The notes under the pieces: model-generated | Seen by the model: the letters and a program-made list of their open reading frames with translations, nothing else | What the model was told of the DNA's origin: nothing | The model's database searches: none | NCBI GenBank assembly: GCA_031289015.1 | Contig: JAITQG010000002.1 | Span: forward strand, 1-41,328 | Reading direction: 5' to 3' | DNA: 41,328 nucleotides | Source of the DNA: Lactobacillaceae bacterium | GTDB taxonomy: Bacteria; Bacillota; Bacilli; Lactobacillales; Lactobacillaceae | Program-made: the position numbers and the translations under genes | Shown here: in pieces, positions 1-41,328 of the stretch | How positions within the stretch are numbered: the first letter of the stretch is position 1 | How the letters are laid out: each line of letters starts with the position of its first letter

Positions 1-160
1 TCGGCCCAAGAGCGTGGGCCAAAAAATGGGTCTTAATCGTTTCGCTACCTCGCTTAACCCCCTACAACAGCACCAATGCTCCGCCCTTGACCCCACCCAG
101 CCCAAACACCGGCTTCCAGTCGCTTTAGCTCCTTTTAGCCCTAGAACTTCAGCTTTAGTG
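1..160. repeat. Right half of a long-hairpin intergenic repeat (copy A)
   Basis: Bases 2-158 align with 8737-8892 almost without gaps (net one-base indel), with long identical blocks such as the one around the hairpin GGCCC-AAGAGCGT-GGGCC and the block CTAGAACTTCAGCTTTAG. The copy is cut by the left edge of the window, so only the centre and right arm are present. A 65-codon frame at 14-211 runs through it, but its likeness to the frame in the other copy follows from the DNA likeness. I treat it as non-coding repeat DNA. Its function is unknown; a MITE-like element or structured RNA are both possible. Confidence 0.7.
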
Positions 161-167
161 TTTTTAA

Positions 168-389
168 ACTACCTACATTACCATTCCGAGTGCCACGCTT
201 GCTGGTATTGAACAAATTGGCTTGAGTGCATATCCCAAGTTGCCATTTGATCAGCGCTGTATTCATATCTTTGCGAGTTCAAATGGTACGCAAGTCTGGC
301 ATTTGAGCAGCTCTGGAGATTCAAACGGCGGCTTCATAACGATAGATAGACGCAAAAAAGAGCCTGTAGTTAGGCTCTTTTTTAGGTGA
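168..389 (+). pseudogene. C-terminal remnant of an unrecognised protein
   Basis: After a stop at 165-167 there is an open frame of 73 codons with no good start. It reads like real protein (TLAGIEQIGLSAYPKLPF, then IFASSNGTQVWHLSSSGDSN), not like a chance frame. It runs into the terminator at 354-383 before reaching TGA, as expected if the original 3' end was lost. It sits directly after repeat copy A, so an insertion or deletion there may have removed the rest of the gene. I do not recognise the family. Confidence 0.4.
354..383. terminator. Rho-independent terminator
   Basis: AAAAAAGAGCCT, a GTAGTT loop and AGGCTCTTTTTT form a near-perfect hairpin with A and T runs on both sides. It can therefore serve both the remnant on its left and the minus-strand dipeptidase gene ending at 401. 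Confidence 0.85.
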
Positions 390-400
390 TATTTAGTCGG

Positions 401-1141
401 TTAATCTAAAATTTGCGTCCACGGGAAAATTGGTTTCGTGGCACCGTAATGGGCTAGATTATTTCCCGAACGCCATGCCCAATTTTGATTACCATAATCA
501 TAATGCCACCATTCGCCATCATAATTGGTAAAGCCCACCGTCGTCATAATGTTATAGAGCAACCGGCGATTATCGCGCGCGGCGAGTTCACCAGCGTCTA
601 GATATTCGCGGGATTCAAAATAATTACTTTGCGCCGTTGGTTCAATATCATCAAATGGGGATGCCATATTTAACATGCAACCATTGGCATCGACAATCGT
701 CAAATCAATTGAGCCCCCCGTGTTATGAGGTGATGGCTTGAGCGGGTCGCGGGACGGCATGGCCACGGTTTTGAGCGTCATTTCTTGAATTTCTTCATTT
801 GACCAGTCAGGATGTTCAATCGCATATTTGCGCGATAAACTGTTAAACAAGGCCATTTGGGTTGAAAATGAACGCCAGGCATCAAAGACCACAAAACGCA
901 GGCCCTCAGGTAAAAGTTTGGTTGCTTCAGCCAATTTTGCTTGGACCGATTGGCGCGCGTAAATCTCAGTCAAAGCCCCCGAGAGGCCTTGGATGGCATA
1001 TTGGGGGCTAGTAATCACCCGGTCGATATAGCTAAGGGGTACGAGTTCTTCATTATTTTCTTGAATGGGCATAGCTTGTGGTGCTGACCAGTGCCACGCT
1101 TCTTCATATTCAGGAATAGGTGTTGCCTTAAAATCTGTCAT
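401..1141 (-). CDS. D-alanyl-D-alanine dipeptidase, VanX/DdpX type (peptidase M15D)
   Basis: 246 residues, no signal peptide, so probably cytoplasmic. The M15 zinc signature is visible: SPHNTGGSID (His139, Asp146) matches SxHxxGxAxD with Ser in place of Ala, and GEWWH supplies Glu210 and His213. FDAWR (Arg90) matches the conserved substrate-side Arg. The family hydrolyses D-Ala-D-Ala and, outside vancomycin-resistance clusters, scavenges peptidoglycan-derived dipeptide. No vanH or vanA ligase genes are nearby, so a housekeeping or recycling role is more likely than resistance. The start follows GAGGTAA on the minus strand. The gene is transcribed away from the aminotransferase at 1315, with about 170 bases between them for both promoters. 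Confidence 0.92.
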   Translation of the reverse strand: MTDFKATPIPEYEEAWHWSAPQAMPIQENNEELVPLSYIDRVITSPQYAIQGLSGALTEIYARQSVQAKLAEATKLLPEGLRFVVFDAWRSFSTQMALFNSLSRKYAIEHPDWSNEEIQEMTLKTVAMPSRDPLKPSPHNTGGSIDLTIVDANGCMLNMASPFDDIEPTAQSNYFESREYLDAGELAARDNRRLLYNIMTTVGFTNYDGEWWHYDYGNQNWAWRSGNNLAHYGATKPIFPWTQILD

Positions 1142-1270
1142 ATTGATTACCTCTAGTTCTATTTTAATGGATTATGCCCTAAAGACCCAAGTTTTAATCA
1201 AGAAAGTGCTAAGATATTAATAAATTACCACGTTTAAGGGTGCTTGTTTTGTTGTACCACGGGCGCGTCG

Positions 1271-1276
1271 TATAAT
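1271..1276 (+). promoter_or_regulatory. -10 element of the aminotransferase promoter
   Basis: TATAAT, 39 bases before the start codon. The upstream TTGTTTTGTTGT stretch offers several imperfect -35 choices, so the -35 cannot be fixed. Confidence 0.6.
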
Positions 1277-1314
1277 ATCATTACAAAAACAAAGTCAATT
1301 GCAAGGAGTTTGCC

Positions 1315-2490
1315 ATGAAAGATTTTATTCAACCACTTAATCCAATTGTTACGGGGATGGAAATGGACGGTTTGACGTTATTTCAAGAATCCGTACGCGG
1401 GATACCTGATTTAATTAAATTGACCTATGGAGAGCCTGGTTTTAATGTGGCTGAGCCGATCAAAGACGCCATCATTGAATCAGTTCAAGACAATAATTCC
1501 CACTATGTTGAATCTCGCGGCATCGTGGAGTTGCGCCAAGCTGCGGTGAATTATTTTAATCAACGCTATGATTTGGCGTATGAAGATGCGGACAACGTGA
1601 TTGTAACGGCCGGCGTTTCTGAAGCCATCAACGTCGTGTTTGATACGATTTTAAACGATGGGGAAGGGGTCATCGTCCCAGAACCAGCCTACCCTCCTTA
1701 TTTTGCGGCCTTGGCCTTGGCGCGAGGGCGTAAAATTTCAATTAATACCCGTCCCAATAAATTTAAATTAACGGCGGCGATGATTGATGAAGCCGTGGAT
1801 AATGCGCGCGTACCTGTTAAGGCCGTGTTATTTAATTATCCATCAAATCCATCTGGGGTAACCTATTCACGCGCTGAATTAGAAGAGCTTGCTGAAGCCT
1901 TTGTGCGCAACCGCCTCTGGGTGATTTCTGATGAGTTGTATTCACAATTGACGTATGATCAAGAACACGTTTCGATGGCCTCAATCATTCCCAATCAAGT
2001 CATTATGATTACTGGTTTGTCAAAGTCGCACGCGATGACCGGGTATCGAATCGGCTTTGTGATCGGGCAAAAGAAGCTGATTGAACAAGCTTCTAAGGTC
2101 CATGATACCTTGACATTCTCATTGCCAAAGGTGCTCCAAGACGGTGCTCTGACGGCTTTGACCAGTGCGGCTAATGTGGCAGAGGAGATGCGAGATATCT
2201 ATAAGCGCCGGCGTGATTGGTTGATTCCTAAATTGACCGAAATGGGCTTTAAGATTACCAATCCAGAAGGGGCGTTTTACATCTTCGCCCAGATTCCAGC
2301 TGATTTTGGGAATGACGGCAACGGGTTTGCCATGCAATTAGCCCAAGAAGCTCACGTCGCCTTGGTACCTGGTTCAGCCTTTTCAAAATTCACTGCTGAT
2401 TATGTCCGGATTTCTTATGCGGCTTCAGATGAGGATTTGCAAGAGGCCGTGGCCCGGATGGAACAGTATTTTGCGGCCAAACGCGACTAG
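1315..2490 (+). CDS. Pyridoxal-phosphate aminotransferase, class I/II fold
   Basis: 391 residues, the usual size for fold-type I aminotransferases. Visible features: the N-terminal LTYGEPGFNVAEPI, NYPSNPSGVTYS (substrate/cofactor Asn), SDELYSQLTYD (Asp and Tyr at the pyridine ring), and the PLP lysine in GLSKSHAMTGYRIG (Lys237). It resembles the PatA/AraT-like enzymes of lactic acid bacteria, which transfer amino groups from aromatic or branched-chain amino acids to 2-oxoglutarate; substrate cannot be assigned. The start follows a clear AAGGAG. No cofactor-binding residue looks missing. Confidence 0.88.
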   Translation: MKDFIQPLNPIVTGMEMDGLTLFQESVRGIPDLIKLTYGEPGFNVAEPIKDAIIESVQDNNSHYVESRGIVELRQAAVNYFNQRYDLAYEDADNVIVTAGVSEAINVVFDTILNDGEGVIVPEPAYPPYFAALALARGRKISINTRPNKFKLTAAMIDEAVDNARVPVKAVLFNYPSNPSGVTYSRAELEELAEAFVRNRLWVISDELYSQLTYDQEHVSMASIIPNQVIMITGLSKSHAMTGYRIGFVIGQKKLIEQASKVHDTLTFSLPKVLQDGALTALTSAANVAEEMRDIYKRRRDWLIPKLTEMGFKITNPEGAFYIFAQIPADFGNDGNGFAMQLAQEAHVALVPGSAFSKFTADYVRISYAASDEDLQEAVARMEQYFAAKRD

Positions 2491-2616
2491 TTAATGACAT
2501 ATTTATAAAAAAGATATTTTATTAAATGTAAAATCATGTATTATAAAATGTGGATAGTTTAAATGCTATGCACATTTTTTATTGCAATTTTTCATCTAAG
2601 AAAGGGTTTACCTAGA

Positions 2617-3225
2617 ATGGCAACTCAAAACAAAACACGTCGCCTCGTATTGACGGCGTTATTCATCGCAATTATTTTGCTCCAATGTTTGGTACCGTGG
2701 TTGGGCTTTATCCCCATTAACCCCGTGGTTTCGTTAACGATTATTACGTATACGGTGGCGATTGGTGCGATGGTCTTAGGGCCTACAACTGGTTTGTTAC
2801 TCGGCTTTGTATGGGGTGGTTACTCATTTTACAATGCCTGGACCGGCGCAGTCACGATTGGGGCTTTGATGTTTCGAAATCCAATCACGGCCATTTTCCC
2901 ACGGATGATGGTTGGGTTCTTAATCGGGCTTCTTTACTGGAAGTTTGTTAAAAACCGCGCAGTTAAAACCAAGACCCCGTGGTTGATTGGGTTAGGCGCA
3001 TTATCAGCCTTTACCAATACCGCCTTGGTTATTTTGTTTACGTGGATCGGCTTTAATGTGATGCACACAACGTTCACTGGCTTACCTGCGGGTGGCGGTG
3101 TGTCGCTATCATGGTTATTGCAAATCATCGTTGGCTTTAACGGGGTGATTGAAATGATTGGCGGTGCAATTTTGGTGCCCATCATCGCGTTGCCTGTAAC
3201 ATTCTTTGCCGAAAAAAACTTATAA
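2617..3225 (+). CDS. ECF transporter substrate-binding S component (vitamin uptake, PanT/FolT-like)
   Basis: 202 residues and about six hydrophobic helices. [20 protein letters not shown] followed by [15 protein letters not shown] is the S-component pattern, in which a Gly/Pro-rich loop precedes a glycine-rich helix; [15 protein letters not shown] resembles the pantothenate/folate group. The family captures a vitamin and works with a shared EcfA-EcfA'-EcfT module, which is not in this window. I take the ATG at 2617 and not the upstream one at 2563, because AAGAAAGGG lies before it and the protein then begins with a short basic N-terminus typical of S components. No riboswitch is evident upstream, which leaves the substrate open. 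Confidence 0.75.
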
Positions 3226-3231
3226 ACACAT

Positions 3232-3270
3232 AAAAAAGCGTGCAATCCAACTTGGATTGCACGCTTTTTT
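3232..3270. terminator. Strong bidirectional terminator
   Basis: An A run, GCGTGCAATCC, a short loop, GGATTGCACGC and a T run: an 11-bp perfect stem directly after the ECF gene. Confidence 0.93.
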
Positions 3271-3631
3271 GGTCTAATTCAAGATGTTCAGTTCCAATAT
3301 GGCGGATTTTTTAAACAAACTATGTAAATTAGATAGATTATTAGTTCAGTTGTGAGAGTAAGGATTAAACAAAAAATTAATATGTTTCAACTACACAAGA
3401 TAGCCTGAATTATGGAATAATGTATTTATTTGTAATCAAATCGTAAAGTATTTTACAAATATGTCGATAATATTGTGGTTTAATAAATCTTGGTAGTCGA
3501 CACCAAAAAAAAGGGTAAAACAGGCGTTGAGATGCTATTTATTTAATAGCATTATCAAATCACTGTAATACCATAAATTATCTTGTAATAAATACAAATT
3601 GATTTCTCATGCTTATGAGAGGGAGAACAGT
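3271..3631. other. AT-rich intergenic stretch
   Basis: About 360 bases with no convincing gene on either strand. It holds a small hairpin at 3533-3553 (ATGCTATT ... AATAGCAT) and the palindrome GTAAAGTATTTTAC. The last 30 bases (from about 3601) are repeated before 3994; see the tandem-duplication entry. Confidence 0.5.
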
Positions 3632-3672
3632 ATGTGGCGAACAATTGAACACAAATTTTTAAATCCGTATAC
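3601..3672 (+). repeat. Tandem duplication, unit 1: leader and gene start
   Basis: This stretch (leader with a GAGGGAG ribosome site, the ATG and about 13 codons) closely matches 3965-4032. Both contain TTTCTCAT..TTAT, a purine-rich ribosome site, ATGTGG and codons for TIE[H/N]K[F/I]LNPY. The second unit loses the match right after NPY. Confidence 0.8.
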
Positions 3673-3889
3673 CGAGATCTTAATGAAGCATCTCTTTTTA
3701 ACGATTTGCACAGGCTTGTTAATTATTTTACTGGCTGGTCTATTTTTACCAAAACAATTTAGTAATGCCTGTTTTTTAGCGGAAATCTTAATCGTGCCCG
3801 CAGTATATTCTAGGGGTTTTGCTAAAAAGATGCATGCAACGACGATAGTTTTTCAATTACTTTTGATGGAATCTTTGCATTTATTGTAA
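3632..3889 (+). CDS. Small hydrophobic protein of unknown function
   Basis: 85 residues starting MWRTIEHKFLNPYTEILMKH. Two to three hydrophobic segments follow (LFLTICTGLLIILLAGLFL; ACFLAEILIVPAVY; TTIVFQLLLMES), so it is probably membrane-embedded. The ATG at 3632 is chosen because GAGGGAG lies just before it; an upstream in-frame start at 3599 would ignore that site. The short, abrupt end suggests it may itself be truncated. The start is duplicated downstream. I do not recognise the family; an immunity or accessory protein of a lost peptide locus is only a guess. Confidence 0.5.
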   Translation: MWRTIEHKFLNPYTEILMKHLFLTICTGLLIILLAGLFLPKQFSNACFLAEILIVPAVYSRGFAKKMHATTIVFQLLLMESLHLL

Positions 3890-3993
3890 ATATGCTTTTG
3901 GTCCATCAATAGAACGTATTACGGATTGGAAATGATTATAAGAAAACTGCAAATATATTACTTAATTTCTCATAATTATACGAGGGGTAACAT

Positions 3994-4399
3994 ATGTGGA
4001 AAACCATTGAAAATAAAATTTTAAATCCATATTAACGGTGAACAAGTTGCCCCGAATATTTCTGAAAGAAATTTATCAGCCAATCATGCTGGTGTGACAA
4101 AAATCATATGGCATGGGCCTGTAAAAAATGGGAACTTTGATATTTATCTTTCAAAACATGCAATTAATTCCGTAGGTGTAGGAACTGCAATTAACATTTT
4201 GTTTGCTCCAACCTGTGTCGCTATAGGTCTTGCACTAGCGCCTGAGACTGGAGGAAGTTCAGCGCCTGTGGCTGTTCTTTGTATAGGAATAAAGCATGTA
4301 GTGACAGAAATAATAGTAAAAGCAGGTGGCAGCGTTGTTACTTGTGGTTATAAGTTAGAATACAGAAAATTTAAGAACGTAAAAAATGTTAAACAATAG
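3994..4399 (+). pseudogene. Chimeric broken gene: duplicated membrane-protein start joined to the tail of a secreted-type protein
   Basis: The ATG at 3994 has a good GAGGGG site and encodes MWKTIENKILNPY, a paralogue of the preceding gene start, then TAA at 4033. From about 4031 another frame is open to 4399. It begins INGEQVAPNISERNLSAN and continues WHGPVKNGNFDIYLSK, a hydrophobic glycine-rich middle and VVTCGYKLEYRKFKNVKNVKQ. That tail reminds me of small secreted proteins of lactobacilli whose mature part begins in this way after a signal peptide; here the signal peptide is missing. The only in-frame start is GTG at 4094, without a ribosome site. A deletion that fused two genes out of frame best explains the structure. 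Confidence 0.55.
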
Positions 4400-4458
4400 T
4401 TGCTTATTTGATAATAAGATGATTATTTGCGAAAACAAGAATTAATTAGTATTGGAAG

Positions 4459-4491
4459 AAACGTAAATCCAAAGTGGATTTGCGTTTTTTT
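4459..4491 (+). terminator. Rho-independent terminator
   Basis: AAACGTAAATCC, AAAG loop and TGGATTTGCGTTT followed by T residues; it closes the decayed patch before the alpha-glucosidase promoter. Confidence 0.85.
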
Positions 4492-4523
4492 GATTCTCGG
4501 TGTCTCAGTTAGCCGGAATTAGG

Positions 4524-4549
4524 TATAATGGTAAATGGAAGCGCTTGCA
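4524..4549 (+). promoter_or_regulatory. Promoter -10 with overlapping catabolite-response element (CRE)
   Basis: TATAAT at 4524-4529 is followed at 4536-4549 by TGGAAGCGCTTGCA, a very good match to the CcpA site consensus (TGNAANCGNTNNCA). The CRE lies at the expected transcription start, the usual place for CcpA repression in the presence of a preferred sugar. Binding itself is inferred. Confidence 0.75.
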
Positions 4550-4579
4550 TAAGTTGCAAATACAAATATTGGAGATTAA

Positions 4580-6208
<1,629 letters not shown>

Positions 6209-6258
6209 GCACCTAACATGGTAAGATGGTAGTATTACATTTTACAAAAGGGGCGCAG

Positions 6259-6717
6259 ATGACTGATAACGAACAAATGGATCCGCACGTACAGGCTGGT
6301 TTGTACGGTACCCCAAAAATCAATCCTGACGAGCAACGCCATTACCTCGGTACATTTCGTGAGCGTGTGTATGCGGTGGAAACGATTGCGGAGATGTATT
6401 CAGGGAACAATTTAAGCGCTTGGGTCGAAGTCTTTAAACAACATCCCACCGGCACGCTAATCATCAATGGCGAGTTAGATCGTGACATCATCGACGTCTA
6501 TATGCAATTGGTTAAAAAGGCCAATGTGGATTTTACATTGAAAAATGATACCACGTTTTCTGAGGACAAATCGGCATATGGCGCTGTTTATGCGGCTGAT
6601 GCGGCCGTGCATGAAGATGAAATCGACATTGCGCAATTAGCGAGCCAAGCAACGCGTGACGAAGCAACTAGCACTACTCCACGGCAGAACTGGCTCAATA
6701 AATTATTTGGTAAATGA
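6259..6717 (+). CDS. YueI-family protein (DUF1694)
   Basis: 152 residues. HVQAGLYGTPKINPDEQRHYLGTFRERV at the N-terminus is the YueI hallmark, followed by an alternating alpha/beta domain with ingELDRDIIDVYMQLV. Function unknown; the family is small, soluble and widespread in Bacilli. The start at 6259 is preferred to 6226 because AAAAGGGG lies six to seven bases before it. It stops nine bases before rarA and probably shares its transcript. Confidence 0.82.
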   Translation: MTDNEQMDPHVQAGLYGTPKINPDEQRHYLGTFRERVYAVETIAEMYSGNNLSAWVEVFKQHPTGTLIINGELDRDIIDVYMQLVKKANVDFTLKNDTTFSEDKSAYGAVYAADAAVHEDEIDIAQLASQATRDEATSTTPRQNWLNKLFGK

Positions 6718-6726
6718 GGCTCAACT

Positions 6727-8019
6727 ATGGCATTACAACCCCTGGCATATCGGATGCGCCCGCGGACAATTGAAGAAGTCGTTGGGCAACAGCATTTGGT
6801 CGGCGAAGGTAAAATCATCAATCGGATGGTGCAAGCCAAAATGCTCTCATCGATGATTTTATATGGCCCACCCGGTACTGGTAAAACTAGTATCGCCAGT
6901 GCCATCGCCGGCTCAACTAAATACGCCTTTCGCATTTTAAACGCGGCGACAGACAGTAAAAAAGACCTCCAGATTGTGGCTGAAGAAGCCAAAATGTCTG
7001 GCACGGTCGTTTTGTTGTTGGACGAAATTCACCGCTTGGATAAAACCAAGCAGGATTTTTTGTTGCCGCATATGGAAAGTGGCCGGATTGTCTTAATTGG
7101 GGCCACAACGGAAAATCCATACCTGTCAATCAATCCCGCCATTCGCTCGCGGGCACAGATTTTTGAAGTTAAGCCGCTTGATGAAGAAGATATTCGCATC
7201 GCCATTAAGCGCGCCTTGACCGATGATGAGCGGGGGTTAGGTGAGTTTCATGCTGAGCTCGATCAAAACGCCGAAAATCATTTGGTGTACGCGACCAATG
7301 GGGATTTACGGGCAGCTTTGAATGGACTGGAATTGGCGGTAAAATCAACCGTAGCCAGTGATGACGGCATCATCCACATCACGTTACCGATTATCGAAGA
7401 AACCGTGCAGCGGCGCGCCATGACAGCTGATAAAGACGGCGATGGCCATTACGATGTCATCTCAGCTTTACAAAAGTCAATTCGAGGCAGTGATGCAGAC
7501 GCGGCGCTATATTATGTGGCACGCTTAATCGAAGCAGGTGATTTACCCATCATTGCTAGACGCCTCCGTGTGATTGCATATGAAGATATTGGCTTGGCAA
7601 ATCCAGCTGCGGCGGCCCGTGCGGTGACAGCGATTCAAGCCGCTGAACAGCTCGGATTTCCAGAAGCACGCATTCCAATTGCCAATGCGGTCTTGGAATT
7701 AGCTTTATCACCCAAATCAAATTCAGCTTATGTGGCTATCGATGCTGCTTTGGCCGATGTGCGTAAAGGTGGCGTGGGCGATATCCCAGCAGCTTTAAAG
7801 GACGCACACTATGCAGGTGCAGCCAAATTAGGGCATGGGGTAGAGTATCTTTATCCGCATGCTTATCCTGGTGATTGGGTGGCTCAACAATATTTGCCAG
7901 ATAAATTGCAGGGGACAAAGTATTGGCAACCCAAGGGCAATTCCAAGGCTGAACAAGCATACTCAGAGCAATATGAGCGAATTCGCAAAGCTCAACAAGA
8001 CGGATTGAATAATAATTAA
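6727..8019 (+). CDS. Replication-associated recombination protein A (RarA/MgsA), AAA+ ATPase
   Basis: 430 residues. The clamp-loader-like N-terminus reads PLAYRMRPRTIEEVVGQQHL, then Walker A GPPGTGKT (residues 47-54), Walker B LLLDEIHR (Asp99, Glu100), sensor 1 IGATTENP and an SRAQIFEV arginine-finger region. The C-terminal half (YEDIGLANP, VEYLYPHAYPGDWV) is the MgsA tetramerisation domain specific to this family. It acts at stalled replication forks with SSB. Nine bases separate it from the upstream yueI-like gene, so the two are probably co-transcribed. Confidence 0.95.
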   Translation: MALQPLAYRMRPRTIEEVVGQQHLVGEGKIINRMVQAKMLSSMILYGPPGTGKTSIASAIAGSTKYAFRILNAATDSKKDLQIVAEEAKMSGTVVLLLDEIHRLDKTKQDFLLPHMESGRIVLIGATTENPYLSINPAIRSRAQIFEVKPLDEEDIRIAIKRALTDDERGLGEFHAELDQNAENHLVYATNGDLRAALNGLELAVKSTVASDDGIIHITLPIIEETVQRRAMTADKDGDGHYDVISALQKSIRGSDADAALYYVARLIEAGDLPIIARRLRVIAYEDIGLANPAAAARAVTAIQAAEQLGFPEARIPIANAVLELALSPKSNSAYVAIDAALADVRKGGVGDIPAALKDAHYAGAAKLGHGVEYLYPHAYPGDWVAQQYLPDKLQGTKYWQPKGNSKAEQAYSEQYERIRKAQQDGLNNN

Positions 8020-8127
8020 CGTCATATACAAAAATATTGATTAGTTGTGGTATCTTAATTAAAGAGCTATAATAAATTCAGATATTTCAGCATAAATATT
8101 ATTAGCGAAAATGCACAATAATATTGA

Positions 8128-8133
8128 TATAAT
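8128..8133 (+). promoter_or_regulatory. -10 element before the small membrane protein
   Basis: TATAAT, about 20 bases ahead of the start codon at 8154; no clear -35 partner. Confidence 0.4.
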
Positions 8134-8153
8134 TGTATTCAATGGGGGTAATT

Positions 8154-8360
8154 ATGAAAAAATCTAAAAGCACATTATTGATAGCGCTACTAATGCTTGT
8201 AATCGGCGTGATCAGTGAATTGATAATGATATTTTGGGGTGAATTGTTATCAAACATAATGGCATCTTCACTCGCAATAGAAGCTCAAGTTACGGTACTA
8301 GTAGCAGTTTATATAATCTACAAAAAAACATTTCCCCAAATTATGAAGCCTCAAAAATAG
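8154..8360 (+). CDS. Small two-helix membrane protein, unknown function
   Basis: 68 residues: a basic start (MKKSKS) and two hydrophobic helices (TLLIALLMLVIGVISELIMI; VTVLVAVYIIY) ending in a Lys-rich tail. The start is taken at 8154 because a run of five G lies seven to eight bases before it. It sits alone between rarA and the hairpin island, and its AT-rich base composition differs from rarA. Family not recognised. Confidence 0.55.
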   Translation: MKKSKSTLLIALLMLVIGVISELIMIFWGELLSNIMASSLAIEAQVTVLVAVYIIYKKTFPQIMKPQK

Positions 8361-8439
8361 TGCTAAAACATTAGGATGGCTGTATAATATGGTATAACGA
8401 TTTCTTGGACGTACGCGTGATTCTTAATTTCAGTAGTTC

Positions 8440-8900
8440 TTTTACACTTTTAGACCTCGGGAATAGCGGAACGCCGGCGTGACATGCCCTTTACATTTGG
8501 TAGTCGCAAGAGCCGACTTAGTACCCACTTTTTCTTATTCGGGAGTCAACTCTGATGAATCATCTAACGGCGTCAATCAAGTTTTCGCGGTTCGTATACT
8601 CCGGTGTACGGGCCATTTTTTTGTTTCTAGGTTTTTTGTGTCACTTGCGTGCCACGGGCTTTTTGTTTCTGGGGGAAAGGACTCCGCATTGCTGGGGTTG
8701 AAGTGGGCGACACGAACCAATACGACCAGAATTTTGCGGCCCAAGAGCGTGGGCCACAAAATGGGTCTTAATCGTTTCGCTACCTCGCTTGACCCACTAC
8801 AACCCCAGCAATGCTCCGCCCTTTCCCCCAGAAACAAAAAGCCCACCCGCCAGTCGCTTTAGCTCTTTCTGGGTCTAGAACTTCAGCTTTAGAGGTTGGT
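8440..8900. repeat. Long-hairpin intergenic repeat (copy B)
   Basis: A GC-rich, gene-poor stretch. Its core is an imperfect inverted repeat: 8656-8707 pairs with 8794-8843, sharing GGGCTTTTTGTTTCTGGGGG, AAAGG and GCATTGCTGGGGTTG. Inside, weaker pairing continues towards a central small hairpin GGCCC-AAGAGCGT-GGGCC (8738-8755). The right half is repeated at the left edge of the window. Left limits are uncertain; odd GC-rich sequence already begins near 8440. Frames of 89 to 127 codons cross it on both strands because the DNA is GC-rich and stop-poor. I see no transposase and cannot identify target duplications. Confidence 0.7.
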
Positions 8901-9110
8901 TGCTAGTTATTTCTACACTAAATTTGCGATAATGAGTGTGTTATTCATGTAAGATATTAATTAGTTAGTAGAGGGGATTTACTATTTAGAACATTTCACT
9001 TATAACACGGGAATTAGTGGCGAATTAGTAATGAATATCTAAACCAATTTAGAACGATTGTCCAAATATGAACGACCAGTACAATCCAGTTAGAAACATC
9101 GATATTAACT

Positions 9111-9356
9111 CTGCCAATTGTTTTGAAATTTGGGCCGGCTGGGGTTCGGAGCGATCAATTTGTGGGAAAAGCAAGGGCGGCCGAATATGGGGAACCGGCG
9201 CCCGATATTCAGACCCACAACGGGCATGGCGCAGGGCCGCTCGCGGACCTTTCCCCATATTTGCGCCACCCGTTTCCCACGAAATTGATCTTTGCCGTAG
9301 AGCCCCAGCCGGCCCAAATTTCAAAACAATGTTGCCCCCAAGGGGGCAACCGGCAG
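9111..9356. repeat. Second, unrelated long inverted repeat with a nested palindrome
   Basis: Left arm 9117-9195 and right arm 9250-9330 pair over about 80 bases. The outer 28 bases are identical in inverse, including TTTTGAAATTTGGGCCGGCT. Further matching blocks are GATCAATTT-GTGGGAAA and AATATGGGGA. TCTGCC flanks both arms. On the right only, a 20-base palindrome (GTTGCCCCC-AA-GGGGGCAAC, 9331-9350) lies between the arm and that flank. The loop region (9196-9249) is very GC-rich. Sequence does not match copy A/B. Frames of 70 to 97 codons cross it on both strands as by-products. Confidence 0.8.
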
Positions 9357-9404
9357 AATAGCTCTATCAACCAAAAAACAAAATCAACATAAAGAGGAAA
9401 AAAC

Positions 9405-9686
9405 ATGATCATCGCTTTGTTTATCTTATTCATCGCCCTAACCACAGGTATCGGCTACTACCTACTAAAACACCGAAAAACCGGCTTCATGGGCATGGAA
9501 CCCCGCGTCATCAAAGGCGTAACAACCTTCTTTGGCTGGACCTTCATGAGCTTAGGGGTCGCCACAGCCGTCAGTGCCTTAATCTTTGGCACAAAACCAT
9601 GGCCAACCCTGATTTTTATTTTATTAGCCTCGATCTCCACCGCCTTATTACCTATGATTTACGCGCCATTACTGTATCGGAAGTAG
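9405..9686 (+). CDS. Small membrane protein, about three helices, unknown function
   Basis: 93 residues: IIALFILFIALTTGIGYYLL, then a polar linker (KHRKTGFMGMEPRVIKG), then two hydrophobic segments (FFGWTFMSLGVATAVSALIF; TLIFILLASISTALLPMIY). An AAAGAGGA ribosome site precedes the ATG. Codon choice is unusually C-rich at third positions (ATC, GCC, ACC) compared with the pnt genes nearby, which may reflect recent acquisition along with the hairpin DNA just upstream. No family recognised. Confidence 0.65.
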   Translation: MIIALFILFIALTTGIGYYLLKHRKTGFMGMEPRVIKGVTTFFGWTFMSLGVATAVSALIFGTKPWPTLIFILLASISTALLPMIYAPLLYRK

Positions 9687-9725
9687 ATGCGCACAGACTG
9701 GTGTGATAACATTCATGGATATTTC

Positions 9726-9753
9726 ATGACATTTATTTCAATTACTGTATAAT
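9726..9753 (+). promoter_or_regulatory. Putative promoter of the universal stress protein gene
   Basis: ATGACA at 9726-9731 and TATAAT at 9748-9753 with a 16-base spacer, about 38 bases before the start codon. Confidence 0.5.
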
Positions 9754-9791
9754 AGTATTTATAAAGTAAGCCTTTTGAGGAGGAACAAATT

Positions 9792-10241
9792 ATGACGACA
9801 GATTTGAACTACAACAACATTTTAATTCCGGTGGATGGATCTAAAGAAGCTGAAGCCGCTTTGGCTAAGGCAATTCAAGTAGCAAAGCGTAACAACCAAG
9901 CTACGTTGCACATCTTGCACGTTATCGATACGCGCGCTTTCCAAAACGTTGCTGATTTTAAGACAACTATGGTTGAGCAAGTTGCTGAAACTGCTAAGAA
10001 GACTTTGGATGCATACTTGCAACAAGCCAAGGATGCTGGTGTTGAAAACGCTGAATATACAATTGAGTATGGTTCACCAAAGGACATTATCGCCCATCAA
10101 GCACCTGCCAAGTTGGACATTGATTTGATTATGATCGGTGCGACTGGGTTGAATGCAATCGAGCGTTTGTTGATTGGTTCAGTTACTGAATATGTAACGC
10201 GGACTGCTAAGGTTGACACTTTGATTGTGCGTGTTGGCTAA
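9792..10241 (+). CDS. Universal stress protein, UspA family
   Basis: 149 residues, a single Usp domain. NILIPVDGSKEAEAALAKAI at the N-terminus and the ATP-binding pattern G-x2-G-x9-G-S in IGATGLNAIERLLIGSVTEYV near the C-terminus indicate the nucleotide-binding type. Soluble, cytoplasmic. The GAGGAGGA ribosome site is strong and codons are optimal-looking, consistent with high expression. It has its own promoter and terminator, so it is monocistronic. Confidence 0.93.
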   Translation: MTTDLNYNNILIPVDGSKEAEAALAKAIQVAKRNNQATLHILHVIDTRAFQNVADFKTTMVEQVAETAKKTLDAYLQQAKDAGVENAEYTIEYGSPKDIIAHQAPAKLDIDLIMIGATGLNAIERLLIGSVTEYVTRTAKVDTLIVRVG

Positions 10242-10257
10242 ACAAATCCGTAATTAA

Positions 10258-10296
10258 GAGGGAGTTAATTGGCAATTGCTGATTAACTTCCTTTTT
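10258..10296 (+). terminator. Rho-independent terminator
   Basis: GGGAGTTAAT ... ATTAACTTCC with one bulge, followed by a T run, after the stress-protein gene. Confidence 0.8.
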
Positions 10297-10409
10297 GTAT
10301 GTAAAAAATATCTGATAATTAGGATGATTATCTTTTTTAGTATGGCGTTGTATATGTTAAACTATATTTGTATGATTATTTTGCTATTTTTTACACACGG
10401 GAGATTAAT

Positions 10410-11564
10410 ATGTCTGTTAGCGTAGGAATTTTAAATGATACGGCGGGGCTAGAACAACGTGTTGTGGCCACACCGGAATCAGTTGTTCGACTAAAAAAAG
10501 CTGGGTTCGATGTGTTAGTCGAAACTGGCGCAGGAGCAGGGGCTTACTTTGCCGATGATTTGTATACTGAAGCCGGCGCAACGGTGGTAGATCGTGCAAC
10601 CACTTTGCAAGCCAATGTAGTGATGTCAATTAGTGACAAAGCTACTTTAGCTGATTTAGCGACTTCACTGAAGGATCAATGGCTCGTTGGCCTGCTTGGC
10701 TCAATGGGTGATGATGAGTTGGCGGCTAAGTATGCCCAGCTCAACACTGCTAATGGCGTGACGGCGGTTGACATTACTCGCTTGCCACGACAATTGTCGA
10801 TGGCCCAATCAATGGATGCCATGACATCACAAAATTCAGTTACGGGTTACAAGGCAGTCATTTTGGCCGCTGATAGTTTTCCTAAGTTCTTGCCAATGAT
10901 GACGACGGCGGCTGGAACTGTCCGGCCGGCCCGCGTTTTGATTTTGGGAGCTGGGATTGCTGGTTTGCAAGCGATTGGTACGGCCAAGCGGTTGGGTGCC
11001 GTGGTAACCGCTTATGACGTGCGACCTGCTTCAAAAGAAGAAGTGCAATCGTTGGGTGCTAAGTTCTTAGATATTTCAGCTGGTTTGTCAGAAGGTCAAG
11101 GTGAGGGTGGTTATGCCCGTAAGTTGACCGCTGAAGAAGCCGCCGCCCAACAAGCTGCGGTTGATGCAGCTGCAGCCAACTTTGACATCATCATTACGAC
11201 GGCCCAAGTGCCTGGTCGTAAGCCACCAGTGCTGTTGACCAGTGCGGGGGTGGCCAATATGGGTGCCGGTTCAGTCATTGTTGACTGTGGGGCTTCTGAT
11301 TTGGGTGGTAACGTTGAAGGTTCAAAGCCAAATGACACAGTAGAAATTGACGGCGTTAAAATTATTGGGGCACCGAGCTTGCCTAGCCAAACACCGACTG
11401 TTTCATCAGCGTTGTTGGCCCGTAATTTCGCGGATGTCATTTCACACTTCTTGGTTGAAGATGCTCTGGTCATTCGCCCTGAAGAAGAATTGGATGCTGC
11501 TTTGATTCCGGGGACAAGCGTGGTTGAAGCGCCTGTTGCCGTGGAAGTTAAAGAAGGAGAATAA
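10410..11564 (+). CDS. pntA: NAD(P) transhydrogenase alpha subunit part 1 (NAD-binding domain I)
   Basis: 384 residues from the ATG at 10410, which follows GGGAGATTA; an earlier in-frame start at 10368 adds an unlikely hydrophobic leader. The AlaDh/PNT fold is evident: VGILNDTAGLEQRVVATPESV, the Rossmann motif ILGAGIAGLQAIGTAKRLGA with YDVRP, and the C-terminal IIVDCGASDLGGN. It binds NAD(H) and passes hydride to the PntB NADP domain, coupled to proton flow. The alpha subunit is split, as in Rhodospirillum-type three-gene systems. First gene of a tight three-gene operon. Confidence 0.95.
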   Translation: MSVSVGILNDTAGLEQRVVATPESVVRLKKAGFDVLVETGAGAGAYFADDLYTEAGATVVDRATTLQANVVMSISDKATLADLATSLKDQWLVGLLGSMGDDELAAKYAQLNTANGVTAVDITRLPRQLSMAQSMDAMTSQNSVTGYKAVILAADSFPKFLPMMTTAAGTVRPARVLILGAGIAGLQAIGTAKRLGAVVTAYDVRPASKEEVQSLGAKFLDISAGLSEGQGEGGYARKLTAEEAAAQQAAVDAAAANFDIIITTAQVPGRKPPVLLTSAGVANMGAGSVIVDCGASDLGGNVEGSKPNDTVEIDGVKIIGAPSLPSQTPTVSSALLARNFADVISHFLVEDALVIRPEEELDAALIPGTSVVEAPVAVEVKEGE

Positions 11565-11567
11565 ATA

Positions 11568-11882
11568 ATGTCAACAATGGTTATTGCAATTACGCTATTT
11601 ATTTTAGCGTTAATTATTGGGGTTACAGTGATCGGGCGCGTGCCAGCAACTTTGCACACGCCATTGATGTCAGGCGCTAACTCAATTCACGGCGTGGTTT
11701 TGGTCGGAGTTATCATCGTGGCGGCTGAATCAAACACAGTTTTGTCATACGTATTGATTTTCTTGGCAGCTTTATTGGGTACAATCAACGTTGTCGGTGG
11801 GTACGTGGTTACTGACCGGATGCTTGATATGTTTAAGCCTAAGCCTGAAAAAACTGACGATAAGAATGGCGGTGAAGCATAA
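11568..11882 (+). CDS. pntAB: NAD(P) transhydrogenase alpha subunit part 2 (membrane domain)
   Basis: 104 residues, three to four membrane helices (VIAITLFILALIIGVTVIG; GVVLVGVIIVAA; VLIFLAALLGTINVVGGYVV) with the typical TPLMSGANSIHG motif. It forms part of the proton channel with PntB. It starts three bases after pntA stops and its stop TAA shares a base with the next ATG, so translation is probably coupled. Confidence 0.95.
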   Translation: MSTMVIAITLFILALIIGVTVIGRVPATLHTPLMSGANSIHGVVLVGVIIVAAESNTVLSYVLIFLAALLGTINVVGGYVVTDRMLDMFKPKPEKTDDKNGGEA

Positions 11883-13330
11883 TGAATACGAATTTTTTCA
11901 CTGCTAATTTAGATACGATTGCTTGGTTTGTTTACTTGTTGGCGTCAATCCTCTTTATTCAAGGGTTGCGCTACATGAACAGTCCTAAAACAGCGCGTAA
12001 AGGTAACTTTGTCTCAATTACTGGGATGATCGTTGCCTCAGTCATGGCGTGTATCAATTCCGCTGCCACCGGCTTTAATTCTGGGTTAGCCCTAGCCGTT
12101 TTGGCTGCTGGAATTATTATCGGGGCCGTGATTGGGGTTATCTCAGCTAAGCGCGTGCACATGACGGCGATGCCACAATTGGTTAGTTTGTTTAATACCG
12201 TTGGTGGTGGGGCGGCTGCATTGGTGGCCATCAATGATGCATTGTCACCAGTTAAAGACGGTTCAATGGGCCATACTGTGCCTGGTTTGATTTCAGCCGT
12301 GTTGGGCATTGCGATTGGATGTATTACATTCTCTGGTTCGTTAATTGCCGCTGGTAAGCTCCAAGGGATTGTGAGTGGTTCTGCCGTACGGATTCCATTG
12401 AAGCGCGTGATTGACATCGTTTCAATCGCTGGAATTGTCTTCTTTGCTTACATGGTTGTGGCTGGTCAAAGCTTTGGTTACCCAGTTTGGTTGCCAGTTG
12501 TGATGATCTGCGTTTTCGCTTTGATTATTGGGTTGACGTTTGCTTTGCCAATTGGTGGAGCTGACATGCCCGTGGTTATTTCAGTTTTGAACGCATGTAC
12601 TGGTACAGCCGTGGCCATGGCTGGGTTCGTGATCAATAACTTGGTCATGATCGTTGCTGGCGCCTTGGTTGGAGCCGCGGGAGCCATCTTGTCATTGTTG
12701 ATGGCCAAGGCGATGAATCGTTCATTGCTGAGTGTCTTGGGCGGTGGCTTTGGGGATACTTCAGGAGCCACTGACGATGCTGGTCCAGCTGGTGATGCTG
12801 CCCCATTGCGCGAGACTTCTGCCGATGATTTGGCTGTGCAATTAGCCTATGCCAATTCAGTGATCATCGTGCCTGGTTACGGACTTGCCGTGGCCGGTGC
12901 ACAACATGAAATTGCTGATTTGACTAAGTTGCTTGAAGGCAAGGGTGTGGATGTGAAGTTTGCGATCCACCCAGTGGCTGGTCGGATGCCTGGTCACATG
13001 AACGTGTTGTTGGCCGAAGCAAATATTCCGTATGAAAAGTTATTAGATATGGATGACATCAATCCATTGTTCCCAACGGCTGACGTTGCGTTAGTTGTTG
13101 GAGCCAATGACGTTACCAATCCAGCTGCTCGTCGTCAAGGAACCCCAATTTCTGGGATGCCAATCTTGGACGTCGATGCTGCTAAGGCGGCTGTCGTGGT
13201 TAAGCGTGGGCGTGGTAAGGGTTATGCCGGCATTGAAAATGAATTGTACGGTTTGCCTGGTACCTCAATGTTGTACGGGGATGCCAAGAAGGTGGTTGCT
13301 GACGTAATCGCCGCAGTTAAAGAGCTATAG
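11882..13330 (+). CDS. pntB: NAD(P) transhydrogenase beta subunit
   Basis: 482 residues: about nine membrane helices over residues 1-280, then the soluble NADP-binding domain III (IIVPGYGLAVAGAQHEIADL, HPVAGRMPGHMNVLLAEANIPY, VGANDVTNPAAR, KRGRGKGYAGIENEL). All expected motifs are present and length is typical. The complex uses the proton-motive force to reduce NADP with NADH, or runs in reverse, which would be useful to a heterofermenter balancing NADH and NADPH from the phosphoketolase route (inference). A terminator follows. Confidence 0.96.
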   Translation: MNTNFFTANLDTIAWFVYLLASILFIQGLRYMNSPKTARKGNFVSITGMIVASVMACINSAATGFNSGLALAVLAAGIIIGAVIGVISAKRVHMTAMPQLVSLFNTVGGGAAALVAINDALSPVKDGSMGHTVPGLISAVLGIAIGCITFSGSLIAAGKLQGIVSGSAVRIPLKRVIDIVSIAGIVFFAYMVVAGQSFGYPVWLPVVMICVFALIIGLTFALPIGGADMPVVISVLNACTGTAVAMAGFVINNLVMIVAGALVGAAGAILSLLMAKAMNRSLLSVLGGGFGDTSGATDDAGPAGDAAPLRETSADDLAVQLAYANSVIIVPGYGLAVAGAQHEIADLTKLLEGKGVDVKFAIHPVAGRMPGHMNVLLAEANIPYEKLLDMDDINPLFPTADVALVVGANDVTNPAARRQGTPISGMPILDVDAAKAAVVVKRGRGKGYAGIENELYGLPGTSMLYGDAKKVVADVIAAVKEL

Positions 13331-13345
13331 ACGTTAAAATTTTCT

Positions 13346-13390
13346 AAAAAAGGTAGAGGTTCTGGTAAAACGGGGTCATCTGCCTTTTTG
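13346..13390 (+). terminator. Terminator of the pnt operon
   Basis: AAAAAAGGTAGA and TCTGCCTTTTT pair (one G-T) around a 20-base loop, then T residues. Confidence 0.75.
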
Positions 13391-13474
13391 TTTTATGCAA
13401 AAAGCTACAAATTAGTATATGATTGAAGATGAATATGCTGAGGATGAAACTCGCAGAAGAGGTAGGAGAAGTCT

Positions 13475-14671
13475 ATGGAATTACCATTAGTTGCATCAGC
13501 GCTGACTAACAGTTTAGGGGCAAGTATCATTGGAACGGTTGGCAATCCCGCTGCCATTATCACTATTACATTGCCTGACGAGGTCCAAATTCAACCTGAA
13601 GTCGACGCATCAGGTAATTTTATTGTGCAAATTGACTTGAAGCACTCGGTGGGAATCGCTGAAGTCGTCGCCGTTTTGCCCGATGATTTAGATTCATGGA
13701 CGAAAATCGAAGTGACGATGAAATCACCCAAGCCAATTGTAACAGCTTTGATTTCAACGCAAGGGAATACGCGGGTCTTGGAAGGCTCGGTTAATCAAGC
13801 CGGACTCTATGTCGAAGTGTTGGTCCCAGAAAATCCGCATCCAATCCAAGTGCCAGTAGATGAACGCTTAGAATTTGCGTTGCCGATTCCAATTGAATTG
13901 CAACCTAAAGATCTCAAGTTGTCAGCCATGAATCCGATTACGGGTGAAAAAATCGAAGTGCCAGTGGACTTGGGTGTGACGACCAAGACAATGACGATTC
14001 CGATTTTAACGGATGAAATGATTGCCAATTATTCAATTGAAGCTGAAAAGCGCCGGGCTGCTCAACTGGCGCACGATCAACGTTTGATGAATGCCGCCAT
14101 CGAAAAAGAAGCCTTCGTGACGTCAATTGTCGACACAATTGTGATTAATTCTGGGGCGACGATTGAACCCCAATCAGTAGCAGAACCGGTGAGTGAGGCA
14201 AGTGCTGCGCCAGTTGTGGAAGCATCCCAAGCTGAGGTGGTGCAACCAACTGAGCCAGTGGAACCAGAAGTTTTGACCCTAGCCAATTCAACTCCAGTGG
14301 TACCAGAAATCATGGAACCAACGCCGGTTGAACCAAGTGCTGTCGAAGCGACTCCTGAGGTTCAAACTGAAGAAGTTGAAACATCAGCGGTTGAAGCAAG
14401 TGCCATTGAGGCAGATGCAGATGTTGTTGAATCAACAGAACCTGCTGCATCTTCTGCGGCTACTGAAGCTACAGAGGCTACTGAAGTTACCGAAGCGGCT
14501 TCAACTGCCGAAACAGATGCAACGGAAACAGCTGATGCCAAAGCCGTACCTGAAAATACGCCGGAAGCAGTTGTAACTGAACCGGTTGCATCACAACGGT
14601 TGCATCGTTCAGATCGCCAACCCAAAAAGCGCCGCGGATTCTTTAGTTGGTTATTCCGCCGCAAAAACTAA
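13475..14671 (+). CDS. Unrecognised protein: beta-domains, acidic Ala/Glu/Thr/Pro-rich linker, basic tail
   Basis: 398 residues after a good AGGAG site. Residues about 15-185 look like two successive Ig-like beta-sandwich modules (IIGTVGNPAAIITITLPDEV; VLEGSVNQAGLYVEVLVPEN). A charged helical stretch (EAEKRRAAQLAHDQRLMNAA, near 195) follows. Residues about 230-375 are low complexity: E, A, T, V, P and S only, including repeated TEATEAT. The end is very basic and aromatic: QPKKRRGFFSWLFRRKN. There is no signal peptide, no LPxTG and no clear membrane helix. The tail could bind membrane or nucleic acid. Family not recognised; the gene stands alone between two terminators. Confidence 0.75.
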   Translation: MELPLVASALTNSLGASIIGTVGNPAAIITITLPDEVQIQPEVDASGNFIVQIDLKHSVGIAEVVAVLPDDLDSWTKIEVTMKSPKPIVTALISTQGNTRVLEGSVNQAGLYVEVLVPENPHPIQVPVDERLEFALPIPIELQPKDLKLSAMNPITGEKIEVPVDLGVTTKTMTIPILTDEMIANYSIEAEKRRAAQLAHDQRLMNAAIEKEAFVTSIVDTIVINSGATIEPQSVAEPVSEASAAPVVEASQAEVVQPTEPVEPEVLTLANSTPVVPEIMEPTPVEPSAVEATPEVQTEEVETSAVEASAIEADADVVESTEPAASSAATEATEATEVTEAASTAETDATETADAKAVPENTPEAVVTEPVASQRLHRSDRQPKKRRGFFSWLFRRKN

Positions 14672-14684
14672 TTTAAGCTCCATT

Positions 14685-14719
14685 GAAAAACACCTAACGA
14701 AATTGTTAGGTGTTTTCTT
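14685..14719. terminator. Bidirectional terminator between convergent genes
   Basis: AAAACACCTAAC, GAAATT loop and GTTAGGTGTTTT, a 12-bp perfect stem, shared by the genes ending at 14671 and 14722. Confidence 0.9.
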
Positions 14720-14721
14720 TG

Positions 14722-15318
14722 TTATGATGCGATGCGATGGAATTTTACGCTATATGCCAAAACGTGCGAATCGTCATTGGCATTTTCAACCGTGTAGACA
14801 CTCTGCACATGCCCGCTTAAAGCCCCTTGATCAGTATTGGTAATCACGCGCTTCACCACCGTTTTATGTGGGGGGATCGTGGTATACATTAGGCTACTGT
14901 GGGATTCTACCTTGTTACGCCAGCGTTGGTTGGGGAATTCCCAATACCAATCATCGGCATAGCCATAGACACCTTCTTGAATCCCAATTTTAATCGATTC
15001 AGAATTGGGATTCGTCAACATGATTTCAACCGTTGTGCGCGTGCCGTCGCCAGTTCCCTGGGGTCCAGTTGATGTTGAAAAATGGCATGATTCAAACGAA
15101 CCGGCCCATTGATTAGCATTGCTTGAGTTAATGGTATAGGTTTGTCGATCGTTGGCCCATTCACTATCAATGGCGCCGACCATTCGCTCGCTGACGGCTG
15201 GTTGCACCAAATCCGTATACGGGTGACTATCGGCGAAAACTGGCTGCACCATCATCCCAAGGGCACCAATTTGACTTGCTAAGAAGAGTGCTGCAACACT
15301 TCGCTTAAATTTCCACAT
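14722..15318 (-). CDS. Secreted protein of unknown function
   Basis: 198 residues. MWKFKRSVAALFLASQIGALGMMVQPVFA followed by DSHPY is a clear Sec signal peptide with an Ala-x-Ala-like cut near residue 29. The mature part (about 170 residues) is polar, Trp/Tyr-rich (GYADDWYWEFPNQRWRNKVE), with one Cys and a predicted beta-rich pattern; no cell-wall anchor is seen. The start at 15318 is chosen for the GAGGAATTAATT leader; an upstream in-frame ATG at 15354 would hide the signal peptide. Not recognised; possibly a small secreted binding protein. Confidence 0.7.
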   Translation of the reverse strand: MWKFKRSVAALFLASQIGALGMMVQPVFADSHPYTDLVQPAVSERMVGAIDSEWANDRQTYTINSSNANQWAGSFESCHFSTSTGPQGTGDGTRTTVEIMLTNPNSESIKIGIQEGVYGYADDWYWEFPNQRWRNKVESHSSLMYTTIPPHKTVVKRVITNTDQGALSGHVQSVYTVENANDDSHVLAYSVKFHRIAS

Positions 15319-15558
15319 AATTAATTCCTCTGTCTTTTTTGAATTGTTTCTCAACTATTCTTAGCATAAAGGATAGAGATAAGGATTGTTTGACGGTTAT
15401 CCTACGATTAATAGTTTAATCCATGAAATTATGAGCATGCTCCATTAATCAGTATTATTGAACAAATTCATTGTTTACTTTTTTTGAAGATGTTAAAGTT
15501 AAGGTAACTACTAATAGTATTCAAATAAACATTTCAGCTATAAAGGAGCTTGATAACA

Positions 15559-16698
15559 ATGAAATTCAATACCCAAGTTATTCACGGTGGTAATCAAATC
15601 GATCCTCGGACCGGTGCCGTTAATATGCCGATTTATCAAACAACCACCTACAAGCAGACAGTCTTGGGTGGTGGGGCTGAATGGGAATATACCCGTTCAG
15701 AAAATCCAACGCGGGCGGCCTTAGAACAATTGATGGCTGAATTAGAACATGGGACGGCTGGGTTTGCTTTTGCGTCTGGGATGAGTGCGATTCATAGTGT
15801 GATGAGCACGTTGTCAGCTGGCGATCACGTATTACTTGGCGATGATGTCTATGGTGGGACTTTCCGCTTAGTGAATACGATTTTATCACGCTTGGGAGTA
15901 GAGTTTGATCAAGTCAATATGACTGATTTGACGGCGGTGAGTGCCACCCTGAAGCCCAATACTAAAATGATTTTCTTGGAAACGCCAACTAATCCGTTGT
16001 TGAAACTAGCTGATATCCAAGCCCTGGCCGATATCGCGCATAACCATGGCGCAAAGTTGGGCATCGACAATACATTTGCTACACCGTATAACCAAAATCC
16101 ACTTGACTTAGGTGCTGATTTCGTCGCACATTCAGGGACTAAATATCTCGGTGGCCATTCTGACGTCCTTAGTGGCTTTGTGATTGTTAAAGACGCTGAT
16201 TTGAAGACGCAAATTAAGCACTTACAAATGTCAGTTGGAAGTGTTTTGGGCCCATCTGACAGTTATTTGGTCTTGCGGAGTTTGAAGACGTTTGCGTTGC
16301 GGATGAAGGCGCATAATGACAATGCAAGTGCGTTGTTTAAGTGGTTGGAAAAACAAGATAAAGTCGCTAAAATTTATTACCCTGGTGATGAAAATGCGGC
16401 CCAATTTAGTATTGCCAAAAAGCAAATGCGCGGCTTTAGTGGGATGATTTCTATTGAATTACAACCTGGGTTAGATATTAAAAAATTCGTGGAAAATCTC
16501 CAAATCTTTGCCTTGGCCGAAAGTCTCGGTGGCGTTGAAAGTTTGTTGGATGTGCCTGCAGTCATGACGCATGCATCAATTCCAGCTGACGTCCGGCATG
16601 CCCATGGAATTGCGGATGAATTGATTCGGCTTTCCGTTGGAATAGAAGATATTGAAGATTTGATTGCTGATTTGGAACAAGCATTTGCCTTGATCTAA
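15559..16698 (+). CDS. Cystathionine gamma/beta-lyase-type PLP enzyme (Cys/Met metabolism)
   Basis: 379 residues. Fold-type I Cys/Met enzyme: VIHGGNQIDPRTGAVNMPIYQTTTY, EYTRSENPTR, FASGMSAIHSVMS, the cofactor Asp in GIDNTFATPYNQNPL, and the PLP lysine in SGTKYLGGHSD (Lys195). Members cleave or form cystathionine; CGL, CBL and gamma-synthase activities are not separable by eye. No sulfur-pathway partner gene is adjacent. The ATG at 15559 follows AAAGGAG at optimal distance; an in-frame TTG at 15550 overlaps that site. Own terminator follows. Confidence 0.88.
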   Translation: MKFNTQVIHGGNQIDPRTGAVNMPIYQTTTYKQTVLGGGAEWEYTRSENPTRAALEQLMAELEHGTAGFAFASGMSAIHSVMSTLSAGDHVLLGDDVYGGTFRLVNTILSRLGVEFDQVNMTDLTAVSATLKPNTKMIFLETPTNPLLKLADIQALADIAHNHGAKLGIDNTFATPYNQNPLDLGADFVAHSGTKYLGGHSDVLSGFVIVKDADLKTQIKHLQMSVGSVLGPSDSYLVLRSLKTFALRMKAHNDNASALFKWLEKQDKVAKIYYPGDENAAQFSIAKKQMRGFSGMISIELQPGLDIKKFVENLQIFALAESLGGVESLLDVPAVMTHASIPADVRHAHGIADELIRLSVGIEDIEDLIADLEQAFALI

Positions 16699-16727
16699 GC
16701 GCGGTTGCATACTGAAATTAATTGATC

Positions 16728-16760
16728 AAAAAAGGGTGACTGAGCAGTTACCCTTTTTTT
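16728..16760 (+). terminator. Rho-independent terminator
   Basis: AAAAAAGGGTGAC, TGAGCA loop, GTTACCCTTTTTTT after the cystathionine-lyase-type gene. Confidence 0.88.
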
Positions 16761-16877
16761 GTGGCGCTGGTAAAATAAGCTAGCTACAAGCCTAATTTCA
16801 ACGGTTATGGTTCGACTTTTAACCTTGGGATTTGGTAAGCTTGAATTAAAGCTATCTACTATAAGGAGACTTTCAGG

Positions 16878-17663
16878 ATGAATATGAAATATAGCATTAT
16901 CGGGGCAGCACTTGTCGTGGTGGGTGTCGGTATTGGCGCTGCGGGGACAATCTTAACCCAACCGCAACAAACCAACACCGAACTGACGGAACAACAAGCT
17001 AAGGCAATTAAAGAAAAGGCTGCCAAAGAAGGTGAACATCTCTCATATGCTGATCAAAAAGATTGGACGTTTGAAAGTGGGGATGCCCAATCACCAATTA
17101 ATATTGAAAGTAGTGACTTTACGGACATGGATGCCGGTAGTAATTTAGTATTTAATTACGACAACCATTTTGAAAATGTAGTCAACAATGGGCATGCCAT
17201 TGAAGCTGAAATTGGTGGGACGGCTGACATTGATGGCCGGACTTTTAATTTAGCCCAATTCCATTTCCATGCCGAAAGTGAACACACGATTAATCAAAAA
17301 CATACGCCGATTGAAGCCCATTTCGTTAATAAATCAGCAGATGGTCGGATTGCCGTTGTCGCGGTACTCCTTAAGTCTGGGGACGCGAATCCGGCTTTTC
17401 AAACGGTGCTTGATAATGTCGGTAAGAAAAAGGAAGCTGAACTCGACATTAACGAGTTGTTGCCAACCAACCACTCGTATTATCACTATAATGGGTCATT
17501 GACCACACCACCTTTGACTGAAAATGTTGAGTGGTATGTTTTGAAGCATCAAGTGGAAGTTTCACCTGCCCAAATCAAGGCCTTCCACAAATACTACACG
17601 CATAATAACCGTGATTTGCAAGCCCTCGATGCCCGCACCATCTTGGAATACAACGAAAATTAA
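16878..17663 (+). CDS. Alpha-class carbonic anhydrase, membrane-anchored or secreted
   Basis: 261 residues from ATG 16878 (a second ATG at 16884 is equally possible; AAGGAG lies before both). One hydrophobic N-terminal segment (IIGAALVVVGVGIGAAGTIL) is followed by a Gln/Lys/Glu-rich linker; no Cys, so not a lipoprotein. The catalytic domain shows QSPINI, the zinc ligands His129 and His131 in QFHFHAESEH and His148 in EAHFV, and the substrate-pocket SLTTPPLTE. It interconverts CO2 and bicarbonate outside the membrane. Alone between two terminators. Confidence 0.93.
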   Translation: MNMKYSIIGAALVVVGVGIGAAGTILTQPQQTNTELTEQQAKAIKEKAAKEGEHLSYADQKDWTFESGDAQSPINIESSDFTDMDAGSNLVFNYDNHFENVVNNGHAIEAEIGGTADIDGRTFNLAQFHFHAESEHTINQKHTPIEAHFVNKSADGRIAVVAVLLKSGDANPAFQTVLDNVGKKKEAELDINELLPTNHSYYHYNGSLTTPPLTENVEWYVLKHQVEVSPAQIKAFHKYYTHNNRDLQALDARTILEYNEN

Positions 17664-17668
17664 GCTTT

Positions 17669-17707
17669 AAAAACCTTGCTGTGGAATGGCCTGCGCAAGG
17701 TTTTTTT
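17669..17707 (+). terminator. Rho-independent terminator
   Basis: AAAAACCTTGC and GCAAGGTTTTTTT around a 13-base loop, just after the carbonic anhydrase. Confidence 0.85.
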
Positions 17708-17855
17708 GATGCCCTAATAATACAAACAACTGATATTAGCAACTTGAAGTTTTTCAATTTTTTTAAAAAAGACGATGGTGCTCATCCGTTTACAAACCAG
17801 TAATATACATAAAGAGAAAAGAAATTTTGTATAGATTCACGGGGGAGTAATGAAA

Positions 17856-18902
17856 ATGAAGAAGAAAGTTATTATTGGGATAGTTATCGGAGTCGTGATT
17901 GCCGCGGGAATTGGGGTTAAATTGCTCGTGCAAGCCAACTCGGCTAAACTACCAGAAATGAGTCAAGAACCGCTTTACACCACGACTACGCTCCACCAAG
18001 ACGTCTTGAGTTTGGCTGGTAAAATTGAAGCCAAACAAGTGCAGATATTAACAAATCCGCGCGGGGATATCCAAAGTGTCATGGTTGCTGATGGGGATCG
18101 TGTTGAACAGGGCCAAGCGTTATTGACCACCAATGATGCTGAAGCTCAAAACACGGCTAATGACCTGGTTAATGCCGTTAATAAGGGGCAACGTGATTTA
18201 CAACAACAAGCTGCAAACCTTGAACAGCTCAAGCAACAAATCAAGAATTTGCCTGCTGAAGATAGTGATGTTAGCCAGTTGCAAACCCAATTGAATTCAG
18301 AAACGCAGGCCTATAAGGATGCTCAAGCTGATTTGGCAAATACGCAAAAACAATTAAATGACGCCAACAACAAAATCAAGCATACTTTGACCGCCCCATT
18401 TGCCGGCGTAATCCAGGTCGCCCATGATAAAAGTGGCGCGGTGATTTTGACGGCATCAACCAATGATTTGATGGTGGTTAGCCAGGTCACTGAATTTGAT
18501 TATCCAAAGGTGAAAAAAGATGCCACGATGCTGGTGAAAGCCCTGGCAACTGGGAACTCACAAGATACTAAAATTAATTTTGTGGCGAGCACCCCAGACG
18601 AAAATAGTAAAAGTCAAAATGCCAAGTATCGGATTACCGCTGATGTAAATAGTCAGCAATTTATGGACGGCCAATCGGTGAAAATCAAAGTGCCACAAAA
18701 CACGATTAAGCTAGCCAAACAAGCAGTTTTGAAGGGAAATACAGTATTTTTGGTGCGTAATGGGCGGGCCTATGCGGTGAAACCAACGATGACGCGCCAA
18801 GATGATTATTACCTAATCACCGACGGACTAAAAGAGGGTGATAAGGTCGTAGCTAATCCAGATGCTAGTTTGAAGGATAAGCAAAAGGTGGTGGCTGAAT
18901 GA
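17856..18902 (+). CDS. Efflux adaptor, membrane-fusion protein (MacA/YknX type)
   Basis: 348 residues from ATG 17856, eight bases after GGGGGAG (the ATG at 17850 would be too close to that site). One N-terminal signal anchor (VIIGIVIGVVIAAGIGVKLLV), a lipoyl/barrel-sandwich half (GDIQSVMVADGDRVEQGQALL), a Gln-rich coiled coil (residues about 95-175), the second half-motif (LTAPFAGVIQVAHDKSGAV) and a beta-barrel end. It bridges the ABC pump and the wall side. First gene of the adaptor-ATPase-permease operon; it overlaps the ATPase gene by four bases (ATGA). Confidence 0.92.
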   Translation: MKKKVIIGIVIGVVIAAGIGVKLLVQANSAKLPEMSQEPLYTTTTLHQDVLSLAGKIEAKQVQILTNPRGDIQSVMVADGDRVEQGQALLTTNDAEAQNTANDLVNAVNKGQRDLQQQAANLEQLKQQIKNLPAEDSDVSQLQTQLNSETQAYKDAQADLANTQKQLNDANNKIKHTLTAPFAGVIQVAHDKSGAVILTASTNDLMVVSQVTEFDYPKVKKDATMLVKALATGNSQDTKINFVASTPDENSKSQNAKYRITADVNSQQFMDGQSVKIKVPQNTIKLAKQAVLKGNTVFLVRNGRAYAVKPTMTRQDDYYLITDGLKEGDKVVANPDASLKDKQKVVAE

Positions 18903-19591
18903 TTCGACTAGAGGGGATTAACAAGTCTTTTAAGGCCGGCACTACCAGCATCCATATTTTAAAAGATATTTCATTTGAAATTGCCGCGGGTGAATTTGTT
19001 TCGATCATGGGGCAGTCTGGCTCAGGTAAATCGACTTTGATCAATATCATTGGTTTCTTGGATGAAGATTTTGTCGGCGATTACCGCTTTGATGACAAGG
19101 TGATTCAAGGGTTGAATCGGACAACTTATTCAAAGCTGAGGAATCAAAATGTCGGCTTTGTCTTTCAAAATTTCAAATTAATTCAAAATGTTTCCGTCAG
19201 AGAAAATGTTGCCTTACCGCTAATTTATGCCGGTGCTCGGCGCCAAGAAATTTGGGCGCGAGTGGCTGAAATGTTGGCAATTGTTGGGCTGGAAGGGCAG
19301 GCCAATAAAAAACCCACTGAATTATCGGGTGGGCAACAACAGCGTGTGTCGATTGCGCGGGCGTTGATTGGCAAACCTAAATTCTTAATTGCTGATGAAC
19401 CAACGGGGGCTTTGGATAGTGAAACCTCCCAAGAAATTATCAAGTTGTTTAAACAAATTAATCATGAGCAAAAGACCACGATTGTGATGGTGACCCACGA
19501 TCCAAATGTCGCCGCTGAAACGGACCGCATTATCCGAATTTTAGACGGTAAAATAACGGCTGATGAGGAGGTTCTCCATGCAACTAATTGA
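18899..19591 (+). CDS. ABC transporter ATPase, MacB/LolD/YknY type
   Basis: 230 residues: Walker A GQSGSGKST (residues 38-46), signature LSGGQQQR (142-149), Walker B FLIADEPTGALDSE and the His switch VMVTHD. The GFVFQNFKLIQNVSVRENV block is typical of the MacB group. It powers export by the permease encoded next. It overlaps its neighbours on both sides (4 and 14 bases), so translation is coupled. Confidence 0.95.
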   Translation: MIRLEGINKSFKAGTTSIHILKDISFEIAAGEFVSIMGQSGSGKSTLINIIGFLDEDFVGDYRFDDKVIQGLNRTTYSKLRNQNVGFVFQNFKLIQNVSVRENVALPLIYAGARRQEIWARVAEMLAIVGLEGQANKKPTELSGGQQQRVSIARALIGKPKFLIADEPTGALDSETSQEIIKLFKQINHEQKTTIVMVTHDPNVAAETDRIIRILDGKITADEEVLHATN

Positions 19592-20777
19592 GTTATTTCA
19601 AACCGCTTGGCAATCCTTGCGCGCTAATCCTAGGCGTAGTATTCTAACGATGATTGGGATCATCATTGGGATTGCGGCGGTGATTACGATCATGGCCTTG
19701 GGGGAAGGGGTCAAACGCGCCACCCTCAAAGATTTACAAGCTACCCAAACTGGTAAACAAACCACCAAGATTGATTTTTTTAACAATGATTACGACGTTG
19801 CTGGGGATGGTTTTTCAGCAGATGATGTGCAAAATATTTCAGCCAACCAACAATTTGGGCTGAGTCAAATCAAAATTATTAAGCAATATAGTAATTTGAA
19901 TTTGGATATTGAAGTTGGTCAGCAAGCTAAATCTGAGCAGGTTTCACTAATCAATGAGCCGACCGCTAATTTGATTGCTGGGCATCAAATTTCGCTAAAT
20001 GATGCGCAGACGAATAGTACCGTGGCACTGGTTTCTAAAGAGTTCGCCAAAAAATCGTTTGGTAAGTATATGAATGCTTTAGATGAATCAGTCACGGTTA
20101 ACGGCCAGAGCTATCGGATCATTGGAGTCTTTAAAAAGGGTGAAGAGGGGATGGATATGGGCGGGGCCGACAAGTATGCGGTGAACGTGATTGTCCCTAA
20201 AAGTACCTATTTGGCTGGAAATGTTGCGAGTCAAGGCGATACCATCAAGTTGACCTTTAAAAAAGGTGAAAATGCCAGTAAGCAAACTAAAAAGATTGTG
20301 ACCTATCTAGAAAAACATGGTTCACAACGGAAAGCCGGAACCTATCAATACATGGATGATGGCAGCTTTTTGGAGGGTATCAGTAAAGCGATTAGTGGGA
20401 TCACGATTTTCATTGCCGCTGTCGCAGGTATATCCTTATTTATTGCCGGTATTGGGGTGATGAATATGATGTATATTTCTGTAGCTGAACGAACCCAAGA
20501 AATTGGGATCCGGCTATCGGTGGGGGCAACGCCTAAAAATATCATGTGGCAATTCTTGCTTGAAGCAATTATGTTGACTGTATCTGGTGGCTTAATTGGC
20601 TTTGGGTTAGGGATTGGCCTTGCGATGTTGGTGGCGATGTTCTTGCCGTTTAGTGCCGTCGTTTCGGCATCTGCATCTATAATTGCGTTTGGTGTCTCAT
20701 CATTTGTCGGAATTATCTTTGGCCTCTTGCCAGCGCGTCTGGCCGCCAATAAGAATTTGATCGATATTTTGCGTTAA
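19578..20777 (+). CDS. ABC permease with MacB core and FtsX domains (YknZ type)
   Basis: 399 residues. One N-terminal helix (SILTMIGIIIGIAAVITIMALG), an extracytoplasmic MacB-core domain (about 50-270), then three FtsX helices (ITIFIAAVAGISLFIAGIGVM; a second near 330; a third near 370). The ERTQEIGIRLSVGATPKNIMWQFLLEA motif is the coupling region. The start at 19578 follows GAGGAGG, inside the end of the ATPase gene. With the two genes before it, it should form a tripartite exporter for an antimicrobial peptide, toxin or envelope stress product; no peptide gene is adjacent. Confidence 0.95.
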   Translation: MQLIELFQTAWQSLRANPRRSILTMIGIIIGIAAVITIMALGEGVKRATLKDLQATQTGKQTTKIDFFNNDYDVAGDGFSADDVQNISANQQFGLSQIKIIKQYSNLNLDIEVGQQAKSEQVSLINEPTANLIAGHQISLNDAQTNSTVALVSKEFAKKSFGKYMNALDESVTVNGQSYRIIGVFKKGEEGMDMGGADKYAVNVIVPKSTYLAGNVASQGDTIKLTFKKGENASKQTKKIVTYLEKHGSQRKAGTYQYMDDGSFLEGISKAISGITIFIAAVAGISLFIAGIGVMNMMYISVAERTQEIGIRLSVGATPKNIMWQFLLEAIMLTVSGGLIGFGLGIGLAMLVAMFLPFSAVVSASASIIAFGVSSFVGIIFGLLPARLAANKNLIDILR

Positions 20778-20785
20778 GCATATTA

Positions 20786-20822
20786 GAAAAAATACCCTGC
20801 CCAAACTGGCGGGGTATTTTTT
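20786..20822. terminator. Bidirectional terminator
   Basis: An A run, TACCCTGCC, a short loop, GGCGGGGTA and a T run; it lies between the exporter operon and the convergent hicB. Confidence 0.9.
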
Positions 20823-21220
20823 TAACCATAGAGGACTTCTTCAAGGGCCTCAGTGGCGACTTTTGATACATTAATATTGGCTTTTTTAGCAGCGTTGTTT
20901 AAGTATTCAGGGAGTGAAATATTTCGTCTAACTGTTTTAGCAACGGATTTGCGATATTCAGCCAAATCATAAGCCACCATCACAATTTCAGTTGTATCAG
21001 CAATTTCCCAAGGTTCAAGTTGGATATTTTTTGGCTCACTCGGATCAGGATATGATGTTTCACTTTCTAACATCAAACCTAATGCATCACGAACCATATA
21101 TAGAGCATCTTGCATATCAGTACCGACTGTAGCGACACCAACGTCTGGGACACGAACATTAATTGAGCCATCTTCATGCGAAAATACTGTAGGGTAAAAC
21201 AACAAATTATTTGTGGTCAT
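20822..21220 (-). CDS. hicB: HicB-family antitoxin
   Basis: 132 residues. N-terminal HicB fold with VRVPDVGVATVGTDMQDALYMVRDALGLMLE, acidic linker, and C-terminal DNA-binding part (RRNISLPEYLNNAAKKANINVSKVATEALEEVL) of the ribbon-helix-helix kind, which should repress the promoter. It lies 26 bases downstream of hicA on the same strand, so toxin gene first, as usual for hicAB. Confidence 0.9.
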   Translation of the reverse strand: MTTNNLLFYPTVFSHEDGSINVRVPDVGVATVGTDMQDALYMVRDALGLMLESETSYPDPSEPKNIQLEPWEIADTTEIVMVAYDLAEYRKSVAKTVRRNISLPEYLNNAAKKANINVSKVATEALEEVLYG

Positions 21221-21246
21221 AATTAAATCTACGCTGCAAACTAGAA

Positions 21247-21441
21247 TTATTTTAATCCAGCTTGTTTTAAGATGCTTGTTTCAGTTCCTTTTGGTAACTC
21301 TCTGCCGCCAGTATGATATGGAACGATAGCAGTTTTTTTAGTTTTAGCATTGTAAAACTTTTTGTGACTGCCGCTTTGACTAATCTCTGCAAAGCCGTTC
21401 TTTATTAAAAACTTAATCATTTTTTGAACTGATATAGGCAT
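21247..21441 (-). CDS. hicA: HicA-family mRNA interferase toxin
   Basis: 64 residues from the ATG at 21441 (AAAGGA before it; an upstream start at 21459 would contain that site). A double-stranded-RNA-binding-like fold with the catalytic-type His in GSHKKFYN and the ending VPYHTGGRELPKGTETSILKQAGL. The family cleaves mRNA and is silenced by HicB. Intact, so the module is probably active. Confidence 0.9.
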   Translation of the reverse strand: MPISVQKMIKFLIKNGFAEISQSGSHKKFYNAKTKKTAIVPYHTGGRELPKGTETSILKQAGLK

Positions 21442-21622
21442 CTGCGCATTTCCTTTCATTCAAGATAATTCAATTATACACAACTATACACATTTAAGCA
21501 ATGAGTGATAATTAGATATTTAGTTAAAACAATAAATATATATCGTGAAACGAAAAAAAAATATTGTTTTTTAGCGATTGATCAATTATACTGAAAGCAT
21601 AAAAACGAAACGAGAAAGAATT

Positions 21623-22102
21623 ATGACATCAAAAGCATTGAGTTTGTGGGTGAAAATTATTTCGGTTGCTTTGGCAGTTTGTGCCGTTGGTTTATGTATC
21701 GTGGCACTTCCAACAAATGGCGGCGACTTGATGGATGTTTTCGCGGTCCCAACAGCATATCAAATGATTTACACTGTGATTTTTTGGTTGTGTGTGCTAC
21801 CTTGGTTTTTGATTTTTGGCATGATGTGGCGTGAAGCGAATGATATCAAAAATGAGAATGTCTTTACAAATGCATCTGCAGTTCGAATTAAGCAGGCAGC
21901 CTATATTTTGATGGCTGATATTGCATTCTTTGCATGTGCCAATATTGCCTTATTTATCTTTTTACAAGAACCAGTTACGTTGTTCATCGCATCAATTTTC
22001 CTAGATATTTTTGGGTTATCTGTTGGTGTGCTGGGATTAGTGTTGGCTCGCTACCTAACTATCGCGGCTGACTTGCAAGAAGAAAGTGCGGCGACGATAT
22101 GA
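21623..22102 (+). CDS. DUF2975-family membrane protein
   Basis: 159 residues, four membrane helices in two pairs, with the typical cytoplasmic FTNASAVRIKQAAYILM segment between helices two and three. The start at 21623 is preferred, as the upstream part to 21578 is polar and lacks a ribosome site. Its stop overlaps the ATG of the HTH gene by four bases (ATGA). In Bacilli, DUF2975 proteins are regularly paired with YozG-like regulators; function unknown. Confidence 0.82.
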   Translation: MTSKALSLWVKIISVALAVCAVGLCIVALPTNGGDLMDVFAVPTAYQMIYTVIFWLCVLPWFLIFGMMWREANDIKNENVFTNASAVRIKQAAYILMADIAFFACANIALFIFLQEPVTLFIASIFLDIFGLSVGVLGLVLARYLTIAADLQEESAATI

Positions 22103-22314
22103 TAGTGATAAATATTGATGTTATGCTGGCAAAACGCAAGATGAGTGTTTCAACTTTAGCTGACAAGGTGGGTATCACCAAGGCGAATTTGTCGATTTTA
22201 AAAAACAACAAAGCCAAAGCCGTCAAATTGAGCACTTTGACGGCGCTGTGTGAAGCGCTTGATTGCCAACCAGGTGATCTCATGGAATATGTGCCGCTGG
22301 AAAGGGCTGAATGA
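22099..22314 (+). CDS. YozG-like Cro/CI-type transcriptional regulator
   Basis: 71 residues, a bare helix-turn-helix: MLAKRKMSVSTLADKVGITKANLSILKNNKAKAVKLSTL then ALDCQPGDLMEY. No sensing domain. Translation-coupled to the membrane protein before it (ATGA) and overlapping the gene after it by four bases, which suggests a membrane protein-HTH-membrane protein unit under self-control. Confidence 0.9.
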   Translation: MIVINIDVMLAKRKMSVSTLADKVGITKANLSILKNNKAKAVKLSTLTALCEALDCQPGDLMEYVPLERAE

Positions 22315-23684
22315 TGAAAAAATTCTTGGCATATTTTGGCTTTGCGGTCATCGAAGCGCTCTTGCTTTTTAAAAACACCGAGAGCATCGCCTATCCAATT
22401 GCAGTTATTCTCGCACTAGTTGGCATCTTTTACACGGTCAAACACTTTAATCGTAATTCACTAATTATTACTGGATTAATTGTGATGTTGAGCTTGTCAG
22501 CAATGTTAATCATGGACTGGACGACGATTTTCATTGCCAAGAAATTAATTATTTTACTCTTGATTTTACTCGTGGTAGAAAACGGTCAAGCGCTACATGT
22601 TCAAAACATGCGCAGTGAACTCTATCGGTATTTAATAGTGGTGAAAACGACCTTGCTTGCGAGTTTCAAAGCATTAAATTATGCGCAACAGATGCTGACC
22701 AAACACATCAAAAATCCGCATATTAAATATATTTTACTTGGCTTGATTATCTCATTGCCACTAGGCTCAATTGTCGTGGCGTTATTGAGTTCTGCCGATC
22801 CCATGTTTGCCCGGATCACCGAGGGCGGGTTCGGTTGGCTATTACATGGTATTAATTTGTTTAACCTGATTGAATTACCTTTGCACATCATATTTTTCTA
22901 TATGGTAGCTTATGGCTATGTGTGGAATTTCAAGCACCAGCCAGTTGTCACCAAAACTTATCAAGCTAAAGGCTCTTCGGTAATTGCCATTACTTTTACA
23001 GCGGTGTTAGCCCTGATTTATGCCCTGTTTAGCTTGATTCAAATTGCTGGATTAGTGCACTTTAAAGCTGGGCAAGTTAATTATGCAGCATTTGCACGCG
23101 AAGGCTTCTTTCAGTTATTGGCCGTCAGCACGCTTAATTTGTTGGTGATTATCATCTCAGTTGAATTTTTTCATCAACATAAGCTCTTGGATATCCTGCT
23201 ATACATTATTTCAGGTAACACATTTATTTTAATTGGTTCATCGCTGACTCGGATGGTTTTATATGTGCAGGCGTATCATTTGACCTGGTTACGGCTGTTT
23301 GTTTTGTGGTTTTTAATTGTTTTGACAGCCTGGTTGATTGGGGCAATAATTTATGTGCGTAAACGGCGCGGCCTTTTCTTGAAATTTACCTTACTGAGTT
23401 TTGCAGGTTGCTACGTGATATTTGCATTATCCAATCCAAATTTACAAGTGGTTAAGTACAACATGGCAAATCACGTTCCGCAAAAGCCAACCGATATGAC
23501 ATATTATCAAGCAGTCCAAATCGAGGATATCTTTGCAACGCTTGCCCGCCAGCCCCAAAACATTGCTGCAAAACGTTTCGTAGAGCAACGGCGTTCGTGG
23601 GTATTAGCAACGCCACCGCAAAATTTGTTGCATTTTAATTTAGCAGTGTATCAAGCTCAGCATGCAGCTAGGAGTTTGAAATAA
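22311..23684 (+). CDS. Large polytopic membrane protein (DUF4153/DUF4173-like)
   Basis: 457 residues, about eleven membrane helices. VNYAAFAREGFFQLLAVSTLNLLVII is the motif I associate with DUF4173/DUF4153 proteins, followed by a short extracytoplasmic C-terminal segment of about 95 residues (after FALSNPNLQVV). ATGATG start overlaps the HTH gene. Function of the family is unknown. Third gene of the coupled operon. Confidence 0.75.
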   Translation: MMKKFLAYFGFAVIEALLLFKNTESIAYPIAVILALVGIFYTVKHFNRNSLIITGLIVMLSLSAMLIMDWTTIFIAKKLIILLLILLVVENGQALHVQNMRSELYRYLIVVKTTLLASFKALNYAQQMLTKHIKNPHIKYILLGLIISLPLGSIVVALLSSADPMFARITEGGFGWLLHGINLFNLIELPLHIIFFYMVAYGYVWNFKHQPVVTKTYQAKGSSVIAITFTAVLALIYALFSLIQIAGLVHFKAGQVNYAAFAREGFFQLLAVSTLNLLVIIISVEFFHQHKLLDILLYIISGNTFILIGSSLTRMVLYVQAYHLTWLRLFVLWFLIVLTAWLIGAIIYVRKRRGLFLKFTLLSFAGCYVIFALSNPNLQVVKYNMANHVPQKPTDMTYYQAVQIEDIFATLARQPQNIAAKRFVEQRRSWVLATPPQNLLHFNLAVYQAQHAARSLK

Positions 23685-23741
23685 GGCTTAAGCACACTAG
23701 GTAGTACACAACTGGGTTATAATTTAATAAAAGAATTCAAA

Positions 23742-23750
23742 AAGGAGGTG
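23742..23750 (+). promoter_or_regulatory. Near-perfect ribosome-binding site
   Basis: AAGGAGGTG six bases before ATG 23757. It rules out the in-frame GTG at 23748, which lies inside it. TATAAT is visible at 23718-23723. Confidence 0.7.
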
Positions 23751-23756
23751 AGTTTC

Positions 23757-24518
23757 ATGACTATGCCAAGAATTGATCCAAAGCAAAAGTTAAAAAATGA
23801 TAAGTTGTATAAGTATCTGCCGTTTAAAATTAAGCAAGTAATTAACTCGATTTGCACAGGAACCCTCGCGTTGCAACACAATTCGAAACGCTTCATTGTT
23901 TTTGAGGAATTCTTAACCACTGATTTTCCTTATCAAACTGCGCCGGTTAATTTAACGGAAATTGATGAGATAGAACCCCAAGACCTATTTTTGCAATACG
24001 ATAATGAGCAATTACTGCAAAAAATGGCGAACATTATTGCAACAGAATTTGACATGGATGAAAGCGCTAGTTTAAATTGTGGGGTCATCACTTTGTACTT
24101 GGCCTTCAAGCAACTAAAAATTTATCGGTTGAATGCGCATCATAAGCATACTTATTTTGTGATTGCAAAAAGGTTAACATTTCTTGGTGAACGAAAAAAT
24201 CCGTCGATCGATGCGTGGTACCAAGTCGTTGGCACGAAATATCAAGCAACTTTCAAGCGGGATTTTAAAAAGCTAAAGGTGGGTAATCAGCTTAAATTGG
24301 TGCGTGAACGAACGAATAAGTATGATAAGTTCGCGATTCGAGTTGTGAACGCAAAAAATTCGCATACTTTGGGCTATATCTCGCGTCAAAAAAACACTGA
24401 CTTAGCAAACTTTATGGACGAAGGTGGCAAAGTCAAAGCATATGTTGCCAATAAGAAAGATGATAGCGAGGCATACAATGCGCTTGGTGTGACAGTTAAA
24501 ATTCGCCCCCAAAAATAA
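23757..24518 (+). CDS. HIRAN-domain protein without helicase
   Basis: 253 residues. The first 150 are basic and not recognised (LPFKIKQVINSICTGTLALQHNSKRFIVFEEFL; an acidic ILIATEFDMDE-like patch). Residues about 160-240 form a HIRAN domain: YQATFKRDFKKLKVGNQLKLVRERTN, KYDKFAIRVVNAK, LGYISRQKNTDLANFMDEGG. HIRAN binds free 3' DNA ends, and is best known fused to SNF2 helicases (HLTF, Rad5). Here it stands alone, possibly for damaged DNA or for mobile-element related roles. Monocistronic. Confidence 0.75.
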   Translation: MTMPRIDPKQKLKNDKLYKYLPFKIKQVINSICTGTLALQHNSKRFIVFEEFLTTDFPYQTAPVNLTEIDEIEPQDLFLQYDNEQLLQKMANIIATEFDMDESASLNCGVITLYLAFKQLKIYRLNAHHKHTYFVIAKRLTFLGERKNPSIDAWYQVVGTKYQATFKRDFKKLKVGNQLKLVRERTNKYDKFAIRVVNAKNSHTLGYISRQKNTDLANFMDEGGKVKAYVANKKDDSEAYNALGVTVKIRPQK

Positions 24519-24532
24519 GCAAACGCATAACA

Positions 24533-24560
24533 GGTTGGCATGCCATGTCAGCCTTTTTTT
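24533..24560 (+). terminator. Rho-independent terminator
   Basis: GGTTGGCATG and CATGTCAGCC pair with two wobbles, followed by a T run. Confidence 0.75.
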
Positions 24561-24707
24561 CGTGTAATTCAGTAAAAATTTGCGCAGATATTGCGTCCGA
24601 TAGATATAATTTGAAAAACCTGCAAAAATCGGTAAAGTAAAGGGTAAGTACATGGTTTTTACATAGAAAAAGCTGATCAATTCCATTGTTGAAGCGAGGT
24701 TGACAAC

Positions 24708-25622
24708 ATGCTGGATTTAGAAAATTTAACAACCGAACAACGTAACCTAAAAACGCTGCATTTGGATGAACTCAGTGTTCGTGAGGCTTTACAAATCATG
24801 AATGCCGAAGACCAACAAGTGGCGGTGGCGGTGCAGGCTGCACTGGATCAAATTGAACCGGTGATTGAACATATTATTACGGCCTTTCAAACGGGTGGCC
24901 GGCTCATTTACATGGGAGCTGGCACGAGTGGTCGGCTTGGAGTTTTAGACGCGGCGGAGTGTGTGCCGACGTTTGGCATTGATCCGGCCATGGTTGTTGG
25001 TTTAATTGCCGGTGGAAGTATGGCGATGATCACTGCCGTTGAAGGGGCCGAAGATAGTTTGACATTGGGGGCACAGGACTTAATTGACCTGCATTTGACG
25101 GCTCAAGATGTCGTGGTTGGCATCGCGGCGAGTGGGCGCACGCCGTATGTGATTGGTGGCTTGGATTATGCACGCAAGGTCGGAGCGACAACGTGCAGTT
25201 TGGCGGCCAATCAGCACGCCAAAATTAGTGCGCATGCTCAATTGCCGATTGAAATTGATGCTGGCCCTGAATTTTTGACCGGCTCGACGCGCTTGAAAGC
25301 AGGAACGGCGCAAAAATTAGTCTTAAATATGTTGTCGACGATTGCGATGATTGGCATTGGCAAGGTGTATCAAAACTTGATGGTTGATGTCAAACCCACT
25401 AACGCCAAGCTGGTTGAACGGGCCAAGCGCATTATTATGGCCGCCACGGATGTGGATTATGCAACCGCGCAACAGGCATTCATGGACGCTGATGAACAAG
25501 TCAAATTGGCGATTGTGATGTTGTTGACTGATTTACCCAAGGCTCAAGCGCAGGCAAGGTTAACTGAAAAGCGCGGGATTATCAAAAATGTAATTGATTT
25601 GGAGGAGTTACAGCATGACTGA
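24708..25622 (+). CDS. murQ: N-acetylmuramic acid 6-phosphate etherase
   Basis: 304 residues, the usual size. SIS-fold enzyme with [66 protein letters not shown] and the C-terminal [14 protein letters not shown]. It cleaves the lactyl ether of MurNAc-6-P to GlcNAc-6-P and D-lactate. A GAGG site precedes the start. It overlaps the PTS gene by eight bases, so uptake and cleavage are coupled. TATAAT at 24605-24610 may mark the promoter. Confidence 0.96.
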
Positions 25623-27543
25623 AGATAAAATTAACCGCCTGGCTCAAGAAATCTATGCGCAAATTGGCGGACCAGATAATGTTATAAAGTTGATTCATTG
25701 TATGACCCGTGTGCGGTTGACGATTCGCGATTATGCTCAGGTCGATATTGCTGGTTTGAAAGCGCTGGATGGCGTGATGGGTGTGGTTGAAGATGACACG
25801 CTCCAAGTCGTGATTGGGCCTGGGAAGGTTAATAAGGTCGCCCAAGCCATGGTTGATACGGTCGGCGTTAAATTAGGTGAACCATTTCCTAATGCGCAGG
25901 ACTTGTCATTTGCGGAACAAACGGCGCAAAACAAGGTGGCAGCGAAAAATCAATATAATAAGCCGTCTAAATTTAAAGCCGTGCTCAAGGCGATTTCAAA
26001 TATTTTCGTGCCATTGATTCCAGCCTTTGTGGGGGCCGGAATTATTGCCGGGATTGCCTCGGTGCTGGGGAATTTAATCACCGCTGGCTCACTGGATGCT
26101 AATCAGTGGGGCCAAATTGTTACGGTGTTAAACATCATTAAGAATGGAATTTTTGGTTATTTGGCCATTTATACTGGGATCAATGCGGCTACTGAATTTG
26201 GGGCCACCCCTGGGCTTGGTGGTGTGTTGGGGGCGACGACATTATTGGCGGGGATGAATCCTGAACAACCGCTCATTAATATTTTTGACGGTCAAGCACT
26301 TGCAGCTGGTCAAGGCGGCATTATCGGGGTCATCTTTGCGGTCTGGGTGCTATCACGCTTAGAGAAACGGTTACATAAAATTATTCCCGATGCCGTCGAT
26401 ATTATTGTGACGCCTACGATTACCCTCCTAGTGATGGGATTGTTTACGATTTTCTTGGTGATGCCCGTTGCTGGTTGGATTTCGGCCGGTTTAGTCGGCG
26501 GCATCACGTGGGTCTTGAATGTTGGGGGTGCTGTGTCTGGCTTTATTTTGGGGGCGGCCTTTTTGCCAATGGTGATGTTTGGCTTGCATCAAATTTTGAC
26601 ACCGATTCATTTAGAAATGATTGCCAAGACTGGCAGCACACAACTCTTGCCGATTTTGGCGATGGCTGGTGCGGGTCAAGTTGGGGCCGCCTTTGCCCTG
26701 TGGTACAAGTTAAAGCAAAATAAGGTCTTGGCCAATAACATTAAAGGCGCCTTGCCAGTTGGGATTTTGGGCATTGGTGAACCTTTGATTTATGGGGTGA
26801 CGCTACCAATGGGCCGGCCGTTTATTACGGCGTGTTTGGGTGGTGGCATTGGCGGGGCGATTATTGGCGCCTTTGGCAATACCGGTGCGATTGCGATCGG
26901 ACCGAGTGGTGTGGCGCTGATTCCATTGATTGCCCACGGGCGTTGGTGGGTATATTGTCTTGGGTTGCTAGGCGGTTACTTGGGTGGCTTTGTGGTGACT
27001 TATTGCTTTGGGATTCCAAAGGATGAAATCAGCAAGGCGCAAAACTATGCGGTTGAGCATCCAGTGACCACCGTTCAGACAGCCGATGAAGTGTTAATGG
27101 TCATGGCCCCGGTCAACGGGACGGTGGTTGCGCTAAATGACTTGGCTGACCCAGTTTTTGCGGGTGAAATGATGGGCAAGGGTTTGGCCATCGAACCTAG
27201 CGATGGTGAATTCGTGGCGCCTGTTGACGGCATTGTCACGTCAGTATTTCCCACGCAACATGCAATCGGGATTACGAGCCATCGCGGAATTGAAATTTTG
27301 ATGCACATTGGTTTGAATACGGTGAAACTAGCGGGGATGGGCTATACACAACACGTTCAACAAGGGCAGACCATCAAGGTTGGGGATCCGCTAGTCACGG
27401 TGGACTTGCCAACGGTGCGCGCTATGGGATATGCGGTGACAACGCCGGTTATTATTTTGAATACCGCCGAGTATCAAAGTGTGGGCGTTAATAGTACCGG
27501 CACGATTCAACGCGGGGCTGCATTTATCAAAATTGTTAAGTAA
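25615..27543 (+). CDS. murP: PTS N-acetylmuramic acid permease, fused EIIB-C-A
   Basis: 642 residues. EIIB comes first (Cys29 in IHCMTRVRL), then EIIC (about 120-480, with [10 protein letters not shown]-like and [18 protein letters not shown] segments), then a glucose-type EIIA (about 500-640) with His549 (THAIG-like) and the phospho-accepting His564 in [14 protein letters not shown]. coli MurP lacks EIIA and borrows Crr; here the EIIA is fused. Start at 25615 follows GGAGGAG; the upstream in-frame start at 25594 lies before it. Imports and phosphorylates MurNAc; murQ directly upstream supports this substrate. No MurR regulator is in view. Confidence 0.92.
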
Positions 27544-27554
27544 TTGAAGCCAAA

Positions 27555-27583
27555 TAAAAAAACAGCCGCTGGGCTGTTTTTTT
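27555..27583. terminator. Bidirectional terminator
   Basis: AAAAAAACAGCC, GCTG loop, GGCTGTTTTTTT after murP and facing the minus-strand gene at 27595. Confidence 0.92.
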
Positions 27584-27594
27584 GAGGTCTGGAT

Positions 27595-28107
27595 TTAATT
27601 GCGCACATATTCAACTTTGGCCATGAAACGATAATATTTGATCACGCTGGCGGGGATGGCCAGTATACCTAGTAAGCCTATTAATGTAGCACTATATGCA
27701 TGTAACACCAACAATGCACCTAAGAAAAAGACGACAAAGATGGTCGAATCAACAATCGTACGAAGGAGCATTTTGCGTTGCCAATAACGATATTCCTTAG
27801 GTGTTTTAACGTTAATGAATTGGCCGATTTTAGTTTTTTTGACGAAAATGGCTTGTAAAATTGCGATGAAAATAATCAGACCAAAGAGGACCAAGGTCGT
27901 AATTGAGGTTGTTTGATGATGATAAAATTGCTTACTCATGATGCCGTCATTCCAGAGGCTGACAAATAAGGCAATGAACATCGTGATTTCTGAGAGCATG
28001 CCAATTTTGGCAAGGAGATACATTAATTTTTGTTCTTCGGTCGGCTGATATTCACCAACTGTACCGAGTAAGTAGTTCATGACAGTAACTTCAATGGGCT
28101 TTAGCAT
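27595..28107 (-). CDS. Four-helix membrane protein, unknown family
   Basis: 170 residues. Four hydrophobic helices in two pairs (ITMFIALFVSLW; TTLVLFGLIIFIAILQAIFV; IVDSTIFVVFFLGALLVLHAY; TLIGLLGILAIPASVI), with YRYWQRKMLLR between. The start follows AAAGGAG at ideal spacing. It may be a DUF3278-like protein, a group often paired with an HTH gene, but no such gene is adjacent, so I leave it unassigned. Confidence 0.65.
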   Translation of the reverse strand: MLKPIEVTVMNYLLGTVGEYQPTEEQKLMYLLAKIGMLSEITMFIALFVSLWNDGIMSKQFYHHQTTSITTLVLFGLIIFIAILQAIFVKKTKIGQFINVKTPKEYRYWQRKMLLRTIVDSTIFVVFFLGALLVLHAYSATLIGLLGILAIPASVIKYYRFMAKVEYVRN

Positions 28108-28443
28108 ATGTGCTCCTTTAATTGGAAATAGTTTGCCATCCGTCTAGTGTACACATCGTAGTTTAGTGTTGTGAAAACTAGCGATGGCAGCCTAGTGTCA
28201 TAGCAAGCATTGCGATTTTTCAAAAAATTTTAAAAAGTTAAAGCGCAACTTGGGTACGCTGAGTATGTATTTATTCAACATTGCATTAAGTATTATGGCT
28301 TCCAAATAATCGTATCATAAAATATATAGATAACAATATTTTTGTTGGTTTTTGGCAATTATTTACGTTCAAATTCGCAGCCCGTGATTTGCTATACTAT
28401 TTTAAGTAAATTGATTTACGAAATATTGGTTGGGGAGATTAAA
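28108..28443. other. Divergent intergenic region, AT-rich
   Basis: 335 bases between the minus-strand membrane-protein gene and the WxL-type gene. It contains an imperfect hairpin at 28154-28186 (CATCG-TAGTTT ... AAACTA-GCGATG) without a T run, and TATACT at 28393-28398, a likely -10 for the plus-strand gene. No gene is seen. Confidence 0.5.
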
Positions 28444-28989
28444 ATGAAAACTACCAAGAAGAAATATTTGTTAGTTGCAGCTGTTGCTTTGGGGGTGACA
28501 GTAGCAGGAACGACGGTGGCCAATGCTGAAATTGGTGCCGCTTTGACGGGGACGACCGACGTGACGCTCACGGGGGATGCAAGCGCGATTACGTTGGATT
28601 CAGTGCCAAATTTTGCTTGGGGTTCGATGACAACCGTCAATGCCACAAAAACTAATGCAGTTGCTGGCATTGGCGCACTCCAAGTTACTGATATGCGTGG
28701 GGGTTCAACGGGTTATAGTGTGACAGCGTTGGCATCAGAGATGAAACATGGCGAAGTTGTGTTGCCGATTACGGCGATGACAATTGATACGACTAGTGCT
28801 GATACTAACGTGCTGGGGGCGACACAAGCCGACATCACAAGCACCAATACGATTGTGCGTGGTAAGGCTGATTCAAACGGCACGATGCGGATTGCCGAGA
28901 CAGCTGGGCGGCTGGCCGTTGCCAATTCAGCCAAAGTTGGCAATTATACCGGCTCAATCAAATACACATTAGCTGATGCATTAAACTAG
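28444..28989 (+). CDS. Small WxL-like surface protein with Tyr at the Trp positions
   Basis: 181 residues. Signal peptide MKTTKKKYLLVAAVALGVTV..ANA, cut before EIGA. The mature 150 residues follow the WxL layout: TFxxG-like opening (NFAWGSMTT), LQVTDMRGGSTGYSVTALAS where family members have GGWTVTA, and the C-terminal NYTGSIKYTLADALN where they have YTGTVTWTLSDAP. Both signature Trp are Tyr. WxL domains hold proteins non-covalently on the peptidoglycan. A GGGGAG site precedes the ATG. The gene encoding a partner of WxL proteins follows. Confidence 0.8.
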   Translation: MKTTKKKYLLVAAVALGVTVAGTTVANAEIGAALTGTTDVTLTGDASAITLDSVPNFAWGSMTTVNATKTNAVAGIGALQVTDMRGGSTGYSVTALASEMKHGEVVLPITAMTIDTTSADTNVLGATQADITSTNTIVRGKADSNGTMRIAETAGRLAVANSAKVGNYTGSIKYTLADALN

Positions 28990-29054
28990 TTTGATGAGGA
29001 CTGCCAAGGCACGCGTTGGTTGACTAAAGTTAGCATAACCAACCAAGCTTTTAT

Positions 29055-29084
29055 AAGCAGACCATATTTTTGGCCTGCTTTTTT
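29055..29084 (+). terminator. Terminator or attenuator inside the WxL-type locus
   Basis: AAGCAGACC and GGCCTGCTTTTTT pair with one mismatch and a T run. It lies between the two genes and may lower expression of the second. Confidence 0.7.
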
Positions 29085-29114
29085 GCTGGCTTAAATCATA
29101 AAGGGGATGGATGA

Positions 29115-30101
29115 ATGCTAAAAAAAATATGTTTAATTATCGTAGCGAGTTTGGGCTTTGGGGGCACTATACACGCTGAAGAAATGCAACAAGCAGCGGG
29201 CTTTACCATTGAGTGTAAAGCTAATGAATTCCAACATTCTGATCAATCTTGGTACGATTTGAAAATGGCGCCGGGGCAGTCAACAACGCTGCATTTAACA
29301 ATCAACAACATCTCGGATCAAGCCGCCACCTATAATATTGCGGTAAATCCGGCGGTGACGTCAGATAATGTAGTCATTGATTATTCAACGCCTGTTAATG
29401 TACAGCTACAGACCGATGGACAACCGCTGTTGCAGCTCCAAAACTTGGTAACCCTGAGCGATAAGCGGCTTAATGTGGCTGCACATGCTAAGCGAGCTTT
29501 TACGGTGGACGTCAAGATGCCCCAACAAACCTTTGATGGCATTGTTGCCGGGGCGATTAAGGTCGAACGGATGAGTGCCAAGCGTAGTTCGGGGATTACG
29601 AATGAATTCGCGCTGGTTAAAGGCTTGGTCGTGCGCCAAAATAATCAGGTTATTAAGCCAGAACTAGAAGTTGCCAAGATTAAAGTCGGCACGTATAAAA
29701 ATTTGCCTGGCGTGCAAGTCCAGTTGGTTAATCCGGCCAATATCAATATTAGTGGGTTAAAGATTGATGCTAATTTGATTGATAGCCAAAGTGGAAAAAT
29801 CGTCGCTACCAAGGCGTGTCATGATGGTTCGGTGGCGCCTAATTCAAGTTTTAATTATGTCTTTAGAAGCGAGCTACCATTACCAGTTGGTGATTATCAA
29901 TTTGTGGGAACGGCTACCGATCGAACTGGTAATCAGTGGCACTGGAAAGACCCCTTTGTGATCAAGGCCGGCGAAATGAGCAAGCATAACCCGGTCACGA
30001 TTGAACAAGGGTTGCAATGGTGGTGGGCGATCATCTTGTTGATGGGGATTACGATTACTGGGTTGTCATGGTTTATTTTTAACTCGCGCCGTAATAAATA
30101 A
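29115..30101 (+). CDS. WxL-interacting protein (DUF916-DUF3324), membrane-anchored
   Basis: 328 residues. Signal peptide (ICLIIVASLGFGGTIHA), then the peptidoglycan-binding DUF916 part (FTIECKANEFQHSDQSWYDLKMAPGQSTTLHLTINN), then the DUF3324 partner-binding part (VAKIKVGTYKNLPGVQVQLVNPANINISGLKIDA), and a C-terminal helix (WWWAIILLMGITITGLSWFIF) with a basic NSRRNK stop. This is the standard companion of WxL proteins. It has an AAAGGGG site. Normally several WxL genes flank it; here only one small Tyr-variant gene does. Confidence 0.92.
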   Translation: MLKKICLIIVASLGFGGTIHAEEMQQAAGFTIECKANEFQHSDQSWYDLKMAPGQSTTLHLTINNISDQAATYNIAVNPAVTSDNVVIDYSTPVNVQLQTDGQPLLQLQNLVTLSDKRLNVAAHAKRAFTVDVKMPQQTFDGIVAGAIKVERMSAKRSSGITNEFALVKGLVVRQNNQVIKPELEVAKIKVGTYKNLPGVQVQLVNPANINISGLKIDANLIDSQSGKIVATKACHDGSVAPNSSFNYVFRSELPLPVGDYQFVGTATDRTGNQWHWKDPFVIKAGEMSKHNPVTIEQGLQWWWAIILLMGITITGLSWFIFNSRRNK

Positions 30102-30164
30102 GTGGCGTCTATGGGGGAGCAGTCACGCGTTTTGAAATTGCTTAGCTTGAGTCAAATAACAACC

Positions 30165-30187
30165 TGTGTTACCATAATGGTTACACA
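30165..30187. promoter_or_regulatory. PezA operator palindrome overlapping the promoter
   Basis: TGTGTTACCAT-A-ATGGTTACACA: ten of eleven positions pair in each arm around a single central base. It covers a CATAAT -10-like element and ends against the AAGGAGG site of pezA. Location and symmetry fit autorepression by the PezA helix-turn-helix; binding is inferred. Confidence 0.75.
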
Positions 30188-30198
30188 AGGAGGTTATT

Positions 30199-30681
30199 AT
30201 GACAACATTTGCGAATCAAAAAATGCGTGCTGCACGCGAACAACAAAATATGACACTCGAACAATTGGGGGAGGTGATCGATGTTTCAAAGGTAACAATA
30301 TCGCGGTATGAAACAGGTAAACGGCGGCCGGATTTGGAGACAATCGGCAAAATCGCTGAGGCACTCCAAATTAGTCCGCTAGATTTAATCGAGGGGGATA
30401 CGATGACAGTGAGTGAACGATATCAATTAACACTGAAAAAAGAGGTGTTAAAAGAAGTGGCAGCTGATTTAGTTGGGAGTCTGACCAATTATGTGATCAA
30501 TAACAATCTTCATGAAGATAATCCTTTGGAAATTTTGTTAGATCGCTTGAGTGTCATCGAAAATGATCGGATTATCGATGCACCCAATCATGATGAATTA
30601 ACCAAAATTGAAGGTTATTTAGATGAAATGAGCGAGTTTATTGATGAACTGTTGACGGCCAGTAAAGATGGGGTGGCATAA
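30199..30681 (+). CDS. pezA: PezA-type antitoxin/repressor
   Basis: 160 residues. N-terminal XRE helix-turn-helix (MRAAREQQNMTLEQLGEVIDVSKVTISRYETGKRRPDL), then the PezA C-terminal helical part (MTVSERYQLTLKKEVLKEVAADLVGSL ... LSVIENDRI ... YLDEMSEFIDELL), which matches pneumococcal PezA in length and layout. It should repress the operon and block the PezT ATP site. One base separates its stop from the toxin ATG. Confidence 0.92.
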   Translation: MTTFANQKMRAAREQQNMTLEQLGEVIDVSKVTISRYETGKRRPDLETIGKIAEALQISPLDLIEGDTMTVSERYQLTLKKEVLKEVAADLVGSLTNYVINNNLHEDNPLEILLDRLSVIENDRIIDAPNHDELTKIEGYLDEMSEFIDELLTASKDGVA

Positions 30682-30682
30682 G

Positions 30683-31363
30683 ATGGGGATTGAGCAATTT
30701 ACAGAGCAAGAATTTCAAGCTAAATTTGCCCGAATTATCAAACGCATGACATTGGGGAAGCGACCAAGCACTCACAATGCTAAAGCCTATATTTTAGGTG
30801 GGCAAAGTGGCGCTGGTAAATCAAGTATTCATGAGCTGTTGCGTTTTGAAAACGGTTCGAACATCATTGCCATTGATGGGGATACTTTTAGAGTTGATCA
30901 TCCAAGAGCTAGAACAATCAGTCAGGTTTATGGTAAAGCGGATGTTAAATATACAGCTGCATTTGCTGGGCGCGTTGTTGAAACTTTGATTGACCAACTC
31001 AGCGATGCCAATTACAACTTAATTATCGAAGGCACCCTGCGGACAGCGACTACTCCATTGAAAACGGCGGCACTACTCAAGGAAAAGAGGTATGAGGTGA
31101 ATTTATACGCGATGGCGGTGCGACCAGAATTGTCGTATTTGAGCACGCTGCAACGCTATGAAGAAATGTATTTTATAAAACCAACGTTGGCCCGTGCGAC
31201 ACCTAAAGAACATCATGATTTGATTATCACGAAGTATGCGCAAAACTTAGATGTTGTGTTGCAAGCACCGGATATAACTGCGGTTGTGTTGGTGAAGCGG
31301 GACATGGTGCCGATTTATAATAGTGCAGACACACCGGATGTGCTGCCTTCAACGATCATCTAA
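30683..31363 (+). pseudogene. pezT: PezT-type zeta toxin, C-terminally truncated by an in-frame stop
   Basis: 226 residues up to TAA. Zeta-toxin kinase landmarks are all kept: Walker A GGQSGAGKSS (39-48), AIDGDTFR (catalytic Asp67), LIIEGTLRT, ARATPKEHHD. The family phosphorylates UDP-N-acetylglucosamine and so poisons wall synthesis. The frame continues beyond the TAA at 31361-31363 for 51 codons (QYWHSAWGQPDIEML...TIVNMQS) to 31519, matching the place of the PezT C-terminus (ELLFGEWSQVEKEML-like). CAA or GAA to TAA would explain it. The truncated toxin may be weak or inactive; readthrough is possible but unproved. Start at 30683 follows GGGGTGG. Confidence 0.8.
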
Positions 31364-31519
31364 CAATATTGGCATAGTGCATGGGGACAACCAGATATTG
31401 AAATGTTGACCGATGGCTACAAGCGCACGAAGTATCTAATGCAACAACGAGGAGCTATAGCTGATGTGGCTGAACTAGAAATGTGGTATCAACAGACGAT
31501 TGTGAATATGCAATCGTAA
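31364..31519 (+). pseudogene. Detached C-terminal 51 codons of pezT
   Basis: Same frame as the toxin, no stop until 31517-31519, and no own start or ribosome site. The sequence is protein-like (Trp-rich QYWHSAWGQPD, then a helical tail). The hairpin at 31519 starts exactly at this second stop, as expected for the original gene end. Confidence 0.75.
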
Positions 31520-31563
31520 AATATCGTCAATGGACCAAATGATTTGATTCATTGACGATATTT
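31519..31563. terminator. Long perfect hairpin at the original pezT end
   Basis: AAATATCGTCAATG and CATTGACGATATTT, a 14-bp perfect stem with a 17-base loop, but only a short T run. Possibly a weak terminator or an mRNA 3' stabiliser. Confidence 0.6.
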
Positions 31564-31618
31564 AGGGATTAGCGTTTGTAGTCAAAGGTAGTTTACAAAA
31601 GAAGGCGAGACAACGGAA

Positions 31619-31765
31619 ATGACTGAATTTAAAAATAACATATTCAAATGTGCAGGAGAATCAATTGAAGTAGACAAAGTTATTTTATTTGCGGCATTGG
31701 AGGACATTAAGCACGGACGGACATATTCAGAAGCTGAATATAAAAAGCGCCTTCGCACTGATTAA
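31619..31765 (+). CDS. 48-residue orphan small protein
   Basis: ATG after GAAGGCGAG. Residues: MTEFKNNIFKCAGESIEVDK, then VILFAALEDIKHGRTYSEA and EYKKRLRTD. Short amphipathic helix-rich protein resembling the size and style of small antitoxins (Phd/RelB-type helical ends), but no toxin gene follows. Family not recognised. It sits between the PezAT remnant and the HAD gene and may be a relic of the same island. Confidence 0.45.
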   Translation: MTEFKNNIFKCAGESIEVDKVILFAALEDIKHGRTYSEAEYKKRLRTD

Positions 31766-31819
31766 AATCGGCCAATGCAACAGCTTAAATGTTTATCCTC
31801 AGAAATCAATGTTTGACCC

Positions 31820-31847
31820 AGAAAGCGTTTTCAAAGTTTGGTATAAT
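31820..31847 (+). promoter_or_regulatory. Extended -10 promoter with upstream CRE-like site
   Basis: TTTGGTATAAT gives an extended -10 (TATAAT at 31842-31847). AGAAAGCGTTTTCA at 31820-31833 matches the CcpA site consensus apart from its first base and occupies the -35 region, which would fit repression. TTGACC at 31813-31818 is too far away (23 bases) to be a normal -35. Confidence 0.6.
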
Positions 31848-31889
31848 GGAGGGGTTAGGAATTAACCCAACCAGAAAGCGAGATCACAC

Positions 31890-32546
31890 ATGACTTATAA
31901 GAATATTGTCTTTGATTACGATGGAACTTTAGCTGATACTAGCGACCTGATCGTTACTAGTGTTCAAGAGGCTTTTGAAGCACAAAACTTTGATTTACCA
32001 ACTGCTGAAAACATTAAGCAATACATTGGTGAGCCAATTACCGAGTTTTTCCCGAAATTGGCACCGCGTGAATTGACTGAGCTTGAATTGACGACGATGA
32101 CGAATAGTTATCGCAAGGCTTACAAGCATGATGAAAGCCCTGAAACGATTAAGTTGTTCCCAGGGATTGCTGATTTGTTGACTGAATTAGTTGCCCAGGA
32201 CTACAAGTTGTTTATGCTCACATCAAAGAATTCGGATGTAGCGCGCCGTAATGCTGACGTGCTGGGGATTACTGATAAGTTCACCAAAATTGTTGGGTCT
32301 GATATGGTTGCCAAGCCAAAGCCTGATCCAGCTGGATTGCTCAAGATTATGCATGACAATGATTTAGTGCCAGCTGAGACTTTGATGGTTGGGGATGCCA
32401 CGTTTGATATTGATATGGCGTTTGCAGCCCGCGTGCGTAGTGTGGGGGTAACCTGGGGCACCCAAGATATCCGCACCCTTGAAGAAGCCAAGCCTACGTA
32501 TATTGCTAATGACATTAATGAATTAGCTGATAATATTTTTGCTTAA
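31890..32546 (+). CDS. HAD-superfamily phosphatase (phosphoglycolate phosphatase/PpaX-like)
   Basis: 218 residues. Motif I FDYDGTLAD (Asp9, Asp11), motif II MLTSKN (Ser/Thr), motif III KPKPDPAGLL with Lys, motif IV GDATFDIDMA. The four-helix cap between residues 15 and 90 marks subfamily I. Substrate unresolved: phosphoglycolate, pyrophosphate or sugar phosphates are all known for the group. Monocistronic with own promoter and terminator. Confidence 0.9.
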   Translation: MTYKNIVFDYDGTLADTSDLIVTSVQEAFEAQNFDLPTAENIKQYIGEPITEFFPKLAPRELTELELTTMTNSYRKAYKHDESPETIKLFPGIADLLTELVAQDYKLFMLTSKNSDVARRNADVLGITDKFTKIVGSDMVAKPKPDPAGLLKIMHDNDLVPAETLMVGDATFDIDMAFAARVRSVGVTWGTQDIRTLEEAKPTYIANDINELADNIFA

Positions 32547-32554
32547 AATTAATT

Positions 32555-32586
32555 GCTGTGATGTGCAAAGACATCATGGCTTTTTT
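32555..32586 (+). terminator. Rho-independent terminator
   Basis: GCTGTGATGT, GCAAAG loop, ACATCATGGC and a T run (two wobble pairs). Confidence 0.8.
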
Positions 32587-32601
32587 GTTGCCATGCAAAA
32601 T

Positions 32602-32631
32602 AAAAAAGTTGCAACTGAATGCAACTTTTTG
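32602..32631. terminator. Terminator of the AEC transporter gene
   Basis: AAAAAGTTGCA, ACTGAA loop, TGCAACTTTTT; placed directly after the minus-strand gene, usable from both sides. Confidence 0.85.
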
Positions 32632-32633
32632 GC

Positions 32634-33560
32634 TTAGTGGTTGAAGAATAGCAACGCACACATAATGATCAACGAGATGAAAATCGAAATTGAGCTGGTC
32701 AGGCCAACTTTGCCTTCATCACTACCAAATTCAGTGGCTTGCATCACGCCTAGATTCCCGACTGGTGACAGGAGCGCGAACAGCAAGGCAAAACGGAATT
32801 CGATGGCAAATGGCAAGAAGAACCAACAAAGAATGGCGATAATCGTGTTGAAGAAGTAACGATAACCCAAGACTTGCATGGCCAAACGGATATAGCCTTT
32901 TTTGATGTTGAATTTCAAGAACAAACCAATCACAAACATTGATAAGAATGAATTTGCTTCACTCAAAAAGGCGAGGGGCGTGTTCAAGAAGGTTGGCAAA
33001 TGGAGGCTAAAGGCGGCCAGGATAATACAAATCAAGTAACTGACAAATGGCGGTGACTTGATCAACTTCAGAAACGTATCGCGGAAGCGCGGTGCTTGGC
33101 CTTTTTTAGCGATGGCTTTGTCCAAGATAATCGTTGTGGGGCCGGTGACCATGATGGCATTTCCAATATCGAAAATTCCGATGAAGGGCACGGCTGCTGG
33201 GAAAACGCTGGCAACAAAGGGAATCGCGAAATTCCCGATGTTATATCCACTCATCGTGTAGACGCTAAAGGCGCGGGTCGTGTCGACTTTTTTGCGCGTG
33301 GTATACAAAGCGATGGTGATGAAAAAAATATTGAGAATAATACCTAAAATAATAAAGGTGAAAAAGACTGAATCGAGCTTGAATTCACGCACAGCTGACA
33401 AGAGGGTCGCTGGCAAGGTGATGTTCAAGACGATCTTTGAGAGTGTAAAGCCATCTTCTGTTTTTAAGATGCCTAGTTTTTTAAACCAATAGGCCAAGAA
33501 GATGGTGACAACAAATGAGAGTGCACTAATAATTGAATTCATAATAAGTTGATTATACAT
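32634..33560 (-). CDS. AEC-family (auxin efflux carrier-type) permease
   Basis: Up to 308 residues, about ten helices in two inverted halves (IISALSFVVTIFLAYWFKKLGIL; VYTMSGYNIGNFAIPFVASVFP at the conserved crossover; SPVGNLGVMQATEFGSDEGKVGLTSS near the end). In lactic acid bacteria such carriers move malate or other dicarboxylates or efflux amino-acid products; substrate not assigned. Start is unclear: ATG 33560 or 33542; neither has a good ribosome site. Confidence 0.85.
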   Translation of the reverse strand: MYNQLIMNSIISALSFVVTIFLAYWFKKLGILKTEDGFTLSKIVLNITLPATLLSAVREFKLDSVFFTFIILGIILNIFFITIALYTTRKKVDTTRAFSVYTMSGYNIGNFAIPFVASVFPAAVPFIGIFDIGNAIMVTGPTTIILDKAIAKKGQAPRFRDTFLKLIKSPPFVSYLICIILAAFSLHLPTFLNTPLAFLSEANSFLSMFVIGLFLKFNIKKGYIRLAMQVLGYRYFFNTIIAILCWFFLPFAIEFRFALLFALLSPVGNLGVMQATEFGSDEGKVGLTSSISIFISLIIMCALLFFNH

Positions 33561-33606
33561 AAAAAAAAGTTCAGCTACGAGATTGTAACTAAACGTTAAT
33601 GTTGGG

Positions 33607-34824
33607 CTATTTTACTAACATTTGGTGGGGTTTCACGATGGTGGCTGAGATGATCAGCGCCAATGCGTACAAAATGGCAATCGCGATGAAAACCGTTTGG
33701 TAGCTCATGTGCAAACCGTGCACGATGAAACTAGCTAATTGGTTACCTGATAAGCCCGCTGCAGCCCAGGCCGTCAATGTTAAGCCGTGAATTTTTGAGA
33801 TGGCTTTCATCCCAAAGCGGTCACTGAGCAACGGTGGCAAGGCTGAGAAGCCACCGCCGTAACCCGCATTAATAAAAAAGAAGGTCGCTACCAAGATGAC
33901 GGGCATTAACAGGCTCGTCAGGGGTAGGAAGTAGGCCAAGAGGGACATCACGATTGAGCCGGCAAAAATCAGCTTGTACACGGTGTTGCGATCTTTTAAG
34001 CGATCGGACAAACTCGCGAGACCCACGCGCCCAGCAGCATTGAAGAAGGCATCGATACTGACCACCGTTGCGATGGCGGCGACTGAGAACACTAGGGTGC
34101 CTTTGCTGTTTGTCAGGCCGGCTAAGATGTCTTTTTCTTGTGAAATGATGGCCAATCCAGCTGTGATGTTTAGATAAAACATCAGCCAAATTCCAATGAA
34201 AGTCGAGTTCTTTAAGAAATCAGTCGGGCGGAATTTGTTTTCTAGTGGTTCCTCAACCCAATCGAGCGGCTTGCGAATCAGTGCGGCGCCGGCTAACATC
34301 ATGATGGCAAACACGCCCGCCAAAATGACAAACATTTGCCAGAGGCCGATGGATTCTTGTAAGGCCATCATAATTGGTGAGAAGACCATTTTTGCTAATC
34401 CGAACCCAGCCACCGCCAAACCAGTGCCGAGGCCTTTGTTTTGATGGAACCAAAGCATGAGGTTTTTGACGGGGGTTAAATAACCAATCCCCAGGCCAAT
34501 CCCCATGATGACGCCGTAAAAAATATAAATCCCAATTAATGATTTTTGTTGGATGCTAATCCCTGTGCCGACCATCCCGACAACGAAAAATAACGTTGAA
34601 AGGAGGGCAGATTTTTTGATGTCTTGTTCGACAAAGTGCCCCAACACGGCGGCTGATAACCCCAAAAAGAGAATGGCAATCGAGAAGGACCATTCGACAT
34701 TAGGAACTGATTGACCGATATAATCAGCGACCGCTTGTTTGAAGACACTCCATGAGTAAACCGTGCCAATGCTGCCGTGAATCAACAACGCTGGCAAGGC
34801 AGCGCGCATCCATTTGTTTTCCAT
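33607..34824 (-). CDS. MFS transporter, oxalate/formate antiporter (OFA) type
   Basis: 405 residues from ATG 34824 (GAGGGAAGTA before it; an upstream start at 34869 adds a polar leader). Twelve helices. SIGTVYSWSVFKQAV and MGIGLGIGYLTPVKNLMLWFHQNKGLGTGLAV are OFA-family motifs; the second half has ARVGLASLSDRLKDRN-like loop. Probable anion exchange (oxalate, formate or another carboxylate). It lies 47 bases before the AEC gene on the same strand (the AEC gene follows it), so they may share a transcript and both move carboxylates. Confidence 0.85.
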   Translation of the reverse strand: MENKWMRAALPALLIHGSIGTVYSWSVFKQAVADYIGQSVPNVEWSFSIAILFLGLSAAVLGHFVEQDIKKSALLSTLFFVVGMVGTGISIQQKSLIGIYIFYGVIMGIGLGIGYLTPVKNLMLWFHQNKGLGTGLAVAGFGLAKMVFSPIMMALQESIGLWQMFVILAGVFAIMMLAGAALIRKPLDWVEEPLENKFRPTDFLKNSTFIGIWLMFYLNITAGLAIISQEKDILAGLTNSKGTLVFSVAAIATVVSIDAFFNAAGRVGLASLSDRLKDRNTVYKLIFAGSIVMSLLAYFLPLTSLLMPVILVATFFFINAGYGGGFSALPPLLSDRFGMKAISKIHGLTLTAWAAAGLSGNQLASFIVHGLHMSYQTVFIAIAILYALALIISATIVKPHQMLVK

Positions 34825-35074
34825 TACTTCCCTCTGACTTCCTGTATTCTGGACAATTACTTGATTCATTAATTAAAGCACGAAAAGTAAGTGAAGTAAA
34901 CAGTGAAATGGGAATAATTTGCATAAATTACATTAAAATAGTTCGTGTTATTAACAAATTTTTGGTTCGGTTAGTTATTTTAGTTCGTTTTTAGCTCAAA
35001 ACAAGCGCGGAAAGTTGATTGACCAAGCTGGCTAATAAATATGGCATAATTAAAGCGAAAGGGACGGTGCAGAT

Positions 35075-35560
35075 ATGAGAGATTTACAAGAAGCCGCTGT
35101 GGCGCAATTGTCGAAGCGAGGCGTCGCGATTGCCGATATTGCGACGGGAACCACCGCATTTTTGGCGGACAAATACAAATTGACGATCACGGATGAAATT
35201 TTGACCGCCGCCATCGAGCGGGTGTTATACAAAGATGAAGTCGCCGATATTATCTTGACTGCGCTGTATCTCGATGCACAAGCGGAGACGATGGAAGACA
35301 CCAATCCATTGAAGGCGCGCTTGCAACGTGATGCAAATGGGCATAATGTCGATGAAATTTTGGCGATTGCGATTACGCAACAATTTTCAGCGGCTGCCAC
35401 CGTGCATTACGGTTTACTGGATGATTTGAAGCCGGGCCTAATCGGAGTAATTAATGATAAAACGGATAGTATCAACGTTTATTTGGATGATATCTTGGCG
35501 GCTTTGATCGCTAGTACGGCGATGGTTTATTTGGAATTGTTAGGTGGAAATCAATATTAA
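35075..35560 (+). CDS. pgpA: Phosphatidylglycerophosphatase A family protein (YutG/LtrC-like)
   Basis: 161 residues. RGVAIADIATGTTAFLADKY near the start, EVADIILTALYLDAQAE, NVDEILAIAITQQFSAAATVHYGLLDDLKPGLIGVINDKT and the conserved YLDDILAALIAS are the PgpA signature of the short soluble Gram-positive members. It should remove phosphate from phosphatidylglycerophosphate; in Listeria the relative LtrC is linked to low-temperature growth. GGGACGGTG is a modest ribosome site. Monocistronic with its own terminator. Confidence 0.88.
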   Translation: MRDLQEAAVAQLSKRGVAIADIATGTTAFLADKYKLTITDEILTAAIERVLYKDEVADIILTALYLDAQAETMEDTNPLKARLQRDANGHNVDEILAIAITQQFSAAATVHYGLLDDLKPGLIGVINDKTDSINVYLDDILAALIASTAMVYLELLGGNQY

Positions 35561-35594
35561 ATTTCCCCGCCAGCATTTATCAGTGGAGAAAATG

Positions 35595-35639
35595 AAAAAA
35601 GACTTGAACTGCAAAAAAATGGCAGACAAGTCTTTTTTC
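35595..35639. terminator. Bidirectional terminator
   Basis: AAAAAAGACTTG and CAAGTCTTTTTTC, 12-bp stem with a 20-base loop, between convergent genes. Confidence 0.88.
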
Positions 35640-35659
35640 GTGGGCTTATAAAATCAAAA

Positions 35660-35845
35660 TTAGCCAAATTTAGAGCTAACTTCGACAACGTTTTCATGTG
35701 GAATTGTAATATCACTAAGGAGTGGATCAGTGTGTGTGATAATCACGTCACCATTGTCAGTTTCAACTAATTTAGCAATATCATTACAACCAGCCGTGTA
35801 CTTTTCACCGGTCGATGTTTGGACAGATAGGGTCGCCTTAGTCAT
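35660..35845 (-). CDS. 61-residue beta-rich orphan protein
   Basis: ATG at 35845 after GAGGTGA (an upstream in-frame ATG at 35923 would contain that site). Sequence MTKATLSVQTSTGEKYTAGC then DIAKLVETDNGDVIITHTD and SDITIPHENVVEVSSKF: five or six beta strands, like a tiny barrel; no signal peptide. TATACT on the minus strand near 35876-35881 may be its -10. It sits between two terminator/regulator genes, family unknown. Confidence 0.6.
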   Translation of the reverse strand: MTKATLSVQTSTGEKYTAGCNDIAKLVETDNGDVIITHTDPLLSDITIPHENVVEVSSKFG

Positions 35846-35943
35846 TTTAAAATTCACCTCACATAATTTTAAAGCCAGTATACACCGATTAGTCCGGAAA
35901 AGCATAATAATAAGTACTACCAAAAAATTATGGCATTTAGCAA

Positions 35944-37464
35944 TTATTTGAATTTTTGGGTAAAGGCGGTGTGGTTTCGTTGGTTGAATTTTTCTAAGGC
36001 TAACCGATGCAAATGGGTCTTTAACAGGTTTAGTTGGGCGTCGGTTGGGAGGCCTTCGTAAATAAATGATGCATGTGGCGTGTCAGCCAAGAGGAGTGAA
36101 TCTGAAATCGTAATATCGGCACTCGCAATTGAATCCACGAATGTTTCACTGACCCAGGGAAAACCTTGAATTTCATGGATAATATGCGCTTTGAGTTGTG
36201 GCAGGGTCGGGTATTCGACTAGCACATTGACTTGCGGAAAGGCCAAATCATCCAAGGACGTTAGCAAGGTTGTCAGTAGCGGTTGAAACAAATTTAGGAT
36301 AATTGTGTGTTTATTGCTACCCAGCTTTTGGGCGGTGGCAAATAAAATTTCTTTGGAGATATTGGCCATGATGGGATGATTTAAAAAGGCATCATTGAGT
36401 AATTCGGGTTTGACGTCTGAAATTAAATCATCTGACATTAAATGTTGCATGAAGGGCGAGCCCATTAAATCGCGGATTGTGGTTGCTTGACTCGGCGTAA
36501 TGGCGCCATTGAAATATTTGTTGAGCGTCGTAGTAGTTGTCTCGACTAACACATTTAGCTGGTCGTTTTGCGGATGGTGTTGCCAAAAGCCTTGATCATG
36601 AGAAAATTCAATTTGGAAAATCAAGACCAGATACAAAGCCTCACAGTAGGCGGCCTCATCGTCAAGCAGATACATATTTTGCAGGTGGTTTTGCAAATTT
36701 GCCAAAATGGTTTGGAAATAAGGGGACAATTCGGTGGGCTTGACATACCACGCACCTAAATCTGCTTGATGCAAAATGTGTTTGTCTTGTAAACGTTTAT
36801 CAAAAGTGTAAACGACCTTTGACATAGTTGACCAATCAAACGGCGATAAATTTTCGTGCGCCTCTAAATATTGCGTGACCAACTTGGTTAAATGGGCCCG
36901 TAATTTGGTTGTCTGGCTCGGCTCGGCAGCCACATCGCTGAAAAACATTTTAATATACCGACACGCCCAATTGCGAATTTGGAGTTCGTTACCGACGATT
37001 TGATGATTTCGATTGATGATAATGCCAAAATGCGCAAAATGCGTGCGGAGATCATTAATGATTAATTTCATGTTATCAACCGAAGTGAAATGCTCAGTGG
37101 CCCAAGCTTGGCGGGTGCTGATGCTTTCGTCAAACAAATCCGACAGCAACTTATGGTTCAAACTGGTTTCGAGATAATGCCGGCGCAACAAATAAGCATT
37201 GGCGTGTTTGGTGAAATCAATGGTCACGAATTTATTATCATCGCTGAGCATGACGGTTTGATTAATTGGCGGGAGAAAATGATTAATATCATTAATTAAT
37301 TTAATGACACGATTTAAGGCAGTTGTTTCAGCAGAGAGGTTTTGCTCACTGGCAATTTCTTTGAGTGAAAATGTTTGCTGTTCATAACTATGCAAAAAAT
37401 CATAAATCGCCTTTTGGTTTTTAAATTGATTATCCAAGATAAAATCAAAAAAATTAGTATTCAT
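35944..37464 (-). CDS. Mga-family transcriptional regulator
   Basis: 506 residues from ATG 37464 (TTGGAG before it; the frame extends to 37563 without a better site). N-terminal Mga-type helix-turn-helix pair (AIYDFLHSYEQQTFSLKEIASEQNLSAETTALNRVIKLIND; a second around residues 75-135 with SISTRQAW), PRD-like middle (FDKRLQDKHIL) and EIIB-like C-terminal part. Mga proteins activate surface-protein genes, often in response to sugar-PTS state. It is divergent from the 2-TM gene and large adhesin on its right, which are plausible targets. Confidence 0.85.
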   Translation of the reverse strand: MNTNFFDFILDNQFKNQKAIYDFLHSYEQQTFSLKEIASEQNLSAETTALNRVIKLINDINHFLPPINQTVMLSDDNKFVTIDFTKHANAYLLRRHYLETSLNHKLLSDLFDESISTRQAWATEHFTSVDNMKLIINDLRTHFAHFGIIINRNHQIVGNELQIRNWACRYIKMFFSDVAAEPSQTTKLRAHLTKLVTQYLEAHENLSPFDWSTMSKVVYTFDKRLQDKHILHQADLGAWYVKPTELSPYFQTILANLQNHLQNMYLLDDEAAYCEALYLVLIFQIEFSHDQGFWQHHPQNDQLNVLVETTTTTLNKYFNGAITPSQATTIRDLMGSPFMQHLMSDDLISDVKPELLNDAFLNHPIMANISKEILFATAQKLGSNKHTIILNLFQPLLTTLLTSLDDLAFPQVNVLVEYPTLPQLKAHIIHEIQGFPWVSETFVDSIASADITISDSLLLADTPHASFIYEGLPTDAQLNLLKTHLHRLALEKFNQRNHTAFTQKFK

Positions 37465-37621
37465 GACGGACTCCAATGCTGATTTATGGCCAAAAGGGGC
37501 AAAATTTGTTGATTTCACAAAAAGCTTACCACAAACATGAGCAATTTTGAGTGAATTACCCATCGCTCCTGCCTATAATTAATGCATAAATACAGAACTA
37601 ATTTGAAATGGTGAAGGTGCA

Positions 37622-38320
37622 ATGGAGTCCAATCAGCAAGCAAAGTTAAATATTATTGACAACGCAATCAATGCCACCAATGACTTGGTGCGCCTAAGTA
37701 TGCGCCAACGCAAAGTTAGGTTGCAACGCCGGTTGATTATCGGGCGGATGCGCCGACAAATGTTAGTGGTTAATGCGTTCTTGTTGGTGATTGATGCGAT
37801 TATTATTTCTTTGTTGCTGTTGCCAAGGTTATCTTTGGAAACTGAATTGGGCTTGTTGACGTTAACGGTTGGCGGCTTTGGCTTAATCGTGATTCATATC
37901 TCACAAATTGCCCACGCTTCAAATGATAAATTATTAACGATCAACGTGGTCAACAAACAAGTCATGCGCCATGATGAATTGCTGTTGCAGATTGAGATGG
38001 AAATCACGACGGTCATTAATACCGACGTTTTTGCACCATTACCAATTGACGAAAGCTTAATTGACTTGCGGTTATTACGCAAAGCACGCGAGTTTATTTT
38101 GGAACAACCTAACCTTGAATGGCGTGATCTTAATACTTGGCTTAAAATTCTCCACGATAATCATCGCATGCGTCGCCAATCCGTGTATATGGTTGAAAAG
38201 TATCGGCGCAAAAGTGTGGTTTTACCAACAGCTTTAAAACGTGGCAAGCCGGACGTGAATGCGTTGCGGCAAACCGCTTTTCCAATGCGCATGGATGGCA
38301 CGTTGACGCCATTTCATTGA
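37622..38320 (+). CDS. Two-helix membrane protein of unknown function
   Basis: 232 residues. Basic N-terminal 45 residues (VRLSMRQRKVRLQRRLIIGRMRRQ), two helices (LVVNAFLLVIDAIIISLLLL; LGLLTLTVGGFGLIVIHIS), then a charged cytoplasmic tail of about 150 residues. GAAGGTG before the ATG. Shares its promoter region with the Mga gene and precedes the adhesin by 220 bases. Family not recognised. Confidence 0.65.
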   Translation: MESNQQAKLNIIDNAINATNDLVRLSMRQRKVRLQRRLIIGRMRRQMLVVNAFLLVIDAIIISLLLLPRLSLETELGLLTLTVGGFGLIVIHISQIAHASNDKLLTINVVNKQVMRHDELLLQIEMEITTVINTDVFAPLPIDESLIDLRLLRKAREFILEQPNLEWRDLNTWLKILHDNHRMRRQSVYMVEKYRRKSVVLPTALKRGKPDVNALRQTAFPMRMDGTLTPFH

Positions 38321-38489
38321 GAATTTGAACAATTAATGGCGGTTATATAAATAAACTGATATTTAATCTGGTTTTCAGGTGTTTATGGTTTTAATAAAGT
38401 CGGGCTACAGGTAAACTAAGAGGTAGATTGGGATTGCCTTATTGGTACTGATTTCATGAATTGTGTATAAAATGTAATGTATATTTGAA

Positions 38490-38503
38490 AGTAAACGTTT
38501 TCA
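38490..38503 (+). promoter_or_regulatory. Possible CRE upstream of the adhesin gene
   Basis: AGTAAACGTTTTCA resembles a CcpA site (AANCGNTTNCA core) 40 bases before the start codon. With an Mga regulator nearby, carbon control of surface adhesion would be coherent. Weak first base. Confidence 0.4.
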
Positions 38504-38542
38504 TAAAAAATAACTGGCGATATTTCTTTGTTGGAGGACCTC

Positions 38543-41328
38543 ATGAATAATAATCAAGACAAGATGTTACAAAATATAAACAATCAACCAGATGTAAAGC
38601 AACACAAAAAAATGTATAAGTCTGGTAAAAGTTGGGTGGCTGCTGGATTGGTAGGTCTTTCAGTGAGCCTTGGTGTAGCAATTTCTAATACCCCTGTGAA
38701 CCCAAATAATGATCATCATCATGCTGAAGCAGCTACCGTTGAAACCACCGGTACAACCGGAACATTAGCTGGTGGTGATACAGTTGATACTGGAAATCAC
38801 GTATTGACCGAATCTACAAATGCAAATTTTGCTATTTTTCAGAATGCAGCCAACAATAACTATGCGACTAAACCTGATAGTAATTGGGTAAATTTGATTG
38901 GTAGTACAAAGAATTCGGCAGCTGGGGTTTTGTATAATAATCAAATTGATATGTCGAGTAATTTCACCTTTACGGCTGGAATAAAAAGTAGTGAAGTTAA
39001 AAACAACGGAGATTCATTGGGATTCTTGCTAACACCTGTTAATCCAAGTGATGCTGGTGCTGGTAAAACTGGTTACGGATTGGGCATCGCAGGACTTGCA
39101 AACTCTATTTTCTTAGGTCGAGACTATTATAGTAATTCTAATAGTGATGCTACTAGCGTGGGGCAGCCTAGTTCAACAGATCCTTTGTTTTTAGCGTCTA
39201 GTTCTTACACTGGTGAACAATCAGTCATAAATATTAGGACCACCGATGCAAACGGGGTTTTACAAGCCACCAGCTCATATCTCGACGGAGTCACTAGGTC
39301 GACATCTGGTGAAGATACGTCAATGTCTTGGACGATGACGTCATACAATGCAACCACAAATACGTATACGGGAAATCTATCGCTAACTGTTAACGGGAAA
39401 ACAATCACGTATAATAATTACGTTTCGCAACCTAAAATGTCTGTTGGTATGGTTGGATCAACTGGTAATTATACGTCAAATATGTCTGTTAATATCAAAA
39501 GTCTGGCCGGTACCAAAGCCACTTCTAAAATGACTGTGAAGTATGTGGATGGTGCGGGTAATTCAATTATGCCTGATTCAACAATCACGGCTAATGTTGG
39601 AGATAAAATCGCCATTAACAATCCAGCTTCAGCAGCAGGATACGATAAAACGGCTAATTATGTATATAATATTCCAACTAAAGCTGGTTATTCAGCAAAT
39701 AGCGCATCAAGTAGCTCGGTGATTTCAACAGATGGAACCCAAAATGTGGTCACTGTACAGTATCTAGCTGACTATCAACAATTACAAGTCACTCAACATT
39801 ACGAAGATGGTTCACAACCAGACGCAGTAAGCAAGGTCGATGGGACCACAGGTGCAGCAATTAACGTGACTGCACCAGTCATAAAAGATGGATATTATAT
39901 TGATAATACTAAGTCATCAACCGCAGCTAATGTCACTGTGGCAACAGATGGATCACTAACCGGAACATTTGATAACACGTCAAATGGTATTTTAAGCAAC
40001 ACAAATAAAGCTGACAGTAGTGTGCAAAGTGTGATCTTGGACGTAGTTGCTAGTGTACAACAAGTTAGGCTGGTTTCGGCTACCACGGGTGAACAAAATC
40101 CTAATGTGGTTGATAAGACATACACCGGTGCAACTGGTAAAGCGGTTGAAGTTGACGTCACGGACGCCGATTTGGCAAAGGTCGGATATACCTATACAAT
40201 CACCGGGCCAGATGGTGTTCAATATGCGACCTTGTCTGCAGCTTTATTAGCCAATCCTATTTATGATAAGACAATCAACGGCTCAAATAAGATCGATAGT
40301 GATATTCAAACTTTTACTATCACATATGCACCACAAAAAGTAACAGCTAAGTTGTACTATGTGACGCCAGATGGTGTCGCGCATGCAGCTGATTTAACTG
40401 GTACGCAATATAATTCAACGATGTTATATGGTGCTAAAGACCAAGGTGGTTTGTTGGGATTGTTAGCAGTTGTACCTACACAACAAGTACTTACCACTCA
40501 AGGGTTCCAACAATTAAAGTGGATTGCGGCTGGCTATTCAGCTAATGGAACAGTGAGTTTAGGAGCTAATGACGGAACAGCTGATACAATTAGCGGGTCA
40601 GTATTTGATAGTAGTGTCTTGACCTATGATGCCACGACTGGAATATGGGCACTTAACGCTTACATCTATGTAACAGCCGACTATCAACAAGAAAATATCG
40701 TCTATCAAAACGTCGACGGAACTCAAACAACTACAACGCAAAAATCAGTAACTGGTGGAACATTTGCTGCAGTTCAAATTACCCAAGTCAAAGGCTACAC
40801 GAGTTATGTGAACTGGGTAGCTGCGACCTCAATTAGTAGTATTGCAGCCGATAATACCAGTAACGTTTCAAACATGAATGCGGACGGAACAATTACTGTC
40901 GATGGAACGCCACAAGTATATACTGTGACGTATGTTAAGATTGCCACTACGGTTAGCTACGTTAATCAAGACGGTAATAAGTTACAAGACGACACAACGG
41001 CTAATCAAGTTGACACGCCAGAAGTTCCAACCATCACGCATTACACAGCGGGTGCACCAGTGCAACAAGCTGATGGAAGTTGGGTAATTACGTACGCCAA
41101 GACAACGAATACAGTTAGCTATGTTGATGAAGATGGCAATGCCATCCAAACAGAAACTGACGGTAATCAAGTTGATGACCCAGATGTCCCAACAATTGCG
41201 GGGTACACGCCAGCTGCACCAGTCTTAGATGCAGACGGTAACTGGGTAATCGCATACACTTCAGATGCACAAAAGATTGTTGTGAATTATGTTGATCAAG
41301 ACAACGGTAATAGCATTGTAAATTCAGG
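38543..41328 (+). CDS. Giant surface adhesin: KxYKxGKxW signal, lectin-like domain, MucBP-type repeats (3' end outside window)
   Basis: Open from ATG 38543 (TTGGAGGA before it) to the right edge, at least 928 codons without a stop. N-terminal KMYKSGKSW (residues 23-31) starts a KxYKxGKxW-type signal, processed before or near HHHAEAA. Residues about 90-325 form an L-type-lectin-like domain (SNFTFTAGI, GDSLGFLLTP, GYGLGIAGLANSIFLGRDYY, SVGMVGST). From about 329 mucin-binding-type repeats begin (MTVKYVDGAGNSIM; VTQHYEDGSQPD), and from 40949 near-identical 54-56 residue repeats start (TVSYVNQDGNKL; TVSYVDEDGNAI; VVNYVDQDNGNS). Expected wall anchor lies beyond the window. Role in attachment is inferred from family. 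Confidence 0.9.
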   Translation, partial: MNNNQDKMLQNINNQPDVKQHKKMYKSGKSWVAAGLVGLSVSLGVAISNTPVNPNNDHHHAEAATVETTGTTGTLAGGDTVDTGNHVLTESTNANFAIFQNAANNNYATKPDSNWVNLIGSTKNSAAGVLYNNQIDMSSNFTFTAGIKSSEVKNNGDSLGFLLTPVNPSDAGAGKTGYGLGIAGLANSIFLGRDYYSNSNSDATSVGQPSSTDPLFLASSSYTGEQSVINIRTTDANGVLQATSSYLDGVTRSTSGEDTSMSWTMTSYNATTNTYTGNLSLTVNGKTITYNNYVSQPKMSVGMVGSTGNYTSNMSVNIKSLAGTKATSKMTVKYVDGAGNSIMPDSTITANVGDKIAINNPASAAGYDKTANYVYNIPTKAGYSANSASSSSVISTDGTQNVVTVQYLADYQQLQVTQHYEDGSQPDAVSKVDGTTGAAINVTAPVIKDGYYIDNTKSSTAANVTVATDGSLTGTFDNTSNGILSNTNKADSSVQSVILDVVASVQQVRLVSATTGEQNPNVVDKTYTGATGKAVEVDVTDADLAKVGYTYTITGPDGVQYATLSAALLANPIYDKTINGSNKIDSDIQTFTITYAPQKVTAKLYYVTPDGVAHAADLTGTQYNSTMLYGAKDQGGLLGLLAVVPTQQVLTTQGFQQLKWIAAGYSANGTVSLGANDGTADTISGSVFDSSVLTYDATTGIWALNAYIYVTADYQQENIVYQNVDGTQTTTTQKSVTGGTFAAVQITQVKGYTSYVNWVAATSISSIAADNTSNVSNMNADGTITVDGTPQVYTVTYVKIATTVSYVNQDGNKLQDDTTANQVDTPEVPTITHYTAGAPVQQADGSWVITYAKTTNTVSYVDEDGNAIQTETDGNQVDDPDVPTIAGYTPAAPVLDADGNWVIAYTSDAQKIVVNYVDQDNGNSIVNS
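40949..41278 (+). repeat. Coding tandem repeats in the adhesin
   Basis: Units starting at 40949, 41111 and 41279 (162 and 168 bases apart) share the pattern T-V-S-Y-V-[ND]-x-D-G-N, NQVD-x-P-[ED]-VPTI, GxWVI-x-Y. The third is cut by the window edge, so the array is longer. Confidence 0.85.

Follow-up and report, generated by a model that had tools for sequence, protein, structure and literature searches.

The WxL1 and WxL2 domains were defined by Siezen et al. through Trp-x-Leu, and the main text of that work, which also gives Asp-x-Arg-Gly as a feature of the domain, holds no word beginning with 'tyr' (PMC1534035). Small WxL proteins have about 106 residues between their two motifs (PMC9772566). 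In the models of Hassan and Williamson the WxL tryptophans lie in a buried platform, pointing to a structural role, and docking places a sugar site behind the motifs (PMC9772566). WxL domains have also been reported as peptidoglycan binders, and Hassan and colleagues described a hairpin loop of the WxL-interacting protein (WxLIP) that becomes ordered upon inserting into WxL (PMC10599100). A complex of EfmWxLIP1 with a WxL domain protein has been deposited as PDB 9i25, under the title 'WxLIP from Enterococcus faecium locus A bound to long WxL'. Metalloproteins have been described near DUF916 (PMC12537917).

The window, that is, the whole stretch of 41,328 nucleotides analysed here, is contig C52 of a 2.08 Mb Lactobacillaceae genome in 73 contigs. 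It carries a gene for a small WxL protein in which both signature tryptophans are tyrosines. In what follows, proteins are typed by the residues at these two positions, so that W/W has Trp at both and Y/Y has Tyr at both. The features of the gene are:

28444..28989, plus strand: small (WxL1/CscB-type) Trp-less WxL protein, signal peptide and one domain, 181 aa
28444..28527, plus strand: signal peptide, cleavage after ANA, read by eye from the sequence
28618..28620, plus strand: Trp59, where 119 of 126 W/W proteins have Phe
28714..28716, plus strand: Tyr91 (TAT), in place of the motif 1 Trp, from the alignment with homologues
28963..28965, plus strand: Tyr174 (TAC), in place of the motif 2 Trp, from the same alignment

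The reading frame is exact, from the ATG at 28444 to the stop at 28987-28989, and its product of 181 residues consists of a signal peptide and a single domain in which 83 residues separate the motifs. As originally predicted, the translation contains GGSTGYSVTA and IKYTLADA, and the alignment shows Tyr91 and Tyr174 where the signature Trp would stand. The two Trp-x-Leu motifs are thus absent, with Tyr91-x-Val and Tyr174-x-Leu in their place, and the Asp-x-Arg-Gly ahead of motif 1 is present as DMRG (residues 83-86). The Trp forms GGWTVTA and VTWTLSDA, with which the prediction had aligned these motifs, were not taken from a second WxL gene of the window, since this gene is the sole WxL match in its contig among the matches listed in the genome Pfam scan. 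The assignment to the WxL domain holds narrowly: the Pfam WxL family (PF13731) scores the protein at 25.9 bits against a cut-off of 25, covering only positions 41-157 of the 214 in the profile, and in the whole-genome scan the gene obtains 21.1 bits, under that same cut-off. The Y/H protein of contig C59 in this genome obtains 15.1 bits and the W/Y protein of contig C38 has no Pfam match at E 1. The whole-genome scan places none of these three small proteins, Trp-less or partial, above the cut-off. An AlphaFold model of the window protein, built from three sequences, has a mean pLDDT of 31.9 and was left unused; no solved chain matches profile A1, made from nine Trp-less or partial small proteins.

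The tyrosines are shared with the nearest relatives. GYxVTA and the motif 2 Tyr are found in all four closest homologues (G022, G004, G015 and G268), at 43-51% identity. A search of 28 genomes of the genus gave matches in five, the window's own genome among them; Tyr occupies both positions in three genus relatives (E below 1e-37 in the sequence search) and also in G268, a Leuconostoc relative from another genus of the family, and the more distant genus matches are of types Y/H (three), F/H, W/Y and W/W (one each). Across the family, matches occur in 165 of 397 Lactobacillaceae genomes, and the fetched loci place fully Trp-less small proteins (Y/Y, Y/H, F/H) in at least 13 of the 397, in five genus groups. 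The 168 distinct small WxL reading frames that were typed comprise 126 W/W, 13 Y/Y, 8 W/Y, 8 Y/W, 4 Y/H, 3 Y/F, 2 F/H and 4 others or incomplete, proportions that reflect a collection ranked by similarity to the queries and are not population frequencies. The invariant tyrosines of alignment A3 are not evidence of conservation, because its nine rows were chosen as Y/Y. The NG86 dN/dS ratios of the window gene against its four relatives are 0.32-0.34, and that of the pair G004/G015 is 0.07; these are rough values, since all dS are at least 1.4 and near saturation, and one pair could not be computed.

Regarding the wider distribution, no related locus was found in named records with P0001 alone and two were found with profile A2; none was found in viral contigs. 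Among plasmids, the small protein matched two L. plantarum records. The L. plantarum B4 plasmid CP096863.1 carries at 6854-10334 a cluster of a Y/Y small protein, a WxLIP and an F/W long protein (L065); this plasmid is typed as mobilizable, and G274 has a small protein almost identical to the one it encodes.

In a quick unrooted tree of 166 small proteins, a single group of 26 rows (SH-aLRT 85) takes in 19 of the 22 fully Trp-less rows along with 7 partial and no W/W proteins, and the five-member Y/Y clade of the window protein has an SH-aLRT of 100. When the motifs are masked, a clade of 19 rows with 17 Trp-less and 2 W/Y proteins is retained with support 84, and a larger group of 21 rows, 18 of them Trp-less, is supported at just 16. 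Masking also raises the number of times the Trp-less label has to change on the tree from four to six. The Y/F proteins L085, L042 and L108 form a separate branch. We consider the existence of a Trp-less WxL lineage well supported, to the point of being nearly certain. The open-access listings searched gave no account of this group. The undescribed subfamily of the original prediction is supported as a group with conserved Tyr: the four closest homologues are Y/Y, and the nearest relatives beyond them are for the most part Trp-less. The label 'YxL' itself is too narrow, because the third residue of motif 1 is Val (YxV), the group takes in Y/H and F/H small proteins, and its long partners carry Phe, Val or Ala at their own motif 1.

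The substitution is not confined to the small protein. In the closest relatives the genes follow the order small, WxLIP and long, the last encoding about 600-650 aa. In the long partners of the Trp-less lineage, the motif 1 residue of the C-terminal WxL2 domain is Phe, Val or Ala and that of motif 2 is mostly Tyr, the latter being usual in Lactobacillaceae; no Pfam domain was found at E 0.01 in the six long partners scanned. Among 70 WxLIP-anchored clusters, 42 had small and long proteins both typed without gaps, and in these the long partner is Trp-less in 11 of the 12 clusters with a Trp-less small protein and in 1 of the remaining 30 (Fisher 3e-8, ignoring kinship), a count that leaves out the cluster of G022 (L047) because its WxLIP was missed by the ORF rule. 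Operons with a Trp-less small protein retain Trp at no more than one of their four signature positions. Trp loss is thus concerted across the small and long proteins.

The window pair itself has no adjoining long gene. Profile A4, built from three close long proteins, finds full-length or split long genes in G004, G015, G022 and G268 and, in the window's genome (G000), the C38 protein only (3e-16); it reaches close relatives only, leaving the C59 long protein of G000 unlisted and listing none in G017. The long partner L053 had no match in the window's own genome or in plasmids; given that an L. plantarum plasmid carries a more distant long protein, the empty plasmid search speaks only of close relatives. 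Two other long proteins lacking the motif 1 Trp are encoded in the window genome, in C59 (F/Y) and in C38 (F/W). G004 has both its WxLIP gene and its long gene split over two frames. The window operon may be an orphan on its way out.

Next to the small gene lies the WxLIP gene, and no intrinsic terminator was detected between the two in a scan of the plus strand. Its features are:

29115..30101, plus strand: WxLIP (P0002), with DUF916/WxLIP_PGBD, DUF3324/WxLIP_HBD and a C-terminal helix, 328 aa
29349..29456, plus strand: WxLIP residues 79-114, without predicted secondary structure, at low confidence in an AlphaFold model
29370..29372, plus strand: WxLIP Val86, which is Gly in Trp-type WxLIPs

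Both of its domains match Pfam (4e-26 and 8.8e-26). The original prediction took this neighbour for a normal WxLIP, a description that does not survive the comparison at residue 86: this position is Gly in 61 of 61 collected Trp-type WxLIPs and in none of the 13 Trp-less ones, the window's included, where the 13 were named by hand from the WxLIP tree and the 452-aa row L021 was moved by hand to the Trp type as the first WxLIP of a mixed operon. WxLIPs of the Trp-less lineage have Val, Leu, Met or Ala there. The tree itself, with 88 rows, contains a group of 70 (60 W/W, 9 partial and 1 Trp-less, by adjacency) and 18 remaining rows (13 Trp-less and 5 partial); where both WxLIPs of a mixed operon are on the tree (L051, L055 and L060), the first lies inside the Trp group and the second outside, in keeping with their neighbours.

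Clusters with partial small proteins separate the two possible partners of residue 86. It is Gly in 7 of 7 Y/W cases, Leu in the single I/W case, and Gly in four and Leu in two of the W/Y cases. Both W/Y cases with Leu have long proteins lacking the motif 1 Trp (F/W and V/Y), and L064, the only W/Y case with Gly whose long protein is typed, has a W/W long protein. L056, L090 and L097 combine a Y/W small protein with a W/W long protein and retain Gly, and L095 combines a W/W small protein with a Y/W long protein and has Ile; residue 86 thus tracks the long protein and not the small one.

This relation was scored by assigning each long gene to its nearest WxLIP, dropping duplicates by the last 60 residues and leaving uncounted those WxLIPs without an assigned long gene, the window's included. 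Of 93 pairs 91 could be scored, L105 and L076 having a gap at long motif 1. They distribute as Gly/Trp 66, Gly/non-Trp 5, non-Gly/Trp 0 and non-Gly/non-Trp 20; that is, a non-Gly residue goes with a non-Trp motif in 20 of 20 pairs and Gly goes with Trp in 66 of 71. In the first set the same four counts are 27, 4, 0 and 16, and in the hold-out 39, 1, 0 and 4 (p 3.7e-5, kinship ignored). The hold-out consists of 60 further clusters, 49 from other families, typed with frozen models; its clusters were hand-picked from a list ranked by similarity to Trp-less WxLIPs, the models were built partly on other loci of some hold-out genomes, and its four non-Gly WxLIPs form one clade. The five cases of a non-Trp long motif 1 opposite a Gly WxLIP are L048, L049, L081, L113 and L240, of which L048 and L049 are first WxLIPs of mixed operons, probably mispaired by the nearest-gene rule, and L081, L113 and L240 are not. 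On the tree, residue 86 changes about four times and long motif 1 follows it in 3.3 of 4 pairings and runs counter to it in 0; four pairs are too few for significance, as fewer than six independent pairs cannot reach 0.05.

Across the 312 WxLIP columns, residue 86 has the highest mutual information with long motif 1 (0.549, the next being 0.259) in a scan run on the combined rows, discovery set included. It is also the top column for long motif 2 (0.217) and small motif 1 (0.234), more weakly, and ranks third for small motif 2 (0.344), which is strongly associated with it too (counts 59, 8, 1 and 15). Small motifs 1 and 2 were rejected as better correlates of residue 86, as their mutual information lies below that of long motif 1 and their independent pairs amount to 2.4 and 1.9 of 4, against 3.3. 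A separate clade of non-Gly WxLIPs from two other families (L196, L204, L211 and L220) goes with Thr, Ala, Glu or Ser at long motif 1 and with small proteins of types I/Y, A/Y or gap/Y beside a W/W one.

With respect to structure, P0002 matches the solved EfmWxLIP1 chains 9i25_C and 9i1y_A (homologue at 1.1e-26), and its Val86 aligns with a Gly of TSDGGTIDYS in the 9i25 WxLIP, at about position 62 of the chain C sequence. An AlphaFold model of P0002 (mean pLDDT 61.7) was used for the 79-114 stretch and the 9i25 match only. In this moderate model residue 86 falls inside the unstructured stretch, and we infer that residues 79-114 may correspond to the hairpin loop that inserts into WxL.

The small, long and WxLIP proteins of the lineage differ jointly from the usual type when their sequences are compared. 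On this basis, we consider it rather probable that the window gene encodes the small protein of a Trp-less WxL (Csc) complex, a variant in which the interface between the WxLIP and the long WxL protein has co-changed. A strand of the WxLIP would complete the WxL sandwich; in complexes of the usual type the long protein, with its bulky Trp, would require a Gly on that strand, and in the Trp-less lineage the bulk would have shifted to the WxLIP side, creating a second pairing code that could allow Trp and Trp-less complexes to coexist in one cell. The small protein would keep an aromatic core of smaller residues, to which the window's clade adds Trp59. As the window operon has no long gene, its pair would either work alone or borrow the C59 (F/Y) or the C38 (F/W) long protein. 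The changed partner binding raised by the original prediction gains indirect support from the co-variation in the long WxL and WxLIP proteins. A further-reaching proposal, which we put forward tentatively and would not yet bet on, is that the signature Trp of the long WxL protein and one WxLIP Gly form a size-complementary contact, so that Trp/Gly and small/bulky represent two codes, the WxL motif marks a partner code and not wall binding, and each cell could hold insulated complexes.

Some of these observations could arise otherwise. The Tyr changes might concern the internal packing of the WxL domain only, W+W+F giving way to Y+Y+W in one core with the partners unaffected. In this regard, Trp59 is shared by all 5 members of the window's clade, where it may be refilling the core, and by 0 of 126 W/W proteins, and the published models bury the Trp in a platform (PMC9772566); however, position 59 is Phe in the other 14 of 19 Y/Y, Y/H and F/H proteins, and a matching change in a separate protein, the WxLIP, would be left unexplained, so that we grant this reading an appreciable chance that falls short of even. 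Alternatively, the covarying residues might only mark an old lineage whose operon genes travelled together and diverged neutrally, without residue 86 making any special contact with the Trp of the long protein. The clustering of the group's small and WxLIP proteins on their own trees and the mere four changes counted at residue 86 are what such a history would leave, but lineage marking alone would not favour one column standing out from 311 others, nor the residue following the long protein in L056, L090, L097 and L095; we therefore regard it as somewhat unlikely.

Binding of a different wall polymer by the Tyr form is improbable, given that nothing was found in its favour and that the docked sugar site lies behind the motifs (PMC9772566). 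That the gene is a lone decayed copy whose homologues all keep Trp, the contrary outcome envisaged along with the original prediction, could draw on the missing long partner of the operon and on the split WxLIP and long genes of the G004 relative; against it stand the open frame, the both-Tyr state of the four closest homologues and the dN/dS below 0.35 (with dS near saturation), and lone decay was discarded as the source of the Tyr change on account of the homologues and the dN/dS, leaving decay of the copy a very slight likelihood. We thus retain the reading of a Trp-less complex variant with a co-changed interface as our preferred explanation.

The place occupied by the long WxL gene in the four closest relatives is taken in the window by a PezAT-like pair that starts 97 bases past the WxLIP gene and is not part of the WxL complex:

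30199-30681, plus strand: PezA-like antitoxin with HTH and epsilon antitoxin domain, NCBIfam PezA score below cut-off
30668-31363, plus strand: PezT/zeta-toxin-like protein, NCBIfam PezT score below cut-off

Elsewhere in the same genome, a mixed operon lies at 8001-15581 of locus L051 (contig C59). It encodes two small WxL proteins of type W/W, a Trp-group WxLIP of 428 aa and a sortase, together with one Y/H small protein, a long protein of type F/Y and another WxLIP, whose residue matching Val86 is Leu. At 4952-6979 of L051, on the strand opposite to the WxL operon, lie three tandem reading frames of 205-220 aa, two of which end in IIWTV or VIWTI; they have no Pfam match at E 0.01.

The WxL family has been defined by two tryptophans whose role is undecided, and a lineage that does without them makes this role testable. 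A single WxLIP residue that changes in step with the motif 1 Trp of the long protein can be approached through an existing structure and simple binding assays. The Pfam scores obtained here also serve as a warning that surveys based on profiles miss Trp-less WxL clusters.

In comparison with known systems, the window protein resembles small WxL/CscB proteins (WxL1, PF13731) in its signal peptide and single domain, in the Asp-x-Arg-Gly before motif 1, in a gene adjoining that of a DUF916/DUF3324 protein, and in an acidic mature pI (4.72 for the window protein). It differs from them in having Tyr at both Trp positions, a YxV at motif 1 and a spacing of 83 instead of about 106 residues. The Csc/WxL clusters described in L. 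plantarum, Enterococcus and Listeria (PMC1534035, PMC9772566) have their counterpart in the small, WxLIP and long genes that lie in a row in the relatives, whereas the window copy has no long gene and its WxLIP has no Gly. The window WxLIP is homologous to EfmWxLIP1 of 9i25 and shares its domain order, but it has Val86 in place of Gly, and the long partner in the solved complex keeps both Trp (PWQL and TWEL).
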